From positions 1 through 64,000 of the forward strand of contig NZ_JADDOL010000021.1 of the NCBI RefSeq assembly GCF_016906305.1: a stretch of 64,000 nucleotides of DNA, read 5' to 3'. This document shows positions 1 to 64,000 of the stretch, piece after piece. Made by a program: the position numbers and the translations under genes. The stretch comes from Alloalcanivorax marinus (lineage in GTDB: Bacteria > Pseudomonadota > Gammaproteobacteria > Pseudomonadales > Alcanivoracaceae). Under the pieces are notes generated by a model. The model ran no database searches. It saw only the letters and a program-made list of their open reading frames with translations, and was not told where the DNA came from. Position 1 is the first letter of the stretch; every line of letters begins with the position of its first letter.

Positions 1-52
1 GCGTAATCTGATGAAATCTCATCGATCAGATGGTGCTAACTTGGGGGAAAGG

Positions 53-226
53 TCACCGACCATTTTCAACGGATACCGACACAGGCGTATCGATGTTGAA
101 CCCGGCCTGCTCCAGCCAGGTACCTTTGAGAAGAAGGAATGGCGTGATGCGGTTGCCGCTATAAGGCTCGCTTTTCAGCGTGTAATCCCAGTGACCTTTG
201 CGGACTTTCAGTTTGCGTTGTTTCAT
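53..226 (-). CDS. SymE-like toxin, short form (57 aa)
   Basis: A 57-residue reading frame on the minus strand begins at an ATG preceded by AAGGAGCAAC, a good ribosome binding site. Its core PFLLLKGTWLEQAGF followed by a valine-rich strand ending VENGR is the signature of the SymE toxin family, an AbrB-fold-derived RNA-cleaving toxin of type I toxin-antitoxin systems in Escherichia coli. The protein stops just where family members normally continue past VENGR. Reading on one base out of register gives a valine-threonine-phenylalanine continuation, so a one-base frameshift may have shortened the C-terminus. No antisense antitoxin RNA can be demonstrated by eye. The family assignment rests on motif recognition; toxicity is not shown. 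Confidence 0.6.
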   Translation of the reverse strand: MKQRKLKVRKGHWDYTLKSEPYSGNRITPFLLLKGTWLEQAGFNIDTPVSVSVENGR

Positions 227-602
227 GGTGTTGCTCCTTGTGCTTATTTCGAATTAAAAGCAATGGGTGGTCAGGAGGTTCGAAACAGCCACAAGAACTG
301 CTCTGGGTATTTCCCGAAGGTGTTGTATTCCCCAGACCTCCCGACCCTTACAGGCCGGTTTTCAGGCACAAAAATACCGCGGTTGGTTCGGGGTGCGGTG
401 AGGCCCGCTTGTGGGAGTTTCGACGCTCCTTGTGGGAAAGTGTACTTCGATTTGCGGTACTGTCAATGCGGCCAGTTCCCTAAAAGCCTAGAGAGTTTTT
501 CTCTTACACATGTTTAAACTATTGCTTACGCTTAATGGCGCTCGCGGCGTCATTCATCGCCGCCGCTCGGTCGATAGATAGGGGAAGGAGGGAAATATAA
601 AG
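227..602. other. Intergenic region, no gene recognised
   Basis: This stretch between the SymE-like gene and the next gene has no reading frame with a convincing start and no recognisable family. Two overlapping frames here look like chance openings. Only the ribosome binding site GGGGAAGGAGGG near 583 can be assigned, and it belongs to the downstream gene. Confidence 0.5.
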
Positions 603-908
603 ATGAAGGCAGGAAGTCCGTACTTAAAAGATGGTAGCGATTGGGCGGAGCATGAGGAGTATCTCGTCGGGGATGAGGCTGGGCTGCGTAACCTTATAGC
701 CGCCTGCGAGGCGGCTATCGAGAATGGCGAGGCTCGACGGGAAGATCTCGGGGACTACCTTGGCGTGAAATGTCTCAGCCCGGCCTTCTTCGAAAAGCCC
801 GATGAGGTCGGTTCGAGCTTTGGTACTGGTATCCTCGTTGTAATGGTTGTGCTCGCCGTCGCGCTGATGCTGATCGGGCTCTATACGGTTGGGACCTGGC
901 TGTTTTAG
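603..908 (+). CDS. Small membrane-anchored hypothetical protein (101 aa)
   Basis: The ATG follows a strong ribosome binding site (AAGGAGGG, about 12 bases upstream). The protein has an acidic soluble N-terminal part of about 75 residues, starting MKAGSPYLKDG and containing YLVGDEAGLRNL. One hydrophobic helix follows at about residues 77 to 99 (GILVVMVVLAVALMLIGLY), ending three residues before the stop. This is the layout of a tail-anchored inner-membrane protein with a cytoplasmic head. No family is assigned with confidence. It lies in an accessory island beside a SymE-like toxin and a TIR protein, so an immunity-like or defence-accessory role is possible but only a guess from location. Confidence 0.6.
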   Translation: MKAGSPYLKDGSDWAEHEEYLVGDEAGLRNLIAACEAAIENGEARREDLGDYLGVKCLSPAFFEKPDEVGSSFGTGILVVMVVLAVALMLIGLYTVGTWLF

Positions 909-945
909 GTCGGTTGCTCGACAGCTGATCTTGTGGCTTGGCCTC

Positions 946-1131
946 CGCCGCTTCCCCCGGTGGGCCGGTAGTAGCCCTGCGGTTCCCCGTAGGTAGCATC
1001 CACATGCACTCAGGTCTTCCCGAGCCGCTCGTCCATATCCGCTGCTGGTGCGCGCCATCAGTTTTGAGGACGTTCTTATGTGGGAGGTAGGAGAGGCAGC
1101 TTAGGGTGTGGATTCGCAGGTCGCGGCCCTG
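946..1131 (-). pseudogene. Decayed fragment of a PepSY-domain membrane protein gene
   Basis: The plus strand here aligns by eye with the C-terminal part of the intact PepSY gene at about 5290-5475. Shared blocks include CTGCTGGTGCGCGCCATCAG and GCATCCACAT, and the order is the same. Several single-base insertions and deletions break the reading frame in all registers. The translated pieces resemble the LMARTSSDVNERFGETWVYVDA region of the intact protein. It is therefore a remnant of a PepSY-family gene, either an old duplication or the residue of a second iron-uptake locus. No start or upstream part of the gene is recognisable next to it. Confidence 0.75.
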
Positions 1132-1355
1132 AGCCGGGGAGTACCTGGCGTTTTCGTGCGGTTTGGAAGTCTGGTCCCGAGCCAATTCGGAGATTGTTGG
1201 AGACGTTCGGCTCTATATGTGGGCCGGAAGAGGTGGCGGCTCTAAGGCGTTGGGGTTGATTTGGAACAGCGCAGCTCTATGCGTTAGTGAATTCCGGCTC
1301 CCTAAAATACTTCTTTGATCCTCTTTTGTGCCTTCGCGACAGCCGTAAACAAGTG

Positions 1356-1384
1356 TTGACTGTGATGTCGATCACGTTTTTAAT
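1356..1384 (+). promoter_or_regulatory. Sigma-70 promoter overlapping a CRP-like site, upstream of the TIR gene
   Basis: TTGACT (1356-1361) and TTTAAT (1379-1384) are separated by 17 bases and match the sigma-70 boxes at 5 of 6 positions each. The spacer contains TGTGATGTCGATCACG (1361-1376), a near-perfect CRP/Vfr half-site pair (TGTGA-N6-TCACG). A regulator bound there would cover the promoter and probably repress it. The rest of 1132-1488 holds no recognisable gene. The predicted leader to the TIR start codon is about 100 bases. Confidence 0.5.
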
Positions 1385-1488
1385 TTTTGGGGATCGAGTG
1401 CTAGCTTAACGAATATTCAAGACAATAGAGGCCGCGCTGCGCTTTCCCTCTATTCGGGAAGAGCGATTACGACTCGGAGGACAACGAC

Positions 1489-2193
1489 ATGGCTAGATGC
1501 ACAGCACCAGTACAGGGACATCGCACGGCGAGCGGTGCAGCTGCCTGCCCCGCATGCAGTGGCCGGTACGGCAGCTATGGTGGTTATGGAGGCTACGGGT
1601 CGTACTCTCCGTCGTCCTATTTCTCATCGGGGAGTAGTGGCGGAGGGCGAAGCAGTGTCGGTGGATCTAGCAGAAGTGCAAGACCGAGTTGGTCGCCAGC
1701 CGGATCGTCCGTGTCGTACACGCCGGCTGAAGTTCGGGCTCTCTCGCCGGTCCGCCGCAGCGTGGAGAACCGAGCGCCACTGCCTGTGTGCCGAGATGTC
1801 TTTCTCTGTCATGCATGGGACGACCGAGGAGGGGCCGCCAAGGAACTGCACGATCTGCTCGAGTCACGCAATATTTCGGTCTGGTTTAGCGAGAAAGACG
1901 TAGCCCTCGGTACGAGTCTGCTCCGCGAAATCGACAAGGGGCTGGCTAACTCTAGAGTTGGAATTGTGCTGGTCACCCCCGCGCTGCTGCGCCGCCTCCG
2001 AGGAGAGGGTATCGCCGACAAAGAGCTTTCAGCTCTCTTGGCGCGTGACTTGCTTGTTCCCATCGTACATGACACGACTTACGAGGATCTCCGCGAGGTT
2101 AGTCCCCTGCTAGGCTCGCGAAGCGGTCTAAGCACTAAAGAAGAACCGATGGCAGACGTTGCAACCAAGATTGCCGAGTTGGTCGCGCTCTAG
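1489..2193 (+). CDS. TIR-domain protein with Cys/His motif and Gly/Ser/Tyr-rich N-terminus (234 aa)
   Basis: The ATG follows CGGAGGACAACGAC, a good ribosome binding site. Residues 1-25 contain Cys4, His11, Cys20 and Cys23, a possible small zinc knuckle. Residues 26-75 are a low-complexity Gly/Ser/Tyr linker. From about residue 102 a TIR domain begins with DVFLCHAWDD, followed by an alpha-helical segment, the strand ISVWFSEKD, and GTSLLREIDKGLANSRVGIVLVTP. A glutamate in DKELSALL sits where bacterial TIR enzymes carry the catalytic residue that cleaves NAD+. TIR proteins of this kind act in anti-phage defence or as effectors; here neither is demonstrated. No partner sensor gene is fused or clearly operonic. 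Confidence 0.8.
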   Translation: MARCTAPVQGHRTASGAAACPACSGRYGSYGGYGGYGSYSPSSYFSSGSSGGGRSSVGGSSRSARPSWSPAGSSVSYTPAEVRALSPVRRSVENRAPLPVCRDVFLCHAWDDRGGAAKELHDLLESRNISVWFSEKDVALGTSLLREIDKGLANSRVGIVLVTPALLRRLRGEGIADKELSALLARDLLVPIVHDTTYEDLREVSPLLGSRSGLSTKEEPMADVATKIAELVAL

Positions 2194-2630
2194 TTCAATT
2201 GCCCATAGTTCGTCGTTTAGATGCGCTTGTTTAGTCGACCTTCCTTGTTCAAGGAAGTAAATAAAGTTTATAAAAGAAGAAAGACTATAAGCAATGATAT
2301 TGGGGTAGGGTATGCTGCAAGTAAGTGGGGCGTCTTTAGATTAGTTGCTTTATAGGGGGGGGGGGCGAAATCTTGTCGGCGGCGGGATGAAAGAGTGTTC
2401 ATTTCTCATCGCCTTGCGTGGCTCTTCCTTTCGCGGTTATGGGGAAGCGAAACCTAAAGATGTCTCTCAGAGCGGCCCTGGTGCCGATAAATGTCCGTCG
2501 CTCGTATCGGTGAAGGTTGCTGGTTGCTAAATCTATAAATGGGTTATTAGAGTTTTGAAGTTTGGTGCCGCCAGTTGGCTTGGTGTCTGCTATATCAGTA
2601 TGTATATTATCCTTCAGGCCTGACAAATGA
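2194..2630. other. AT-rich intergenic region with a G homopolymer
   Basis: This stretch between the TIR gene and the coiled-coil gene has no convincing gene. It includes a run of about ten G residues near 2355-2365, a possible slippage tract. A frame of 61 codons inside it has no ribosome binding site of note and no family resemblance. Confidence 0.45.
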
Positions 2631-3869
2631 GTGTGCTCTATGGGGATTCTTGGATTGAAAGATAAAGATGCGCAAAAGCTTAAGGCGGGGTTGAAGGAGT
2701 TAAGGGAGCTGAATGATTGTCTTAGCAGCAAGTATTCGCTTCGGAACGACATAGTCGATATTCATGATAGACGATACGCTCTCAACGCCCTATTTCAGGA
2801 AGAAATGGGGAAGATTGATGATCAGAGGAAAGAGCTGGAATTGGGTGTTAAGGACACCTTGCAGATAAAGGAAAAACTGGAATACGCGTTGTCGGCTATT
2901 TCAGAAGTAGATCGAATTCTAAAAGACGACGAAGAAGGAAGTTCGATTTATAATAAAATTTTATCGATTGCAAATGAAGAAACACTTGGTTCACTTAAGA
3001 AAAAAATAGCGGAATTGGTTGGGTTTTACAATGACCTATTCTCTGAAGATGAAGCCGGTGAAGTGCTGGTCGAAAAGGTAAGAAATGCCGCCAAGGACAT
3101 CCTGGACTCACATGACGACCTCTTGGTCGATCGAGATGAAGATGGCAATAATAAGTTTGAAGCCGCGCAAAGAGAGATAGACCAAATAGAGGAACTCTAC
3201 AACGAGTATTTCGTTTCGCGCGATGAGGAAGTTAGTAAAGTGCAGGAGTTCGAAAGCAAGATAAAGAAGATTGATGGGTTTTATGACAAGGTTTATGGGA
3301 ACGAAAAGAAAAGTATCAAGTCGTTAAAGGATGACCTCGATGACCGCTTAAATGGTTTGAAGGAAATCGAAGGGAAGGCTAGGTCTGTTATAAATTTATC
3401 AAGCGAGGCGGGTTTGGCCGGCGGTTTCGTTGTTAAAGGAAAAGAAGCAAAACAGGGGCGTTTTTTTAGCCTTTCCGTCTTCGTTATTATAGTGGCCTCT
3501 ATATTTTTCATTAATTTATATTTGTTTGACAAATCTGACTTTATAAATATTACCTGGAATACTTTCTTGTTTAAACTTTTGATTAATGCCCCTCTTATAT
3601 GGGTTGCTACGATTGCGAACTTGAATCTGAATAAGTTTTCCCGGCTCGAACAAGAATATTCGCATAAAGAGGCCTTGGCAAAGTCGTATGAGCGATATAA
3701 AGAAGAAATCGAACAACTTGAGAATTTGGGTGTGGATGGTGCAGGGGCAATGAAGCTTAAGCTCCTAGAGATTAATTTGGATGCATTTAAGGTTAATCCT
3801 GCGGTGAATTCAGAGAAGGAGCGAAGTGGGTTTACTATTCTGAATGCTCTCGGTAAAGATAAAAAATGA
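2631..3869 (+). CDS. Coiled-coil protein with two transmembrane helices (up to 412 aa)
   Basis: The frame can start at GTG 2631 or at ATG 2640; neither has a clear ribosome binding site. Residues 1-270 are charged, lysine/glutamate-rich and helical, with heptad-like spacing typical of a long coiled coil. Two hydrophobic helices follow at about residues 278-298 (LSVFVIIVASIFFINLYLF) and 311-331 (LFKLLINAPLIWVATIAN). A second short coiled coil (LEQEYSHKEALAKSYERYKEE) and a basic tail end the protein. Base composition is clearly AT-richer than the flanking core genes, suggesting acquisition by transfer. I do not recognise a family. The topology puts most of the protein in the cytoplasm, anchored by a helical hairpin near the C-terminus. 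Confidence 0.65.
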   Translation: MCSMGILGLKDKDAQKLKAGLKELRELNDCLSSKYSLRNDIVDIHDRRYALNALFQEEMGKIDDQRKELELGVKDTLQIKEKLEYALSAISEVDRILKDDEEGSSIYNKILSIANEETLGSLKKKIAELVGFYNDLFSEDEAGEVLVEKVRNAAKDILDSHDDLLVDRDEDGNNKFEAAQREIDQIEELYNEYFVSRDEEVSKVQEFESKIKKIDGFYDKVYGNEKKSIKSLKDDLDDRLNGLKEIEGKARSVINLSSEAGLAGGFVVKGKEAKQGRFFSLSVFVIIVASIFFINLYLFDKSDFINITWNTFLFKLLINAPLIWVATIANLNLNKFSRLEQEYSHKEALAKSYERYKEEIEQLENLGVDGAGAMKLKLLEINLDAFKVNPAVNSEKERSGFTILNALGKDKK

Positions 3870-3954
3870 TGACGGATTAAATATTTGGTTTGGCCTTTTA
3901 TGGCTTCCGGTCCTGGTTGGTCTGGCTGTTGGGGTTTTAGCTCTTTGGGCTGTC

Positions 3955-4508
3955 CGGCGTAGAAGGTGTCCACGGCCACTAGCTCCCCGGTGTGCTTGGT
4001 AATAATGTGTCGCTCCCTGAACTCCGGGCTGAAGCGTTCCAGGAGCCTGACTTGGCGTTCGGTGAGTTCCACCCGCTTCTCCCGGGTGGCCTGTTCCAGG
4101 CGCATCAGTCTCTCGTGTTTTGTCTGAAGGTTTTGCCGGGTCCAGACGCCGCGGACGCCCATGGAAGACACCGTAATGCCTTCCAGTGCCAGTGATTGAG
4201 CCACCCTCAGGCAGCCGTGTGTGGGCTCCTTCAGACAATACGTCAGAACGGCTTCCTCGATCTCCTCACTGACCCGGTTGGGGGAGGGCCGGGAGCACCA
4301 GGACGGCGGTCAATCAGTTCCTCAGAGCCATAGGTTTGGACGTTCCGCCGGATTTCATAGAACTGCTGCCGGGAGTAGCCATTACCTTGCAGGCCCTGGA
4401 GACATTGCCTAGATCCTGGGCCAGTTCTAGCAGGCTGAGCTTGCGCCGTGCTACTTTCTCATCGGAGGTCATATCCACTCCTTTCAGGTTGTAGATAACG
4501 TCGGCCAA
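3955..4508 (-). pseudogene. IS481-family transposase, truncated and frameshifted
   Basis: Read from 4508 downwards, the minus strand encodes MADVIYNLKGVDMTSDEKVARR and a helix-turn-helix ending in RACKVM. It then continues in another register as GYSRQQFYEIRR...YGSEELIDRR and in a third as NRVSEEIEEAVLTYCLKEPTHGCLRVAQ and ERFSPEFRERHI...GELVAVDTF. This is the N-terminal half of IS481-type DDE transposases. Two or more single-base shifts separate the blocks, and homology stops near 3955, before the rest of the DDE catalytic core. The element is dead. Sequence between 4509 and the next start codon at 4593 probably includes its outer end, although the exact terminus was not defined. Confidence 0.8.
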
Positions 4509-4592
4509 CGCTTTCTTTAACCCGGGGGTACCGCTTCTAGGCGCGGTGGACTGTCAGGTGAATACCACCACTACACAGAAAAGGGAAAGACT

Positions 4593-5150
4593 ATGCGTGG
4601 TTACGATTTGAGGGTGTTGGGTAATTTATACGTGGAAGTAAGGAGTAACTTTCCGTTTTTTGCTCTTTCTGGTGCGGTGGTGGCCCTATTTCAGTTGTTA
4701 AACTACTTTTATGGTCTTCAGGCGGAAAATCAATCACCGTGGGTTGTTAATGTTTTTGCAGGTTTTTTGTCTGCTGATTTTCTTGCTTTTCTTATGGTTG
4801 TGACGGGATTCTTCAGTTCTGTCGCTGTTCTCGTTGGTGAAAAAGGTGCGAGTTTTTGGCGTCGATGGGCGCTGGAATGTGAATTCAGATGTAGGCAGAT
4901 AATCGCAGTTTTGATCTGCTTTTTATTTGGATACGGAGTGCTCGCAGCTTTGTATTCCCTCTTGTTCTCCCAGTATCAGGGGCTGGCTCTCTTGTTGGCG
5001 GTGGTGGTCTTTGGTTTGTGTTGCGTTTTGATCTATTTCTTGGTCGCTTCTCTGGCGTCATCCAATGGGGATTTTAATGGGAAAGGATTGGCCAGTGTTA
5101 TGCTTGTAACAACTGCAGCTTTGGCTGCATATCTTGTTTTATACGCCTAG
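4593..5150 (+). CDS. Polytopic membrane protein of unknown function (185 aa)
   Basis: The ATG follows AAAAGGGAAAGACT. Five hydrophobic segments are visible: about residues 22-44, 53-77, 104-127, 131-153 and 166-184. A positively charged loop (FWRRWALECEFRCRQ) sits between the second and third, so the N-terminus is probably periplasmic or the loop cytoplasmic. I recognise no family. Composition is AT-richer than the iron locus that follows. Its stop codon overlaps the stop of the convergent PepSY gene by four bases. It lies directly beside the IS481 remnant, whose insertion may have separated it from former neighbours. Confidence 0.6.
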   Translation: MRGYDLRVLGNLYVEVRSNFPFFALSGAVVALFQLLNYFYGLQAENQSPWVVNVFAGFLSADFLAFLMVVTGFFSSVAVLVGEKGASFWRRWALECEFRCRQIIAVLICFLFGYGVLAALYSLLFSQYQGLALLLAVVVFGLCCVLIYFLVASLASSNGDFNGKGLASVMLVTTAALAAYLVLYA

Positions 5151-6337
5151 ACTTTTCGCCACCAAACCATCACCCCAGTCACACTCAACACAATCACAAC
5201 CAACCCCAACACCGTCGCAACCACCCGATAACCCACCCCACCCACCGCCGCGATATGCAAACTGGTCAGCCAGGTCGTCACCGTATTCCCCGCCGCTTCC
5301 CCAGTGGGCAGGTAGTGGCCCAGCAGTGCGCCGTCCGTCGCATCCACATACACCCAGGTTTCCCCGAACCGCTCGTTCACGTCGCTGCTGGTGCGCGCCA
5401 TCAGTTTGAGGGCGTTCTTGTGTGGGGTGTAGGCGAAGCGTTCCAGGGCGTGGATGGTCAGGTCGCGGTCCTCGGCGAGGGCCTCCAGGTGTTGGCGGGC
5501 GGCGTGGTAGCCGGGTTCCCAGCCGATGGGCGGTTGTTCGCTGGGGTTGGCCTGGGCGGGCACGGCGTCGAGCGGGTCTTCCTGGAAGCTGAGGAACAGG
5601 CCGGTGGTGGGGCGGTAGACCTGGTCGTAGAGGGTGAGGGCGACGCCGCTCCAGGCGAAGACGAGCAGCAGGGCCCAGGGCCAGAGGCCGCCGGCGCGGT
5701 GCAGGTCGAAGGTGCGTTTGTGGCCGCCGGCGCGCCAGCGGAGGCGCCAGGCTTTGGCCCAGCGTGTCCAGAAGCGGCGGGGGCGGTGCCGGGCGTCGCG
5801 GCGGCGCGGTGGGGGGAAGGTGAGCCAGGCGCCGACGAAGCAGTCCAGGGTCCAGAGCAGGGCGATGACGCCGAAGATCCAGGTGCCAATGGTGCCCAGG
5901 GCCAGGGAGTGGTGCAGGCGGTAGACGAAGGGCATCAGGTTGCTGACGCCCTGGCTGAGGTCGCCCCACAGGCGGCCGCCGAGGATCTGGCCGGTGTAGG
6001 GGTTCACGAACACTTCGTCGATCGGCAGCGCCGGCGCGCCCGGTTTGGCGCTGAGGAAGAAGCGCACCGGGCTGTGGGCGTCCGGGGGCGCGAGCATCAT
6101 CCAGTGGACGTTGGCGTCCGGGTAGGCGGCGTCCACCTGGTCGCGCAGGGCGAAGGGCGAAAGCGGTGCGCTGTGCGCCGCCGGGGGCTCAATTTGCAGC
6201 CAGTGCGGGTTGATCAGGGCGTCGAGCTCGTAATACCACACCAGCAGCGCGCCGGTGAGGCCGGCGATGATCAGGAAGCCTGCCATCACCAGCCCGACGT
6301 AGCGGTGCAGGAGCACCAGCCGCTGGCGCATCTTCAT
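5147..6337 (-). CDS. PepSY-domain membrane protein, probable iron-siderophore reductase partner (396 aa)
   Basis: The protein has an N-terminal transmembrane helix (VGLVMAGFLIIAGLTGALLVWYY) after MKMRQRLVLLHRYVGL and a large periplasmic PepSY region. Further helices lie near residues 144-171 and 223-244, and a last one at about 366-390 (VVATVLGLVVIVLSVTGVMVWW). Histidines in the helices (LHRYVG, RLHHSLALG, DLHRAGG, SLH) fit heme binding, as in the PepSY_TM family that reduces ferric siderophores at the inner membrane. It starts 13 bases after the TonB receptor stop and is probably co-transcribed with it. A degraded relative lies at 946-1131. The ferric-reductase role is inferred from family and neighbours. 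Confidence 0.85.
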   Translation of the reverse strand: MKMRQRLVLLHRYVGLVMAGFLIIAGLTGALLVWYYELDALINPHWLQIEPPAAHSAPLSPFALRDQVDAAYPDANVHWMMLAPPDAHSPVRFFLSAKPGAPALPIDEVFVNPYTGQILGGRLWGDLSQGVSNLMPFVYRLHHSLALGTIGTWIFGVIALLWTLDCFVGAWLTFPPPRRRDARHRPRRFWTRWAKAWRLRWRAGGHKRTFDLHRAGGLWPWALLLVFAWSGVALTLYDQVYRPTTGLFLSFQEDPLDAVPAQANPSEQPPIGWEPGYHAARQHLEALAEDRDLTIHALERFAYTPHKNALKLMARTSSDVNERFGETWVYVDATDGALLGHYLPTGEAAGNTVTTWLTSLHIAAVGGVGYRVVATVLGLVVIVLSVTGVMVWWRKV

Positions 6338-6350
6338 TCAGCGCGACCCA

Positions 6351-8678
6351 TTAAAACAAGTATTTCACGCGCGCCAGGTAGGTGCGGCCTTCTTCGCGGA
6401 TCACGCCGTCGAAGGAGCCGGGGGAGAAGATCTCCTCGTCGGTGACGTTGTTGAGCAGCAGGTCCAGTTGCAGGGCGTCGGTGACGGCGTAGTAGGCGCC
6501 CAGGTCCACGCGGGTGTAGGCGGGCAGGGTGACGCTGTTGTCCGCGTTGGCGGGGCGTTCGTCCACGTAGGCGACGGTGCCGCCCAGGCTCAGGCCGGTG
6601 ACGGCGTTGAGGTAGTAGCGGCTTTGCAGGGCGGCGGTGTGCAGGGGCACGTTGATAAAGCGGTTGCCTTCCAGGGTCTTGTCGTCGGTGCGCAGCACTT
6701 CGGTGTCGGTGTAGCCGTAGCCGGCGCTCAGGTAGAGGTTGGCGGTGGCGTAGCCGTCCACGGTGAGCTCGGCGCCTTGGGAGCGGGCGCTGCCCTGGGC
6801 CACCAGGAAGCCGGCGTTGAGCGGGTCGCTGATGGGCATGTTGTCCTTGTCGATGACGAAGCCGGCGGCGTTGATGTTGAGTCGGCCGGCGGTGACGCGC
6901 ACGCCCGCTTCGTATTGCACGCTTTCCTCGGCTTTCAAGGGCTGGCGGCCGGAGGTGGTGCCTTGTTTGGGCACGAAGGCTTCGTTGCGGCTGGCGTAGA
7001 GCGAGGTGCTGTCGGTGAGGTCGTAAACCAGGCCGAGCTGGGTGGTCCAGGCGGTTTCGCCGAGTTCGGCGCGGGTGACGGCGTCACCGGCCATGAAGTC
7101 GGTGGTTTTCTGGGATTGCTCCGCGTCGGTGTAGCGCAGGCCGGCGAGCAGGGTCCATTTCTCGGCGATGGTGATGCGGTCCTGGACGAAGCCGGCGAGG
7201 ATGCGGTCGGTCTGGATAAAGCCCCGGTCGCGGGCTTTGGTGCTCAGGTCCATGGGGCCGTAGACCGGGTCATACAGGTCGATAGGGGTCACCAGATAAA
7301 ACTGGGTGGGCCGCGTGCTGTCGGATTCCCGGAAGTTCACGCCAGCGATAAAGCGATGGGTCTGGCCGGCCAGGGTGGTTTCGCCGCTGAGATCCAGGAT
7401 CACTTCGTGGTCGGTTTGTTTGGCGTCGTCGCTGGCGAAGACCAGACGGTTGAGGGTGCGGAAGTCCGCGGCCAGGCCGAGCGGGCCGTATTCCTTCCAC
7501 TCCGCGCTGTTGCGGGTGTAGGCGTAGCTCAGGCGGGCGTCGATGGTGTCGGTGAGCGCCTGGGTAAGGCGGGCGTTCAGGTAGACGGAGTCCCGCTCGG
7601 TGGAGGCGTCCTTCCAGGCTACGTTGAAGTCGTCGCTGTAGTCGCCGTTGGGGTTGGGCTCGAAGGCGCCTTGCGCCGGGGCGCCGCCGGGCAGGGCGGT
7701 CCACTCGTTGGCGGAGTAGCTGCCTTCTACGGTCAGGTTGGTGGTGTCGCTCAGGTCCATGGTCACGTTGGGCGCCACGAACAGGCGCTCGTAGCCCCAG
7801 TAGTCCATGGAGGCGTTGCTGTCCTGGTGGGCCAGGTTGAGGCGGGCGCGCACCCGGTCGTTGAGCGGGCCGGTCACATCCAGGGTGGCGCGGTGGTAAT
7901 CGTAGCGGCCGTACTCGGCGCTCACTTCCGCCTGGTAGTAATCCAGCGGTTGCTTGGTGACCACGTTGATGGTGCCGCCCGGCTCCATCTGGCCATACAG
8001 CACCGAGGCCGGGCCCTTGAGGATTTCCAGGCGCTCCACGTTGGCCAGGTCGGTGGGATGGTCGGTCTGGCGGAAGCCCAGGCCGTTGACGGACTGCTCC
8101 GCGTTGAAGCCGCGAATCAGGAAGTCGTCGGCGAACATGTCGCGGCCGGAGCCGGACCGGTTGGCGCTGGGGGTGAGGCGCACGATGTCGCCCACGGCGT
8201 TGGCCTGGGCCAGCTCGAAGTTTTCCCGGTCGTAGACGCTGACGCTTTGCGGGATGGCTTCCACCGTGTCGTTCTTCTGGCGGCCGTACACGGAGACCGC
8301 GTCCAGGGTATTGCTCTCGCTGGTTTCCTGCGGCGCCGCTTCCAGCCGGTAGCCATTCTCCACCCGCACGGCGGTGACGCCGCTGCCCGCCAGCAGGGCA
8401 CGCAGGGCCTGGGCCGGCGTGTAGTCGCCGCTCAGCGCCGGCGCCTGCTTGCCCTCCAGCAGCGAAGCATCGCCGCCGATGGCCAGCCCGGTCTGCCGGG
8501 CCAGATCGATCACTGCCTGGTCCAGGGGCTGGGCGGGGAGGTTGATAGTCTGCGTGGTTGCGGTCTGCGCCCGGGCGGGCTGGGTGAGCAGCGGCGCGGT
8601 GAGCAGCGGGGTCAGCAAGCCAAGCAGCAATAGCGCCTTTGGCGCCTTCGCGGTGTTCGGTTTTTGTGAGCGAATCAT
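6351..8678 (-). CDS. TonB-dependent siderophore receptor with STN signalling domain (775 aa)
   Basis: A signal peptide (about residues 1-38, ending ARAQ) precedes an STN domain (NLPAQPLDQAVIDLARQTGL to about residue 115), which marks a transducer that talks to a FecR-type anti-sigma protein. A plug domain follows (SVSVYDRENFELA, DFLIRGFNAEQSVNG, VERLEILKGPASVLYGQMEPGG), then a 22-strand barrel ending in the typical aromatic RTYLARVKYLF. Length and domain order match FpvA/FoxA-type ferric siderophore receptors. It lies downstream of fecI-fecR on the same strand, with a REP-like palindrome in between. The siderophore cannot be deduced from the sequence. Confidence 0.93.
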   Translation of the reverse strand: MIRSQKPNTAKAPKALLLLGLLTPLLTAPLLTQPARAQTATTQTINLPAQPLDQAVIDLARQTGLAIGGDASLLEGKQAPALSGDYTPAQALRALLAGSGVTAVRVENGYRLEAAPQETSESNTLDAVSVYGRQKNDTVEAIPQSVSVYDRENFELAQANAVGDIVRLTPSANRSGSGRDMFADDFLIRGFNAEQSVNGLGFRQTDHPTDLANVERLEILKGPASVLYGQMEPGGTINVVTKQPLDYYQAEVSAEYGRYDYHRATLDVTGPLNDRVRARLNLAHQDSNASMDYWGYERLFVAPNVTMDLSDTTNLTVEGSYSANEWTALPGGAPAQGAFEPNPNGDYSDDFNVAWKDASTERDSVYLNARLTQALTDTIDARLSYAYTRNSAEWKEYGPLGLAADFRTLNRLVFASDDAKQTDHEVILDLSGETTLAGQTHRFIAGVNFRESDSTRPTQFYLVTPIDLYDPVYGPMDLSTKARDRGFIQTDRILAGFVQDRITIAEKWTLLAGLRYTDAEQSQKTTDFMAGDAVTRAELGETAWTTQLGLVYDLTDSTSLYASRNEAFVPKQGTTSGRQPLKAEESVQYEAGVRVTAGRLNINAAGFVIDKDNMPISDPLNAGFLVAQGSARSQGAELTVDGYATANLYLSAGYGYTDTEVLRTDDKTLEGNRFINVPLHTAALQSRYYLNAVTGLSLGGTVAYVDERPANADNSVTLPAYTRVDLGAYYAVTDALQLDLLLNNVTDEEIFSPGSFDGVIREEGRTYLARVKYLF

Positions 8679-8794
8679 GGGGGCTCCAGCAGGGATGCGC
8701 GGTGTCTTTACCTATGAAGACAAAGCAGCGGAGCCCATCGGGCAGTGGTGGCGGAAAAATTTTTTTCCGTTTCGAGGTGGCGCCGGAAGCGAAC

Positions 8795-8880
8795 TGTAGG
8801 AGCGACTTCAGTCGCGATAGGGGTTCACCTCGGGCGGCTTTATCGCGACTGAAGCGGAGTGCCGCCCAGTCGCTCCTACG
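8795..8880. repeat. REP-like inverted repeat pair
   Basis: TGTAGGAGCGACTTCAGTCG (8795-8814) and its inverted counterpart ending CAGTCGCTCCTACG (to 8880) face each other. A related unit lies at 41368. Such GTAGGAGCG palindromes are the REP family of Pseudomonas-like genomes and sit between genes; here they separate fecR from the receptor gene. Confidence 0.75.
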
Positions 8881-8920
8881 GAGGGTTCAAAGCGTTTTCA
8901 GGGAGATTCCCGTTGCGGGG

Positions 8921-9838
8921 TTACGGCGACGGGCGGCGGACGGTGACGTACCAGGGCGTGAGGTAGCGCACCTCCAGGTTGAGGGTGTCGGCGAGCAGGG
9001 CCAGGGCGGCATCGCTGTCGTTGGCGGGGAGCACGCCGGTGAAGCGGGGTGCGTCCGGGGCGGCGAGGGCGTCGTCCAGGGTCAGCAGGCCGGAGCGGTG
9101 GCGGGCCAGGCGGTCGACCACTTCCGTGAGGGGCGCCTTGCTGAAGCCCAGGCGGCCGTCGGCCCAGTCCGGGCGCTGGCGTGGGGTGCCGGCGCGGTTC
9201 AGGACGCCGTGGCGGTTCAGGTCCGCCTGATGGCCGGCGGTGAGCTTGAGTTCGTCGCCGCCGTCCCGGGGCGCCACCGCCACGGTGGATTCCTGTACCG
9301 CCACCCGGGTGAAGCCGTCGTCCAGGCGCACGCTGTATTGGGTGCCCAGGGCGGTGGCGGTGAGGTCCCGGGTGGCGACCTGGAAGGGGCGGTCCGGAGC
9401 CTTGGCCACGGTGGCCAGCAGCTCGCCGCGTATCAGTTTTACGGTGCGACGGGTGTCGCTGTAATTCAGGTCGATGGCGCTGCCGCTGTTGAGCACCACC
9501 TGGCTGCCGTCGGGCAGGGTCAGGGTGCGGATCTCCCCGGCGGCGGTGCGGTAGTCGGCGCCCCAGTAGGCCCAGGGCAATTGCGCGCCGGCCAGCACCA
9601 GCAGCAGCACGGCGCCGAGACCGGTGGCTTGCCGCCGGCGCCGGCGGCGCCGTTCCGCGGTGGCGTCGGTGGCTCGCCACATCCGTTGGATCTGTTCCAG
9701 CACCTGGCGGCGGCGCGGGTCCTTGGCCTGCCAGGTGTCGCACTCCGTCTGCAGGCGGGCGCGTTCGTCGGCGCCGGCGGTTTGCAGGGCGACCACCCAC
9801 TCGGCGGCCTGTTGGCGGATGCGGTTCAACTCGGACAC
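8921..9838 (-). CDS. fecR: FecR-type transmembrane anti-sigma regulator (305 aa)
   Basis: The GTG at 9838 is preferred because it gives the typical SELNRIRQQAAEWVVALQ start. The frame stays open upstream, but that part runs through the sigma factor gene in another register. Residues 1-60 form the DUF4880 domain, one transmembrane helix follows at about 82-101 after an arginine-rich stretch, and then come the FecR domain (LTLPDGSQVVLNSGSAIDL, FQVATRDLTATALGTQYSV) and a C-terminal STN-like part. It overlaps the sigma gene by 13 bases. In this family FecR senses the ligand-loaded receptor through its STN domain and controls FecI. Family length is about 310-320, so it is complete. Confidence 0.92.
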   Translation of the reverse strand: MSELNRIRQQAAEWVVALQTAGADERARLQTECDTWQAKDPRRRQVLEQIQRMWRATDATAERRRRRRRQATGLGAVLLLVLAGAQLPWAYWGADYRTAAGEIRTLTLPDGSQVVLNSGSAIDLNYSDTRRTVKLIRGELLATVAKAPDRPFQVATRDLTATALGTQYSVRLDDGFTRVAVQESTVAVAPRDGGDELKLTAGHQADLNRHGVLNRAGTPRQRPDWADGRLGFSKAPLTEVVDRLARHRSGLLTLDDALAAPDAPRFTGVLPANDSDAALALLADTLNLEVRYLTPWYVTVRRPSP

Positions 9839-10392
9839 GGCGCCTCCGCCAGGCTGTCGTAGAGGCGCGCGTGGCAGTGGGCGAAGGCCTTGGCCAGGTA
9901 CTGTTTGACGCTGCTCTCGGACACCGACAGCCGGCGCGCGATCTGCCGGTAGGTCAGGCCCTCCAGCCGTGCCATCAGAAACGCCCGGCGCGGCTTCTCC
10001 GGCAGCTCGTCCACCAGCAGGCGGAGCACCGTCACCAGCAGGTTCTGGGCGGCGGCGATCTCCGCCGGGCCCCGATCGTCCCGGGTCTCCACCAGGATCG
10101 CCACCTGGCGCAGCGCTTCCTCTTCCACCTGCCGGCGGTGGTGGCGATTGATCATCAGCCGGCTGGCGATAACCATCAGATAGGCACGCGGATCGCGCAG
10201 CGCCTCCAGCGACTGCTCGCCCAGAATCAGCCGCAGGAAGGTGTCCTGGCTCAGGTCCGCCGCGTCGTGGGGGCAACGCAGCCGACCCTGCAGCCAATGC
10301 GTCAACCAGCCATGATGCGCCGCATACAGCTCGCCCAGCTCCCGCTGGGAGCCGGGCAACAACGGCTGAATGTCGGTGGCGGCGCCGGACAT
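9826..10392 (-). CDS. fecI: ECF sigma factor, FecI type (188 aa)
   Basis: Region 2 is seen in AADLSQDTFLRLI and ALRDPRAYLMVIASRLM. Region 4 is seen in ELPEKPRRAFLMARLEGLTYRQIARRL and SESSVKQYLAKAFAHC, a helix-turn-helix that reads the -35 box. Length fits the ECF05-09 iron-starvation sigma factors. It is the first gene of the run fecI-fecR-receptor-PepSY and has a Fur-like box just upstream, the usual two-level control: Fur represses fecI, and the ligand-bound receptor releases FecI via FecR to transcribe the receptor gene. Confidence 0.93.
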   Translation of the reverse strand: MSGAATDIQPLLPGSQRELGELYAAHHGWLTHWLQGRLRCPHDAADLSQDTFLRLILGEQSLEALRDPRAYLMVIASRLMINRHHRRQVEEEALRQVAILVETRDDRGPAEIAAAQNLLVTVLRLLVDELPEKPRRAFLMARLEGLTYRQIARRLSVSESSVKQYLAKAFAHCHARLYDSLAEAPCPS

Positions 10393-10417
10393 AGGTTTCG
10401 GAGGGTGTGTTTATAGT

Positions 10418-10436
10418 TGAGAGTGATTATCAATTA
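10418..10436 (-). promoter_or_regulatory. Fur-like box upstream of fecI
   Basis: TGAGAGTGATTATCAATTA, 26 bases before the fecI start, matches the core of the Fur consensus (ATGATAATCATTA) at about ten of thirteen positions. This is the expected place for iron repression of a FecI-type sigma gene. Confidence 0.6.
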
Positions 10437-10502
10437 AAGACTGAAAGGGCGCAACTCGTGCTGCTAGGGACCCAAGGAACCGATGCGGCGCGGGTGCGGC
10501 GC

Positions 10503-10735
10503 GGGTCGGACCACGATAACCAATTGATTTAATAGATCTTTGTGCTCTCTGGCTCGGTTTCGGACGGCTTAAAAGGGTACTTTCACGGGTCAATCGATAC
10601 CTTTAACGCGGGCTTCGGGCCACAGACTTTGCTTAGAAGTGATTTATGGGGTCATTAAACGCGGGCTAACGCTCGTAAAGACGTCGAAATTCCAAGAGAA
10701 TGCTTTGAAATCAATGAGTAACGATGGTCCGACCC
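10503..10735. mobile_element. Inverted-repeat element A (MITE-like, 233 bp)
   Basis: Left end GGGTCGGACCACGATAAC (10503-10520) and right end GTAACGATGGTCCGACCC (10718-10735) are near-perfect inverted copies, with the first 11 bases identical. The AT-richer core holds no gene. The same ends recur at three other places within 4 kb around different cores, which suggests a non-autonomous mobile family moved by a transposase encoded elsewhere. Confidence 0.7.
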
Positions 10736-10758
10736 GAGGGGCCCGAGGGGCCTGCTCG

Positions 10759-11037
10759 ATGAATGATTGGCTCGATAAACAGGATAGGGAGTATCGGCAT
10801 CTCAAGGCCGGGCAGAGTTACCGGGTGGCGCGCGCTTTCCGGGACTACGACGGCCAATGCCATGAGGAAGGAGAGACCTTTGAGTTCCTCGGCGCCAACT
10901 TTGTGCCCTATCACGATGGCCTGTCGTTGTTTGTTAGACGAGAAGGGCACGAAGAACAGATTCGCCTGCAACTTCATCCTGAGGAGCAGCAGGATATCAT
11001 CGAACAACTGGGGGCCTACCTGAGCCCCTTATCGTGA
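10759..11037 (+). CDS. DUF3601-domain protein (92 aa)
   Basis: The ATG at 10759 is chosen because the conserved region starts soon after it (HLKAGQSYRVARAFRDYDG). Upstream codons in the same frame run into repeat element A. The pattern RAFRDYDGQCHEEGETFEFLGANFVPYHDGLSLFV and a terminal IRLQLHPEEQQDIIEQL match the DUF3601 family of small soluble proteins with unknown role. No membrane segment or signal is seen. The gene sits between inverted-repeat elements A and B, which may carry the signals that end neighbouring transcripts. Confidence 0.8.
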   Translation: MNDWLDKQDREYRHLKAGQSYRVARAFRDYDGQCHEEGETFEFLGANFVPYHDGLSLFVRREGHEEQIRLQLHPEEQQDIIEQLGAYLSPLS

Positions 11038-11048
11038 AGGCCTGGGCC

Positions 11049-11164
11049 GGGGTCGGATCACTGTAAGGGGCAGGCTGGGGTCGGACCACCATAAGTTTTT
11101 GATTTAACGGAGTTTCGGGTTTTATTGTGCGATGTTTGTTGGCTTAGCAGGGTGGTCCGACCCC
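11049..11164. mobile_element. Inverted-repeat element B (short copy) with an extra left end
   Basis: A solo left end GGGGTCGGATCACTGTAA lies at 11049-11066. A second left end GGGGTCGGACCACCATAA (11077-11094) faces GGTCCGACCCC (11154-11164), enclosing only 88 bases. This copy looks like an internally deleted version of the family seen at 10503, 12099 and 14237. Confidence 0.65.
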
Positions 11165-11250
11165 GGCCCCCGCCGGGCTTCGCCCGGCGGCCATGGAGGC
11201 ACCTGGGCGTTGCTGACATAGTGCGTGCTTTATGACAACGGGGGTATGCC

Positions 11251-11685
11251 ATGACCGCGAGCATGTTGGCGCTGTGGAGCTGCGGGCTGTTCTTTCTGAC
11301 CGGTTTGCTGACCGGGGTTTGGAAATACGTCCAGATCGAAGGCAGCGAGCGGGCCCGGGCGCATTACTACGTGGACACGGCCCACCGCGCCAGCCTGATG
11401 TATGCCTTTGCCTGCCTGGTGCTGGAACGTTTCGCCGCGCTCAGTGTGTGGCCGGAATGGGTAAACGTGCTGGCGGTGCTGGCGTCGGTGCTGTTTTTCG
11501 CGCTGGCGGTGGGCAGCTATATTCTGCACGGCCTGCTCAAGGACACGCGCAATCAGCTGCAAAAGCCGCACGCTTTTGGCCGCTGGACCCTGGCCCCGAG
11601 GATGATGATGACCTTTATGTGGGCTCTGGTGATTGCCGAGATCGGTGGTTTCCTGGTGCTGCTGGCGGGCTTCGCCGCCGCCTAG
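11251..11685 (+). CDS. Four-helix membrane protein, function unknown (144 aa)
   Basis: Four hydrophobic segments are visible at about residues 5-24, 45-62, 70-93 and 118-141. Between the first two lies YYVDTAHRASLMYAFA, with a histidine and arginine that could be functional. The arrangement (small, four helices, His near the second helix) is loosely reminiscent of hydroxylaminobenzene mutase or styrene-oxide-isomerase-like proteins. The resemblance is too weak for a function call. The upstream sequence has no strong ribosome binding site; ATG 11251 gives a natural first helix. Confidence 0.7.
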   Translation: MTASMLALWSCGLFFLTGLLTGVWKYVQIEGSERARAHYYVDTAHRASLMYAFACLVLERFAALSVWPEWVNVLAVLASVLFFALAVGSYILHGLLKDTRNQLQKPHAFGRWTLAPRMMMTFMWALVIAEIGGFLVLLAGFAAA

Positions 11686-11737
11686 GGCGGGGCCCGGCGG
11701 GTAGCGGAAAGCTTGCCGGTTTTTCAGTCTGGGATGG

Positions 11738-12085
11738 TTGCCAATGTTTGGCAGATCGAGAAAGAACAGCGTAACGCTGCGCGAAGAGCGTACCCCGGAG
11801 GATTATCGTTTTCTCGGTGCGACACTCCAGAAAAATGGCGACCTGGTCTTCGAGGGCCAGGACCTGGGCCAGAGTGTCCGCAAAGCCTTTGGATGCGCTG
11901 AATACGAGTGGGTATGGACGGTCAAGGCGCCGGATGTGGACTGCCTGCGGCGGGCCCTCGGCAGCCGCGGCGATCTCCTGGCCCTGCTCAAGAAGCGCTT
12001 CAGCGGAGCCAACGCGGCGGGGCTTCGGAGCTTCCTGGAGGAGCATGAGATCCCGTTCGAATCCTGGAGCCGCATCGGAGACTAG
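11738..12085 (+). CDS. Small soluble hypothetical protein (115 aa)
   Basis: The frame starts MPMFGRSRKNSVTLREE; a second ATG lies two codons later. It has no signal or membrane segment. The recognisable features are an acidic middle, AEYEWVWTVKAPDVDCLRRAL, and the ending FLEEHEIPFESWSRIGD, which looks conserved in its acidic/aromatic spacing. Similar small proteins are common in Proteobacteria without assigned function. It ends 13 bases before inverted-repeat element C. Confidence 0.7.
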   Translation: MPMFGRSRKNSVTLREERTPEDYRFLGATLQKNGDLVFEGQDLGQSVRKAFGCAEYEWVWTVKAPDVDCLRRALGSRGDLLALLKKRFSGANAAGLRSFLEEHEIPFESWSRIGD

Positions 12086-12098
12086 TCGGGGACTAGTC

Positions 12099-12325
12099 GG
12101 GGTCGGACCACCGTAACTCATTGATTAATATTAATTCAGTGCGCCCAAAAACGGCAGGATTAGTCCTTAGAGGCGTGATTTCAGGGCGATAAACCGGCGT
12201 TCTACGGTTGCTCCAGCTGTCTTAGAGGCCGTTTTGAGTGGCCTGAAACGTCAGCTAAGGGCCTTTTATCTCTGAAAAAACGAATGAAATTTATATAAAT
12301 CAATTACTTGCCGTGGTCCGACCCC
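12099..12325. mobile_element. Inverted-repeat element C (227 bp)
   Basis: Left end GGGGTCGGACCACCGTAAC (12099-12117) and right end CCGTGGTCCGACCCC (12311-12325) are inverted copies. The core is AT-rich with no gene. It occupies almost the whole gap between two genes. Confidence 0.72.
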
Positions 12326-12353
12326 GGGGCCGCCCCGGGGCCGGTGGGGTGGG

Positions 12354-13658
12354 TCAGTTTTGGGCGGTGGGGGTGACGCGCCAGATGGTGTTGGAGAGGT
12401 CATCGGCGATGATCACGGCGCCTTCCGGGTCCACGGTGACGCCCACCGGGCGGCCGCGGGCCTTGCCGTCTTCGCTCAGGAAGCCGGTGGCGAAGTCCAC
12501 CGGGTCGCCGGCGGGCTCGCCGTTCTGGAAGGGCACGAACACCACCTTGAACCCCACCGGATCGCTGCGGTTCCAGCTGCCGTGCTGACCGACGAAGGCG
12601 CCTTCGGCGAACTGCTCGCCCATCCGCGAGTTGGAGAAATCCACGCCCAGCGCCGCCACGTGGGAGCCCAGGGCGTAGTCCGGTTTGATGGCGCGCTCGA
12701 CCATCTCCGGTTTCGGCGGTTTAACCCGGGTGTCCTCGTTCTGGCCCCAGTAGCTGTAGGGCCAGCCATAGAACGCCCCTTCCTTCACCGAGGTCAGATA
12801 ATCCGGGACAAGATTGGGGCCGATCTCGTCCCGTTCATTCGCCACCGCCCAGAGTTCGCCGGTGTCCGGCTGGATGGCCAGCGCGGTGGGATTGCGCAGG
12901 CCGGTGGCGAAGGGGCGGTGCAGCCCGGTTTCGGCTTCAATCTGCCAGACCATGGCGCGGTCTTCTTCCACTTCCATGCCCCGCTCACCGATGTTGCTGT
13001 TGGAGCCGATACCGACGTACAGGAAGCGACCCTCCGGCCCCGCGGTCATGGCCTTGGTCCAGTGGTGATTGATCACCGCCGGCAGGTCGGTGACTTTCTC
13101 CGGTGCGCCGCTGGCCCGGGTCTGGCCTTCTTCGTAGTCGAAGCGCACCAGCGCGTCCTGGTTGGCTACGTACAGGCGGTCGTCGATCAGGGCCAGCCCG
13201 TAGGGCGCGTTCAGGTTATCGGCGAACACGCCTTGCTGTTCGTAGCGGCCGTCGCCGTCGGCGTCGCGCAGCAGCGTCAGGCGATCGCCACTGTCCGCCT
13301 CGCTCTTGCCCTGCTTCTTGATGAAGCCGGCGATGAAGTCCTTGGGGCGCAGGGCCGGTGCGTTGCCGCCGGACCCTTCCGCCACCAGGATATCGCCGTT
13401 GGGCAGCACCAAGGTCTGGCGCGGAATTTTCAGATCGGTGGCGATGGCCTCGATCTGATAGCCGTCCGGCGCGGAGGGTTTTTCATCGCCCCATTCCGCG
13501 GGCTCGGAGATGTTCATGTTCGGCAGCAGGCCGCGCCGAGGCTCCGGCAGCGTGGGGTTGGCGCCGTGCTGTTCGGCGGGCTCGACCTGGTTCTCACCGC
13601 CGCAGGCGGTCAGAGAGAACAGCAACGGAAGCGACAGCAGGGGGATGGCGTAACGCAT
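12354..13658 (-). CDS. Sorbosone/glucose dehydrogenase-like lipoprotein (434 aa)
   Basis: The N-terminus is a lipoprotein signal with lipobox LTAC (Cys19), so the protein is membrane-anchored outside the cytoplasm. The rest is a six-bladed propeller of the soluble PQQ glucose/L-sorbosone dehydrogenase family. Typical stretches are ATDLKIPRQTLVLPNGDILVAEG, GLALIDDRLYVANQDALVRF, LRNPTALAIQPDTGELWAVANERDE, YGWPYSYWGQN and GSWNRSDPVGFKVVFVPF. Substrate and PQQ dependence are not provable here. It starts one base before the end of the DUF2231 gene; the pair is a frequent neighbourhood, suggesting a shared electron-transfer role. Confidence 0.85.
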   Translation of the reverse strand: MRYAIPLLSLPLLFSLTACGGENQVEPAEQHGANPTLPEPRRGLLPNMNISEPAEWGDEKPSAPDGYQIEAIATDLKIPRQTLVLPNGDILVAEGSGGNAPALRPKDFIAGFIKKQGKSEADSGDRLTLLRDADGDGRYEQQGVFADNLNAPYGLALIDDRLYVANQDALVRFDYEEGQTRASGAPEKVTDLPAVINHHWTKAMTAGPEGRFLYVGIGSNSNIGERGMEVEEDRAMVWQIEAETGLHRPFATGLRNPTALAIQPDTGELWAVANERDEIGPNLVPDYLTSVKEGAFYGWPYSYWGQNEDTRVKPPKPEMVERAIKPDYALGSHVAALGVDFSNSRMGEQFAEGAFVGQHGSWNRSDPVGFKVVFVPFQNGEPAGDPVDFATGFLSEDGKARGRPVGVTVDPEGAVIIADDLSNTIWRVTPTAQN

Positions 13659-13659
13659 G

Positions 13660-14088
13660 TTATTTCACTCCTCCACGCAGGCCTGAGTAGCCGACCAGGC
13701 TCGCCACCAGGGCCAGCACCGTCACAATCGCCGACAGCCACAATCCGGCGGGCATGGCCGCCCAGGCGTCCTTGGCGTGCACCAGCGCATTGATAAAGCC
13801 GAGCACCCACATGGCCAGCAGCACAAGGAAATAGACCGCGTGCCTGGCGGTGCGGGCCGGCCCGCTGATCACCCATTCGATCAGCGCCCACAGCAGCGCC
13901 AAGCCACCGCCCAGCAGGGCGCCGGCGATCAGCCAGGAGGCAAAATTGGTCCACTGCACCTGATAGCTGGTGGAGTAGGCCCAATCGCTGAGCAGCGCAC
14001 CCAGAAACAACGGCAAGGGGAAGGCAAGCAAAATGGCGTGCAGCGGATGCAGCGCACGCCCGTGCGTCGTTCGATGTGTGTCGACCAT
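13660..14088 (-). CDS. DUF2231 membrane protein (142 aa)
   Basis: The ATG giving MVDTHRTTHGRALHPLHAILLAFP is used; a TTG four codons upstream is possible. Four hydrophobic segments are seen (about residues 19-38, 49-71, 81-99 and 109-137). Conserved His residues in GRALHPLHAILLAFPLPLF fit the DUF2231 family of small integral membrane proteins thought to bind heme or pass electrons. It precedes the sorbosone dehydrogenase-like gene on the same strand with almost no gap, so the two probably form an operon. Confidence 0.85.
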   Translation of the reverse strand: MVDTHRTTHGRALHPLHAILLAFPLPLFLGALLSDWAYSTSYQVQWTNFASWLIAGALLGGGLALLWALIEWVISGPARTARHAVYFLVLLAMWVLGFINALVHAKDAWAAMPAGLWLSAIVTVLALVASLVGYSGLRGGVK

Positions 14089-14236
14089 GGCGGTTCTCAA
14101 GTCCTTTGAAGATTACCCGATGCCCCGCATCTTCCAGACCCGTCGTGAACGCGAAAAGAACCGGACCGGCCAACCCCAACCATTTTGACCAATCTTTACA
14201 TTCATCCGGGTGACCCACTCCGGGGTTACCCACTCC

Positions 14237-14478
14237 GGGGTCGGACCACGCTAACTCGTTGTTTCCTGGGCTTAAGCGGCCTGAAAAAGCAGCTTTTAAC
14301 GCCTTGGCGGGGCATTTTCTTGGGTCAAATTCGCCCCTTAACCCAGGCCGCTGGCACGGGGCTCCCTCCTTCTCTAAACCTCCATTTATGACCTGGAAAA
14401 ACGCCTTTTGAGGACCGGGAGCCCCCTGAAAAAAGCGGTAAATCCTTAGGAATCAGTGGGTAACCGTGGTCCGACCCC
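14237..14478. mobile_element. Inverted-repeat element D (242 bp)
   Basis: Left end GGGGTCGGACCACGCTAAC (14237-14255) and right end GTAACCGTGGTCCGACCCC (14460-14478) are inverted copies over 19 bases with one mismatch. The core is unlike those of copies A and C. The element fills most of the gap between the DUF2231 gene and the YcaO gene, which otherwise holds nothing recognised. Confidence 0.75.
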
Positions 14479-14547
14479 GGTGGGCGACGGTTGGGGGGAA
14501 AATCTGGATAATGGCGCGCATTCGCTTCCCCGACTGGCTGTGCCCCC

Positions 14548-16734
14548 ATGGAAATCAAGGTCAACTTCCTCGACAACCTCCGCCTGGAGGCCAAATTCGA
14601 CGACTTCACCGTGGTCACCGACCAGCCGATTCGCTACAAGGGCGACGGGTCGGCGCCCAGTCCGTTCGATTATTTCCTGGCGTCGTCGGCGTTGTGCGCG
14701 GCCTATTTCGTGAAGGTGTACTGCAAGGCGCGGGACATTCCCACCGACAACATCCGCCTCTCGCAGAACAACATCGTCGACCCGGAGAATCGCTACAACC
14801 AGATCTTCCGCATCCAGGTGGAGTTGCCCGAGGGCCTGTCCGACAAGGACCGCCAGGGCATCCTGCGTTCCATCGACCGCTGCACGGTGAAGAAGGTGGT
14901 GCAGACCGGGCCGGAGTTCCGGATCGAGACCGTGGACAATCTGGACGAGGACGCCCAGGCCCTGCTGATGGCCGGCGTGGACGGCGAGGCGCGCACGTTC
15001 ATCGAGGGCAAGGACCGGCCGCTGGAGGAGACCATCGCCACCATGACCCGGGCGCTGGAAGCCCTGGGCATGAAGATCGAGATCGCCTCCTGGCGCAACA
15101 TCGTGCCGCACGTCTGGTCGCTGCACATCCGCGACGCGGCCTCGCCCATGTGCTTCACCAACGGCAAGGGCGCCACCAAGGAAAGCGCCCTGTGCTCCGC
15201 TCTGGGCGAGTTCATCGAGCGGCTGAACTGCAACTTCTTCTACAATGATCAGTTCTTCGGCGAAGAGATCGCCAACGCCGACTTCGTGCATTACCCCAAC
15301 GAACAATGGTTCCGGCCCGGCCCCGGGGACGCGCTGCCGGCGGAGATCCTGGACGACCACTGCCGGGCGATCTACGACCCGGACGGCGAGCTGCAAGGCT
15401 CGAACCTGATCGACACCAATTCCGGCCGGGTGGATCGCGGTATCTGCGCCCTGCCGTTCCAGCGCCGCTCCGACGGCGAGACCGTGTGGTTCCCCTCCAA
15501 CCTGATCGAGAACCTGTTTCTCAGCAACGGCATGAGCGCCGGCAACACCCTGGCCGAGGCCCAGGTGCAGTGCCTGTCCGAAATCTTCGAACGGGCGGTG
15601 AAAAAACAGATCATCGAAGAAGAGCTGGCGCTGCCGGACGTGCCGAAAGAAGTGCTGGCGAAATACCCGAAGCTGGTGGAAGGCGTGCAGGCCCTGGAGG
15701 CCCAGGGCTTCCCGGTGCTGGTCAAGGACGCCTCCCTGGGCGGGCAATTCCCGGTGGCCTGCGTGGCACTGATGAACCCGCGCACCGGGGGCGTGTTCGT
15801 GTCGTTCGGCGCCCACCCGAGCATGGCGGTGGCCCTGGAGCGCAGCCTCACCGAGCTGTTGCAGGGCCGCAGTTTCGAGGGGCTCAACGATTTCCCGGCG
15901 CCCACCTTCAACAGCCTGGCGGTGACCGAGCCGAACAATTTCGTGGAGCACTTTATCGACTCCAGCGGCCTGGTGTCCTGGCGCTTCTTCAGCGCCAAGG
16001 CGGACGTGGCGTTCCACGAGTGGGATTTCTCCGGCACTACTGAAGAAGAAGCGGAGCGCCTGTTCGGCATCCTCGAGGACCTGGGCAAGGAGGTCTACAC
16101 CGCCGCTTACCACGAGCTGGGCGCGCCGGCCTGCCGCATCCTGGTGCCGGGCTATTCCGAGGTCTACCCGGTGGAGGACCTGGTCTGGGACAACACCAAC
16201 AAGGCGCTGGACTACCGCGAGGACATCCTCAATCTGCACCGTCTCGACGACGGCCAGTTAACGGATTTGCTCGAACGTCTCGAAGAAAGCCAGATCGACG
16301 ACTACACCGACATCATCACCCTGATCGGCATCGAGTTCGACGAAAACACGGTCTGGGGCCAGCTCACCGTGCTGGAGCTGAAACTGCTGATCAATCTGGC
16401 CCTGGGCCAGCACGACGAGGCCCTGGAGCGCACCGAGGCGTTCCTGCAGTTCAACGACAACACGGTGGAACGCAACCTGTTCTACCGCGCGGTCAGCGCG
16501 GTGCTGGAAATCACCCTGGACGATGAACTGGACCTGAACGATTACCTCACCAACCTGCGTCGGATGTACGGCGACGACACCATGGCGGAGGTGGTCGGCG
16601 CGGTGGACGGCTCCGTCCGCTTCCCGGGCCTCACCCCCACCAACCTGCAGCTCGAGGGCCTGGACCGCCACCTGCGCCTGATCGAGAGCTACAAAAAACT
16701 CCACGCCGCCCGCGCCGCGGCGGTGGCGGGCTGA
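14548..16734 (+). CDS. ycaO: OsmC-YcaO fusion protein (728 aa)
   Basis: Residues 1 to about 135 form an OsmC-like domain (PSPFDYFLASSALCAAYFV, RCTVKKVVQTGPEF). The YcaO domain follows, with ATP-binding and core motifs in TKESALCSALGEFIERLNCNFFY, GNTLAEAQVQCLSEIFERAV, LGGQFPVACVALMNP and RSLTELLQGR. A helical C-terminal extension of about 170 residues ends the protein. YcaO proteins use ATP to activate amide bonds. The E. coli member, which lacks the OsmC part, has been linked to methylthiolation of ribosomal protein S12. No precursor peptide or cyclisation partner is nearby, so a housekeeping role is more likely than peptide natural-product synthesis. Confidence 0.88.
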   Translation: MEIKVNFLDNLRLEAKFDDFTVVTDQPIRYKGDGSAPSPFDYFLASSALCAAYFVKVYCKARDIPTDNIRLSQNNIVDPENRYNQIFRIQVELPEGLSDKDRQGILRSIDRCTVKKVVQTGPEFRIETVDNLDEDAQALLMAGVDGEARTFIEGKDRPLEETIATMTRALEALGMKIEIASWRNIVPHVWSLHIRDAASPMCFTNGKGATKESALCSALGEFIERLNCNFFYNDQFFGEEIANADFVHYPNEQWFRPGPGDALPAEILDDHCRAIYDPDGELQGSNLIDTNSGRVDRGICALPFQRRSDGETVWFPSNLIENLFLSNGMSAGNTLAEAQVQCLSEIFERAVKKQIIEEELALPDVPKEVLAKYPKLVEGVQALEAQGFPVLVKDASLGGQFPVACVALMNPRTGGVFVSFGAHPSMAVALERSLTELLQGRSFEGLNDFPAPTFNSLAVTEPNNFVEHFIDSSGLVSWRFFSAKADVAFHEWDFSGTTEEEAERLFGILEDLGKEVYTAAYHELGAPACRILVPGYSEVYPVEDLVWDNTNKALDYREDILNLHRLDDGQLTDLLERLEESQIDDYTDIITLIGIEFDENTVWGQLTVLELKLLINLALGQHDEALERTEAFLQFNDNTVERNLFYRAVSAVLEITLDDELDLNDYLTNLRRMYGDDTMAEVVGAVDGSVRFPGLTPTNLQLEGLDRHLRLIESYKKLHAARAAAVAG

Positions 16735-16768
16735 CCCGGCGAGCCATCGGCCGGGCAATCGCCCCGGC

Positions 16769-17173
16769 CTAGAGCTGTGCCTTGAACACCCCGCTGCCCC
16801 GGGCGCACAGCGTGTCGTCGGCGAACACCCGCGCCTCGGCGAAGCTGAGCGTGCGCCCGGTGCGGGTGACCGACGCCCGCACCTCCAGCCACTGACCCAC
16901 CCGGGCGGTGCCGAGAAAATCCATACTCAGGTTCACCGTCACCAGCCCCTTGATGCCGCCCAGCGCGCCGGCGCAGCTCAGCCCCATGGCGTTATCGCAG
17001 AGCGTGGAGATCAGGCCGCCGTGGACAAAGCCCCGGCTGTTGGCGTGGGCGTCACCGGCGCGCAGGCCCAGGCTGAGGCCCTGTTCATGGGGGCGTTGAT
17101 AGATCGGTTCCCACGGGGCGGTGAATCCGCTTTTGCGCGGGTGCGGCTGAAAGCCTTCGGGGACGGCGGACAT
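16769..17173 (-). CDS. PaaI-family hotdog thioesterase (134 aa)
   Basis: The hotdog fold is marked by NSRGFVHGGLISTLCDNAMGL, where the His-Gly-Gly helix and the acidic residue form the acyl-CoA hydrolase site. TVNLSMDFLGTARVGQWLEV and SFAEARVFADDTLCARGSGVF follow. Length is normal for the family. An operator-like TAGACCAGTCTA lies 23 bases upstream and is repeated before the neighbouring TetR gene, so this gene is probably its target. The natural acyl-CoA is unknown. Confidence 0.87.
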   Translation of the reverse strand: MSAVPEGFQPHPRKSGFTAPWEPIYQRPHEQGLSLGLRAGDAHANSRGFVHGGLISTLCDNAMGLSCAGALGGIKGLVTVNLSMDFLGTARVGQWLEVRASVTRTGRTLSFAEARVFADDTLCARGSGVFKAQL

Positions 17174-17195
17174 AACAAGCTCCCATAATTTGATG

Positions 17196-17207
17196 TAGAC
17201 CAGTCTA
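17196..17207 (-). promoter_or_regulatory. TetR operator copy 1 (TAGACCAGTCTA)
   Basis: The palindrome AGAC-CA-GTCT within TAGACCAGTCTATA lies just upstream of the thioesterase gene. A copy with one difference lies at 17847-17858 before the TetR gene. TAGACYRGTCTA is the box type bound by LmrA/YxaF-like TetR proteins. Confidence 0.65.
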
Positions 17208-17248
17208 TATAATTTTGCGGCCGGGTCCAGCCCCGTCGGCGGGCCGCC

Positions 17249-17824
17249 TCAGCGGTTCGTATCGATCAGGGCGGCGAGCTGATCACAGGCTTCCCGGATC
17301 GGCGCCGGGCTGCGCGCCACCCGGGCCTGGATCAGGGCGCCCTCCAGGGCGGAAACGGTCAGGGAAGCGAGGCGGAGCGCGGCCGCCGAGTGGGCGTCCT
17401 CCGGGGCGATGATCGCCGCCAGGGTCCCGCGCCAGTGGTCGTAGGCTTCCTCGGCGGCGGCGGTGATCGGCGCTGATTGCGGCGTCACCTCCAGCACCGT
17501 GGTGGCCAGCGGGCAGCCGTCCCGGTACTCCGAGTCCGCCAGCCAGCCGGCCAGCAGCACGCCGTAGGCACGCAGGGTCTCGCCGGGGCCGCCGTGGGCG
17601 AGGGCCAGCCGCTCCAGGGTGCCGGTGACCAGGGCGCCGGCGTGGCGGATGGCCGCCGCGCCCAGCTCTTCCTTGCCGCCGGGAAAATAGTGGTAGAAGG
17701 AGCCCTTGGGCGCCCCGGCCTCCTTGAGGATGTCGTTGACGCCGGTGGCCGCGTAGCCGCGCTGGCGGAACAGGCGGGCGGCGGTGTGGACCAGGTTGTC
17801 CCGGTGCTTGGGGCGGGCTGCCAT
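17249..17824 (-). CDS. TetR-family regulator, LmrA/YxaF-like (191 aa)
   Basis: ATG 17824 is chosen over 17836 because GGAG lies six bases before it. Residues 8-54 are the TetR helix-turn-helix (LVHTAARLFRQRGYAATGVNDIL, GAPKGSFYHYFPGGKEELGA). The C-terminal half includes DGCPLATTVLEVTP and AALRLASLTVSALEGALIQARV, the pattern of the LmrA/YxaF-like group. Putative operators lie in front of this gene and of the neighbouring thioesterase, so autoregulation and joint control are expected. The inducer is not evident. Confidence 0.87.
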   Translation of the reverse strand: MAARPKHRDNLVHTAARLFRQRGYAATGVNDILKEAGAPKGSFYHYFPGGKEELGAAAIRHAGALVTGTLERLALAHGGPGETLRAYGVLLAGWLADSEYRDGCPLATTVLEVTPQSAPITAAAEEAYDHWRGTLAAIIAPEDAHSAAALRLASLTVSALEGALIQARVARSPAPIREACDQLAALIDTNR

Positions 17825-17846
17825 GACGCACTCCATCGAAAAGCGG

Positions 17847-17858
17847 TAGACCAGTCTG
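17847..17858. promoter_or_regulatory. TetR operator copy 2 (TAGACCAGTCTG)
   Basis: This copy lies between the divergent TetR gene (start 17824) and the small membrane protein gene (start 17918), so one bound dimer could control both. It differs from the copy at 17196 by one base over twelve. Confidence 0.62.
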
Positions 17859-17917
17859 TATGGTGACACAATCCGGCGGCCCCGGAAGGCCCTTTCCCGT
17901 CCGTGAGTACCCCCTCC

Positions 17918-18202
17918 ATGAAACAGCACGACGATTTTCACCTTTGGAAAACCGACCTGTTGGGCGCGCTGCTGCTCTACGGCGGTTTCGCCTTTGCCCT
18001 GGTGCCGGCGTTTCTGCACCGCTCCTTTCCGTTGGGAATTGTGATCGGCACGGTGCTGGTGGGCAGCTTCTTCCTGCGCAACGTGAAGGACCACTTCGGC
18101 TTCTTTCAGTTGCCGAAGTACGCCGTGGTGATCAATTGCTATGTGGGTGGCCTGATCATCTCCGCGATCTGGTACGGCCTGTCACAGGGGATGCTGAACT
18201 AG
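17918..18202 (+). CDS. Small membrane protein (94 aa)
   Basis: ATG 17918 gives MKQHDDFHLWKTDLLGALLLYGGF; a GTG five codons earlier is possible. Three hydrophobic segments are visible, at about residues 14-31, 38-53 and 67-89. No family is recognised. It is divergent from the TetR gene, with the TetR operator in the shared promoter, and its 3' end overlaps the convergent FAD-protein gene by 21 bases. Confidence 0.72.
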   Translation: MKQHDDFHLWKTDLLGALLLYGGFAFALVPAFLHRSFPLGIVIGTVLVGSFFLRNVKDHFGFFQLPKYAVVINCYVGGLIISAIWYGLSQGMLN

Positions 18203-19783
18203 CGGCGCCTCGATCACCGAACGGCCCACGGCGCGGCCGATCTCCGCGCAGGCCTCGATGCCCTGCACGAACGGGCGGTGGTGCATCAGAAACGGCAGCG
18301 CCGCCAGCGCGATGCGGTGGCCGCCGATGGCGGGCACCCGCAGGCTGTAATCCTCCGCCAGGGGCGGCAGCGGGCCGCCGTGGTCGAGCAGCTGCCGCCG
18401 CAGGGTGGGCAACGGCAGGTCGGTCAGGTCCTTCGGTTTCTGGCCACGGGCGTTGATCACCACGGCGAAGCGGTATTCACCCTGGTCGGTGCACAGCCGG
18501 GTGCTTTCCTCGCCCACGTCCATCCGATAGTCCCGGCCCAGGGCCCGCAGGTCGAGCACGCCGGCGGCGCGCAGGGCCAGCAGGCGGCGGATCGATTCCG
18601 GCGGCACCGCCGCGTAGTTGTCCACGAAGACCTTGCGCAGGCCGGCGTCGAATCGCTGGCGGTCCGCTTCCGTAAGATGCGGCGCGATCGGCTCCATCAC
18701 CTCATGCAGCCGCAACAGCGCATAGCGCCAGGGCACCGTGTGCCGGGCCCGCTTGTTGCGTTCCACTTCCTCCAGATTGTGGCGCGCCCAGTGGAACGGA
18801 TTGCGCTGTGCCCGCTCCTCGAAATACGCGCCCGCGAAGGTGTCCGCGTTCTGTTCCTCCAGCCCCAGGCGCGCGCTCCAGGCCGGGTCCTGCCGCTGCA
18901 GTTCCTGGACCATCAGGTCGAAAGCCCGGTCCAGCAGCCCCTCGGCGCCGGCTTCGATTTCCTGGTCCAGGCGGGCCTCGGTGGCCACCTGCAGGGGCTC
19001 ATGGGGGATCGGGCAGTAGAAGTCCGCTTCCGGCAGCAGGCCGGTCCGCGACATCAGGGTGATGCGCAGGCCTTCGCTGCCGGCGTTCACCCGGAAGCGC
19101 AGGCTGTGCTCCGGGTGGTCCGGCTGTTCCTCGAAATGACCGTGCTGCACCGCCACCGCCAGGGCGGCGTCGATGCCGCTGAGCGAGGTGCCCAGCACGC
19201 CCACCTCGGCGGCGGGCAGGTCGGCGTCGATCAGGCCGGTCCAGGGGCTGGGAAAGTAGGCGCGGTTGCCGGACGCCGGCGACGGCCACACATGGCCGGT
19301 GGCGATCACCGCGCGATCAAACGCCAGCGGCGCCCGGTGGCGATCGGTCCAAAGACGCAGGCCATCGGCCTCGGCGGCCAGATCCAGCACCCGGCATCGT
19401 TCCTCCACGGTGATCCGGTGGCCACGGTGCCGGCCGGCGCGCACCAGCGCCAGGCACTGGTCGCGAAAGTAATGGCCGAGCAGCACCCGGGGCAGAAACT
19501 GCCGCTCATGGAGACCGGTCTTGTCCACGCCATAGTCGGCGAGAAAGCCGGAGGATTGTGCGCGCAGCCACTCGAGATAGCTCCGCGTCAGTGGCGGGAT
19601 CTCGATGCTGGCGATATTGGCGAGCATGGCCCGGTGGTTGGCGTGCTCGTCGTAGGGCATGCCCACGCCGGCCTGGTCGCCTTGTTCGAACAGGGTGATG
19701 CAAAGCGGGGCGTCGCCGTGGATCAGCGTTGCCAGGGTATACAGGCCGGTCGGTCCCGCGCCAATCAGGGCGATGCGCCGCAT
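18182..19783 (-). CDS. FAD/NAD(P)-binding protein, NAD_binding_9 type (533 aa)
   Basis: The chosen ATG puts the Rossmann motif IALIGAGPTGLYTL right at the N-terminus, as in homologues; ATGs 12 and 24 codons upstream are alternatives. The glycine-rich FAD site is followed by FEQGDQAGVGMPYDEHANHRAMLANIAS, the hallmark of the NAD_binding_9 (HpnW-like/lysine-ornithine oxygenase-like) family. A second dinucleotide motif, VGVLGTSLSGIDAALAVA, is near residue 175. Substrate is unknown. It stands alone on its strand and converges with the small membrane protein gene. Confidence 0.8.
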   Translation of the reverse strand: MRRIALIGAGPTGLYTLATLIHGDAPLCITLFEQGDQAGVGMPYDEHANHRAMLANIASIEIPPLTRSYLEWLRAQSSGFLADYGVDKTGLHERQFLPRVLLGHYFRDQCLALVRAGRHRGHRITVEERCRVLDLAAEADGLRLWTDRHRAPLAFDRAVIATGHVWPSPASGNRAYFPSPWTGLIDADLPAAEVGVLGTSLSGIDAALAVAVQHGHFEEQPDHPEHSLRFRVNAGSEGLRITLMSRTGLLPEADFYCPIPHEPLQVATEARLDQEIEAGAEGLLDRAFDLMVQELQRQDPAWSARLGLEEQNADTFAGAYFEERAQRNPFHWARHNLEEVERNKRARHTVPWRYALLRLHEVMEPIAPHLTEADRQRFDAGLRKVFVDNYAAVPPESIRRLLALRAAGVLDLRALGRDYRMDVGEESTRLCTDQGEYRFAVVINARGQKPKDLTDLPLPTLRRQLLDHGGPLPPLAEDYSLRVPAIGGHRIALAALPFLMHHRPFVQGIEACAEIGRAVGRSVIEAPLVQHPL

Positions 19784-19915
19784 GAGTTCCGTCTCGCTGA
19801 CCATCGGGTGAATGAGCATGGGTGCGCCGCCTGGCGCTGTCCAGACGGTTACCAAGGATTTTACCTTCCCGGGCCAAGCGGCGGGTCCGCATTTACGTCA
19901 AGCAACAGCCGCTGA

Positions 19916-22195
<2,280 letters not shown>

Positions 22196-22219
22196 TCCAT
22201 CCCCGGCGGGACCCCGGGA

Positions 22220-22540
22220 GTGACATCACCCCCGGCGGCCCGCCGAGCCTTGCGGAAACTGGGCGAGGATATCCGCGAAGCGCGCCTGCGCCGTAACCTG
22301 TCCATGGAAATCGTGGCCGAGCGCGCCGCGACTTTCCGCGCCACTCTGACCCGTTTGGAGAAGGGGGATACGGCGGTGAGCGTCGCGATTCTGGCCGGTG
22401 TGCTGCAGGCCCTGGGCATGCTGCCCCGGCTGGCGGACCTGGCCGACAGCGCCGGGGACCCCCAAGGGCTTGAGATCAGCCGGGAATCGCTGCGCCAGCG
22501 GGCCTCATCGCCGCGCCCGAGGGTGGGCCGGGATGAGTAA
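22220..22540 (+). CDS. HipB-like XRE antitoxin/repressor (106 aa)
   Basis: The frame starts at GTG 22220 with a weak ribosome binding site. The helix-turn-helix is LGEDIREARLRRNLSMEIVAERAATFRATLTRLEKGDTAVSVAILAGVLQALGM, the XRE fold of HipB-like proteins. It overlaps the hipA start by eight bases, the usual hipBA order. HipB normally neutralises HipA and represses the operon. Since hipA here is broken, this gene may persist only as a DNA-binding remnant. Confidence 0.83.
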   Translation: MTSPPAARRALRKLGEDIREARLRRNLSMEIVAERAATFRATLTRLEKGDTAVSVAILAGVLQALGMLPRLADLADSAGDPQGLEISRESLRQRASSPRPRVGRDE

Positions 22541-23616
22541 CGTCGAGGTGTTTCTGGATTGGCGGCGCCGGAATCGTCGAGTGGGGTTGCTGCGCCGCCA
22601 TGCCAGCCGGGGCCGGGAAACGGTGACCTTCGAGTACGCGCCGGAATGGTTGGCGGCGGACGACCGCTTTTCCATGGACCCGGCGCTGCAGGTGGGGCCG
22701 GGCCTGTTCCGCCCGCCGGCGGGCGCGGAAATGTTCGGCACCCTGGGCGATTCCGCGCCGGACACTTGGGGCCGCATGCTGATGCGCCGCCGGGAACGGC
22801 GCGCGGCGGAACGGGAAGGCCGGGCGGTGCGCCCCCTTCACGAGACCGACTTTTTGCTCGGTGTCTCGGATCTGACCCGGCTCTTCGCTGGGGGGCGCCC
22901 GCCCCAAGGCGTCCGTGGTCGATCAGCACGGCCGGCTGGCGATCGCCAAATTCCCTAAGGAAACCGACGAATATTCCCTGGAACGCTGGGAAGCCATCGC
23001 CCTGGACCTCGCGGCTCGGGCGGGGATCCGCGCGGCCGACCACGAATTGTATGAAGTGGCCGGGCGGCCTGTGTTGTTGTCCCGCCGATTCGACCGCGAC
23101 GGCGATGAGCGGATTCCTTTCCTGTCGGCCATGTCGATGACCGAGCACCGGGATGGCGAACGGGGCAGCTATCTGGAGATCGTCGATGCTCTTGCCGAGC
23201 AAGGGGCGAGCGCCCGCGAGGATCGCCAGGAACTGTTCCGGCGAGTGGCGTTTTCCATCCTGGTTTCCAATGTGGACGATCATCTGCGCAATCACGGATT
23301 CTTGTGGCAAGGCAGGGCCGGCTGGTCCCTGTCGCCGGCCTATGACCTCAACCCCACGCCCCAGGATATGAAAGCCCGCGTATTGGCCACCAACATCGAT
23401 CTGGATGACGGCACCTGCTCCATCGAACTGCTGCGCTCCGTGGCGGACGAATTTTCCCTCAAACCGGCGGAAGCGGATGCGTGCATTCGGGAAGTGGCCA
23501 AAGCCTGTAAGGGGTGGCGTGATGCGGCGAGAAAGCGCGGCGCTCCCGCTGCTGAAATCAAGCGCATGGAAAGCGCCTTCGAACATGAGGACCTGGCCAC
23601 TGCCAGCCGTTTGTAG
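22533..23616 (+). pseudogene. hipA: hipA toxin kinase gene with internal deletion and frameshift
   Basis: The N-terminal part (MSNVEVFLDWRRRNRRVG to DFLLGVSDLTRL) is intact up to about 22885. The next bases encode SLGGARPKASVVDQHGRLAI in another register, i.e. the ATP-binding loop of HipA. The 60 or so residues that normally separate these two motifs are missing. The rest, including ATP-site and catalytic motifs NVDDHLRNHGF and LSPAYDLNPTP, continues intact to the stop at 23616. The deletion joins the halves out of frame, so a full HipA serine/threonine kinase cannot be made. A separate start at 22915 could yield only the C-terminal piece without the ATP loop. Confidence 0.85.
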
Positions 23617-23624
23617 AAGCGGTG

Positions 23625-24044
23625 TTACGAGATCCAGGGGTTGATCAGGGGCACGCCGAGGGGCTCGAAGTCCTTGGTGTTGCGGGTGGCCAGGGTGGCG
23701 CCGTGGGTCTCGCAGATGGCGGCGATCTGGCCGTCGGCCATGCTCACCGGGGTGCCGTTGCGTTCCGCTTCGGCCATCTTCTGCGCGTAGTGGCTGGCGG
23801 CCAGGGCATCGAAGGTGAGCAGGCGCCCGCTGAATTCCTGGTCGAACAGTTCGGCGGCGAGCATCGCCAGAGTGCGCTGCCGACGGCCGGCGGGTAGCCG
23901 CTCGATGCCGTACAGGATCTCCGCCACGGTGATGCTGGTGGTGCCCACGTCCCGGGCCGATTGCCGGTCCAGCCAGTGCACCACCACCGGGTTCGGCGCC
24001 GGCCGCATCAGCTCCGACAAAACATTGGTGTCGAGGACGATCAC
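23625..24044 (-). CDS. PIN-domain toxin, VapC/FitB type (139 aa)
   Basis: The PIN ribonuclease fold shows its acidic metal-binding residues: Asp5 in IVLDTNVLSEL, Glu42 in ITVAEILYGI, Asp104 in VSMADGQIAAIC and Asp125 in TRNTKDFEPLG. Length is typical. Toxins of this type cut tRNA or other RNA when the antitoxin is lost. It overlaps the upstream antitoxin gene by four bases (ATGA) and lies convergent to the broken hipA. Confidence 0.92.
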   Translation of the reverse strand: MIVLDTNVLSELMRPAPNPVVVHWLDRQSARDVGTTSITVAEILYGIERLPAGRRQRTLAMLAAELFDQEFSGRLLTFDALAASHYAQKMAEAERNGTPVSMADGQIAAICETHGATLATRNTKDFEPLGVPLINPWIS

Positions 24045-24286
24045 GGTTCCAGGTCCGCGGGTCGCGGCGGGTCGCGGCGCTCGGGCAGCTCCAGCTCCTG
24101 GCCGTCATAGGCGGCGAAGCGGTCACGGATGCGGCTGCCCAGGCCCTGTTCCGGCGCCGGCTCGCTGAGGGCCCGGCGCAGGATCCGGCGCACTTCCTCT
24201 TCCATGGAATGGCCGTGCCGGGCGGCTTCCAGCCGCAGGCGCTGTTTCAGGTCGTCATCGAGATTGCGGACGGTCAGGGTGCTCAT
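24041..24286 (-). CDS. FitA/VapB-type antitoxin (81 aa)
   Basis: MSTLTVRNLDDDLKQRLRLEAARHGHSMEEEVRRILRRAL is a FitA-like ribbon-helix-helix DNA-binding domain. The C-terminal part (IRDRFAAYDGQELELPERRD) would wrap the PIN toxin. The ATG at 24286 is preferred because the conserved region starts there; an ATG five codons upstream exists. A perfect palindrome lies 17 bases upstream, the expected autorepression site. Confidence 0.9.
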   Translation of the reverse strand: MSTLTVRNLDDDLKQRLRLEAARHGHSMEEEVRRILRRALSEPAPEQGLGSRIRDRFAAYDGQELELPERRDPPRPADLEP

Positions 24287-24302
24287 CGGCGTTCTCCTCA
24301 AT

Positions 24303-24334
24303 GGGTGACAGCAATGCTAGCACTGCTGTCACCC
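24303..24334 (-). promoter_or_regulatory. Palindromic operator of the FitAB/VapBC-type operon
   Basis: GGGTGACAGCA (24303-24313) and TGCTGTCACCC (24324-24334) are perfect inverted arms of eleven bases around a ten-base spacer. The position just before the antitoxin start fits binding by the ribbon-helix-helix antitoxin. Confidence 0.72.
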
Positions 24335-24360
24335 GGAGGAAAGCCACCGCCCGCCGACCC

Positions 24361-25548
24361 TCAGGCCCGCGCCGGTTCCGGCGGCGTGGTGCCGCCGGGC
24401 AGCGACAGCCGCAGGTTGTTCAGCCAGGTGGTGCCGAACTGCCGCCACAGCGGCGCGGAGTTGTAGGGCAGGCCGTAGCGGTCCGCCAGGGCTTTCACCC
24501 GCGGTGCCACCTCCGGGTAGCGGTTGCTGCACAGGTCCGGGAACAGGTGGTGCTCGATCTGGTGGCTCAGGTTGCCGGACATCACATGGAACAGCGGGCC
24601 GCCGGTGATGTTGGCGGAGCCCAGCAGCTGGCGCAGGTACCACTGGCCACGGGATTCCCCTTCGGTCTGCTCCTGGGTGAAGTGATAAACGCCGGCGGGG
24701 AAGTGCCCGCAGAAGATGATCACGAACGCCCAGATATTGCGCATGATGTTGGCCACGAAGTTGGCGCCGGCCACCAGCAGGAACACGATGAGCGGCGATT
24801 CCGGCACCACCAGGGAAATCGGCAGCGCCACCAGGGCGGCCAGGCCCGGCCACATGATGTAGTCCTTGCGCACCTGGCCCCACACCTTGCGGCCGATGTG
24901 TTTCATTAGCGGCAGGATTTCCTTGGGCTTCTTCTTGCGCTCGGCCACGTCGATCAGCGCCTGCTCGTGCAGCGCCACGCCTTCCTCGAACAGCAGCATC
25001 AGCAGCACGAAGTACACCGGCTGCAGCAGGTAGGCCGGCTTCCAGGGCTGGTGCGGAGTCACGCGCATGATGCCGTAGCCCACGTCCAGGTCCTTTTCCA
25101 GCACATTGGTCCAGGTGTGGTGCACCACATTGTGGGAGTGCATCCAGCGGTCCGAGGGACTCATGGTGTCCCACTCCCAGGTGTTGGACTGGATCTCCGG
25201 GTCCTTCATCCAGTCCCACTGGGCGTGCAGCACGTTATGGGCGATTTCCATGTTTTCCAGGATCTTGGCCAGCCCCAGCAGGATCACGCCCAGGGCCATG
25301 ACGATCAGCGTGGACGGCCAGCCCGCCAGGGCGTGGCCCCAGGCCGGCAGCAGGAACAGGCTGGCGTAGATCACCAGCCGGCCCAGCAGCGCCATGCTGC
25401 GTTGGGTGCGGATCAGGCGCAGGATATAGAGCCGGTCCTTCTCGCCCCGGGATTCCAGGGTCTCGTAATAGATGGCGTCCATCTCGCGACCGAACTCGTC
25501 GATCTGTTCGTCGGTGAGGTCCACCGGCAAGGGTCGTTTCGTGCTCAT
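24361..25548 (-). CDS. Membrane fatty acid desaturase (395 aa)
   Basis: The three histidine boxes of the non-heme di-iron desaturases are present: HNVLH (about 104-108), HSHNVVHH (about 137-144) and HQIEHH (about 325-330). Hydrophobic pairs lie at about residues 55-75, 78-98, 175-190 and 230-275. The QxEHH-type third box places it near acyl-CoA or acyl-lipid desaturases such as DesA3-like enzymes. It needs an electron donor, and the ferredoxin-reductase-like gene directly upstream on the same strand (11-base gap) is the obvious one. Role: introducing double bonds into membrane acyl chains. Confidence 0.92.
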   Translation of the reverse strand: MSTKRPLPVDLTDEQIDEFGREMDAIYYETLESRGEKDRLYILRLIRTQRSMALLGRLVIYASLFLLPAWGHALAGWPSTLIVMALGVILLGLAKILENMEIAHNVLHAQWDWMKDPEIQSNTWEWDTMSPSDRWMHSHNVVHHTWTNVLEKDLDVGYGIMRVTPHQPWKPAYLLQPVYFVLLMLLFEEGVALHEQALIDVAERKKKPKEILPLMKHIGRKVWGQVRKDYIMWPGLAALVALPISLVVPESPLIVFLLVAGANFVANIMRNIWAFVIIFCGHFPAGVYHFTQEQTEGESRGQWYLRQLLGSANITGGPLFHVMSGNLSHQIEHHLFPDLCSNRYPEVAPRVKALADRYGLPYNSAPLWRQFGTTWLNNLRLSLPGGTTPPEPARA

Positions 25549-25558
25549 GACGTTCTCC

Positions 25559-26671
25559 CTAAAGTGCCAGTTCGCAGTCCCCGGCGGCCGCGCACACGCA
25601 CACCTGTACGATGGCGCCGGGTTCGTTGATGAAGTCGCCGCTGCGCAGGTCGCGCACGCAGCCGGCTGTGAGCGTGGTGTTGCAGGTATGGCAGATGCCC
25701 ATGCGGCAGCCGTGGGGCGGGTTGAGCCCGGCGTCCTCGGCCACGCGCAGCAGGTTGGTCTCGCCGTCCGCGTCCACGTCCAGGTCGCTGTCGGCGAAGC
25801 GCACCCGGCCGCCCACGGCGTCGTCGGGAATCGGCGCGAAGTCCGCCCGGAAGCGCTCGATGTGCAGCCGCTGGGTGAGCCCGGCGGCGTCCCAGGTACG
25901 CTCCAGGGCGGCCAGCAGCGCCGGCGGGCCGCAGGCGTAGCAGTCGCGCTCGCGCCAGTCCGGGCACAGCCGCTCCAGCTGCGCCTCGGTGAAATGGTTC
26001 TCGTCGGCCGGGGCCTGGCGAGTGTGTACCTCGTGCAGATGGTAGTGCGGCTGCGTCTCGTCCAGCCGGCGCAGCTCGCGGCCGAAGATGGTGTCGAACT
26101 CGTGGGGCGCGTAGTGGATGTGCACCGTGTCCGGCAGCCGCTCCTGGGCGATCAGGCTGCGCACCATGCTCATGGCCGGGGTGATGCCGCTGCCGGCGGT
26201 AATGAACAGCGGCTGCACCGGCGAGGCGTCCGGCAGATAGAACTCGCCCTGGGGCAGCCCCACCGGAATGAAATCGCCCACCTTCAGATTACGGACGATG
26301 TGATGGGACAGGCGCCCGCCGTCGATCTTCTTGACCGTGATGGTAAAGCAGCCGTCGTCGCGCTCCGGCGGCGACGAGATGGTATAAGTGCGGGTGTAGT
26401 GACGGCCGTCCACCGGAATGCCCACGCGAATGTGCTGGCCCGGCCGGTGCAGCCGCCAGTTGGCGCCGGGCTTCAGGGTCACGGTGCGGGCATCGCGGGT
26501 TTCGTCCCACACGTCCACCACCCGGGCGTGCATGCGGTGGGTGGTCCACAGCGGGTTCACCAGCTCCACGTAGTGGGAGGTGCGCAGCGGGAACGCGAAC
26601 ATGTCGCTGATCGCGGACAGCCGCGCCAGCCAACGCCTGGGTGCCTTGCCTTGAGGTACCGGGGTGGTCAT
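25559..26671 (-). CDS. Ferredoxin reductase-like electron donor for the desaturase (370 aa)
   Basis: Domains in order are an FAD-binding barrel with HYTRTYTISSPP, an NAD(P) domain with FITAGSGITPAMSM and YACGPPALL, and a C-terminal plant-type 2Fe-2S domain with CRMGICHTCNTTL and a distant fourth Cys. The N-terminal 45 residues (LSAISDMFAFPLRTSHYVELVNPLW) are typical of the desaturase-linked reductases. Together with the desaturase it forms a two-gene operon. The upstream gap (26672-26848) has inverted bases around TGTACA near 26728, possibly a fatty-acid-responsive operator, but not convincing enough to call. Confidence 0.92.
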   Translation of the reverse strand: MTTPVPQGKAPRRWLARLSAISDMFAFPLRTSHYVELVNPLWTTHRMHARVVDVWDETRDARTVTLKPGANWRLHRPGQHIRVGIPVDGRHYTRTYTISSPPERDDGCFTITVKKIDGGRLSHHIVRNLKVGDFIPVGLPQGEFYLPDASPVQPLFITAGSGITPAMSMVRSLIAQERLPDTVHIHYAPHEFDTIFGRELRRLDETQPHYHLHEVHTRQAPADENHFTEAQLERLCPDWRERDCYACGPPALLAALERTWDAAGLTQRLHIERFRADFAPIPDDAVGGRVRFADSDLDVDADGETNLLRVAEDAGLNPPHGCRMGICHTCNTTLTAGCVRDLRSGDFINEPGAIVQVCVCAAAGDCELAL

Positions 26672-26848
26672 GCCGCCCTCCTGTTATTGGCTTATAGGTA
26701 CAGGTAACGTCGTACGGACAACACTGTGTACAGGTGTTCACAATAACGGCAAAGTCGCCCTTTGGGAAGACGGCAAATTTGTTCAAGGTTGCGCCGGCGC
26801 CCATGGCCCCGGCGTGAAGGTCAATGGGCGCGGGCGGCGTGATCCGGG

Positions 26849-26916
26849 GCGGCCCCGAGCGAACTGACGGAGTGCGGCCCCGAGCGAACTGATGGGGTGC
26901 GGCCCCGAGCGAACGG
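26849..26916. repeat. 25-bp tandem repeat, 2.7 copies
   Basis: The unit GCGGCCCCGAGCGAACTGA plus six bases is repeated at 26849, 26874 and 26899, the last copy partial. It lies between the reductase gene and the cytosine deaminase gene and has no spacers of CRISPR type. Copies differ at only two or three bases, so expansion is recent. Confidence 0.8.
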
Positions 26917-26966
26917 ATACGGTATAGTCCCGCCCGTTTCCCTAACGGCCGGAAGGAGCAATGACC

Positions 26967-27422
26967 ATGGCTGACACTTTGGATTACGCGGCGATGCTGG
27001 CGGTGGCCCTGGGCGAGGCCCGCCAGGGGCTGGCCGAAGGCGGCATCCCCATCGGCGCCGCCCTGTTCGACGCCGACGGCACCCTGCTGGGCGCCGGCCA
27101 CAACCGGCGCATTCAGGAAGACGACCCCTCGGTGCACGCCGAGACCGATGCCTTCCGCAAGGCCGGCCGCCAGCGCGGCTACGGCGACAAGATCATGGTC
27201 ACCACCCTGGCGCCTTGTCTGTACTGCAGCGGCCTGGTGCGCCAGTTTCGCATCGGCACCGTGGTGGTGGGCGAGTCCGAGAATTTCCCCGGTGGCCTGG
27301 ACGAGCTGCGCGCCCACGGCGTGCGCGTGATCGAACTGGACGACCCGGACTGCAAGACCCTGCTGGCCGACTACATCCGCGCCCACCCGGACGTCTGGCA
27401 CGAGGACATCGGCGAGGACTGA
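26967..27422 (+). CDS. Cytosine deaminase, yeast Fcy1 type (151 aa)
   Basis: AAGGAG at 26951-26956 sits eight bases before ATG 26967 but only two before ATG 26961, so the second ATG is the likely start. The zinc-dependent deaminase motifs are SVHAETDAF (His, Glu) and [11 protein letters not shown] (two Cys). The body closely follows yeast Fcy1: [34 protein letters not shown] and the C-terminal [10 protein letters not shown], which in the yeast enzyme closes the active site. Expected reaction: cytosine to uracil, pyrimidine salvage. Bacteria more often use the unrelated CodA enzyme. Confidence 0.88.
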
Positions 27423-27501
27423 GCGCCGCCGGATCGGCCCGTTGCTATGCTATGATTTGCGCCCCGGCCCGCCGGGGCCGTCCATCCGCCAGAGAATGCC
27501 C

Positions 27502-27840
27502 ATGAGTGATTTGCCTGCCTGCCCCCGGTGCAGCTCCCCCTACACCTACGAAGATGGCGCCCAGTTCGTGTGCCCGGAATGCGCCCATGAATGGAACGCC
27601 GCCGACCAGCAGGCCGCCGCCGAGGCGGACCTGATCCGCGACGCCAACGGCAATGTGCTCAGCGACGGCGACACCGTCACCGTGATCAAGGACCTGAAGG
27701 TCAAAGGCTCCTCCTCGGTGGTCAAGGTCGGCACCAAGGTCAAGGGCATCCGCCTGGTGGGCGGTGACCATGACATCGACTGCCGCATCGACGGCATCGG
27801 CGCCATGAAACTGAAGTCGGAGTTCGTGAAGAAGGTCTGA
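27502..27840 (+). CDS. yjdM: YjdM (PhnA-family) zinc-ribbon protein (112 aa)
   Basis: [31 protein letters not shown] gives two CxxC pairs of a zinc ribbon. A compact beta domain follows ([47 protein letters not shown]). Length and sequence match E. coli YjdM. The old name phnA is misleading: it is not a phosphonoacetate hydrolase, and its cellular role is unknown. The frame could start two codons earlier; ATG 27502 gives the family N-terminus. Confidence 0.95.
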
Positions 27841-27984
27841 CCCCGGGGCCGCTCGCCATCGGCCCGGCCTTTCGCCATGATAGAGAAGCTTTGCGGCGCT
27901 GCCCGTTCCAACCCTGGCCGGGACGTTTTAAGGTGCCGGGACCGGCCCAGCGCCGTCTTCGTTTCTGCACGGGAGAGAAGTTTC

Positions 27985-28854
27985 ATGTCCGACGACACCT
28001 ACACGCCGCCGAAGGTCTGGAAATGGGAACCGGGCAACGGCGGGCGCTTCGCCAGCATCAACCGCCCGATCGCCGGCCCCACCCACGACAAGGCGCTGCC
28101 GGTGGGTGAGCACCCGCTGCAGCTCTATTCCCTGGCCACCCCCAACGGCGTCAAGGTCACGGTGATGCTGGAGGAACTGCTGGCCCTGGGGCACGCCGGC
28201 GCCGAGTACGATGCCTGGCTGATCAACATCGGTGACGGCGACCAGTTCGGCAGCGGCTTCGTGGAGATCAATCCCAACTCCAAGATTCCGGCGATGGTGG
28301 ACCACAGCGTGGAACCGCCCCGCCGGGTGTTCGAAACCGCCTCCATCGTGCTCTACCTGGCGGAAAAATTCGGCGCCCTGATTCCCGAGGGCGCGGCCCG
28401 CACCGAATGCTTCAACTGGCTGTTCTGGCAACAGGGCGCGGCGCCCTTCCTGGGCGGTGGCTTCGGCCACTTCTATGCCTACGCGCCGGAAAAATACCAG
28501 TACCCCATCGACCGCTACACCATGGAAGTGAAGCGCCAGCTGGATGTGCTGGACCGGCACCTCGCCGAACAGACCTGGCTGGCCGGTGACGAGTATTCCA
28601 TCGCCGACATCGCCACCTGGCCCTGGTACGGGCAACTGGTGCTGGGCCGGCTCTACAGCGCCGCCGAGTTCCTGGACGTGACGTCCTACAAGAACGTGCT
28701 GCGCTGGGCCGAGGCCATCGACGCGCGCCCGGCAGTGCAGCGCGGCCGCATGGTCAACCGCACCTTTGGCGAGCCGTCCACGCAATTGCGCGAGCGGCAC
28801 GACGCGTCCGACTTCGACACCCGCACCCAGGACAAGATCGGCGGCGGGGACTGA
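27985..28854 (+). CDS. yghU: Glutathione-dependent disulfide-bond oxidoreductase YghU (289 aa)
   Basis: The GGGAGAGAAG ribosome binding site fixes ATG 27985. The N-terminal extension YTPPKVWKWEPGNGGRFASINRP and the thioredoxin-fold stretch LQLYSLATPNGVKVTVMLEEL are diagnostic of YghU, a Nu-class glutathione transferase that binds two glutathiones and reduces disulfides or organic peroxides. NPNSKIPAMVD and FETASIVLYLAEKFG are the glutathione-site loops. The C-terminal helical domain includes YSIADIATWPWYG. It is followed within eight bases by the next gene, so both may share a transcript. Confidence 0.96.
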   Translation: MSDDTYTPPKVWKWEPGNGGRFASINRPIAGPTHDKALPVGEHPLQLYSLATPNGVKVTVMLEELLALGHAGAEYDAWLINIGDGDQFGSGFVEINPNSKIPAMVDHSVEPPRRVFETASIVLYLAEKFGALIPEGAARTECFNWLFWQQGAAPFLGGGFGHFYAYAPEKYQYPIDRYTMEVKRQLDVLDRHLAEQTWLAGDEYSIADIATWPWYGQLVLGRLYSAAEFLDVTSYKNVLRWAEAIDARPAVQRGRMVNRTFGEPSTQLRERHDASDFDTRTQDKIGGGD

Positions 28855-28861
28855 CGCGACC

Positions 28862-29377
28862 ATGGACCGGTTTCTGCTGCGTCCGCGCAGCGGCATCAAC
28901 GACATCCGCCTGGGCGACTCGCCGGAGGCGGTGCGCGCCGCGGTGGGGGAAACGCCGGAGCACTGGCCGGCGCGGCAGCAGTTCGGCATCGATTTCCCGG
29001 CCCGGGACCTGTTCTTCGACGGCGCCCTGGTGGTGCATTACGACGAGCATCAGCGGGCCGAATGGATCGCCGCCGGCGACGGCCTGCCGCTGCGCCACGA
29101 GGGCCTGGACCTGTTCCAGGCCGCCGCCGACACGGTGCTGGTGCACCTGATGCAGTTCGGCACCCTGGAAGAAGACGACCAGGAACCGGGCCGCGCCTAT
29201 GTGTTCCCCTCCCTGCAGCTGTCCCTGTGGCGCCCGGACGACCCGCGCGTGCTGCAGGAAGCCCTGGCCGCCAGCGGCAACGAAAAGGAACGGCGCGCCC
29301 TGCGTCAGGCCCTGGCCCGGGCCACCTTTTTCCAGCAGATCGCGGTGTTCTCCGAAGGCTATTGGGACAACCCCTAG
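28862..29377 (+). CDS. Hypothetical soluble protein (171 aa)
   Basis: It starts at ATG 28862, seven bases after the yghU stop, probably in the same operon. No signal or membrane segment is present. The N-terminus LLRPRSGINDIRLGDSPEAVRAAVG, with FGIDFPARDLFFDGALVVHYDEHQRAEWI, resembles the SMI1/immunity-like small bacterial proteins that begin with a G-x-x-LG-x-S motif. I cannot name the family, and no toxin gene is near. It is most likely a housekeeping protein of unknown function. Confidence 0.75.
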   Translation: MDRFLLRPRSGINDIRLGDSPEAVRAAVGETPEHWPARQQFGIDFPARDLFFDGALVVHYDEHQRAEWIAAGDGLPLRHEGLDLFQAAADTVLVHLMQFGTLEEDDQEPGRAYVFPSLQLSLWRPDDPRVLQEALAASGNEKERRALRQALARATFFQQIAVFSEGYWDNP

Positions 29378-29411
29378 CGCCGCTTTTCAAACCCGGGAAC
29401 AGGAGCTCCCC

Positions 29412-29888
29412 TTGGCCATTACCCACACTGACCGTGCCCATCTGGAATACTGCCTGGACCTGGCCGAGCAGGCCCTGGAAGCCGGCGACCAGCCGTTCGG
29501 CTCGCTGCTGGTGGACGAAGACGGCACCGTGCTGCTGGCCGCCCGCAACCGTGTCGGCGACGGCGACCACACCCAGCATCCGGAATTCGAGATCGCCCGC
29601 TGGGCGGCGCAAAACCTGCCGGCGGAACAGCGCGCCCGCGCCACCGTCTACACCTCCGGCGAGCACTGCCCCATGTGCGCCGCCGCCCACGCCTGGGTGG
29701 GCCTGGGCGCCATCGTTTACGCCAGCTCCGGCGAGCAGCTGCGCGGCTGGCGCATGGAGATGGGCCTGCCGCCGTCGCCGGTGGCCGGTCTGTCGATCCG
29801 TCAGGTGGCCCCGAACGTGCCGGTCACCGGCCCGGTGCCGGACCTGGCCGAGCGGGTACGGCGGCTGCACGAGCGCTGCCACGGGTAG
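29412..29888 (+). CDS. Nucleoside/guanine deaminase-fold protein, TTG start (158 aa)
   Basis: No ATG fits; TTG 29412 lies six bases after AGGAG and gives MAITHTDRAHLEYCLDLAEQAL. The deaminase motif is degenerate in the first half: HPEFEIARWAA replaces the usual HAE, keeping His and Glu with two residues between. TSGEHCPMCAAAHAW supplies the cysteine pair. Other family marks are DQPFGSLLVDEDGTVL and GLGAIVYASSGEQL. It resembles guanine or nucleoside deaminases, but the altered first motif makes substrate and activity uncertain. It stands 34 bases after the hypothetical gene. Confidence 0.8.
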   Translation: MAITHTDRAHLEYCLDLAEQALEAGDQPFGSLLVDEDGTVLLAARNRVGDGDHTQHPEFEIARWAAQNLPAEQRARATVYTSGEHCPMCAAAHAWVGLGAIVYASSGEQLRGWRMEMGLPPSPVAGLSIRQVAPNVPVTGPVPDLAERVRRLHERCHG

Positions 29889-29964
29889 GAAACGACCTTC
29901 TTGGCGTTTAAAACCTGGTGATCGACAAAAAGGACAGATGTTGGCGCTCCGGGGGGGGGGCATA

Positions 29965-29982
29965 ATGTGATTTGCGTCACAT
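29965..29982 (+). promoter_or_regulatory. CRP/Vfr-type operator upstream of the HXS cassette
   Basis: ATGTGATTTGCGTCACAT is a perfect TGTGA-N6-TCACA palindrome, 74 bases before the hxsB start. It follows a run of ten G residues. The placement fits activation or repression of the hxsB-hxsC-hxsA transcript by a CRP-family regulator. Confidence 0.65.
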
Positions 29983-30055
29983 GTTCTGTTTGTGATAATA
30001 AAACAAAAAATAAATAGACCTAGAAATACTGAAATGAACTTTTGGGGGTGGGAGG

Positions 30056-31486
30056 GTGAGCTACGATTCCATTGGTCTCCCGTTTAAATACCGAAGTTTG
30101 TCCGACGAATCCGTTGTGGCCGTCTCTGAGTCGGGTGACCATATATTTCTTTCCCGGCGAGAGCTCGATCTGCTAACGGAAAGCCCTGACCAGCTTCCGC
30201 TCAATCTTCGGTCGGATTTGAAGGCGCGGTTTTTCCTAAAGTCAAAATTCTCCCCAGGCACCGACTGGTTACTGAAATCAAGGAAGGCGGCGGGGCGCGA
30301 GACGGTCGCCGGCGGTCCCTCCCTGCATATCATTGTCCCGACACTTCAATGTGAGCACTCATGCCAGTACTGCCAGGTCAGCCGTGCCCTGGACGACGAC
30401 ACTCATGTCATGTCCAAGGACAATCTGCAGTTGGCATGCCGAACAATTTTTCAGAGTGAGAGCCAGAACCTGACCGTGGAGTTTCAGGGAGGGGATCCGC
30501 TGTTGCGCTTTGATCTGGTTTTGAGCGCCATGCAGCAAATCAGCGACATCAATAAAAGCGAAAATCGGAATATACGATTCGTTGTCGCAAGTACCCTGCA
30601 TCAGCTGACGCCGGACATGTGTCATATACTGAAGGCATTTGGCGCCTATCTATCAACTAGCATCGATGGTCAAGCTCTTCTGCATCAGCGGAACCGACCG
30701 ATTCCGACCGGTAACGCCTATGAAAGAACCATGGCGGGTGTGACGTTGGCGCGTTCGATCATGGGTGAGGATTCCGTCGCGGCCTTGATGACTACGACGA
30801 AGGCATCGCTCGAATTTCCAGAGCAGATAGTGGACGAGTATGTGAGGTTGGGTTTTGGCGAGATTTTCATTCGACCTCTAAGCTCCTACGGATTCGCCAA
30901 AAGAAATCAGAAAAGGTTGGGCTATTCTCTTTCAGAGTTCATGGAATTTTACCAAAGGTCCTTTGAGCGAGTTCTGTATTGGAATGACCAGGGCGTCCCC
31001 ATCAGAGAGGTTTACGGAGCCATTCTCCTGAACAAGATTCTGTCACCTTTTGATTCAGGGTACGTGGATTTGCAAAGCCCCACGGGCGCGGGGTTGGCGA
31101 CACTGGTCTATAACTATGATGGCTTTGTGTATCCAAGTGATGAGGCTCGCATGTTGGCCGAGTCCGGGGATCATGGGCTGAGGCTGGGACCTATCGGCGA
31201 GCCTCTCGACCAGCTTCTCGGTACGTCTGTACAGAAAGACCTTATACAAGCCAGCCTGGTGGAGGAGACCGCCGGTTGTCTGGATTGTGCCTACAGTGCT
31301 TATTGCGCACCCAATCCAGTGGACGCCTATGCCCAGCATGGCGACCTTTACGCCTTCCCGCCGCAAACGGAGCATTGCCAGCGACACACCATGTTGTTCG
31401 ATTTCTACATGGAAAAGATAAAAGACGCTGATATGAAGACGCGTAAAGTATTTCACGAATGGGCCTTCTCCGGGGGAGATACATGA
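30056..31486 (+). CDS. hxsB: His-Xaa-Ser system radical SAM maturase HxsB (476 aa)
   Basis: The start is GTG 30056 in a G-rich context (GGGGGTGGGAGG). The radical SAM cluster site is CEHSCQYC (Cys99, Cys103, Cys106) after SLHIIVPTLQ. A glycine-rich strand VEFQGGDPLLRFD follows, and a C-terminal SPASM-like cysteine set is seen in ETAGCLDCAYSAYCAPNP and HCQRH. This is the HxsB type, one of two radical SAM enzymes that accompany a His-Xaa-Ser repeat protein. The chemistry performed on that protein is unknown. It overlaps hxsC by four bases (ATGA). Base composition is AT-richer than the flanks. Confidence 0.93.
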   Translation: MSYDSIGLPFKYRSLSDESVVAVSESGDHIFLSRRELDLLTESPDQLPLNLRSDLKARFFLKSKFSPGTDWLLKSRKAAGRETVAGGPSLHIIVPTLQCEHSCQYCQVSRALDDDTHVMSKDNLQLACRTIFQSESQNLTVEFQGGDPLLRFDLVLSAMQQISDINKSENRNIRFVVASTLHQLTPDMCHILKAFGAYLSTSIDGQALLHQRNRPIPTGNAYERTMAGVTLARSIMGEDSVAALMTTTKASLEFPEQIVDEYVRLGFGEIFIRPLSSYGFAKRNQKRLGYSLSEFMEFYQRSFERVLYWNDQGVPIREVYGAILLNKILSPFDSGYVDLQSPTGAGLATLVYNYDGFVYPSDEARMLAESGDHGLRLGPIGEPLDQLLGTSVQKDLIQASLVEETAGCLDCAYSAYCAPNPVDAYAQHGDLYAFPPQTEHCQRHTMLFDFYMEKIKDADMKTRKVFHEWAFSGGDT

Positions 31487-32628
31487 GAAAAACAGCCGCG
31501 TCGATTCAGAGGAATACGGCGACCGTGCCTCACAGAGTGGTCGACTTCGGCGATCTGATGTCGGAGTGGGCGCCGGAGCTTCACTTTCTTGCCAGAGCCC
31601 ATGACCAGCACGAAAGAGAGACAATCGAGCACCTCTCCCGCTCGGGTTTAAACAATATTGGCTGGATTCAGGATGGCCCCGACTTCGAAGATGGCGACCT
31701 GATTGTTCCAGCGCACGGCAAGCTGCAAAGTCCGGTTATTTACCGGGAGGGAGACAGGCACCACGCGCTTCAGGTCACCAATCGATGCAACAGTAAGTGC
31801 CTGATGTGCTCTCAACCGCCGACGACTCAGAACGACGATTGGATGCTGGAAGAGGCCTATATGGCCGTGAATACCATTCGGAAGATGCCCGATGTGCTCG
31901 GCATAAGCGGTGGTGAGCCACTGCTCAATGCGAAGGGGTTGCGGCGACTGATTGACCTGGCGCATTCGAAAAGGCCGGATACTCTCATAGAAGTCTTGAG
32001 CAATGGCCGCGGTTTTTATCATGGGGCAATCGTCGACGCGGCCTTGCAGGGCCAATTGGATGGGGTTCGTTGGCTTATTCCGCTGTATGGGCATTGTGAC
32101 TATCTGCACGACTATGTTGTGCAGTCGGCAGGTGCGTTCGAGGAAACTTTATGTGGGCTTCTTGAGCTTCAGCGCCGGAACCAGCCGATCCAGCTAAGAA
32201 TTGTGCTCATCAGGCCAGTGTTGGAGGCGCTTTCGGCGCTCTGCCGTTTTATTGGTAAGAATCTTCCCTTTGTTTCCGAGGTGGCTCTGATGGCCTGTGA
32301 GCCAATCGGATTCGCCCTCGCTAACAGAGCGATTTGTGAAGTGGATTTGAAAGATTGGCATGGACAGCTGTTAGAGGCGGCCGAGGAACTGGATAACTAC
32401 CATGTGCCTTATGTGTTCATGAACGCACCGCTTTGTTCGTTGCCTGCAGAGCTTCAACCGGCGGCACATCGAAGCATCTCTGACTGGAAGAACGTATACG
32501 ACCAGGAATGTCAGAGTTGCTCAATGAAAAACCGGTGCTGTGGTTTGTTCGCTTGGTACGAAAAGGGCTGGCAGCCGACAAAAATACAGGCAATCAAGGA
32601 GGTGTACAGTGAAGAAGTTTGTAACTAG
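31483..32628 (+). CDS. hxsC: His-Xaa-Ser system radical SAM maturase HxsC (381 aa)
   Basis: The ATG follows CGGGGGAGATAC. The cluster motif is CNSKCLMCSQPP (Cys102, Cys106, Cys109), the diagnostic HxsC form. The strand VLGISGGEPLLNAKGL carries the GGE-type SAM-binding motif, and a cysteine-rich tail (DQECQSCSMKNRCCGLFAWY) probably holds an auxiliary cluster. It lies between hxsB and hxsA and overlaps both, which implies tight translational coupling. Its exact reaction is not known for any member of the family. Confidence 0.94.
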   Translation: MRKTAASIQRNTATVPHRVVDFGDLMSEWAPELHFLARAHDQHERETIEHLSRSGLNNIGWIQDGPDFEDGDLIVPAHGKLQSPVIYREGDRHHALQVTNRCNSKCLMCSQPPTTQNDDWMLEEAYMAVNTIRKMPDVLGISGGEPLLNAKGLRRLIDLAHSKRPDTLIEVLSNGRGFYHGAIVDAALQGQLDGVRWLIPLYGHCDYLHDYVVQSAGAFEETLCGLLELQRRNQPIQLRIVLIRPVLEALSALCRFIGKNLPFVSEVALMACEPIGFALANRAICEVDLKDWHGQLLEAAEELDNYHVPYVFMNAPLCSLPAELQPAAHRSISDWKNVYDQECQSCSMKNRCCGLFAWYEKGWQPTKIQAIKEVYSEEVCN

Positions 32629-33169
32629 CTTGGCGCTTTTTATCGCCAGTGTTCCGGTCTTGAGTGGAAAGACCGCGCTGGCCTCCACATCATTCGATGG
32701 TTCAGCATTGCCGGATGGGCAGGATAAAGGGCCCGTTTCATTAAGGCCCCTGAATGATGTGTACGACAATCTTTTTGCCGGGCACCGGTCCCATTCAAGC
32801 CACCGTTCGCACTCCAGTCATCGCTCTCATTCCTCTCACTATTCGAGCTCCAGCTATAGAAGCCCGTCTCCGACCTACAGTGCTCCGGCATACAGTGGCA
32901 GCGGATCCTCGTCATCCTCCGGATCGACATATTCTTCACACGGTGCGTCAGGCGGCACCGAAACCCACTACAGCAAGCTGCAGATGCAGGTGATGCGTGT
33001 GCAGATCAAGTTAACAAGCATCGGTCTTTATAGCGGTCGGATTGACGGAATCCTCGGTCCTGCCACCCGCGCGGCTCTGGAGAAATATCAGCAGCAAAAC
33101 AGCCTGGCGGTAACTGGCCGTATGACGACCGAGACGATGAATATGCTCGGTATTCCTGCGGTCAATTGA
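32609..33169 (+). CDS. hxsA: His-Xaa-Ser repeat protein HxsA, exported, with peptidoglycan-binding domain (186 aa)
   Basis: GTG 32609 sits after AAGGAGGTGTACA inside the end of hxsC. A signal peptide (KKFVTSLALFIASVPVLSG, to about residue 26) directs export. Residues 59-79 are seven consecutive His-Xaa-Ser triplets (HRS, HSS alternating, then HYS). A Ser/Tyr/Pro-rich linker runs to about 118. A C-terminal PG_binding_1 domain starts near 125 (VMRVQIKLTSIGLYSG, IDGILGPATRAALEKYQ). The repeat is the presumed substrate of HxsB/HxsC, giving a modified protein held at the cell wall. A metal- or redox-active product is plausible but unproven. Confidence 0.93.
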   Translation: MKKFVTSLALFIASVPVLSGKTALASTSFDGSALPDGQDKGPVSLRPLNDVYDNLFAGHRSHSSHRSHSSHRSHSSHYSSSSYRSPSPTYSAPAYSGSGSSSSSGSTYSSHGASGGTETHYSKLQMQVMRVQIKLTSIGLYSGRIDGILGPATRAALEKYQQQNSLAVTGRMTTETMNMLGIPAVN

Positions 33170-33202
33170 TCGCTCGTTTTCAGCGGCGCCTTTGGGTGTG
33201 GC

Positions 33203-33898
33203 CTACTCTTTCTTCGGCGCGGCTTTTTCCAGGGCCATGAGCGTGTCCACGTAGCCCACGAACCGTTCCAGGTAGCCGGGGGCGATGCCCTGCAGGCGCT
33301 CCAGGGCGCGCACCACCTGACGGTGGGCGTTGAGGGGGCCGGCGTCGCCGGTGGGGTGGTCCACCGCATGGCGGATGCGCCGGGCGGTGTGCTGGCGGGC
33401 GCGGCTGGCTTGCAGGGTGGCCAGGGTTTTCAGTTCCCGGCGCGGGGCGTTCTGGTCGCCGCGCTGGTCGGCGCGCAGGCGCCGGTGCTGGGTGTCCAGC
33501 AGCGCCTCCAGGGCGTCGCCGTCCGCGCCGGCGGCGGCGATTTCGCCGTGGTCGCGCAGGCGGTGGGTCAGGTCGGCCAGCGAGGCAAGGGCCGGTTCCG
33601 GTTGTCCGGCCAGTCGGCGCACGCCTTTGTAGTCGCCGGCGTCGTACAGGGCCTGAAGGCGTGCTTGGCGGGTGTCGTCTTTCGCCTGGGCGAGCAGTCT
33701 TTCCGCCTCGTCCCTGGCCTGGTGAAAAGCCCGTTCGAAGGCCGGCAGGCGATCCGACAGGGTGGCGCCGGCGCCCCGGCGGGCCAGGCTTTCCAGGTAG
33801 TGGAAGCGCACCGGGTCGTAGTGCGCCGCACCCTGGTCGCGCAGGGCGTCCAGGCGCTGACTGGCTTCACTCCAATGAGCATCACTCACCGGCGGCAT
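33203..33898 (-). CDS. DUF2894 protein of the DUF802 operon (231 aa)
   Basis: A soluble, largely helical, Arg/Ala-rich protein ending in charged residues. It begins MPPVSDAHWSEASQRLDALRDQGAAHYDPVRFHYLESLARR and has a long charged middle (RLRDHGEIAAAGADGDALEALLD). Content and position identify the DUF2894 family, which is found with DUF3348, DUF802 and OmpA-like genes. It is the last gene of the four-gene run and overlaps the OmpA-like gene by 17 bases. Function unknown; a cytoplasmic partner of the membrane pair is likely. Confidence 0.82.
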   Translation of the reverse strand: MPPVSDAHWSEASQRLDALRDQGAAHYDPVRFHYLESLARRGAGATLSDRLPAFERAFHQARDEAERLLAQAKDDTRQARLQALYDAGDYKGVRRLAGQPEPALASLADLTHRLRDHGEIAAAGADGDALEALLDTQHRRLRADQRGDQNAPRRELKTLATLQASRARQHTARRIRHAVDHPTGDAGPLNAHRQVVRALERLQGIAPGYLERFVGYVDTLMALEKAAPKKE

Positions 33899-34508
33899 CC
33901 TGGCGCGGCACGGTGGTGATTTCCACCCGGCGGTTGCGGGCCCGGGCGTCGTCGTCGGTGTTCGGCGCCACCGGCTGGTTGTCGCCGAAGGCGGCGGCGA
34001 AGATGCGTTCCTCGGGCAGACCCTGGGCGATCAGGGTACGGGTGACGGTGAGCGCCCGCTGCGCCGACAGGCCCCAGTTGTCCGTGTAGCGGGCGTTGCC
34101 TTTCTGGATCGGCAGGTCGTCGGTGAAGCCGCTGACCATCAGCAGATCATCGTGGGCGGCCAGGTATTTTTTCAGCGGCGTCACCAGGCTTTGCAGCAGC
34201 TCTTCGCCGTCGTTCTGCAGCCGGTCGGAATTGAGCGAAAACAGCACGCTGCCGTTGATGCCGATGCGACCGTTCTGGAACGAAATGCGGCCGCTGGCCA
34301 GCGGGTCGGCCAGCGCTTCCTCCAGGGCGGCGCGGCGTTGCTGCTCGGTTTCCAGCTTGGCCCGTTCCTCGCGCAGCGACTGGCTGAGATCCAGCTGGAT
34401 GCCGATCACCCACACCAGCATCAGCACGAAGATCCCCACCAGGGCCGCCATCAGGTCCGAGAAGATCGCCCAGACCGGCGTGGTCTGTACGTCGCCGTCC
34501 CGTTCCAT
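33882..34508 (-). CDS. OmpA/MotB-like protein with single N-terminal helix (208 aa)
   Basis: One transmembrane helix at about residues 12-34 reads VWAIFSDLMAALVGIFVLML. The aspartate at position 18 occupies the place of the proton-binding aspartate of MotB, ExbD and ZorB. A periplasmic helical linker (SLREERAKLETEQQRRAALEEAL) follows, then an OmpA-C peptidoglycan-binding domain: SVLFSLNSDRLQNDGEELL, VSGFTDDLPIQKGNARYTDNWGLSAQRALTV and DDARARNRRVEI. Together with the upstream TolQ/MotA-like protein this has the layout of a stator B subunit. It overlaps that gene by one base (TGATG). Confidence 0.88.
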   Translation of the reverse strand: MERDGDVQTTPVWAIFSDLMAALVGIFVLMLVWVIGIQLDLSQSLREERAKLETEQQRRAALEEALADPLASGRISFQNGRIGINGSVLFSLNSDRLQNDGEELLQSLVTPLKKYLAAHDDLLMVSGFTDDLPIQKGNARYTDNWGLSAQRALTVTRTLIAQGLPEERIFAAAFGDNQPVAPNTDDDARARNRRVEITTVPRQDAAGE

Positions 34509-36799
34509 CAGCGCGCCCCGTCGCCGTCATCGGACCTGGCCTGGCCCAGTGCCTCGATCACGTCCTTCTGCGCGGCCAGGCTCAGGTCGATCACTTCCCG
34601 GGCCTGCTCCACGTAGTAGGCGAGTTGCTCGTCGTGGCGGCTGGCGGACTGCTCCAGGGCGGTCTCGATGCGCTGCAGGGTGTCCAGCAGCTTGTCGTTG
34701 GACTCGCCGAACAGGTTCACGGCGGTGCCGAAGGCGTCGCTCAGGCTGGCCACGTCCCGGGCGCCTTCGCCCAGGTCGCCGGCCAGGCTGTCCAGCCGCG
34801 CGCTCTGCCGTTCCACCTGGGCGCCGAAGGTGTCGCTGACATCGCGCAGGGCGCCGCCGGCGTCCTGGATCAGCGCTTCCACCGCCTGGCGCTGGGCTTC
34901 CGAGGTCTCTCGCTGGGTGGTGAGCAGGGCGTCCAGCTCGTGCATCAGGCGGTGCCGTTCTTCCAGCAGTTCATTGTCGCGCTCGCCGCTGCGCGCCATT
35001 TCCTCGCGCAGCCGGGCGATCACCTCGGCGGCGGCCTTGGGGGTTTCCGAGGCGGTTTCGATCAGCCGCGCCAGGGGGGCTTCCAGGGCGGTGCCCAGGT
35101 CGGTGAGATGGCGGGCGGCGGTGGCTTCCAGATCGGCCAGCCGTTGCGTGGCCGCCTCGGCGCGTTGGGCCTCCTGGTCGCGCAGCGCCGCCAGGGCCTC
35201 GCTGGTGTCCGCCATCAGGGCGTCCAGGCCCTGGCGCTGGCCATCCAGCAGCTCGCCGGTGGTGCGCTGGAAGGCGTCCTGATGACGTTGCAGGCCGGTG
35301 TCCAGGGCCTGGAGCAGAGCGTCCTGCTGCCGGCGCTGGCCTTCCAGGCCGTCCCGTTGCGCGGCCTGCCAGTGCTCGGCGCTGTCCTGGAAGCGCCGGT
35401 CGTGGGCTTCCAGGGCGGCGGCCAGTTCGGCGATCAGGGCGCTGCCCTGGCGTTGCTGTTCCTCCAGGGCCGCGCGCCAATGCCCGGCGGCCTCATCGGT
35501 GCGGGCGGCGAAGTGCTCGGCGGTGCTTTGCAGCTGTTCGCGGTGCTGCTCGGTGAAGCGCGCCTGTTGTTCCCGGGCGTGGCTCACCAGGGCCTCGTTG
35601 TCCTGGCGCAACTGAGCGGCGGTGGCCTCCAGGGCCCGGGTCAGGCGCTCGCCCTGTTCGCTGTGGCGTTGATTCTGTTCCGCCAGGCCGTCCCGCCAGG
35701 TGTCGCCGAGGCCGGCGGTGACCTGCTCGAAGCGCTCCGCCAGCCGGGCCAGTTGCCGGTCCTGGGCGTCGCGGGCGTCGGCCAGGCCTTTTTGCCAGTG
35801 CTCGGCGGCGCCCTCGGTGGTGGCCTGGAAGTGCTCGGCCAGGCCGGCCAGTTGCTGTTCGGTGAGCTCGCCCAGGCGCTGGTGGGTGCGCTCGGCCTGC
35901 TCCCGCAGCCCGGCCATGGCGTCTTCCATCACCGGACGCATGCCCTCGGCGGCCTGGCGGGCACCGTCGGCCAGGTGCCGCTGCAGGCTGTCGCCCACCG
36001 CCCGGGCCAGGGTCTGGTATTCGCCGCCGATGCGCTCGTGGAAGTCACGCTGGTTGTCGGTGAGGGTGCCGGCCAGCCGCTCGCTCTGGCCGTCCAGGCG
36101 CTCGGTCAGGGCGCGCAGTTGCTCGACCACGGCGGGGAACGCCTGGGACTGGTCGCGCAGGGCCTGGAAGGCGTCGCGTTGCTGCTGTTTCAGGGAGAAG
36201 GGGCGCAGATCGCGGCTGATTTTGCCGTCCAGGTCGCGGCCCACCAGCAGCCGCTCCCGGCGGCAAAGGGTGGCGCCCAGCCCCAGCATGGCGGAGGCGG
36301 CCACGCCGGCGATGGAGGTGCCGAACGCCAGGCTGAGGCCGGCGATGGGCGCCGCCAGGGCGCTCTGGATCGCCTGCAGGTCGCTGCCGCCGTCCAGGGC
36401 GGTGACCGCGCCCTGCAGGGTCACGGTCATGCCCACGAAGGTGCCCAGCAGGCCGAGCATCACCAGCAAGCCGGACAGATAGGGCGTCAGCATCGGGCCG
36501 GGCAGCGCCGCCGGCTCGCCTTCCACCCGGCGCCGCACCGGGCCGCGCAGGTCCGCCGGCAGGCTGGCCAGCCAGCCGCCCAGGCTCTGTTCGTCGCAGG
36601 GCGTGGAGCGCAGGGTGTCGCGCAGCTGGTCGGTGGCGCGGCGGAAGCGCAGCAGCTCCAGAAAGCCGAAGCCGTAGACCAGGGCGATCAGCGCGGTGGC
36701 CAGCAGCGCCACCGGCGGGCCGGCGACAAAGCCCAGCCCTACCCAGAGCACCGCGGCGGCGCCCAGAAAGAAAGCGAGTGCAAACAGAAAACGTGTCAT
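34508..36799 (-). CDS. DUF802 protein: MotA/TolQ-like membrane domain with long coiled-coil tail (763 aa)
   Basis: Four hydrophobic segments lie at about residues 3-24, 28-48, 106-130 and 148-178. The third contains LLVMLGLLGTFVGMTVTLQG and the fourth SLAFGTSIAGVAASAMLGLG, the paired GLLGT and T-S patterns of the MotA/TolQ/ExbB proton channel. The remaining 570 residues are alanine/glutamine/glutamate-rich coiled coil, probably cytoplasmic. Same-strand overlap with an OmpA-like gene whose helix has a MotB-type aspartate mirrors Zorya ZorA/ZorB. DUF802 proteins themselves have no assigned function; the motor idea is inference from topology and motifs. Confidence 0.87.
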   Translation of the reverse strand: MTRFLFALAFFLGAAAVLWVGLGFVAGPPVALLATALIALVYGFGFLELLRFRRATDQLRDTLRSTPCDEQSLGGWLASLPADLRGPVRRRVEGEPAALPGPMLTPYLSGLLVMLGLLGTFVGMTVTLQGAVTALDGGSDLQAIQSALAAPIAGLSLAFGTSIAGVAASAMLGLGATLCRRERLLVGRDLDGKISRDLRPFSLKQQQRDAFQALRDQSQAFPAVVEQLRALTERLDGQSERLAGTLTDNQRDFHERIGGEYQTLARAVGDSLQRHLADGARQAAEGMRPVMEDAMAGLREQAERTHQRLGELTEQQLAGLAEHFQATTEGAAEHWQKGLADARDAQDRQLARLAERFEQVTAGLGDTWRDGLAEQNQRHSEQGERLTRALEATAAQLRQDNEALVSHAREQQARFTEQHREQLQSTAEHFAARTDEAAGHWRAALEEQQRQGSALIAELAAALEAHDRRFQDSAEHWQAAQRDGLEGQRRQQDALLQALDTGLQRHQDAFQRTTGELLDGQRQGLDALMADTSEALAALRDQEAQRAEAATQRLADLEATAARHLTDLGTALEAPLARLIETASETPKAAAEVIARLREEMARSGERDNELLEERHRLMHELDALLTTQRETSEAQRQAVEALIQDAGGALRDVSDTFGAQVERQSARLDSLAGDLGEGARDVASLSDAFGTAVNLFGESNDKLLDTLQRIETALEQSASRHDEQLAYYVEQAREVIDLSLAAQKDVIEALGQARSDDGDGAR

Positions 36800-37536
36800 G
36801 TGCGGTCGCGTACCTCGTTGTACAAAGCGTCCAGCAGGCCGCGCGGGGGTTCCAGGCGGGCCTCCAGTTCGGCGAGCAGCAGCAGCTGCATTTCACCGGT
36901 AAAACGGTGCAGCCAGCCCCCCGGCGCCATCCAGGCCGCCGGGTCGTCGGTGTCGTCCTCCAGCAGCCGGCGCTGGCCGTCCGGTTTGAGCGCGTCGAAA
37001 CGGCGCGCCAGCAGGCGGGGGATGGCGCCGAAGGCGCGGCGGGCATAGGCGGTCAGGGTGGCCTCGAACACGGTATCCAGCTCGGCCAGCTGCGCCGCCG
37101 CCGGGCCGGCGTCGGCAAGGGCGCCGCGCAGCCGCACGCGCACCGGCTGCAGGCCGGCGGTGAGCTGGCGCTGACGGGCCACGTAGAACTGCTGATAGGG
37201 CTCGTAGTCGGCCACCGGCGCCGGCAGGCCGTTGCGGGTGCCCTGTTGCTCCGGCTCGAAGGCGCGGGTGAGAGCCGCCACCAGCTTGTCGCGGGCCTTG
37301 TCCAGATCGCCGCGCAGGCGTTGGTAATCCTTGAGGCCGGCGAAGAAGGGGCCGCTGGCGCGATGGCCGTTGGCGGCGTCCAGGGCCACCGTGTCGGACA
37401 GGTCGAACAGGCGCCCCAGCCGTTCCGCGAAGTCGGTGTCCGGCGCGCCGTTCAGCAGCTTCAATTCGGCCAGCAGGCGGGCCAGCCGGCCGCCCGGAAC
37501 GGAGGTTTGCGAAACGCTGTGCACGCCGTTGCTCAT
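36796..37536 (-). CDS. DUF3348 protein, first gene of the DUF802 operon (246 aa)
   Basis: ATG 37536 (MSNGVHSVSQTSVPGGRLARLLAELKLL) matches the family start; the open frame extends upstream without support. The protein is soluble and helical: RLGRLFDLSDTVALDAANGH, FEPEQQGTRNG, FYVARQRQLTAGLQPVRVRLRGAL and QLAELDTVFEATLTAYARRAFGAIPRLLARRF. This is the DUF3348 family, almost always next to DUF802 genes. It overlaps the DUF802 gene by four bases, implying coupled translation and a stoichiometric role, perhaps as a cytoplasmic assembly or effector protein. Confidence 0.85.
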   Translation of the reverse strand: MSNGVHSVSQTSVPGGRLARLLAELKLLNGAPDTDFAERLGRLFDLSDTVALDAANGHRASGPFFAGLKDYQRLRGDLDKARDKLVAALTRAFEPEQQGTRNGLPAPVADYEPYQQFYVARQRQLTAGLQPVRVRLRGALADAGPAAAQLAELDTVFEATLTAYARRAFGAIPRLLARRFDALKPDGQRRLLEDDTDDPAAWMAPGGWLHRFTGEMQLLLLAELEARLEPPRGLLDALYNEVRDRT

Positions 37537-37626
37537 GCTTGCCACCCTGGCCGGATCACGGGCCCGGCGGCGCCGGTTCGGGGGCCCGGCCGGGCGAAGC
37601 GGCACATTCTAGGGCCTGTTCCGGGC

Positions 37627-38841
37627 TCAGGCCACCGCCGGCGTGCGCGGGAAGGCACGGATCCGCAAAGCCAGCAGCAGCGCCACCAGCAGCGCGGCGC
37701 AGGTGAAGCCCACCGCCAGATGAAAACCGCCGCTGAACTCGATCAGCCAGCCGGCGATGGCCGGCCCCAGAAACTGGCCGCCGGCGAAGAACACGGTGAC
37801 GTAGCTGAAGGCGATGGGGATGAAACGCGGCGCCACCTGATCGGTGCTGGCGGCCTGGATCATGGTGAAGGCGCCGTTCATGGCGCAGCCCATCAGCAGG
37901 AAGTGCAGGAAGAAAATGAGCAGGCTCTGGCTCAGCAGCGGCAGCCCCATGGCCACCGAGACCACGGCGATGGCCAGGGCCAGGGCGTTGCCGCGCCCCC
38001 AGATGTCGGACAGCGAACCCCACAGCGGGCCGCTGGCCACCGACAGCAGCCCGGACATGGCCAGCAGCCAGCCGGCCACGTCGTCGCCGTGACCGGCCTC
38101 CACCACATAGCTGACCATGAAGATTGACTGGATGATGTAGACCATGCCGATCACCCCGTAGACGGTGGCCATGGTGATCACCCGGGGATGACGGTAGATG
38201 CGCCATTTGTCCGCCGGCGCCGGCCGCTGCGGGTCGTCCACCGCCACCGGTTGCGGGTCGCGCACCGCCACCAGCACCAGCACCACGGTGAGCGCCGCGG
38301 TCGCCCCGAACAGGCCCCAGGCCAGCCGCCAGCCGTGCTCGCCGAAGGCGGCGGACAGCCAGGGCACCAGCAGGCCGGTGGCGAACAGGCCGGCGCCCAC
38401 TCCGGCGCTCATGCAGCCGATCACCAGGCCGCGCTTGTCCGGGTACCAGGTGGCCAGCAGCGACACCATGGGGGCGAAGCAGAACGCGGTGCCCAGCCCC
38501 AGCAGCCCCATCAGCGCGATGATCAGCCGGTAGTCCGAGGCCAGGGCCAGGCCGGTGAACGCCAGGGTCAGAATAAACAGGCCCAGGGCCACCGCCCGGC
38601 GGGCGCCCCAGCGGCCGGCGGCCACGCCGCCCACCAGCACGAACAGCAGATAGCCCAGGGCGGTCACCGTGCCCAGATTGCCCGCCTGCCGATAGCTCAG
38701 CGCCAGGTCCTCGCGCATGGGCGGCAGAATCACGCCATAGGCGAGCCGCGCGAACACGATGGCCACCAGCGCCGTCAGAATGCCGCCGGTCACCATGACG
38801 ATGGCGTTGGGGCGGTGCGGCGGTGGCGTAACGAGCGACAT
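37627..38841 (-). CDS. MFS transporter (404 aa)
   Basis: Twelve hydrophobic segments in two six-helix halves are present. The loop after helix 2 reads AAGRWGARRAVALG, the MFS signature, and LWGSLSDIWGRGNALA repeats it in the second half. Starting FARLAYGVILPPMREDLALSYRQAGNLGT, it resembles YbfB-like and cyanate-permease-like carriers. Substrate is not deducible. It stands as a single gene, 90 bases from the end of the DUF3348 start region. Confidence 0.9.
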   Translation of the reverse strand: MSLVTPPPHRPNAIVMVTGGILTALVAIVFARLAYGVILPPMREDLALSYRQAGNLGTVTALGYLLFVLVGGVAAGRWGARRAVALGLFILTLAFTGLALASDYRLIIALMGLLGLGTAFCFAPMVSLLATWYPDKRGLVIGCMSAGVGAGLFATGLLVPWLSAAFGEHGWRLAWGLFGATAALTVVLVLVAVRDPQPVAVDDPQRPAPADKWRIYRHPRVITMATVYGVIGMVYIIQSIFMVSYVVEAGHGDDVAGWLLAMSGLLSVASGPLWGSLSDIWGRGNALALAIAVVSVAMGLPLLSQSLLIFFLHFLLMGCAMNGAFTMIQAASTDQVAPRFIPIAFSYVTVFFAGGQFLGPAIAGWLIEFSGGFHLAVGFTCAALLVALLLALRIRAFPRTPAVA

Positions 38842-38878
38842 GGAGGCTTCCGGCAGGGTGGCGGGTCGAACGGGTGCG

Positions 38879-39742
38879 CTACTTTAGCGCACCGGGCGGT
38901 GGCGGCGCATCCGGCGATTTCGGCGCCCGCAGCGCCTTGCCGGGCAGGGCGCCGACGGCGGCGGCCTGGCCGTGGCGGCGGGCGCCGCGCCGGGCGTCCG
39001 CCACCAGGCCGGGGATGTCCCGGCCTTCCGGAGTGTGGGCGCGGAAGCGCGCCGGCATGTGCCCCTGCATGGCGGTGGGGTTAAGCCGGGCCGGGTTGAA
39101 CAGGCTGCGGTAGTAGGTGCGCCATAACGGGTCATCCTGCCGGCGCGCCTCCCGGGCCAGGGCCCGCCAACTCTCCGGGCAGGGGGCGTGGTAGTGGCTG
39201 TGTTCGCCGTCGTACCAGACCCCGTCCAGGGGCGTGGCGATCAGCCAGCGCCGGCGGCCCAGGCGATCGGCGAAGTGCTCGCTGGCCCAGGGCAGGATGT
39301 CGTGGGCCGGCTCGAACCAGGCCAGCAGGTCCAGGGGCCGTTGCGGGTCGTCGTCGGCCACCGGCTGAAAGCGCAGAAAGGCGTGCAGGTGATGCGCCTC
39401 CCGCCGCACCGCCTTGATGCGCCGCTGCAGCGCGCTGCCGTCCCGGTCGCCGGGCAGATGGGCCTGTCGCTCGCCGTGGGCGCCGCGCCACAGCACCCGG
39501 TAGAGCAGGTTCCAGCGGCCGGCCACCCGGTAGGGCGCGGCCTGCCGCAGGGCCGCCACCAGCGCCGCCGGTACCCGTGGCGCCGGGCCCTCGCCGGCGT
39601 CCGGCGGCGGTGACAGGCCGAACAGGGAAGGGCGGTCCGGCGCCTCCCAGCTCACCGTTTCCGGCGCGGCGCCCTGCCGCAGCAGCGCCCGGGCCTGATC
39701 GCGCCAGGCGTCGAAGGTCAGGGCGTCGGACAGAATGCGCAC
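38879..39742 (-). CDS. TIGR03915-family DNA repair/metabolism protein, DUF4130 domain (287 aa)
   Basis: The DUF4130 domain, distantly related to uracil-DNA glycosylase-like proteins, is seen in RRIKAVRREAHHLHAFLRFQPV, WFEPAHDILPWASEHFADRL, WLIATPLDGVWYDG and WRTYYRSLFNPARLNPTAMQGHMPARFR. It lies thirteen bases after the radical SAM gene and is its constant neighbour. A LexA box before the radical SAM gene makes the pair SOS-controlled. Its reaction is unknown; a role in base or nucleoprotein repair is the usual assumption. Confidence 0.86.
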   Translation of the reverse strand: MRILSDALTFDAWRDQARALLRQGAAPETVSWEAPDRPSLFGLSPPPDAGEGPAPRVPAALVAALRQAAPYRVAGRWNLLYRVLWRGAHGERQAHLPGDRDGSALQRRIKAVRREAHHLHAFLRFQPVADDDPQRPLDLLAWFEPAHDILPWASEHFADRLGRRRWLIATPLDGVWYDGEHSHYHAPCPESWRALAREARRQDDPLWRTYYRSLFNPARLNPTAMQGHMPARFRAHTPEGRDIPGLVADARRGARRHGQAAAVGALPGKALRAPKSPDAPPPPGALK

Positions 39743-39755
39743 GGCGGCCCCCCGA

Positions 39756-40982
39756 TCAGTCCCACAGGCTCGCCTGCACCGGCGCGTCCACCAGCTGCCG
39801 GCGCAGGGCCCCGGAGTCCAGGCCGGCGTCGCGCGGGCGATGGTCGGCGGTGACCACGAACGGCCGCGCCTTGGCCACCACGCAGCGCAGCCGCACCAGA
39901 TCCTCGAAGCGCACCCGCCGGTGCCGGCGCAGGTCCACCAGCCGCTCGGCGCTGCGCAGGCCGATGCCCGGCACCCGGCCGATCAGTTCCCGGGGCGCCC
40001 GGTTCAGGTCCAGGGGAAACAGATCCCGGTGGCGCAGCGCCCAGGCCAGCTTGGGGTCGATGTCCAGCGGCAGCTGTTCGTTGTCGGCGAGCAGTTCGGC
40101 TGGCTGAAAGCCGTAGCCGCGCAGCAGGAAGTCGGCCTGGTACAGGCGGTGCTCGCGCAGCAGCGGCGGCGGCCGCAGCGGCACCGTGCCGGGGCTGTTG
40201 GGGATGGGGCTGAACGCGGAATAGTAGACCCGCTTGAGGCGGAAGCGGCGGTACAGCTGGTCGGCGGTGTCCAGGATCAGCCGGTCGCTGCTGGCGTCGG
40301 CGCCGACGATCATCTGCGTGCTCTGGCCGCCGGGGGCGTAGCGGGGCCGCTTTGGCGAGCGGCTTTTATCCGCCTGGTCCGCCTCGGTGCCGGCGTGGAT
40401 GGTGCCCATGGCGCGGCGGATGCCGCCCAGCTGTTTCTCCGGCGCCAGATCGCGCAGCCCCCGCTCGCTGGGCAGCTCGATGTTCACGCTCAGCCGGTCG
40501 GCGAACCGGGCGGCTTGATCGATCAGCGCCGGGTCCGCCTCGGGAATGGTTTTCAGGTGGATGTAGCCGCGAAAGCCGTGCTCTTCCCGCAGCAGCCGCG
40601 CCACCCGCACCAGTTGCTCCATGGTGTAGTCCGGCGAGCGGATGATGCCGGAACTGAGAAACAGGCCGCTCACGTAGTTGCGCTCGTAGAAGTCCAGCGT
40701 CAGGCGCGCCACTTCCTCCGGGGTGAAGCGCGCCCGGGGCACGTCGCTGGAGCGCCGGTTCACGCAGTACTGGCAGTCATAGAGGCAGAAATTGGTGAGC
40801 AGGATCTTGAGCAGCGACACGCAGCGCCCGTCCGGCGTGTAGCTGTGGCAGATGCCGGTGCCGTTGCTGTTGCCGAGGCCGGCCTTGCCCCGGGAGCCGC
40901 GCCGGGGCGCGCCGCTGCTGGCGCAGGAGGCGTCGTATTTGGCGGCGTCGGCGAGCACGGCGAGCTTGCGGGTCACGTCCAT
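39756..40982 (-). CDS. Putative DNA-repair radical SAM protein, TIGR03916 type (408 aa)
   Basis: Radical SAM motif CLYDCQYC follows KILLTNF, with an N-terminal part KYDASCASSGAPRRG and GICHSYTPDGRCVSLLK. The C-terminal third carries a helix-hairpin-helix (LIGRVPGIGLRSAERLVDLRRHRRV) for DNA contact. The combination defines the family that accompanies the DUF4130 protein. A consensus LexA box lies sixteen bases before the start codon, strong evidence for DNA-damage induction. The lesion it acts on is not known. Confidence 0.92.
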   Translation of the reverse strand: MDVTRKLAVLADAAKYDASCASSGAPRRGSRGKAGLGNSNGTGICHSYTPDGRCVSLLKILLTNFCLYDCQYCVNRRSSDVPRARFTPEEVARLTLDFYERNYVSGLFLSSGIIRSPDYTMEQLVRVARLLREEHGFRGYIHLKTIPEADPALIDQAARFADRLSVNIELPSERGLRDLAPEKQLGGIRRAMGTIHAGTEADQADKSRSPKRPRYAPGGQSTQMIVGADASSDRLILDTADQLYRRFRLKRVYYSAFSPIPNSPGTVPLRPPPLLREHRLYQADFLLRGYGFQPAELLADNEQLPLDIDPKLAWALRHRDLFPLDLNRAPRELIGRVPGIGLRSAERLVDLRRHRRVRFEDLVRLRCVVAKARPFVVTADHRPRDAGLDSGALRRQLVDAPVQASLWD

Positions 40983-40997
40983 GAAACGGGCCTCTGA

Positions 40998-41019
40998 ATA
41001 CTGTTCATAAGGACAGTAT
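40998..41019 (-). promoter_or_regulatory. LexA (SOS) box
   Basis: ATACTGT and ACAGTAT arms around TTCATAAGG-type spacing give CTGT-N8-ACAG, the consensus LexA palindrome. It sits sixteen bases before the radical SAM start and overlaps its likely promoter. Confidence 0.82.
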
Positions 41020-41089
41020 ACGGAAGCCAGCGAACGCTTGCATTCGTGACCGGGAAGGTGTGTTCTGAACGGACGCGACGGAGGACACC

Positions 41090-41353
41090 ATGGCCACAGG
41101 ATGGGCGCCGGAAGGCGCGGTACAGGATCAGATCGACAGCACCGTGGATTCCTCGGTGCAGTACGCCCGCAGCCGTTTGCCGGCGGGCGAGAGCCTCACC
41201 CACTGCGAGGAATGCGGCGCGCCGATTCCCGAGGCCCGCCGCCAGGCCCTGCCCGGCGTGCGCCTGTGCGTGCCCTGCCAGAGCGAGCACGACGACGACC
41301 TGCGTTCCGAGGGCTACAACCGGCGCGGCAGCAAGGACAGCCAGCTGCGCTGA
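41090..41353 (+). CDS. DksA/TraR-type C4 zinc-finger protein (87 aa)
   Basis: CEECGAPIPEARRQALPGVRLCVPCQSEHD is the C4 zinc finger of small DksA/TraR family members (YbiI-like). An N-terminal helix of 35 residues (VQDQIDSTVDSSVQYARSRL) precedes it. The conserved DxxDxA coiled-coil tip of true DksA is missing because the protein is too short, so a general RNA-polymerase effect is unlikely. It is divergent from the SOS operon and the gap of 107 bases carries the LexA box, which could affect it too. Confidence 0.88.
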   Translation: MATGWAPEGAVQDQIDSTVDSSVQYARSRLPAGESLTHCEECGAPIPEARRQALPGVRLCVPCQSEHDDDLRSEGYNRRGSKDSQLR

Positions 41354-41367
41354 GCCCCCTGACTGGC

Positions 41368-41433
41368 TGTAGGAGCGGCTTCAGCCGCGATCACCCGGGC
41401 ATCTCCGGCACGGCTAAGAGCGGCTACGCCTAC
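41368..41433. repeat. REP-like element
   Basis: TGTAGGAGCGGCTTCAGCCG at 41368 faces an imperfect inverted copy ending at 41433 (TAAGAGCGGCTACGCCTACA). It is the same family as the pair at 8795 and overlaps the last bases of the FAD dehydrogenase gene. Confidence 0.65.
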
Positions 41434-43088
41434 ACCACGGTGGCGGCGTGGCGGCCGGCGTTGCGGCCGGAGAAAATACAGCCGCCCAGGAAGGTGCCCT
41501 CCAGCGCGTTGTAGCCGTGGTAGCCGCCTCCGCCGAAGCCGGCCACTTCGCCGGCGGCGTACAGGCCCGGTACCGGCTGGCCGTCGGTGCCCAGCACCTG
41601 GCCGTCCACGTTGGTGTGCAGGCCGCCCAGGGTCTTGCGGGTAAGAATGTGCAGACGCACGGCGATCAAAGGGCCGTGGGCGGGGTCGAGCATCTTGTGC
41701 GGTTTGGCGGCGCGGAACAGCTTGTCGCCCAGGTAATGACGGGCGCCGTGGATGGCGGTGATCTGCGCGTCCTTGGCGTAGGGATTGTCCATTTGGCGAT
41801 CGCGGGCGGCCAGTTCCGCGTGCAGTCTTTGATAGTCGATGCGGTGCTCGCCGGTGAGCCGGTTCATGCCGTCCACCAGGGTCTTGAGATCGTCGGCCAC
41901 CACGAAGTCCTCGCCGTGCCGCTTGAACGCTTCCACCGGCGGCGGCGCGCCCTTGCCCAGGCGGCTCTTGAGCACTTCCTTCCATTGTCCGGAGGTCATG
42001 TCCGGATTCTGTTCCGAGCCGGACAGGGCGAATTCCTTTTCGATAATCGACTGGTCGAGCACGAACCAGGAGTAGTCGTGGCCGCTGCGCAGGATTTCCT
42101 TGAGCGTGGCCAGGGTGTCGTAGCCGGGCAGGCAGGGCGCCGGCAGGCGGCGGCCGTTGGCGTCGAACCACATGGACGAGGGCCCGGGGATGATGCGGAT
42201 GCCGTGGTTGGGCCAGATCGGGTTCCAGTTCTTCAGCCCCTCGGTGTAGTGCCACATGCGGTCGCTGTTGATCACCGCCGCGCCGGCTTCCCTGGTGATG
42301 GCGATCATGCGGCCGTCCACATGGTGGGGCACGCCGGAGACCATGCTGGCCGGCGGCTCGCCCAGGCGGTCCCGGGGCCAGTATTCGCGCACCAGATCGT
42401 GGTTGCCGCCGATGCCGCCGGAGGTCACCAGCACGGCGCCGGCCCGCAGTTCGAAGTCGCCGGTCACGTCCCGGGAGGACCGTTCGCCCCGGGCCACCGT
42501 GCTCGGCGCCAGCACCTCGCCGGCCACGCCGGTGACACGGCCGTCGGTGGTCAGCACCCGGCTGACCCGGTGGCGGGTCTTGAGCGTGATGCGGCCTTTG
42601 TCCATGTGGTCGCGCACGCGCCGCTCGAACGGTGCCACCACGCCGGGGCCGGTGCCCCAGGTAATGTGAAAACGGGGCACCGAATTGCCGTGGCCGGTGG
42701 CGGTGGAACCGCCCCGTTCCGCCCAGCCCACCACCGGAAACCAGCGCATGCCCTGGCCGTGCAGCCAGGCGCGCATTTCGCCGGCGGCGAACTCGATAAA
42801 GGCTTCGGCGGTTTTGCGCGGCCAGTGGTCCTCGGCGCGGTCGAAGCCGGCGCTGCCGAGCCAGTCCTGCAGGGCCAGCTCGGCGCTGTCCTTGATGCGC
42901 ATGCGTCGCTGTTCCGGACTGTCCACCAGGAACAGGCCGCCCAGGGACCAGTGCGCCTGACCGCCCAGGGAATTCTCGCCTTCCTGGTCGACCAGGGTCA
43001 CGGTCTTGCCGGCGTCGGCCAGTTCCGCCGCCGCCACCAATCCCGCCAGGCCGGCGCCCACGACGATTGCATCGCTGTTGTTGTTCAT
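41430..43088 (-). CDS. FAD-dependent dehydrogenase, fumarate reductase/KsdD-like (552 aa)
   Basis: ATG 43088 gives MNNNSDAIVVGAGLAGLVAAAELADAGKTVTLV, a dinucleotide-binding start; frame upstream is not supported. LGGQAHWSLGGLFLVDSP and VPGLYAAGEVAGFGGGGYHGYNALEGTFLGGCIFSGRNAG are the covalent-free FAD contacts of the FAD_binding_2 family. The length fits the group annotated as FAD-binding dehydrogenases related to 3-oxosteroid dehydrogenases. No steroid-degradation genes are nearby, so the substrate is open. It stands alone. Confidence 0.9.
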   Translation of the reverse strand: MNNNSDAIVVGAGLAGLVAAAELADAGKTVTLVDQEGENSLGGQAHWSLGGLFLVDSPEQRRMRIKDSAELALQDWLGSAGFDRAEDHWPRKTAEAFIEFAAGEMRAWLHGQGMRWFPVVGWAERGGSTATGHGNSVPRFHITWGTGPGVVAPFERRVRDHMDKGRITLKTRHRVSRVLTTDGRVTGVAGEVLAPSTVARGERSSRDVTGDFELRAGAVLVTSGGIGGNHDLVREYWPRDRLGEPPASMVSGVPHHVDGRMIAITREAGAAVINSDRMWHYTEGLKNWNPIWPNHGIRIIPGPSSMWFDANGRRLPAPCLPGYDTLATLKEILRSGHDYSWFVLDQSIIEKEFALSGSEQNPDMTSGQWKEVLKSRLGKGAPPPVEAFKRHGEDFVVADDLKTLVDGMNRLTGEHRIDYQRLHAELAARDRQMDNPYAKDAQITAIHGARHYLGDKLFRAAKPHKMLDPAHGPLIAVRLHILTRKTLGGLHTNVDGQVLGTDGQPVPGLYAAGEVAGFGGGGYHGYNALEGTFLGGCIFSGRNAGRHAATVV

Positions 43089-43164
43089 GATGATGCCCCG
43101 GAGGTGGTGAAGTCTTAAACCTAGCAGGTTTCTGGCACCATCGTCAGGGTTTGCCGTCAGGGCT

Positions 43165-43677
43165 TCAGCCAAAGCCGGGCAGGGCGCCCTGGCCCCCGGC
43201 CAGGCGGCGTTCGTGATCGAGCAGCCATTGTTTGCGCTCCAGCCCGCCGCCGTAGCCGGTGAGGGTGCCGCTGGCACCGATCACCCGGTGGCAGGGCACG
43301 ATGATGCCCAGCGGGTTGCGGCCATTGGCCAGGCCCACCGCCCGGGCGGCGCCGGGTTTGCCGAGCCGTTGCGCCAGCTCGCCGTAGCTGGCGGTGTCGC
43401 CGTAGGGGATGTCCAGCAGCGCCCGCCACACCGACTGCTGGAAGGCGCTGCCCGAGGGGGCCAGGGGCAGGTCGAAGACGCGCAGTTCGCCGGCGAAGTA
43501 GGCGGCCAGTTGCTCGCGGGCGGCGCGGAAGGGGGCGTCGTCGCGGCGCCGGTCCCGTTCCAGCGCCGGGCGGTGCTTCTGCGCGTTCATGTACAGGCCG
43601 CTGAGTGCCTCGCCGTCGCCCAGCAGCAACAACGGGCCCAGCGGGGAATCGGTTTCGCTGTAGAGAAGGGCGGTCAT
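43165..43677 (-). CDS. ogt: Methylated-DNA-protein-cysteine methyltransferase (170 aa)
   Basis: The active-site motif is IVPCHRVIG, with the acceptor cysteine, in the context GRNPLGIIVPCHRV. The helix-turn-helix region is SGSAFQQSVWRALLDIPYGDTASYGELAQRLGKPGAARAVG. Length and the absence of an AraC-like Ada domain fit Ogt. It repairs O6-alkylguanine by transferring the alkyl group to itself. Together with the SOS-controlled pair it adds to local DNA-repair content. Confidence 0.95.
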   Translation of the reverse strand: MTALLYSETDSPLGPLLLLGDGEALSGLYMNAQKHRPALERDRRRDDAPFRAAREQLAAYFAGELRVFDLPLAPSGSAFQQSVWRALLDIPYGDTASYGELAQRLGKPGAARAVGLANGRNPLGIIVPCHRVIGASGTLTGYGGGLERKQWLLDHERRLAGGQGALPGFG

Positions 43678-43770
43678 GGCGACTCCGCGATCAGTGTCCG
43701 GGAGTGTCAGACTAACCGGGGCGGCGGCGCCGTTCTCGCCCTTTTCGGACCTGGTGTCCGGGCGTTCGCG

Positions 43771-44886
43771 TCAGCGGCCCATGAACTCGGACACCAGGCT
43801 CAGGGATTCGATGTTGTCGCACACCAGCTTGATGCACACCAGCAGCGGCACCGCGATGAGAATGCCGACCACGCCCCACATCCAGCCCCACAGCAGAATG
43901 GAGAGGAACACCATCACCGGGCTCAGCGCCAGACGGTGGCCGGCGATGGTGGGCGTGATGAATTGCCCTTCCAGCACGTTCAGCCCGAGGATCAGCGCCG
44001 CCGGCAGCAGAGCTTCGTACAGGCCGTTGAATTCCAGGACGCTGATCAGGGTGATCACCACCAGGCTGGCCACCGGTCCGATATAGGGGGCGTAATTGAA
44101 CAGCCCCACCATCACCCCGAACAGAATCGGGTTGGGCACATCGAGCAGATACAGCACCAGGGATGCGGCCGCCGCCAGGCACAGATTAATGATGGTGATG
44201 GTGCCCAGATAGACGGCGATGCTGTTCTGGATTTCACGCACCGTCTCCACCGCGGCCCGCTTGTTCTCGAACTGGGGAATCACCCGCACCAGCTTGCGCA
44301 GGAAGGTGTCGCCGGAGGCGAGCATGAAGTACAGAAGAATAAAGCTGATGGCGATGCCGTACAGCGCCGACCAGGTGCCGGACAGCATCCAGTCCACCGG
44401 GCTCCACGGCACGTCGGCCTTGTTCTGGCCGCCGCCGCTTTGGTTGCCGGCGGTGATCAGTTCGAACTGCTCCCGGGCCTGGCGCAGTTTCTCCATGGGG
44501 GCGGCCAGCTCCCGAAACTCCAGCTCAAGCTGTCGCAGATCCCGGGGCGCCTTGTCGAGCCATTCCATGGCCGGCTCGCTGAGCCCGTACAGGGCGCTGA
44601 CCACGATCGAGAACACCAGCAGCACCACCGCCGCCGCGCTCACCGGCGGCGGAATGCGCAGGGGCCGCAGCGCCCGCACCAGGGGGGTGAAGATCAGGCT
44701 GGTCAGGAAGGCCACCACCAGAGGCGCGAACAGGGTGGCGGCGGCATAGAGCGTGTACATCACCAGCAAAATGAAGATGCCGGTGAGCATCGCCGAGCGC
44801 ACCGTCACCGATTCCACCCATTTCCGGGTTTCCTCCTCGGAGAGAGTGTCCGAGGCCTGCGAGTCGTCCATGAAGGCAACCGTCAT
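43771..44886 (-). CDS. AI-2E family (PerM/YdiK) transporter (371 aa)
   Basis: Eight or so hydrophobic segments and the signatures GVMVGLFNYAPYIGPVASLVV and LEGQFITPTIAGHRLALSPVMVFLSILLWGWMWGVVGILIAVPLLV mark the AI-2E exporter/PerM superfamily. The start is uncertain (ATGs at 44886 and 44871, GTG at 44910). Members export small molecules or act as ion/proton antiporters; specific function is not indicated. It is a single gene. Confidence 0.9.
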   Translation of the reverse strand: MTVAFMDDSQASDTLSEEETRKWVESVTVRSAMLTGIFILLVMYTLYAAATLFAPLVVAFLTSLIFTPLVRALRPLRIPPPVSAAAVVLLVFSIVVSALYGLSEPAMEWLDKAPRDLRQLELEFRELAAPMEKLRQAREQFELITAGNQSGGGQNKADVPWSPVDWMLSGTWSALYGIAISFILLYFMLASGDTFLRKLVRVIPQFENKRAAVETVREIQNSIAVYLGTITIINLCLAAAASLVLYLLDVPNPILFGVMVGLFNYAPYIGPVASLVVITLISVLEFNGLYEALLPAALILGLNVLEGQFITPTIAGHRLALSPVMVFLSILLWGWMWGVVGILIAVPLLVCIKLVCDNIESLSLVSEFMGR

Positions 44887-45077
44887 GTTGTTGGGATTCC
44901 GTGAAGACACAGCCTACTACGGTCTTCACGCGGTCTCGCACAGCGGACCGTAAAAAGCGGTAAACAGCCTGTCGGCGTTCGACTTTAGTCGTAAGGCCGG
45001 GCCCTTTGATTGCCCCGGCCGGTACCGGTCGGGATAATTCCTCGCACGTTGAATAAAAATTACACGGAGGTCCGGCC

Positions 45078-46385
45078 ATGTTGAATCGCGCGTCCCAACC
45101 CCTGGTGCGTCTGGTGGAACGCTATTTGCCGGACCCCTATATCTTCGTGCTGATCCTGACCCTGGTGGCGGCGGTGGCCGCCATGCTGGTGGAAGGCCGT
45201 TCGCCGGTGGCGGTGATGGACATGTGGGGCAAGGGCTTCTGGGGCCTGCTCACCTTCTCCATGCAGATGCTGCTGGTGCTGGTCACCGGGTTCATGCTGG
45301 CCAGCACGCCGTTGGTCAAGGGGATCCTCGACAAGCTGGCGGCGCTGGCGCGCACGCCGGGCCAGGCGATTCTGCTGGTGACCTATGTGTCCCTGGCGGC
45401 GAGCTGGATCAACTGGGGCTTCGGCCTGGTGGTGGGGGCGCTGTTCGCCAAGGCCCTGGCGCGCCGTATCCAGGTGCACTACCCGCTGCTGATCGCCAGC
45501 GCCTATGGCGGTTTCGTGGTCTGGCACGGCGGCCTGGCGGGCTCCATTCCGCTGACCATCGCCACGCCGGGGCATTTCACCGAGAACCAGATCGGCGTGA
45601 TCGGTACCGGCGACACCATCTTCGCGTTCTTCAATCTGGCCATCGTGGCGGCCCTGTTCCTCGTGGTGCCGGTGATCAACCGGTTGATGCTGCCGCCGGA
45701 GCGCGACAGCGTGTTCGCCGACCCCAATGCCATCCAGGACCCGGAGGTGCCGGACGTCACCCCCTCGCGCCCGGCGGAGCACCTGGAGAACAGCCGCGTG
45801 CTGGCCTGGCTGATCGGCTTCAGCGGCGTGGCCTACGCGGTCTACTATTTCAGCCAGGGCGGTGGCCTGAACCTGAACATCGTCAACTTCATGTTCCTGT
45901 TCCTGGCCATCGTGCTGCATCAAACCCCGCGCCGGCTGCTGATCAGCCTCAACGAGGCGGTCAAGGGCGGCGCCGGCATCGTCATCCAGTTTCCGTTCTA
46001 CGCCGGCATCATGGCGATCATGACCGACTCCGGCCTGGCCGGCACCATCTCCAACGGCTTCGCCTCCATCGCCACCGACCAGACGCTGCCGTTCTGGAGC
46101 TTTATCAGCGCCGGGGTGGTGAACATCTTCGTGCCCTCCGGTGGCGGCCAGTGGGCGGTGCAGGCACCGGTGATGCTGCCCGCCGCCGCGGCGCTGGGCG
46201 CCGACGTGCCGCGGGTGGCCATGGCGGTGGCCTGGGGCGACGCCTGGACCAACCTGCTGCAGCCGTTCTGGGCGCTGCCGGTGCTGGCCATCGCCGGCCT
46301 CAAGGCCAAGGACATCATGGGCTACTGCCTGATGCTGCTGATCGTCACCGGCGTGATCATCAGCCTGGGGCTCACCTTCCTGTAG
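45078..46385 (+). CDS. atoE: AtoE-type short-chain fatty acid transporter (435 aa)
   Basis: A polytopic protein starting MLNRASQPLVRLVERYLPDPYIFVLILTL. The family signatures are ASWINWGFGLVVGALFAK, YGGFVVWHGGLAGSIPLTIATPGH, GAGIVIQFPFYAGIMAIM and IFVPSGGGQWAVQAPVM. AtoE carries short-chain fatty acids across the inner membrane. No ato degradation operon is adjacent. Its stop lies 14 bases inside the end of the convergent chemoreceptor gene. Confidence 0.93.
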   Translation: MLNRASQPLVRLVERYLPDPYIFVLILTLVAAVAAMLVEGRSPVAVMDMWGKGFWGLLTFSMQMLLVLVTGFMLASTPLVKGILDKLAALARTPGQAILLVTYVSLAASWINWGFGLVVGALFAKALARRIQVHYPLLIASAYGGFVVWHGGLAGSIPLTIATPGHFTENQIGVIGTGDTIFAFFNLAIVAALFLVVPVINRLMLPPERDSVFADPNAIQDPEVPDVTPSRPAEHLENSRVLAWLIGFSGVAYAVYYFSQGGGLNLNIVNFMFLFLAIVLHQTPRRLLISLNEAVKGGAGIVIQFPFYAGIMAIMTDSGLAGTISNGFASIATDQTLPFWSFISAGVVNIFVPSGGGQWAVQAPVMLPAAAALGADVPRVAMAVAWGDAWTNLLQPFWALPVLAIAGLKAKDIMGYCLMLLIVTGVIISLGLTFL

Positions 46386-47412
46386 CGGCGGCCCCCGGGT
46401 CGCACTCGATCACCCCGTACCAGCCCAGGCCCCGGTAGGTTTCGTAGCCCGGGGTCAGGGCGAAGGCCACCAGCCTGTCGCCGTCCTGGTAGTAGCCGCG
46501 TTCGCGGCCTTCGGTATTGAGCGGATAGGCGCCGCCCAGCTCGCCCCGGCCGGTGGCGTCGGCGATGATGCGGTGCTCCCCGTCGAGCAGCATGACCCGG
46601 CATTGGGCCCGTTCTTCGTCGCTGAGCCCCACGCCCTTGACCACGTCTTCCGCCTGGGGCGTCCAGTCGAAGAAGATGCCGAGCACGCCCAGCGGCGCGC
46701 CCCGGGCGTCGCCGCCGGCGCGGATGGCGGTGGCGTAGGTGGCCACGGCCGCGTCGTCCAGGGCGGGGTTGCGGGCGATGTCGGTGACCGTGAACTCGTC
46801 GCCGCTGGCGGTGTTCATGGCCTGCTGAAACCAGGCGCTGCGCGCCACGTTGAGGCCCACGGCATTGGGATAGCGGTCCGGGCGCCCGTTGGCCACCACC
46901 CGCCCCTCGGCGTCGGCGATCCACAGGTCCAGGTACACCACATAGGAGCGCAGGATGGTGGCCAGGCGGTCGCTGGCATGGTCCCGCACCGCCGGGTCGT
47001 CGCCGTCCACGGCGGCCACCACCGCCGAGTCGGTGGCCCACCAGCGCACATCGCAGGAGCGCTCGAACAGGTTGCGGTCGATGATCTCGATGGCGTTCAA
47101 AGACAGGTCGGTCAGCCGCTGGCCCCGAAACTCCGTCAACATGCGCCCGCCCGCTTCCTCGATGCGCTGGGTGTGGCCTTCCACCGCGTCGCGGAAATCG
47201 GAGGCGATGTGGTTGATCTCCTCGGACACCTTGCCGATCTCCTCCGCGACCACGCCAAAGGCGGCCCCGGCGACGCCGGCGCGGGCCGCTTCGATGCGCG
47301 CGTTGAGCGCCAGGATCCGGGTGGTTTGCATGATGTCCTCGATGGCGCCCACCTTGTCGCGGGTCATCTCGGAAATGTCATAGGCCAGGTTCAGAATGGT
47401 GTTGTCCTGCAT
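46372..47412 (-). CDS. Soluble chemoreceptor-like protein with signalling tip before the sensor domain (346 aa)
   Basis: GGAG seven bases before ATG 47412 selects MQDNTILNLAYDISEM. Residues 15-70 hold the methyl-accepting signalling tip, QTTRILALNARIEAARAGVAG...FGVVAEEI. The rest, from about 110, is a Cache-like ligand domain (WATDSAVVAAVDGDDPAVRDHA, YLDLWIADAEGRVVANGRPDRYPN, GVLGIFFDWTPQ). There is no transmembrane segment and no HAMP, and the order is the reverse of normal receptors. It is probably a cytoplasmic receptor; whether it can still join the CheA-CheW array is unclear, because the signalling hairpin is short. Confidence 0.82.
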   Translation of the reverse strand: MQDNTILNLAYDISEMTRDKVGAIEDIMQTTRILALNARIEAARAGVAGAAFGVVAEEIGKVSEEINHIASDFRDAVEGHTQRIEEAGGRMLTEFRGQRLTDLSLNAIEIIDRNLFERSCDVRWWATDSAVVAAVDGDDPAVRDHASDRLATILRSYVVYLDLWIADAEGRVVANGRPDRYPNAVGLNVARSAWFQQAMNTASGDEFTVTDIARNPALDDAAVATYATAIRAGGDARGAPLGVLGIFFDWTPQAEDVVKGVGLSDEERAQCRVMLLDGEHRIIADATGRGELGGAYPLNTEGRERGYYQDGDRLVAFALTPGYETYRGLGWYGVIECDPGAAATGR

Positions 47413-47792
47413 GGGCATTCTCCGGTTCGTCGTGGACCGGGAAGGCGGACCCTCCCTGGTCCTGGCCTTGCAATAAACGGGCCTCGGAGAGGCTGCTTAG
47501 TTGTTGTTTTTTATGGAAAAAATACGCCTGTTCAGTGTTATCGGCGGAGGCAGGGAGAAACTTTAGCGGCGGACGCCGGCGCAAGAGGTTCGCATTGCAA
47601 CACAAAAGAGGTTGACCGGGACGACAACGGGTGTATCCTCGCCAGTAGCTAGAAAGTACGGCAGTATTTATGAATCCCCGTTCGATACCCTTCCTTAGTG
47701 TTCGTCCTGACCTTCATAAGTAACAGTAGATTTCCAGCGCCCCCAGGATCCGGTAACGGATCTGAAATTTTATGATTGATCAGGAGATCATT
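47413..47792 (+). promoter_or_regulatory. Promoter and long leader of the cold-shock gene
   Basis: TTGACC (47612-47617) and TATCCT (47634-47639) with a 16-base spacer predict transcription from about 47646 and a leader near 147 bases. Long structured leaders are typical of cspA-type mRNAs, where they regulate stability and translation with temperature. AGGAGATCATT precedes the start codon. The part from 47413 to about 47600 holds nothing else recognised. Confidence 0.5.
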
Positions 47793-47999
47793 ATGTCTAC
47801 CACCACCGGTACCGTTAAGTGGTTCAACGAATCCAAAGGTTTTGGCTTTATCGAGCAGAGCGGTGGCCCCGACGTGTTTGTACACTTCAGCGCCATCACC
47901 GGCTCCGGCTTCAAAACCCTGGCCGAAGGCCAGCGCGTTGAGTTCACCGTGACTCAGGGCCAGAAAGGTCCCCAGGCCGAGAACGTGGTCGCTCTCTAA
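47793..47999 (+). CDS. Cold-shock protein, CspA family (68 aa)
   Basis: A single cold-shock domain with RNP1-type KGFGFIEQ and RNP2-type [11 protein letters not shown] 47793 follows AGGAG with correct spacing. The frame opens seven codons earlier without support. It binds single-stranded RNA/DNA and acts as an RNA chaperone. A rho-independent terminator follows the stop. Confidence 0.96.
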
Positions 48000-48060
48000 G
48001 ACGACCCGCGCGGACCGGCCCGCGGGCCGGACCTCGCCGCCGCGCTTGCGCGGCCCGAAA

Positions 48061-48087
48061 AGCGGAGCCTTCTGGCTCCGCTTTTTT
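48061..48087 (+). terminator. Rho-independent terminator after the cold-shock gene
   Basis: AGCGGAGCC and GGCTCCGCT pair perfectly around TTCT, followed by a run of seven T. It ends the cold-shock transcript. Confidence 0.85.
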
Positions 48088-48159
48088 TGTGCCCGTCAGG
48101 CGTGTTTTCCCTGTCCGGTTAGCGGTATAAGGGGAGAACTCGAGTCGGACGGGGGTGCC

Positions 48160-49257
48160 ATGATCGGCGACCGTGAAGTGATCCTGTTCCACGATCCGCG
48201 CACCCTGGCCCACCAGCCGGACGCGGACGCCGCCTTTCTGCCCGGGCGGCTGGACCGCCGGGTGCGGGAAATCCTGTCCGGCCTGGGGGCCAAATGGAGC
48301 TACCCGGAGCACCCCGGCCGCCTGCGCGCGGTGCTGGAGCTGCTGGAGCGGGAGCCGGTGCCCGGCCTGCGCCTGGCGCCCGGCGTGGCCGCCACCCGGG
48401 AACAGCTGGCCCGGGTGCACACCACCTCCTATCTCGATGGCATCCAGGCCCTGCGCGGCGAGAACGCCTGGCTGGATGTGGACACCACGGCGGTATCGCC
48501 GGGCAGCGTGGAGGCCGCCGAGGTGGCCGCCGGCACCGCCATCGCCGCCGTGGAAGCGGTGATGACCGGCGGTGCCCGGGGCGCCTTCGCCGCGGTGCGG
48601 CCGCCGGGCCACCATGCGGAATCGGTGCGCGCCCGGGGCTTTTGCCTGTTCAACAACGTGGCGGTGGCGGCGGCCCACGCCCAGGCCGCGCTGGGGTGCC
48701 GGCGGGTGCTGATCGTGGATTGGGACGCCCACCACGGCAACGGCACCCAGGAAATCTTCTGGGCCGACCCGGACGTGCTGTTTTTCGACACGCACCGGGC
48801 GGCGCCCTTCTACCCCGGCTCCGGCGCGCTCGAGGACGTGGGCGGCGGCCTCGGCGAGGGCTACACGGTGAATGTGCCGCTGCCCGGCGGCGCCGGTGAT
48901 ATGGCCCTGCTGAAGGCGTTCCGGGAGATACTGGTGCCGGCGGCGGACGCCTTCCGGCCCGATCTGGTGCTGGTGTCCGCCGGCTTCGATGCCCATCGTT
49001 TCGATCTGGCGCTGAACGTGAGCTACGAGGGTTTCGCGTCGATGACGCGCATCGTCCGGGACATCGCCGACCGCCATTGCCAGGGGCGGCTGGCCATGGT
49101 GCTGGAGGGCGGCTACCACACCGAGTCACTGGCCCGGGGCGTGCACGCCACCCTGGAGGTGATGGCCGGGGCCGACCCGGAGGACCCCTGGGCGCCGGGG
49201 CTCGGCGCCGTGGACGAGGCGGTGGCCTTTCACCGCGATGCCTTCAACGGGCCCTAG
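48160..49257 (+). CDS. Histone deacetylase-family (acetoin-utilisation type) hydrolase (365 aa)
   Basis: ATG 48160 gives MIGDREVILFHDPRTLAHQPD. Zinc-site and active-site motifs are RPPGHHAESVRARGFCLFNNVAV, VLIVDWDAHHGNGTQEIFW and LVSAGFDAHRFDLAL. The tail VLEGGYHTESLARGVHATLEVM completes the fold. Such bacterial enzymes deacetylate polyamines or proteins. The gene shares its last four bases with the end of the convergent large unknown gene. Confidence 0.93.
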   Translation: MIGDREVILFHDPRTLAHQPDADAAFLPGRLDRRVREILSGLGAKWSYPEHPGRLRAVLELLEREPVPGLRLAPGVAATREQLARVHTTSYLDGIQALRGENAWLDVDTTAVSPGSVEAAEVAAGTAIAAVEAVMTGGARGAFAAVRPPGHHAESVRARGFCLFNNVAVAAAHAQAALGCRRVLIVDWDAHHGNGTQEIFWADPDVLFFDTHRAAPFYPGSGALEDVGGGLGEGYTVNVPLPGGAGDMALLKAFREILVPAADAFRPDLVLVSAGFDAHRFDLALNVSYEGFASMTRIVRDIADRHCQGRLAMVLEGGYHTESLARGVHATLEVMAGADPEDPWAPGLGAVDEAVAFHRDAFNGP

Positions 49258-51227
49258 CGTTCCAGCGCCCAGCTGCCGCGCGCCAGGGTTTCCACCTCGG
49301 CCACGTCGTCGTCGGGCACCCGGGCCGGGTCCAGGTGCTCCAGCGGATCGAAGTGGAAGATGTAGAGCCGCGAGACGAATTCCGCCACCGGCAGCGAGGA
49401 CTCGCCGTAGCGCTCGCCGCGCCCCTCGGTGGACACCTTCACCCCGTTGCCCAGATCCTGCCCCGAATCGTTGTTGGGATTGTAGAAATACACCCGCATG
49501 ACCTCGTCCTGGTCCAGGGTGAGGCGCTGGATGGTGATGGCGTGCCAGCCCACGAAGCGGGCGGCGCTGTCGGTGACCGCCAGCCCCGCCGGCTGCGGGT
49601 AGATCAGCGGCTGGTTGCCGTTGTGCAGCGGGTGGTAGCAGGCATAGAAATGGCGCACGAAAGCCGCGTAGTCGTGCAGCTTGCCGGTGGCCAGGTCCAC
49701 CGCCAGCCGGAAGCCGCGCCCCACCCACCAGCCGTGAAACTCCGGATTGATCCAGCGGTGCGGGTCGTCGTCCCGGTCGGCGCACAGCGCGCCCATGGCG
49801 TGGTAGATGCGGTCCAGATGCGGCACCAGCACCGCCGACACCGCGTCCACATCCTGGGGCGCCACCGCCGGCCAGCTCGGCGCCAGCTCCTTGGACGACA
49901 GCCGCTGGCCCTCGAAATGCATCACCAGGTCGTCGTCCCGGGTGGCCCAGACGATCATCTGCAGCAGGTAATCCGGATCGTTGTAGGCCCACATGGAGAT
50001 CGCCCGCGCCGACTGGCAGGTGGGATTGTTGCCCTGGCCCACGCCCAGCGGCAGGCCCAGCACCGTGAGCACGCCGGCGATCAGCTGCACCTTGGCCGGC
50101 AGGGCATCGCCCAGGGCCTGGACGATGGCGGCGTCGGCGCTGGGGCTCAGGGTCTGGCCGAGCTGCCGCCACAGGGCCGGCGCCACCGGCGGCGCGAACA
50201 GAACGCCGCGCTCCAGCATCAGCGCCAGGCCGTAGGCGGCCTGGGCGGTTTCCGGAAACACCGCGGCTTCGATCAGTGCGTAGACCAGCTCCTGATAGCA
50301 GAGCAGGGCGTCGCGGCCGGTGGCGCTGAGCCCCAGGGCGGCGCTCACCAGCTCACTGGACTGGGTCAGCGCGAAACGCAGAAATACCGGCTGATAGGCG
50401 GACACCAGTCCGGTGTCGTGCATGGCCCGGGCGAAGCCGCCGGCTTCCTGCTGCAGGGCCTGGGTGTCCATGGTCGCCAGGCGCTCGGCGTAGAGCTCCA
50501 GGCCCGGGTCTTCCACGGACGCCTGGGTGGGGCCGAACAGGGCGCTCACCAGCCGGTCCGCGCCACGGCTGTTGGAGACGGTGATGGCCGGGTTGTACAG
50601 GCAGGCGGCGATCTGCGTGATCATCGCCTTGATGTGGTCCACGCGCACCGGGCGCTGGGCCAGGATGCGCCAGATTTCCTCGATCAGCCGGTCGATGATC
50701 TGGTCGTAGCCGATGTGCGAGACCAGCGTATGCAGCACGCCGCGCACCGCCGCCGCCATGCGCCCCTGGCGCACGCGGATCGCCTCGCCGCCGGTTTCGA
50801 ACAGCAGGTCCAGGTTCAGGGCCAGCACCTGGGCCAGATAGTGGTGGGCCTGCTCGGCGGACAGCGCCGGATGGGACAGTTCGCCCCGGGCCACCGCCAG
50901 CAGGCGCAGCTCGCTCAGGCTTTCCAGGGCGATGTCGTCGGCGCCGCCCAGGCGCAGGGTCTGCACGGTGATATCGGCCTGCAGGATTTCCGGGTGCGCC
51001 CAGTCGGTACCGTCGAACAGGCCGGCCTGTTCGAGGGCGGTGGCGCGCCGGTAAAGCTGGTCGGGGCCGTCCGGCTGGCACAGCAGGCGCCCGGCCAGTT
51101 GCAGCACCTTACCCACGTGCCGGGGCTTGGCGAGCCGGCTGGCCGCGCCCACCTGGGCCAGCGCGTCGTCGAAGCGTGTCACCAGATCCGGCGTGGCGTC
51201 GTTGTGCTGCGTGTCGCTGCTGCTCAT
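49254..51227 (-). CDS. Large unknown protein with a possible Cys-His-Asn catalytic triad (657 aa)
   Basis: GGGGAGAGC precedes ATG 51227. Residues 1 to about 380 are helical, with no family I recognise. In the C-terminal part, Cys404 in GQGNNPTCQSARAISMWAY starts a helix, His562 lies in FVGWHAITIQRL on a strand, and Asn583/585 with Asp587 lie in VYFYNPNNDSGQDLGNG on the next. The order Cys-helix, His-strand, Asn/Asp is that of papain-fold and C39-like cysteine peptidases. This is my inference, not a database result. The gene is divergent from an ATP-grasp gene with a 212-base gap, an association that suggests a joint pathway. Confidence 0.78.
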   Translation of the reverse strand: MSSSDTQHNDATPDLVTRFDDALAQVGAASRLAKPRHVGKVLQLAGRLLCQPDGPDQLYRRATALEQAGLFDGTDWAHPEILQADITVQTLRLGGADDIALESLSELRLLAVARGELSHPALSAEQAHHYLAQVLALNLDLLFETGGEAIRVRQGRMAAAVRGVLHTLVSHIGYDQIIDRLIEEIWRILAQRPVRVDHIKAMITQIAACLYNPAITVSNSRGADRLVSALFGPTQASVEDPGLELYAERLATMDTQALQQEAGGFARAMHDTGLVSAYQPVFLRFALTQSSELVSAALGLSATGRDALLCYQELVYALIEAAVFPETAQAAYGLALMLERGVLFAPPVAPALWRQLGQTLSPSADAAIVQALGDALPAKVQLIAGVLTVLGLPLGVGQGNNPTCQSARAISMWAYNDPDYLLQMIVWATRDDDLVMHFEGQRLSSKELAPSWPAVAPQDVDAVSAVLVPHLDRIYHAMGALCADRDDDPHRWINPEFHGWWVGRGFRLAVDLATGKLHDYAAFVRHFYACYHPLHNGNQPLIYPQPAGLAVTDSAARFVGWHAITIQRLTLDQDEVMRVYFYNPNNDSGQDLGNGVKVSTEGRGERYGESSLPVAEFVSRLYIFHFDPLEHLDPARVPDDDVAEVETLARGSWALER

Positions 51228-51439
51228 GCTCTCCCCGGGTGCCGCTGGCGGCCGCCGACAGGGCGACCCGCAGGACACTATACCCCAAGATGAACCCTCG
51301 GCCCTTGACGCGGCAAGCGCTGTGTTCTGTTAGGCTGAAGTTCGGGTCAGCGACCCGGTGTGCAAGGACGCCACGCCGAACCCCGCGGTGGCATGCCGCT
51401 CTCCCTCCTCCACGGTCGGCCCGAAGCAAGGAGACGATG

Positions 51440-52666
51440 ATGACGGCGAAAGATCCGCAAAAAGGTTATGTGGCCCTGCTGGGATGGAGTCTCAACGCCA
51501 TCGAGGCCCTGGAGAAATTTGACCGGCGTTTTATCGTGGTGGCGCCGGACTGGGCCCGGGCGTTCGCCGAGGAACACGAGATTCCCTTCATGAGCTGGGA
51601 CTTCGAGCGGCTCAATGACCGATCCATGGAAATCGCCGTCAAGCTGAAGGACGAAGGCGTGGACGTGGCGATTCCCCTGTTCGAGGAAACCGTCGAATGG
51701 GCCGGGGCGGTGAATTCCGTGTTGATGGACAACCCGCGCCTGTACGGCCAGTCGGTGCTGTTTCGCGACAAGGCGCTGATGAAACGGCGCGCCCAGCTGG
51801 GCGGCATCCGCGTGGGTATTTTCGAGGAAGCCCACGACCGGGACGACGTGATCCGTTTCCTCAAGCGGGTCAACCAGACCCTGCTGAAACTGGACGGCGA
51901 CCCCAATGACCCGATCCACCTGAAGGCCTTCGACAAGGCCGGCTGCCTGGGGCACCGGGTCATCCGCACGCCGGACGAGGTGGATACCATTCCCGACGAG
52001 GAATTTCCGGTGCTGATGGAAAGCCATCTGGACGGCTGGGAGTTCGCCGTCGAGGCCTGGATCCATGACGGCAAGATCCGCTTCCTGAACATCTCCGAGT
52101 ACGTGACCCTGGGGTATTCGGTGTTCGTCCCCGCCAGCCCCGAGCTGGAAAACTGGCGGCCGCGCATCGAGCAGGAAATCGAGAAGCTGATCAAAACCTT
52201 CGACCTGAAGTCCGGCTTTATCCATCCGGAATACTTCGTCACCAGCGACGGCACCATGTACTTCGGCGAGGTGGCCTACCGGCCCCCGGGCTTCAAGGTG
52301 TTCGAACTGCTGGAGAAGGTCTACGGCTTCAACGCCTACCAGGCCATGGTGCTGGTGTTCGACCCGAAGACCACGGAAGAGGAAATCACGGCCTTTTTCC
52401 CCCGGGAAGTGGTGGACGCCAAGGGCCACGCCGGTTGCTTCGGGGTGTACCCGCGCCGCCGGGTGGTGAGCCAGCTGGAGATTCCGGAAGAAACGCTGGA
52501 CCACCCCTACTTCGATTTCCACGAGCTCACCGCGCCCCTGGAGGAAACCGTCACCAAGCGCACCGCCTTCGGCACCCACTGGGGGCTGGTGTACTTCCAC
52601 GGCGACGACCCCTACCGCCTGCGCGACCTGCTCAAGCACCAGGAAGAACTGGACTTCTACGTCTGA
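51440..52666 (+). CDS. ATP-grasp family protein (408 aa)
   Basis: ATG 51440 is six bases after AAGGAG; the preceding ATG is only three bases away. An N-terminal Rossmann-like part (GYVALLGWSLNAIEALEKF) is followed by ATP-grasp regions: RDKALMKRRAQLGGIRVGIF, a lysine/glycine-rich loop replaced by an acidic stretch (PVLMESHLDGWEFAVEAWIHDG), and metal ligands in YFGEVAYRPPGFK. These enzymes ligate a carboxylate to an amine or thiol through an acyl phosphate. Substrate unknown. It is divergent to the 657-residue unknown gene. Confidence 0.87.
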   Translation: MTAKDPQKGYVALLGWSLNAIEALEKFDRRFIVVAPDWARAFAEEHEIPFMSWDFERLNDRSMEIAVKLKDEGVDVAIPLFEETVEWAGAVNSVLMDNPRLYGQSVLFRDKALMKRRAQLGGIRVGIFEEAHDRDDVIRFLKRVNQTLLKLDGDPNDPIHLKAFDKAGCLGHRVIRTPDEVDTIPDEEFPVLMESHLDGWEFAVEAWIHDGKIRFLNISEYVTLGYSVFVPASPELENWRPRIEQEIEKLIKTFDLKSGFIHPEYFVTSDGTMYFGEVAYRPPGFKVFELLEKVYGFNAYQAMVLVFDPKTTEEEITAFFPREVVDAKGHAGCFGVYPRRRVVSQLEIPEETLDHPYFDFHELTAPLEETVTKRTAFGTHWGLVYFHGDDPYRLRDLLKHQEELDFYV

Positions 52667-52677
52667 TCCGCTGAACC

Positions 52678-52706
52678 CGGGCGCGCCGACCTGACCGGCG
52701 CGCCCG
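52678..52706. other. Strong hairpin after the ATP-grasp gene
   Basis: CGGGCGCGCCG and CGGCGCGCCCG pair perfectly over eleven bases around ACCTGAC. It lies eleven bases after the stop. No T run follows, so it may stabilise the mRNA end or halt transcription with Rho rather than act as a classic terminator. The remainder of 52667-52892 holds no gene. Confidence 0.6.
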
Positions 52707-52892
52707 CCCGGCACCGCTCCCGACCCGCCCGCCCTCCACCGGCTTCCCGCCGGTGCGCCTCGCCGTGCTTTTTCGTTCGCTCCAGGCGTGCCCTTCCGGT
52801 GCCGCCGCGTCATGCTGTGCGCCGGGCGGGCGTGGGGTTGACAGCTTCCCGCGCTTTTTCTTAAATAGATAACAGTTTCGGAGAAAGAAAAA

Positions 52893-53870
52893 ATGGCCAG
52901 CAGCTACCAATTACAAACATTGGCCCGTGCTCTCGACGTTCTGGAATTGATGGAACGCACCCCCGAGCCCATGTCCCTGACCGAGATCGCCGATGCCATG
53001 GGCGAAGCCACGGCCATCGTCTATCGCATCCTGCACACCCTGGAGGCCCGGGGTTACCTGTATCGGCGGCCCCAGGACAAGCGCTACAGCTACACCGGGC
53101 GGTCCACCGGCGCCGGCGCCGTGAGCCGGGCCGTGGACGTGCTGCAGGCGGCCTCGGCGGCGGTACCGGAGGGCGCTTCCCTGGAGCGGCTGGCCGCCGG
53201 CGTGGGCCTGGACCCGCGCATCGCCGAGGAGATTCTGGTGCCGCTCAGCGAAAAGGGTCTGATGCGCCGGGACGCCGACAGCGAGCGCTGGCACCTGTCC
53301 CATGCGGTCATGGAACTGGCCCGCCCCTTCCTGAACAGTGACGACGTGCTGGTGCGCGTGCGGCCGCTGATGGAGCAATGGCACGCGGAAACCGGCGAGA
53401 CCGTGTCCCTGTTCCATCGCGCCGGTAACCAGCAGATCGTCACCGCGGCGCTGCCCAGCCCGCATCCGGTGCGTTACGCCCTGGAGGTGGGCAGTGCCTT
53501 CCCGCTGTACCTGGGTGCCGGCGGCAAGGCGATGCTGGCGTTTCTGCCCGAGGCGGAACGGGAATCCCTGATCAAGGCCGGCCATCTCGATGCCCTGACC
53601 CGCTATGTCCCCAAGGTCTCCGTACTGCGCAAGGAGCTGGCGCTGATCCGTCAGCGTGGCTTCGCCATTTCCAACGGCGAGCGGGTGGAAGGCGCCAGCG
53701 CGGTGGCACTGCCGATCCTGCGGGAGGACGGGCGGCCGGCGGCGGTGCTGGGGCTGATGATGCCCAGCTTCCGCACCTCCGATGCCGAGCTGCAGCGGCT
53801 CGGCGAACGACTTTCCGAAGCGCTGCGATCGCTGTACCTGCCCGCCGGCGAGCGCGGTCGCGGCGCCTGA
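52893..53870 (+). CDS. IclR-family regulator with two winged-helix domains (325 aa)
   Basis: The first IclR helix-turn-helix spans about residues 5-65 (LARALDVLELMERTPEPMSLTEIADAMG, IVYRILHTLEARGYL). A second one, about 78-135, repeats the pattern (SRAVDVLQAASAAVPEGASLERLAAGVG, IAEEILVPLSEKGLM). The effector domain follows (HAETGETVSLFHRAGNQQIV, LGAGGKAMLAFLPE, GFAISNGERVEGASAVALPI). Usual length is about 260, so the duplication explains the extra 60 residues. It precedes the catabolic genes on the same strand with a 19-base gap and probably controls them, sensing their substrate or a CoA product. Confidence 0.9.
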   Translation: MASSYQLQTLARALDVLELMERTPEPMSLTEIADAMGEATAIVYRILHTLEARGYLYRRPQDKRYSYTGRSTGAGAVSRAVDVLQAASAAVPEGASLERLAAGVGLDPRIAEEILVPLSEKGLMRRDADSERWHLSHAVMELARPFLNSDDVLVRVRPLMEQWHAETGETVSLFHRAGNQQIVTAALPSPHPVRYALEVGSAFPLYLGAGGKAMLAFLPEAERESLIKAGHLDALTRYVPKVSVLRKELALIRQRGFAISNGERVEGASAVALPILREDGRPAAVLGLMMPSFRTSDAELQRLGERLSEALRSLYLPAGERGRGA

Positions 53871-53889
53871 CATTAATAAGGAGAACACC

Positions 53890-55044
53890 ATGATTCGTGA
53901 TCAGGAGGGCCTGACGGCACTGCTGGAAGAGGTTCGGGGCTGGGTCCGCGAGGTGGCGATTCCCGCCGAGGACACGGTGGAAGCCCGGGACGAAGTGCCG
54001 GAGGAACTGGTCGAGGACATGCGCCGCCGGGGCTATTTCGGCTGGAGCATCCCCGAGCAGTACGGCGGCGCCGGCCTGACCTGTGAAGAACTGGTGCTGG
54101 GCGCCATGGAGCTGTCCCAGGCCGCCACCGCCTTCCGCGCCCGGGTCGGCACCAACACCGGCATCGGTTCCGAGGCCCTGGTGGCGGACGGCACCGAGGA
54201 ACAGAAAAACCGCTATCTGCCGGCCCTCGCCCGGGGCGAGATCACCGGCTGCTTCGCGCTCACCGAACCGGAGGCCGGTTCCGACGCCACCGCGCTCACC
54301 ACCAGCGCGCGCCGGGACGGCGACCATTACGTGCTCAACGGCACCAAGTGCTACATCACCAATGCCCCCATCGCCGGCCTGTTCACGGTGATGGCGCGCA
54401 CCGACCCGGACAACCGGACCGCCGGCGGCATCAGCGCCTTTCTGGTGGAAGCGGGCACGCCGGGGCTGAGCGTGGGGGCGGCCTACAAAAAGATGGGCCA
54501 GGCCGGTTCACCGGTGTCGGAAGTCTATTTCGAGGATTGCCGGGTGCCCGCCGCCAACCTGATCGGCGGCGTGGAAGGGCAGGGCTTCGCCACCGCCATG
54601 AAGGTGCTCAACAAGCAGCGGCTGCACCTGAGCGCCCTGTGCACCGGCCCGGCCATGCGCATGCGCGACGAGGCCCTGGCCCATGCCAGCCAGCGTCGCC
54701 AGTTCGGCCGGCCGGTGGCGGAGTTCCAGCTGGTGCAGGCGATGATCGCCGACATGCAGACCGAGATTCATGCCGCGCGCGCCCTGATTCTGGAAACCGC
54801 GCGCAAGCGGGACGCCGGCGGCGACGTGAAACTGGACGCTTCCATGTGCAAGTACTTCGCCTCGGAGATGTGCGGCCGGGTGGCCGACCGGGCGGTGCAG
54901 ATTTTCGGGGGCGCCGGTTACGTGGCGGACTACAGCTGCATCGAGCGGCTCTACCGCGACGTGCGTTTGTTCCGCCTCTATGAAGGCACCAGTCAGATCC
55001 ATCAGCTCAATATCGCCAAGCTCACTCTTCGGCAGGCGTCCTGA
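53890..55044 (+). CDS. Acyl-CoA dehydrogenase (384 aa)
   Basis: AAGGAGAACACC precedes the ATG. FAD-site signatures are CFALTEPEAGSDATAL and YITNAPIAGLFTVMAR. The catalytic glutamate region is LYRDVRLFRLYEGTSQIHQLNIAK. The family pattern QIFGGAGYVADYSCIERLYRD is clear. It oxidises an acyl-CoA to the 2-enoyl form and passes electrons to ETF. Its position between the regulator and the transporter genes, with a CoA-transferase at the end of the run, suggests the acyl-CoA is formed from the imported acid. Confidence 0.94.
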   Translation: MIRDQEGLTALLEEVRGWVREVAIPAEDTVEARDEVPEELVEDMRRRGYFGWSIPEQYGGAGLTCEELVLGAMELSQAATAFRARVGTNTGIGSEALVADGTEEQKNRYLPALARGEITGCFALTEPEAGSDATALTTSARRDGDHYVLNGTKCYITNAPIAGLFTVMARTDPDNRTAGGISAFLVEAGTPGLSVGAAYKKMGQAGSPVSEVYFEDCRVPAANLIGGVEGQGFATAMKVLNKQRLHLSALCTGPAMRMRDEALAHASQRRQFGRPVAEFQLVQAMIADMQTEIHAARALILETARKRDAGGDVKLDASMCKYFASEMCGRVADRAVQIFGGAGYVADYSCIERLYRDVRLFRLYEGTSQIHQLNIAKLTLRQAS

Positions 55045-55082
55045 ACGCCGCCGTTCTCCCTGAAACCAAGAGGAAAGACGAC

Positions 55083-56045
55083 ATGCTTACAACAATCACC
55101 CGTCGTATCCGTGGTCTGGCCGTGATCGGCGCGGCCCTGGTCTGTCTCAACCCGGCCTGGGCGGCCGATTACCCGGAGCGTCCGGTCACCGCCATGGTGC
55201 CGTTCCCGGCCGGCGGCAGCACCGACCTGATGGCCCGGGCCATCGCCCAGGAGCTCACCGACAGCCTGAACACCAATGTGGTGGTGGACAACCGCTCCGG
55301 CGGCGCCGGCACGGTGGGGCTGGCGGCTCTGGCCCGCGCCCGCGCCGACGGCTACACCATCGGCGTGGTGCCGGCGGCGCCGCTGGTCAACCAGCCGCAC
55401 ATGCACCGCACACCCTATGACCTGGATGCGTTCGACTACGTCTGCCAGTTCTTCGAAAGCCCCCAGGCCCTGGCGGTAAAATCGGGTTCCCCGTTCTCCA
55501 ACCTGAAGGAACTGGTGGACTACGCCCAGGCGCACCCGGGTGAGCTTACCTACGGCAGCCCCGGCCCGGGCTCCCTGCCCAACCTGGCCATGGAACAGTT
55601 TCTGGAAAAAGCCAAGGTGGACATCACCCACGTGCCTTTCGCCGGTGACGGCCCGGGCGTGACCGCGCTGATGGGCGGCCACGTAGACCTCTACATGACC
55701 ATGTCCAACGTGATCGCCGACCGCGACCTGAAGTCGGTGGCGATTTTCAGTGAACAGGAACTGGACACTCTGCCCGGCGTACAGACCGCCGCCGCCCAGG
55801 GCTACGACATGACCGCCTCCTGGTGGGGCGGGGTGATCGCGCCCAAGGGCATTCCCGATGACGCCCGTGACGCCCTGGAAAAAAGCTGCCTGCAGGCCAC
55901 CGAATCCGAACGGCTGGGTAAGGTGCTCGACCGCCTCGGCACCCAGGCCGTGTACCTGGGCCCGGCGGATTTTCGCGCCAAGGTGGAATCCATCTCCGAG
56001 ACCAATGGACGGTTGATCGAAAAAGTTCTGAAGAACCGTTCCTGA
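55083..56045 (+). CDS. tctC: Tripartite tricarboxylate transporter binding protein TctC/Bug, first copy (320 aa)
   Basis: A signal peptide ending PAWAADYPERPV (cleavage near residue 29) leads into the Bug fold. Its signatures are VTAMVPFPAGGSTDLMARAIAQEL, NVVVDNRSGGAGTVGLAALARA and DGYTIGVVP. The ligand loop ends HVPFAGDGPGVTALMGGHVDL. It delivers a carboxylate in the periplasm to the TctAB membrane complex. A second, closely related copy follows directly, about 60 percent alike by eye. Confidence 0.95.
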   Translation: MLTTITRRIRGLAVIGAALVCLNPAWAADYPERPVTAMVPFPAGGSTDLMARAIAQELTDSLNTNVVVDNRSGGAGTVGLAALARARADGYTIGVVPAAPLVNQPHMHRTPYDLDAFDYVCQFFESPQALAVKSGSPFSNLKELVDYAQAHPGELTYGSPGPGSLPNLAMEQFLEKAKVDITHVPFAGDGPGVTALMGGHVDLYMTMSNVIADRDLKSVAIFSEQELDTLPGVQTAAAQGYDMTASWWGGVIAPKGIPDDARDALEKSCLQATESERLGKVLDRLGTQAVYLGPADFRAKVESISETNGRLIEKVLKNRS

Positions 56046-56061
56046 GAAAAAGGTACTCGTA

Positions 56062-57042
56062 ATGAAAACAAAAAATCGAAACGTGCTGGCTGCTGCCTGC
56101 ACCCTGCTGGGCCTGGCCCTGAGCAGCCTGTCGCTGCTGGTGACGCCGGCCTGGGCGGCGGATTACCCGTCCCGTCCGGTCACCGAGATCGTGCCCTATC
56201 CGGCCGGCGGCAGCACCGACCTGGCCGGCCGCGCGGTGGCCAACGCCATGAGCGAGATACTCGGTGACAAGGTGGTGGTGGACAACCGCTCCGGCGGTGG
56301 CGGCAGCGTGGGCATGGCGGCCCTGGCCCGCGCCCGCGCCGACGGCTATACCATCGGCGTGGCGCCGGTGGGCACCATCGCCAACCAGCCGCACATGCAC
56401 CGCACGCCATACAGCGCGGAGTCCTTCGACTACCTGTGCCAGTTCTATTACGCGCCCCAGGTGCTGGCGGTGAAGCCCGGTTCGCCCTTCAAAACCCTGA
56501 AGGGCGTGGTGGACTACGCCAAGGCTCACCCCGGCGAGCTCACCTACGGCACCCCCGGCCCGGGCACCCTGCCGCACCTGCAGATCGAACAGTTCAAGCG
56601 CCTTGCCGGCGCCGACATCACCCATGTGCCCTTCGCCGGGGACGGCCCGGGTCTCACCGCGCTGATGGGCGGCCATATCGATCTGTATTTCGCGCTGCCC
56701 AATACGGTGACCGACCGGGATCTGCGGGCGGTGGCGGTGTTCAGTGAAGCACCCATCGAGGCGTTGCCCGACCTGAAAACCGCCATCCAGCAGGGCTACG
56801 ACATGACCGCCGCGGTGGCCGGTGGCCTGGTGGCGCCCAAGGGGATTCCCGAGGACGTTCGCGACCGGTTGGCTTCCGCCTGTGAACAGGCCACCGAATC
56901 CGAGACATTGAAAACCGTGCTTGGCCGGGTCGGCCTGGACGCGGTCTATCTCAGCCCCGGGGCGTTTCAGGATCTGGTGCTGTCCACCTCGAAGACCAAC
57001 GGTGAACTGATCCGTGACGTGCTCAAGGGCGGAGGCCACTAA
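56062..57042 (+). CDS. tctC: Tripartite tricarboxylate transporter binding protein TctC/Bug, second copy (326 aa)
   Basis: Starts MKTKNRNVLAAACTLLGLALSSLSLLVTPAWAADYP, a signal peptide cleaved after AWA. The Bug signatures match the first copy (YPAGGSTDLAGRAVANAM, VVVDNRSGGGGSVGMAALARA, HVPFAGDGPGLTALMGGHID). Residues around the ligand differ: PVGTIANQPHMHRTPYSAESFDYLCQFYYAPQ versus PAAPLVNQPHMHRTPYDLDAFDYVCQFFESPQ, suggesting a related but not identical ligand. Tandem duplication is likely. The next gene starts two bases later. Confidence 0.95.
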   Translation: MKTKNRNVLAAACTLLGLALSSLSLLVTPAWAADYPSRPVTEIVPYPAGGSTDLAGRAVANAMSEILGDKVVVDNRSGGGGSVGMAALARARADGYTIGVAPVGTIANQPHMHRTPYSAESFDYLCQFYYAPQVLAVKPGSPFKTLKGVVDYAKAHPGELTYGTPGPGTLPHLQIEQFKRLAGADITHVPFAGDGPGLTALMGGHIDLYFALPNTVTDRDLRAVAVFSEAPIEALPDLKTAIQQGYDMTAAVAGGLVAPKGIPEDVRDRLASACEQATESETLKTVLGRVGLDAVYLSPGAFQDLVLSTSKTNGELIRDVLKGGGH

Positions 57043-57044
57043 GC

Positions 57045-57515
57045 ATGAAAGCGCGCGTTCTGGATCTGTGCTACGGCGCGGCGGCCCTGGCCGCCGCCCT
57101 GGCGGTGTACCTGGCCGGCGGTGGCAACGACCGGCCGGTGCCGGTGGCCAGCAACCCTTACTGGTACCCGAAGCTGCTGCTGGCGTTGATCGGGGTGTGC
57201 GCGGTCTGGTTGATGGTGCGGGCGGCGCTGAATGGCGGTCCGGACAGCGCGCTGGAGCGGCTGCGCTGGCGCAGCCTCACCGGCACCGTGGTGATCAGCA
57301 GCGCCTACCTGCTGGGCTATGAGTGGCTGGGCTTCGTGCCCGCCACCCTGGCGCTGATGCTGGTGTTCTCGCTGTTCCAGGGCTTCCGCCGTCCGCTGTG
57401 GCTGGTGGGGGTGGCGGTGCTGTTCACCGCCCTGGTCTGGTACGGCTTCGCCGATCTGCTCAACCGTCCGCCGCCGGGGCCGGCCCTGCCGTCCCTGAGC
57501 GCACTGTTTTCCTGA
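57045..57515 (+). CDS. tctB: Tripartite tricarboxylate transporter small membrane subunit TctB (156 aa)
   Basis: Four hydrophobic segments (about residues 8-24, 42-60, 83-108 and 116-138) and the pattern NPYWYPKLLLALIGVCAVWLM fit TctB. It starts two bases after the second tctC and precedes tctA, the standard order. It supports the large permease. Confidence 0.92.
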   Translation: MKARVLDLCYGAAALAAALAVYLAGGGNDRPVPVASNPYWYPKLLLALIGVCAVWLMVRAALNGGPDSALERLRWRSLTGTVVISSAYLLGYEWLGFVPATLALMLVFSLFQGFRRPLWLVGVAVLFTALVWYGFADLLNRPPPGPALPSLSALFS

Positions 57516-57557
57516 TTCCTAAAAGAACATGGCCCCTGGCGGGGCCCGGAGGCTTAT

Positions 57558-59054
57558 ATGGACGCCTTGATGTCCGCCCTCTCCATGCTCGCCGCCCCGG
57601 ACGCCCTGCTGGCGGTGGTGGCGGGGACCCTGGTCGGTATCATTATCGGCGCGCTGCCCGGTCTCGGCTCCCTGCTGGCGATCACCATGGCGCTGCCGCT
57701 GACCTTCGTGCTCGGCCAGGGCGCCAGTGTGGCGCTGCTGCTGGGCATCTATTGCGGCTCGGTGTACGGCGGCTCGCTGTCGGCGATTCTGATCAACACG
57801 CCGGGCACGCCGCAATCCGCCGCCACCGTGCTCGACGGTTACCCCATGGCCCGGCGTGGCGAGGCGGGCCTGGCCCTGGGCTGGGCGACCACCGCCTCCG
57901 CCTTCGGCGGCATTCTGGCCACCGTGATTCTGGCGGTGGCGTCCCCGTTGCTGGCGCGCATCGGCTTGAAGTTCGGGCCGGTGGAATATTTCGCCCTGGG
58001 CCTGTTCGCGCTCACCTGCATCGTCACCGTGTCCCGGGACAATCTGGTCAAGGGGCTGATGGCCGGCCTGCTCGGTCTGTTCGTGGCGGTGGTGGGGCAG
58101 GACCCGGTCACCGGCTACCTGCGTTACGACTTCAATGTGTTCGATCTGTCCGCGGGCATTGGCCTGGTGCCGTTCCTGGTCGGCCTGTTCGCCCTGTCGG
58201 AAGTGTTCTGGCGGGCCGCCGAGCGGGCCGGGGGCAGTGCGCCGGTGATTCGCTCCGCGTTCCGCTGCCCGTCCCCGGGTGAACTGCGGCGGCGTTTTTC
58301 CATGCTGCTCAAGTCGTCGTTGATCGGTACCTGGATCGGCACCCTGCCCGGGGTGGGCGCTTCCTCCGCGTCCATGATCAGCTACGCGGAAGCCAAGCGC
58401 AGTTCGCGTAACCGGGACAAATTCGGCACCGGTGAACCGGACGGCCTGATCGCCTCCGAGGCGGCCAACAACGCGGTGACCTCCGGCGCCATGGTACCGA
58501 CCCTGTCGCTGGGCGTGCCCGGCGATCCGATCACCGCGGTGATGCTGGGCGCCCTGGTGCTGCAGGGCGTGACGCCCGGCCCGCGCCTGTTTCTGGATAA
58601 CCAGGAACTGGTGCTGTTCATCTTTCTGATGCTGTTCGTGGCCAACATCTGCATGTTCTTCGGCGGCTGGCTGATGTCGCCGCTGTTCTCGCGCATTCTG
58701 CGCTTGCCGGAGCCTCTGCTGATGGCGGCGGTGGTGGTGCTGGTGGCCGCCGGCACCTACAGCATCAACGGCAATCCGTTCGATCTGCTGGTGGTGTTGC
58801 TGGCGGGCATCGGCGGCTTTCTGTTGCGCTACAACGGCTTTCCGCTGGCGCCCATGGTGATCGGCTTCGTGCTCAGTCCGATGATCGAGCAGAGCCTGCG
58901 CCAGGGGCTGCTGATGAATCGCGGCAGCTTCCTGGGCTTCTTCGCCAGCCCGATCGCCTCGGGCCTGTTTCTGATTACCGCGCTGTTCCTGTTGTGGCCG
59001 CTGTTGAGTGGTGCGCGCAGGCGCCTGTTTTCCTCAAGGACCGTGAAGGAATGA
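57558..59054 (+). CDS. tctA: Tripartite tricarboxylate transporter large permease TctA (498 aa)
   Basis: A polytopic protein with the family hallmarks GIIIGALPGLGSLLAITMALPLTF, YCGSVYGGSLSAILINTPGTPQSAAT, GTLPGVGASSASMISYAEAKR and GAMVPTLSLGVPGDPITAVMLGALVLQG. It moves the carboxylate with sodium or protons. The sequence is complete and in the usual order after tctB. Confidence 0.96.
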   Translation: MDALMSALSMLAAPDALLAVVAGTLVGIIIGALPGLGSLLAITMALPLTFVLGQGASVALLLGIYCGSVYGGSLSAILINTPGTPQSAATVLDGYPMARRGEAGLALGWATTASAFGGILATVILAVASPLLARIGLKFGPVEYFALGLFALTCIVTVSRDNLVKGLMAGLLGLFVAVVGQDPVTGYLRYDFNVFDLSAGIGLVPFLVGLFALSEVFWRAAERAGGSAPVIRSAFRCPSPGELRRRFSMLLKSSLIGTWIGTLPGVGASSASMISYAEAKRSSRNRDKFGTGEPDGLIASEAANNAVTSGAMVPTLSLGVPGDPITAVMLGALVLQGVTPGPRLFLDNQELVLFIFLMLFVANICMFFGGWLMSPLFSRILRLPEPLLMAAVVVLVAAGTYSINGNPFDLLVVLLAGIGGFLLRYNGFPLAPMVIGFVLSPMIEQSLRQGLLMNRGSFLGFFASPIASGLFLITALFLLWPLLSGARRRLFSSRTVKE

Positions 59055-59059
59055 TTCCC

Positions 59060-60274
59060 ATGACAAACGACAAACCGCTGGCCGGCATCCGGGTCATCGA
59101 GTTCGGGCAGTTCATCGCCGGCCCCGGGGCGACCCAGATTCTCGCCGATCTGGGCGCCGAGGTGATCAAGATCGAGAGCTTCAACGGCGACAACAGCCGG
59201 CGCTTCGGCGTCAGCGAAAAAAGCGGCCACCGCAGCGGCATGTTCATGGCCTACAACCGGGGCAAGAAATCCGTGGCCGTGGATCTGCGCAACGCTGAGG
59301 GCGTGGCGGTGGCCCGGGAACTGGCCCTGGGCGCGGACGTGGTGGTGCAGAACAGCCGGGTCGGCGTGATGGAGGGCCTGGGCCTGGACGCGGCCACCCT
59401 GCGCGCGGAAAAACCGAGCCTGATCCATGCCTCGATTTCCGGGTTCGGTACCCGTGGCCCGTCCCGGGAGCGCCCCGGGCTGGACATCGCCGCCCAGGCG
59501 GAAAGCGGCATGATGTCGCTGACCGGCGAACCCGGCGGCGTGCCGCTGAAAACCGGCTTCGCGGTGGTCGACGCGGCCACCGCCACCGCCGCCGCCAATG
59601 CCATTCTGGCGGCGCTGTTCCGCTGCGCCCGTCACGGCGAGGGCGCCACCATCGAGACCTCGCTGCTGGCGGTGGCGGTGGGCCTGCAGGCGCAGATCTG
59701 GGCGGAGTACGGCTGCTCCGGCGAGCTGCCACGGCGGGCCGGCAACGCCCAGCCATTGGTGGCGCCGGCGGCGGACCTGATCCAGGTGCGCGACGGCCAC
59801 ATCGTGATCTCCGCCTATATGGAAGATCACTGGCAGCGGCTTTGCCGGGCCATCGAGCAGCCGGAGCTGGGCACCGATCCGCGCTTCGCCACCAGCAATG
59901 ACCGGGTCGCCAACCGGCCCGCCATGGTGGCTATTCTCAATCAGGCCCTGGGCGGCTTCGGCGGGGAGGAAGCCCGGGCACGGCTGGAGGCGTTCGGCGT
60001 GGTGTGCGGCGTGGTGCGTAACTACACCCAGGTGCGCGCCAGCGCCGACGTGCAAGCCACCGGTATCTTCCAGCGGGTGCTGGACGGCAAGGGCGGCGAG
60101 GTGGACGTGCCGGCGCTGCCCTTTACCTTCGGGGACGGTGCCGCCGAGGCCACCACCACCCTGCCCGAGCTGGGCCAGCATACTCTGGACGTGCTGGCAC
60201 AGGCCGGCTTCTCCGCCGAGCGCCGCCAGGCGCTGCTGGACGGCAAGGTGATCGCCACCGGCGGAGCCGCCTGA
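59060..60274 (+). CDS. Class III (CaiB/BaiF) CoA-transferase (404 aa)
   Basis: AAGGA sits nine bases before ATG 59060, five bases after tctA stops. Signatures are GIRVIEFGQFIAGPGATQILADLGAEVIKIE, YNRGKKSVAVDLRNAEG, the aspartate in RPGLDIAAQAESGMMSLTGEPGG (catalytic Asp) and GEGATIETSLLAVAVGLQ. It moves CoA from a donor acyl-CoA to the imported acid. It closes the run and abuts the convergent VOC gene with no spacer. Confidence 0.94.
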   Translation: MTNDKPLAGIRVIEFGQFIAGPGATQILADLGAEVIKIESFNGDNSRRFGVSEKSGHRSGMFMAYNRGKKSVAVDLRNAEGVAVARELALGADVVVQNSRVGVMEGLGLDAATLRAEKPSLIHASISGFGTRGPSRERPGLDIAAQAESGMMSLTGEPGGVPLKTGFAVVDAATATAAANAILAALFRCARHGEGATIETSLLAVAVGLQAQIWAEYGCSGELPRRAGNAQPLVAPAADLIQVRDGHIVISAYMEDHWQRLCRAIEQPELGTDPRFATSNDRVANRPAMVAILNQALGGFGGEEARARLEAFGVVCGVVRNYTQVRASADVQATGIFQRVLDGKGGEVDVPALPFTFGDGAAEATTTLPELGQHTLDVLAQAGFSAERRQALLDGKVIATGGAA

Positions 60275-60697
60275 TTACCAGCTGCCGGTATTTTCCATGG
60301 ACGCCCAGGGTTCCTCGGGAGCCCGGGCGTCGCCTTTCTGCAGCAACTCCACCGAAATAAGATCCGGCGAGCGCACGAACGCCATGTGGCCGTCCCGGGG
60401 CGGGCGGTTGATGGTGTAGCCCATCTCCTGAAGGTGCGCGCACAGCGCATAGATGTCGTCCACCCGGAACGCCAGATGGCCGAAGTTGCGGGCCGAGCCC
60501 ATGTCCGGCTCCGGGTCCCAGTTCCAGGTCAGCTCCAGCTCCGCGTCCGGGGTTTCCGGGGCGGCCAGGAACACCAGCGTGAAACGGCCCTGGGGCACTT
60601 CCTTGCGGCGGTTCTCGCGCAGTCCCAGTCCATCACAGTAAAAGCGCAGGGAGGCGTCCAGGTCGCTGACCCGCACCATGGTGTGCAGATACTTCAT
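60275..60697 (-). CDS. VOC/glyoxalase-fold protein (140 aa)
   Basis: MKYLHTMVRVSDLDASLRFYCDGLGL is the first beta-alpha-beta unit of the vicinal-oxygen-chelate fold. Metal ligands lie at His5, Glu65 region (ELELTWNWD), HLAFRVDD and SVELLQKG, in the pattern of glyoxalase I (YRVVHxxEL-like). The C-terminus includes GHMAFVRSPDLISVELLQ. Activity may be lactoylglutathione lyase or an unrelated VOC reaction. It is divergent from the amidase gene with a 76-base gap. Confidence 0.87.
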   Translation of the reverse strand: MKYLHTMVRVSDLDASLRFYCDGLGLRENRRKEVPQGRFTLVFLAAPETPDAELELTWNWDPEPDMGSARNFGHLAFRVDDIYALCAHLQEMGYTINRPPRDGHMAFVRSPDLISVELLQKGDARAPEEPWASMENTGSW

Positions 60698-60773
60698 GTT
60701 TTCGATCCCGTTTGATAGAAGGGAACAGCAAAGCTGAACAAAATCAGATTTCATAATAACAGAGGGAGAGTGC

Positions 60774-62228
60774 ATGGACCTGCATCGCATCGGTGCCCGC
60801 GCCCTGGCGCGCCGCATCAAACAGAAGGCGATCACCGCCGAGGCGGCCCTGGAATATTTCATCGACCGGGTGGAGCGCCTTGATGGTCCGCTCAACGCGG
60901 TGGTGGTACGGCGCTTTGATCAAGCCCGGGAACGGGCCCGCGAGGCGGACCGGGCGCTGGCCCGGGGCGAGGACTGGGGCGCCCTGCACGGCGTGCCGAT
61001 GACCATCAAGGAAACCTACGAGATCGCCGGCTGGCCGACCACCGCCGGCGTGCTGCGGGATCACGTCTCCGAGCACACCAGCCGCGCGGTACAGCGGCTG
61101 CTGGACGCCGGCGCGGTGGTGTTCGGCAAAACCAATGTGCCGGCCATGGCCGGTGACCTGCAGAGCTACAACGACATTTACGGCACCACCCACAATCCCT
61201 GGAACACGGCGCTGACCCCGGGCGGTTCCTCCGGGGGCGCCGCCGCCGCCCTGGCCGCCGGCTTCACGCCGCTGGAACTGGGCAGCGACATCGGCGGCTC
61301 GATCCGCACCCCGTCGGCCTTCTGTGGTGTGTGCGGGCTGAAGCCCAGTTTCGGCCTGATCTCCACCCGGGGCCATGTGCCCGGGCCGCCGGGAGCGCTG
61401 GCCCGCCGCGACATTTCCGTGGCCGGCCCCATGGCCCTGAACCCGGGCGACCTGTCCCTGGCCCTGGACCTGCTGGCGGCGCCGGACGATGAGGAGGCGC
61501 CGGGCTGGCGGCTGACCCTGCCGGCGCCGCGCCACCAGGCGCTCAAGGATTTTCGCGTGGCCGCCTGGCTGGATGATCCGCGCTGTCCGGTGGACGACGC
61601 CATTCGCGAGGCGCTGGAAGGGCTCACCGGTGAACTGGCGGGGCAGGGCGTGCACGTGGATCACGAGGCGCGGCCGGACGGCCTCACGCTGGAAAGCGCC
61701 TACGACGTCTATTATCAGCTGCTTGCCGGCACCATGGGCGTGGGCCTGCCGGACGATCTCTATCAGCAATTGCAACAGGATGTGGCGGAGGCGGCGCCGG
61801 ACGACACGGGTTACCGGGTGCGCTTCGCCCGTGGCGTGACCCAGTCGCACACCGACTGGCTGCACGCGGACGAACAGCGCCAGGGTCAGCGCGCCGCCTG
61901 GCACCGATTCTTCCAGGACGTGGACGTGCTGCTGTGCCCGGTGGTACAGACCCTGCCGTTCCCCCATCAGCAGAAGCCCGGGCCCGGCGGTCGGGTGCTG
62001 CGCGTCAACGGCCGCGACCAGCCTTACCTGGACATCATGGTGTGGGTGGGCCTGGCCGGGGCGGTCTACCTGCCGGCGGTGACCCTGCCCATCGGGCTGA
62101 CCCGGGACGGCCTGCCGCTGGCGGTGCAGATCATCGGGCCCTATCTGGAGGACCGCACCGTATTGGCTTTCGCGGAACACCTCTCGGAGGTGCTGGCGCC
62201 GCTGCCGCCGTCACCGCCGGCGCAGTAA
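60774..62228 (+). CDS. Amidase signature enzyme (484 aa)
   Basis: The Ser-cisSer-Lys triad is visible: the lysine in GVPMTIKETYEIAGW, the cis-serine in NPGGSSGGAAAALAAG-type TPGGSSGGAAAALAAG and the nucleophile in GSDIGGSIRTPSAFCGVCGLKPS. AGGGAGAGTGC precedes the ATG. Length is typical. It hydrolyses an amide; with the neighbouring transporter and CoA enzymes it could release the acid from an amide precursor, though this is only a guess from location. Confidence 0.94.
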   Translation: MDLHRIGARALARRIKQKAITAEAALEYFIDRVERLDGPLNAVVVRRFDQARERAREADRALARGEDWGALHGVPMTIKETYEIAGWPTTAGVLRDHVSEHTSRAVQRLLDAGAVVFGKTNVPAMAGDLQSYNDIYGTTHNPWNTALTPGGSSGGAAAALAAGFTPLELGSDIGGSIRTPSAFCGVCGLKPSFGLISTRGHVPGPPGALARRDISVAGPMALNPGDLSLALDLLAAPDDEEAPGWRLTLPAPRHQALKDFRVAAWLDDPRCPVDDAIREALEGLTGELAGQGVHVDHEARPDGLTLESAYDVYYQLLAGTMGVGLPDDLYQQLQQDVAEAAPDDTGYRVRFARGVTQSHTDWLHADEQRQGQRAAWHRFFQDVDVLLCPVVQTLPFPHQQKPGPGGRVLRVNGRDQPYLDIMVWVGLAGAVYLPAVTLPIGLTRDGLPLAVQIIGPYLEDRTVLAFAEHLSEVLAPLPPSPPAQ

Positions 62229-62398
62229 GCCAACAAAGCCGGAAAATGTGTATACATTGCTGAGACAATGAGCGGAGGTCATAAAAAGAGGGTATTGGGA
62301 AACCGGGGAGCTGTGCTACATTCCGTTCAGCAGTTTCATTTTTCGGCCTTACTATTTCGCTATGCGGAACAGGCAAAACAACAAACCAGGAGCTCCCC

Positions 62399-63442
62399 AT
62401 GACTCTGATGCATCGTTTCCGTAACACGCTGGCGTTCGGTGGCTCGGCAATCGCCCTCGCGGCCACCGTGGCGTTCAGCGCCACCGCCCACGCCGCCGAT
62501 ACCATTACCTGGAAGGTTCAGTCCCACTGGCCCGGTTCCAGCAGTTCCTACGAGGACAGCCTCAAGCGCATCAAGCGCGTGATCGAGGAGCGCACCGACG
62601 GTCAGCTGAAGCTGGAACTGTACGAGGCCGGCCAGCTGTTCAAGGCCCAGGAAACCTTCAACGCGGTAAGCCGTGGCGTGATCCAGATGGGCACCATCTC
62701 TCCGGCCTACGCCCAGGACAAGATGACCCTGGCGGGCATCGCCTCCGGTCTGCCGTTCGCGTTCCGCAACGTCTGGGAAGCGTCCTACTTCCACAAGAAC
62801 CTGGGCTTCGAGGACATGCTTCGCGAGGAAGCGGCCAAGTTCAACGTCTACTACTCCACGGACAAAGTGTATCCCACCGAGATGGTTTCCAAGAAGCCGA
62901 TCAACAGCTGGGAAGACTTCAAGGGCCTGAAGATCCGCTCTTCCGGCGCGCTGCAGAAGTTCCTCACCGAAGCCGGCGCGGCCGGTACCTATGTGCCGGG
63001 CGGTGAACTCTACCAGGCCCTGTCCAGCGGCGTGGTCGACGCGGCCCACTGGGGCGCGGCGCAAGGCGCGGCCAGCATGGGGCTGTATGAAGTGGCCAAG
63101 TACCACGTGCAGCCGGCACTGAACATCGCCGGTACCGACGCCTTCATCGTCAGCCAGAAGGCGCTGGACAAGCTGCCGGAAGGCATGGCCAAGATCGTCA
63201 AGGACGCCCTCGACGAGCAGTTCTGGATCCGTACCAGCGAATACCTGTACAAGGAAAAAATCACCCTGGCCAAGGTTCAGGCCGAGCAGGGCGTGAAGAT
63301 CAACACCATGCCCCAGGACGTGCAGGACCGTCTGGCCAAAGTGGCCCAGAAAACCTGGGACGAGGAAGCCAAGCGCAGCGACAAGGCCGCCGAAGCGGTG
63401 GACAAGCTGAAAGGTTTCCTGAGCGACCTGGGTTACCTGTAA
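62399..63442 (+). CDS. dctP: TRAP transporter substrate-binding protein DctP (347 aa)
   Basis: A signal peptide ending TAHAADT is followed by TWKVQSHWPGSSSSYEDSLKRIKRVIEE. The ligand-binding arginine region is WEDFKGLKIRSSGALQKFLTEAGA with YVPGGELYQALSSGVVDAAHWG, diagnostic of the DctP family. The upstream gap (62229-62398) has TGTATACA at 62249-62256, a possible GntR-type operator core. The gene heads an operon whose dctQ follows and dctM is presumably beyond the window. Confidence 0.95.
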   Translation: MTLMHRFRNTLAFGGSAIALAATVAFSATAHAADTITWKVQSHWPGSSSSYEDSLKRIKRVIEERTDGQLKLELYEAGQLFKAQETFNAVSRGVIQMGTISPAYAQDKMTLAGIASGLPFAFRNVWEASYFHKNLGFEDMLREEAAKFNVYYSTDKVYPTEMVSKKPINSWEDFKGLKIRSSGALQKFLTEAGAAGTYVPGGELYQALSSGVVDAAHWGAAQGAASMGLYEVAKYHVQPALNIAGTDAFIVSQKALDKLPEGMAKIVKDALDEQFWIRTSEYLYKEKITLAKVQAEQGVKINTMPQDVQDRLAKVAQKTWDEEAKRSDKAAEAVDKLKGFLSDLGYL

Positions 63443-63459
63443 CAGCGGACCCGACCCCG

Positions 63460-63486
63460 GGGGGAGCCAGCCGGCTCCCCCTTTTT
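63460..63486 (+). terminator. Hairpin with T run between dctP and dctQ
   Basis: GGGGGAGCC and GGCTCCCCC pair perfectly around AGCC, followed by TTTTT. It probably causes partial termination so that the binding protein is made in excess over the permease subunits. Confidence 0.75.
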
Positions 63487-63519
63487 AGTGTTTACCGTTA
63501 AGCCCCCCGCGGAGGAACC

Positions 63520-64000
63520 ATGTCCTTCCTTCAGAAGTTGATCAACGGCGTGACCCGTCTCAATGACGTGCTGGGCCGGTGGATCGCGCTGCTGGTTTTC
63601 GTGATGACCGCGCTGCTGCTGCTCGAGGTCGTTTGTCGTTACCTGCTGAACTCGCCCACGGTGTGGACGTCCGAGCTGACCCAGTTCGTGTTCGGTGTGT
63701 ACGCGATCATGGCCGGTGGCTATGTGATGGCGCATAAGGGCCACGTCAACGTGGACCTGCTGTATTCCCGTTTCTCGGTGCGCACGCAGGCGATCATCGA
63801 CGTGTTCACCTCCGTGTTGTTCTACATTTTCATTCTGGCGTTTCTGTATTTCGCGTCCTCGATGGCCTGGGAATCCTTCCAGGGCAGCGAGACCACCTAT
63901 TCCGCGTGGAACCCGCCGGTGTGGCCGGTGAAGGCGTTCATGCCGCTGGCCATCGTGCTGGTTCTGCTGCAGGGCACCGTCAAGCTGCTGCGTGACATCG
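63520..64000 (+). CDS. dctQ: TRAP transporter small permease DctQ, partial (runs off the window)
   Basis: ATG 63520 follows GGAGGAACC. The frame is open to the end of the window (160 codons). It begins MSFLQKLINGVTRLNDVLGRW, and the first helix (ALLVFVMTALLLLEVVCRYLL) is followed by the DctQ signature NSPTVWTSELTQFVFGVYAIMAGGYVMAHKGHVNVDLLY. Four hydrophobic segments are present up to the end (FMPLAIVLVLLQGTVKLL). It couples DctP to the large subunit DctM. Confidence 0.93.
   Translation, partial: MSFLQKLINGVTRLNDVLGRWIALLVFVMTALLLLEVVCRYLLNSPTVWTSELTQFVFGVYAIMAGGYVMAHKGHVNVDLLYSRFSVRTQAIIDVFTSVLFYIFILAFLYFASSMAWESFQGSETTYSAWNPPVWPVKAFMPLAIVLVLLQGTVKLLRDI

Follow-up and report, generated by a model that had tools for sequence, protein, structure and literature searches.

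The closest described relative of the locus reported here is the HXS system HxsABCD (models TIGR03976-TIGR03979), in which the His-Xaa-Ser repeat protein HxsA is encoded with two radical SAM maturases, HxsB and HxsC, and with HxsD. HxsA maturation by HxsB and HxsC is called putative in a section of PMC9062424; the accessible part of PMC7159879 holds nothing on HXS, and no biochemical study of the system was found in the open-access literature searched. In Klebsiella and Aeromonas plasmid loci the genes run in the order B-C-A and are preceded by hxsD, while MauG-type loci (e.g. Pseudomonas mandelii L032) keep a divergent HxsD, their hxsA being followed by genes for a MauG-like di-haem enzyme and for a TIGR03982 protein. 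The window, the whole 64,000-nucleotide stretch of Alloalcanivorax marinus DNA that was analysed, contains a locus with the same B-C-A order in which the HxsA, HxsB and HxsC models were passed but HxsD was not found. This cassette is an HxsD-less minimal variant of the known HXS system, with the following features:

30056-31486, + strand: hxsB, radical SAM/SPASM maturase, 476 aa, GTG start; TIGR03978 532.5 bits (cut-off 370)
30350-30373, + strand: CxxxCxxC radical SAM cluster motif of HxsB (C99, C103, C106), invariant in a 14-sequence alignment
31483-32628, + strand: hxsC, the other radical SAM maturase, 381 aa when started at the overlapping ATG; TIGR03977 326.5 bits (cut-off 267.9)
32609-33169, + strand: hxsA, His-Xaa-Ser repeat protein, 186 aa, GTG start; TIGR03979 150.2 bits (cut-off 121.65)
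32609-32686, + strand: signal-peptide-like N-terminal stretch of HxsA (VKKFVTSLALFIASVPVLSGKTALAS), read from the sequence by eye alone
32783-32845, + strand: seven consecutive His-Xaa-Ser triplets, HxsA residues 59-79
32987-33148, + strand: PG_binding_1 domain of HxsA, residues 127-180; PF01471 55.1 bits (cut-off 23)
33158-33173, + strand: hairpin resembling a terminator, where hxsA ends; from a consensus scan

Identities were assigned with NCBIfam equivalog models scored against their own curated cut-offs. The preliminary description had named the same three genes, with overlaps of 4 bases (hxsB/hxsC) and 20 bases (hxsC/hxsA), and re-reading the frames bore this out, all three equivalogs lying above cut-off; a longer hxsC frame opens at 31459, and the other frames listed in the insert are all nested within hxsB, hxsC and hxsA. 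Its portrait of HxsA, as a protein with seven triplets and a peptidoglycan-binding domain, agrees with the triplet count and the PF01471 match, and its CxxxCxxC motifs and cysteine-rich tails are present in both enzymes, the cysteines concerned being invariant in 14 HxsB sequences and in 41/41 HxsC sequences. With three equivalogs, tandem triplets and the cysteines of both enzymes present, the locus belongs by sequence to the core HXS group (HxsA, HxsB and HxsC). The hairpin is a weak candidate terminator, because three such sites were found against 3.5 expected by chance. In 43 of 44 HXS loci a His-Xaa-Ser run lies no more than 3.5 kb from hxsB, the sole exception (L039) being on a contig that stops just past hxsB. 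A short HxsA2 replaces HxsA in some HXS loci.

The cassette lies entirely within a segment that differs in composition from its surroundings:

29415-29888, + strand: left flanking cytidine/deoxycytidylate deaminase family gene (PF00383), outside the cassette
29890-33197, no strand: inserted segment with the entire cassette, ~3.3 kb; GC 0.528 vs flanks of 0.685 and 0.711
33203-33898, - strand: right flanking DUF2894 gene (PF11445, 124.8 bits), convergent with the deaminase gene, outside the cassette

Among 12 other genomes of the same genus, the site was empty in 4/4 that keep the orthologous deaminase locus, the deaminase gene there adjoining the DUF2894 gene, and in blastn comparisons with same-genus sequences L148-L151 the flanks were separated by 22, 105, 70 and 140 bases. 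Within the insert, hxsB is preceded by about 166 bases and hxsA followed by 28; neither inverted nor direct repeats (transposon ends) were found at its ends in 29800-33300. Horizontal acquisition of a self-contained cassette forms part of the best explanation offered below. Six of eight plasmid HXS neighbourhoods list nearby transposase or plasmid genes (Nostoc lists none, and Microvirga is unannotated), and the only neighbours shared across HXS loci were TIGR03981 and TIGR03982, in some loci. The form with a MauG-like partner is not the one seen here, there being no TIGR03981 gene beside hxsA: the best match in the genome reached 99.4 bits against a cut-off of 340, on contig C1, the cassette being on C14, and the Pseudomonas MauG-like protein gave no tblastn match in the window at E≤1. 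TIGR03981 exceeded its cut-off in 0/6 HxsD-less near-clade genomes and in 8/34 genomes searched overall. The Pseudomonas TIGR03982 protein gave a short tblastn match at 38202-38080 (34% over 41 residues, E 0.003), 5 kb off and covering one third of the query.

The preliminary description had also stated that no frame upstream or downstream of the cassette could be hxsD, and had proposed a genome-wide HMM search for the gene. The gap upstream of hxsB is 167 bases (29889-30055), and an HxsD of 90-115 codons would not fit into it. TIGR03976 gave no match at E≤10 in the whole genome (4/15 genomes of the same search had matches), nor did a 13-sequence HxsD profile (genome G000, E≤10), and the best of 1153 six-frame window ORFs against a 21-sequence profile, at E 27, was far from the cassette. 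The absence stands against three profiles as well as on length, and the locus falls outside the four-gene HxsABCD form, with no hxsD adjoining hxsB and no profile match in window or genome. TIGR03976 as the only test for hxsD was rejected: an HxsD homologue lies beside hxsB in four genomes of Pseudomonas and one of Halopseudomonas where the model was blank at E≤10, so that absence by that model alone is insufficient.

By the 21-sequence profile, HxsD was clear in 33 of the 44 loci, weak in three and undetected in eight. The profile was trained on 21 of the 33 clear loci, the other 12 being outside the training set; L078 was unused and L097 is a duplicate of L031, and L001-L030, L041-L073 and L096 are not separate loci, being the same places covered wider or weak radical SAM matches. 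In all 36 clear or weak loci the HxsD match lay within ~330 bases upstream of hxsB. Within the window's clade, HxsD either is too divergent for TIGR03976 (Pseudomonas, Halopseudomonas and G939, with one such copy, in the IMG/VR relative L108, fused to HxsB in a single open frame of 603 codons) or was not detected (six loci, the window and five others). The near-clade ORFs upstream of hxsB are probably HxsD, with reciprocal support: a profile built from six of them ranked the HxsDs of other loci 1st-9th among 6756 ORFs (E 0.045-4.7), and hhalign scored them against HxsDs at 26.9, the best of 60 column-shuffled decoys reaching 14.4, with a probability for canonical vs near-clade HxsD of 36.5% or 47.3% in two runs. 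A profile of canonical HxsDs alone did not pick out the Pseudomonas upstream ORFs. In a tree of HxsB and HxsC, from which L039, L103 and L106 were omitted (no HxsC frame found), the window clustered with four other HxsD-less loci, the five-locus group having 78% ultrafast bootstrap support; judged from these sequences, loss of HxsD appears common to several relatives of the window. A structural model of HxsD (L170, 10-sequence alignment) reached pLDDT 76.4 and pTM 0.54 in the best of five, the other four being below 50, and its best structural matches had a Foldseek E of 0.043 and a VIA-align Z of 7.3, a Z that by the tool's own scale is usual when nothing matches clearly; no relative is claimed from them. 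Scans of viral contigs with HxsB of the Klebsiella, Paraburkholderia and Aeromonas types returned 7, 0 and 0 loci.

How two enzymes might manage without HxsD is suggested by the AlphaFold model of HxsB (mean pLDDT 86.6), and specifically by one region:

30056-30310, + strand: N-terminal strand-and-helix region of HxsB, from predicted secondary structure and VIA-align ranges

The model aligned with CteB (5wgg) at Z 31.0 over 405 residues from residue 8 (4.0 Å, 18% identity) and with TigE (8vpo) at Z 24.9 over 394 residues from residue 1 (4.7 Å, 15% identity). Only 3/50 listed chains matched the N-terminal region (CteB 5wgg, CteB 5why and TigE 8vpo). CteB carries an RRE domain, and so does SuiB. 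An RRE-like reading of the HxsB region is a weak one, because so few chains align there and because SuiB alignments with the model start at residue 84-85, missing the region. Nonetheless, full-length alignment of the predicted fold with CteB and TigE may explain how HxsD could be dispensable.

Upstream of hxsB lies a candidate regulatory element:

29966-29981, no strand: perfect CRP/Vfr-type palindrome TGTGA-N6-TCACA (TGTGATTTGCGTCACA), part of the inserted segment, 75-90 bases before the start codon of hxsB

The preliminary description had placed a perfect CRP site at 29965; the perfect palindrome is there, but its start is 29966, one base off. There are 9 perfect palindromes in the 4.05 Mb genome and none of a reversed control pattern. 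Two sites with at most one mismatch occur in the window, compared with a mean of 0.83 in shuffles (at least two in 21/100), and only the perfect match is therefore counted. The earlier suggestion of cAMP-type control is plausible: a Vfr orthologue (L163, E 1.4e-104) is encoded in the genome, and a scan of 29850-33300 found no sigma-70 consensus promoter, with 2.2 expected by chance. With a perfect predicted site upstream and a Vfr orthologue in the genome, the operon is a candidate member of the Vfr/CRP regulon. As a clade-wide feature the site was ruled out, the best sites in 13 other clade loci, scanned over ~320 bases ahead of their first gene, having 3 mismatches of 10; lying inside the insert and unconserved in the clade, it is uninformative on the HXS system in general.

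The reading preferred here is that a minimal hxsB-hxsC-hxsA cassette was acquired without hxsD and works by the following mechanism, acquisition, self-containment and mechanism together being given a probability of about 0.6. cAMP-bound Vfr would activate the operon from the 29966 site. The N-terminal region of HxsB, to go by its predicted structure, would bind the N-terminal part of HxsA, making HxsD unneeded. If family and co-occurrence are a guide, HxsB and HxsC would act in the cytoplasm through their SAM-cleaving and auxiliary iron-sulphur clusters and give the His-Xaa-Ser triplets one or more bonds or oxidations. HxsA would then be exported by its signal-like stretch and held on peptidoglycan by the C-terminal domain, where the modified tract would, speculatively, probably form a periplasmic metal or redox site.

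The same data bear on other explanations. The role of HxsD might be filled in trans by an unrecognised, strongly diverged gene at another place in the genome, and the fast divergence of HxsD gives this some footing: besides the blanks of TIGR03976 in Pseudomonas and Halopseudomonas, the 13-sequence profile misses the positional candidate of G465 and sees that of G176 at only E 0.3. That profile nevertheless finds nothing in G000, HxsD sits close upstream of hxsB in every locus where it was matched, and the cassette came as one insertion without room for hxsD, which leaves a trans-acting HxsD unlikely. Somewhat less likely again is a decaying cassette in which HxsA is no longer modified without HxsD; a usual component is indeed missing, as is the MauG-like partner known from some relatives, but the three frames are open, the invariant cysteines are kept and there are seven triplets. 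Moreover, five relatives without detectable HxsD (HxsB 54-61% identical) keep open hxsB, hxsC and hxsA with 6-8 triplets, which disfavours decay because such open frames would be unexpected under neutral decay.

An HxsD surviving as an additional domain within HxsB or HxsC has a precedent in the fused frame of L108, but appears improbable for the window, where both proteins have lengths within the range of HxsD-bearing systems and the profile gave only E 36 on the HxsC frame; an HxsD hidden in either protein was rejected for want of profile support or unusual length. Many radical SAM/SPASM maturases modify small peptides, and this, with the HxsA2 of some loci, would fit enzymes that act on another peptide, HxsA not being the (only) substrate. 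Against it, the three genes fill the insert save for its short ends and a His-Xaa-Ser run accompanies hxsB in nearly every locus, making this the least probable of the alternatives. A broader form of the preferred reading, that HxsD is a dispensable accessory that has been diverging, fusing to HxsB and being lost in one HXS branch, HxsB and HxsC sufficing, is held more tentatively, at slightly under even odds.

Were HxsD dispensable, no natural HXS system would be simpler than the cassettes that lack it along with the MauG-like protein, and none would offer a better way into the modification chemistry. A natural three-gene version drops these two candidate components, so that a reconstitution would need just two enzymes and a single substrate. 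Tables of HxsD presence and absence drawn from the standard model alone are unreliable, divergent HxsDs being missed. Compared with known systems, the HxsD-less clade loci (G025, Achromobacter insuavis, Acidovorax sp. NB1, Pelomonas sp. Root1217 and a Nitrosomonadales MAG) resemble the window in their HxsB identity, B-C-A order and lack of an HxsD profile match, but have other neighbouring genes where read and CRP sites with at least 3 mismatches. Pseudomonas mandelii L032 belongs to the same clade, its HxsB being 57% identical to the window's. CteB and TigE are solved radical SAM RiPP maturases with which the predicted HxsB fold aligns full-length, the N-terminal part included, although their substrates differ from that of HxsB. 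New here are the ~3.3-kb insertion with empty sites in relatives, the HxsD loss apparently common to relatives, the lack of TIGR03981 over its cut-off in the six HxsD-less near-clade genomes, the alignment of HxsB with CteB and TigE, and the Vfr orthologue alongside a site that relatives do not conserve; relative to HxsABCD, only the window locus has this insertion site and this CRP site, and the three-gene form is confined to part of the clade.

The His-Xaa-Ser (HXS) cassette of the window comprises three genes, at the positions and with the overlaps (4 and 20 bases) given in the preliminary description, and the products of all three score over the curated NCBIfam equivalog cut-offs:

30056-31486, hxsB, radical SAM enzyme (TIGR03978, 532.5 bits, cut-off 370)
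31483-32628, hxsC, radical SAM enzyme (TIGR03977, 326.5 bits, cut-off 267.9)
32609-33169, hxsA, repeat protein (TIGR03979, 150.2 bits, cut-off 121.65)

HxsA does carry the seven consecutive His-Xaa-Ser triplets (residues 59–79) and the peptidoglycan-binding domain (PG_binding_1, residues 127–180) ascribed to it, and its N-terminus, judged by eye, is signal-peptide-like. The radical SAM and auxiliary cysteines showed no variation across 14 HxsB and 41 HxsC sequences.

The usual fourth component, HxsD, was sought genome-wide, a check suggested at the outset; the gap separating hxsB from the deaminase gene upstream measures 167 bases. At E≤10 the window's genome (99.99% complete) had no match to either the NCBIfam model TIGR03976, which matched 4/15 genomes in the same search, or a 13-sequence profile, one of two broader profiles built because TIGR03976 proved insensitive; for the other, of 21 sequences, the best of the window's 1153 six-frame ORFs had E 27. 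Run on 15 genomes, the 13-sequence profile clearly detected HxsD in seven (G144, G145, G147, G151, G939, G1181 and G846, the last two absent from its training set), gave E 0.3 in G176, and matched nothing at E≤10 in G465 or in the HxsD-less genomes of the near clade (the window's own, G000, and G025, G143, G148, G149 and G150).

Absence from the expected position was not peculiar to the window. Forty-four HXS loci were compared (the window, 10 from genome contigs, 23 from further genomes, eight plasmid and two from viral contigs), 12 of them retrieved with pieces of the window's HxsB, so that the counts describe a sample leaning to the window's clade and are no estimate of frequency. With the 21-sequence profile, HxsD was clear upstream of hxsB in 33/44 loci (E≤2.3e-8; 21 of these HxsDs were in the training set, 12 outside it), weak in three (G202, E 0.0013; G518, 0.033; G176, 0.4) and unmatched in eight: the window, G025, Achromobacter insuavis, Acidovorax sp. 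NB1, Pelomonas sp. Root1217, a Nitrosomonadales MAG, a Roseomonas plasmid and G465. The last has an 80-codon ORF at the expected hxsD position, which may be a very divergent HxsD. Short ORFs that end at the hxsB start and resemble extremely divergent HxsDs were seen at four loci (L092, L093, L094 and L095), three with weak HxsD scores and one, L093 of G465, with none. In G395 an extra ORF lies between HxsD and hxsB (L084:4688-5429, E 0.043 to the HxsD profile), possibly a second HxsD copy.

Within the window's own clade (HxsB ≥53% identical), TIGR03976 found HxsD in 0/11 genomes searched. Four Pseudomonas loci, Halopseudomonas and G939 nevertheless have an ORF of ~95–115 codons immediately before hxsB, and we take these, on sequence comparison, to be putative HxsDs because of their profile ranking and their hhalign score against decoys. 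A six-sequence near-clade profile (one sequence being the HxsD part of L108) ranked the HxsDs of other loci 1st–9th among 6756 ORFs (E 0.045–4.7), and hhalign of canonical against near-clade HxsD scored 26.9, where 60 shuffled decoys reached at most 14.4. Against this identity count the hhalign probability, 36.5% or 47.3%, and a canonical-only profile run on 3190 ORFs, which placed G939 first (E 0.12), Halopseudomonas second (E 0.53) and locus L107 weakly at rank 5 (E 19), but missed the remaining Pseudomonas ORFs. In L108, an IMG/VR contig, a single uninterrupted frame of 603 codons (L108:4605-6413) encodes both HxsD and HxsB, a possible natural fusion, though a one-base sequencing error could produce the same frame.

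In a maximum-likelihood tree of HxsB+HxsC (41 loci, without L039, L103 and L106; LG+F+G4, 1000 ultrafast bootstraps) the near clade had 100% support, as did the sister pair of the window and G025. These two grouped at only 78% with three further HxsD-less loci, those of Achromobacter, Acidovorax and Pelomonas, and the HxsD-less Nitrosomonadales MAG paired with HxsD-bearing G939 at 95%. If the pattern reflects an ancestral presence since lost, it suggests that HxsD was lost twice within the clade, not counting the Roseomonas plasmid, which falls elsewhere in the family; the number is uncertain because the 78% node is weak. The HXS family itself is already described (Haft and Basu 2011, as cited by PMC9062424); in the HXS literature searched, no published account was found of a lack of HxsD as a trait that several cassettes share, or of HxsD divergence or fusion.

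Partner genes also varied. In Pseudomonas loci and L107, hxsA is followed by genes for a TIGR03982 protein and the MauG-like di-haem protein TIGR03981, named ‘His-Xaa-Ser system-associated’ by NCBIfam (directly 3′ of hxsA at L032:9209-10964, and likewise in L033, L034, L035 and L107), a possible second maturation step. TIGR03981 exceeded its cut-off (340) in 8/34 HXS genomes (G745, G036, G051, G144–G147 and G151), near the cassette in seven and on a separate contig in G151, and in 0/6 HxsD-less near-clade genomes, where the best scores were 149 bits (Achromobacter), 104 (G025) and 99 (the window's genome). HxsD was present in 9/9 genomes with a MauG-like gene, G112 included, where that gene, close to the cassette, is split into two parts and has in-frame stop codons (L077, G112:C1:847399-848600). 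The association is one-sided, since many HxsD-bearing genomes, G939 among them, have no MauG-like gene. Elsewhere in the window, 5 kb from the cassette, 38080-38202 (minus strand) matched a Pseudomonas TIGR03982 protein (34% over 41 residues, E 0.003), probably by chance. Other neighbours included a tandem pair of short HxsA2-like precursors upstream of hxsD-hxsB in G1181 (L103:1883-3286) and a DUF5334 gene directly 3′ of hxsA on an Aeromonas salmonicida plasmid (L080:9221-9424).

The cassette appears as an extra segment of 3308 bases (GC 0.528; flanks 0.685 and 0.711). The left-flank deaminase had a match in 5/12 other same-genus genomes (four at 80–97% identity, one at 42%) and none in the other seven; in those four, the DUF2894 gene directly follows it. 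Counterparts of window bases 29889 and 33198 lie just 22 bases apart in G003 (DNA 94–95% identical), and flank spacing is 105, 70 and 140 bases in G002, G011 and G012. HXS distribution is patchy: HxsB exceeded the cut-off in 4/143 relatives, 14/398 phylum genomes and 5/390 order genomes (each count including the window's genome), and 415/72,556 plasmid records had a match, 318 of the 415 being Klebsiella. Two publications are in keeping with this, listing HXS genes together with conjugative-element genes in P. aeruginosa (PMC8446631) and placing them within a strain-variable stretch in V. parahaemolyticus (PMC6537148). Seven Klebsiella-type cassettes (L165–L171) were found on contigs catalogued as viral; in two of them, L168 and L170, HxsB identity is only 75–76%.

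Because the two genes flanking the insertion converge and face it with their 3′ ends, the cassette probably brought its own promoter. The CRP palindrome (29966-29981) falls inside the inserted DNA, and is indeed perfect, one of nine in the genome (reversed pattern, 0); with one mismatch allowed the window has two sites, within chance. The proposal of cAMP-type control is favoured by this site, by a Vfr orthologue encoded in the genome (best PDB match 7few, E 1.4e-104) and by the count of sigma-70 consensus promoters in 29850-33300 (0, with 2.2 expected by chance), which is compatible with an activator-dependent promoter; against it, none of 13 other clade loci has a comparable site. Another perfect palindrome (L159, G000:C55:25270-25285) adjoins a frame resembling glycerol kinase, a usual CRP target.

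How HxsD could be lost may lie in HxsB. If HxsB bears an RRE as CteB does, it could bind HxsA unaided, and this would explain why HxsD can be dispensed with. The predicted HxsB model (pLDDT 86.6) aligned with anSMEcpe over the core only (Z 32.7). With CteB, whose N-terminal part is a peptide-binding RRE domain, the alignment starts at residue 8 (Z 31.0) and with TigE at residue 1 (Z 24.9), whereas alignments with SuiB begin only at residue 84–85.
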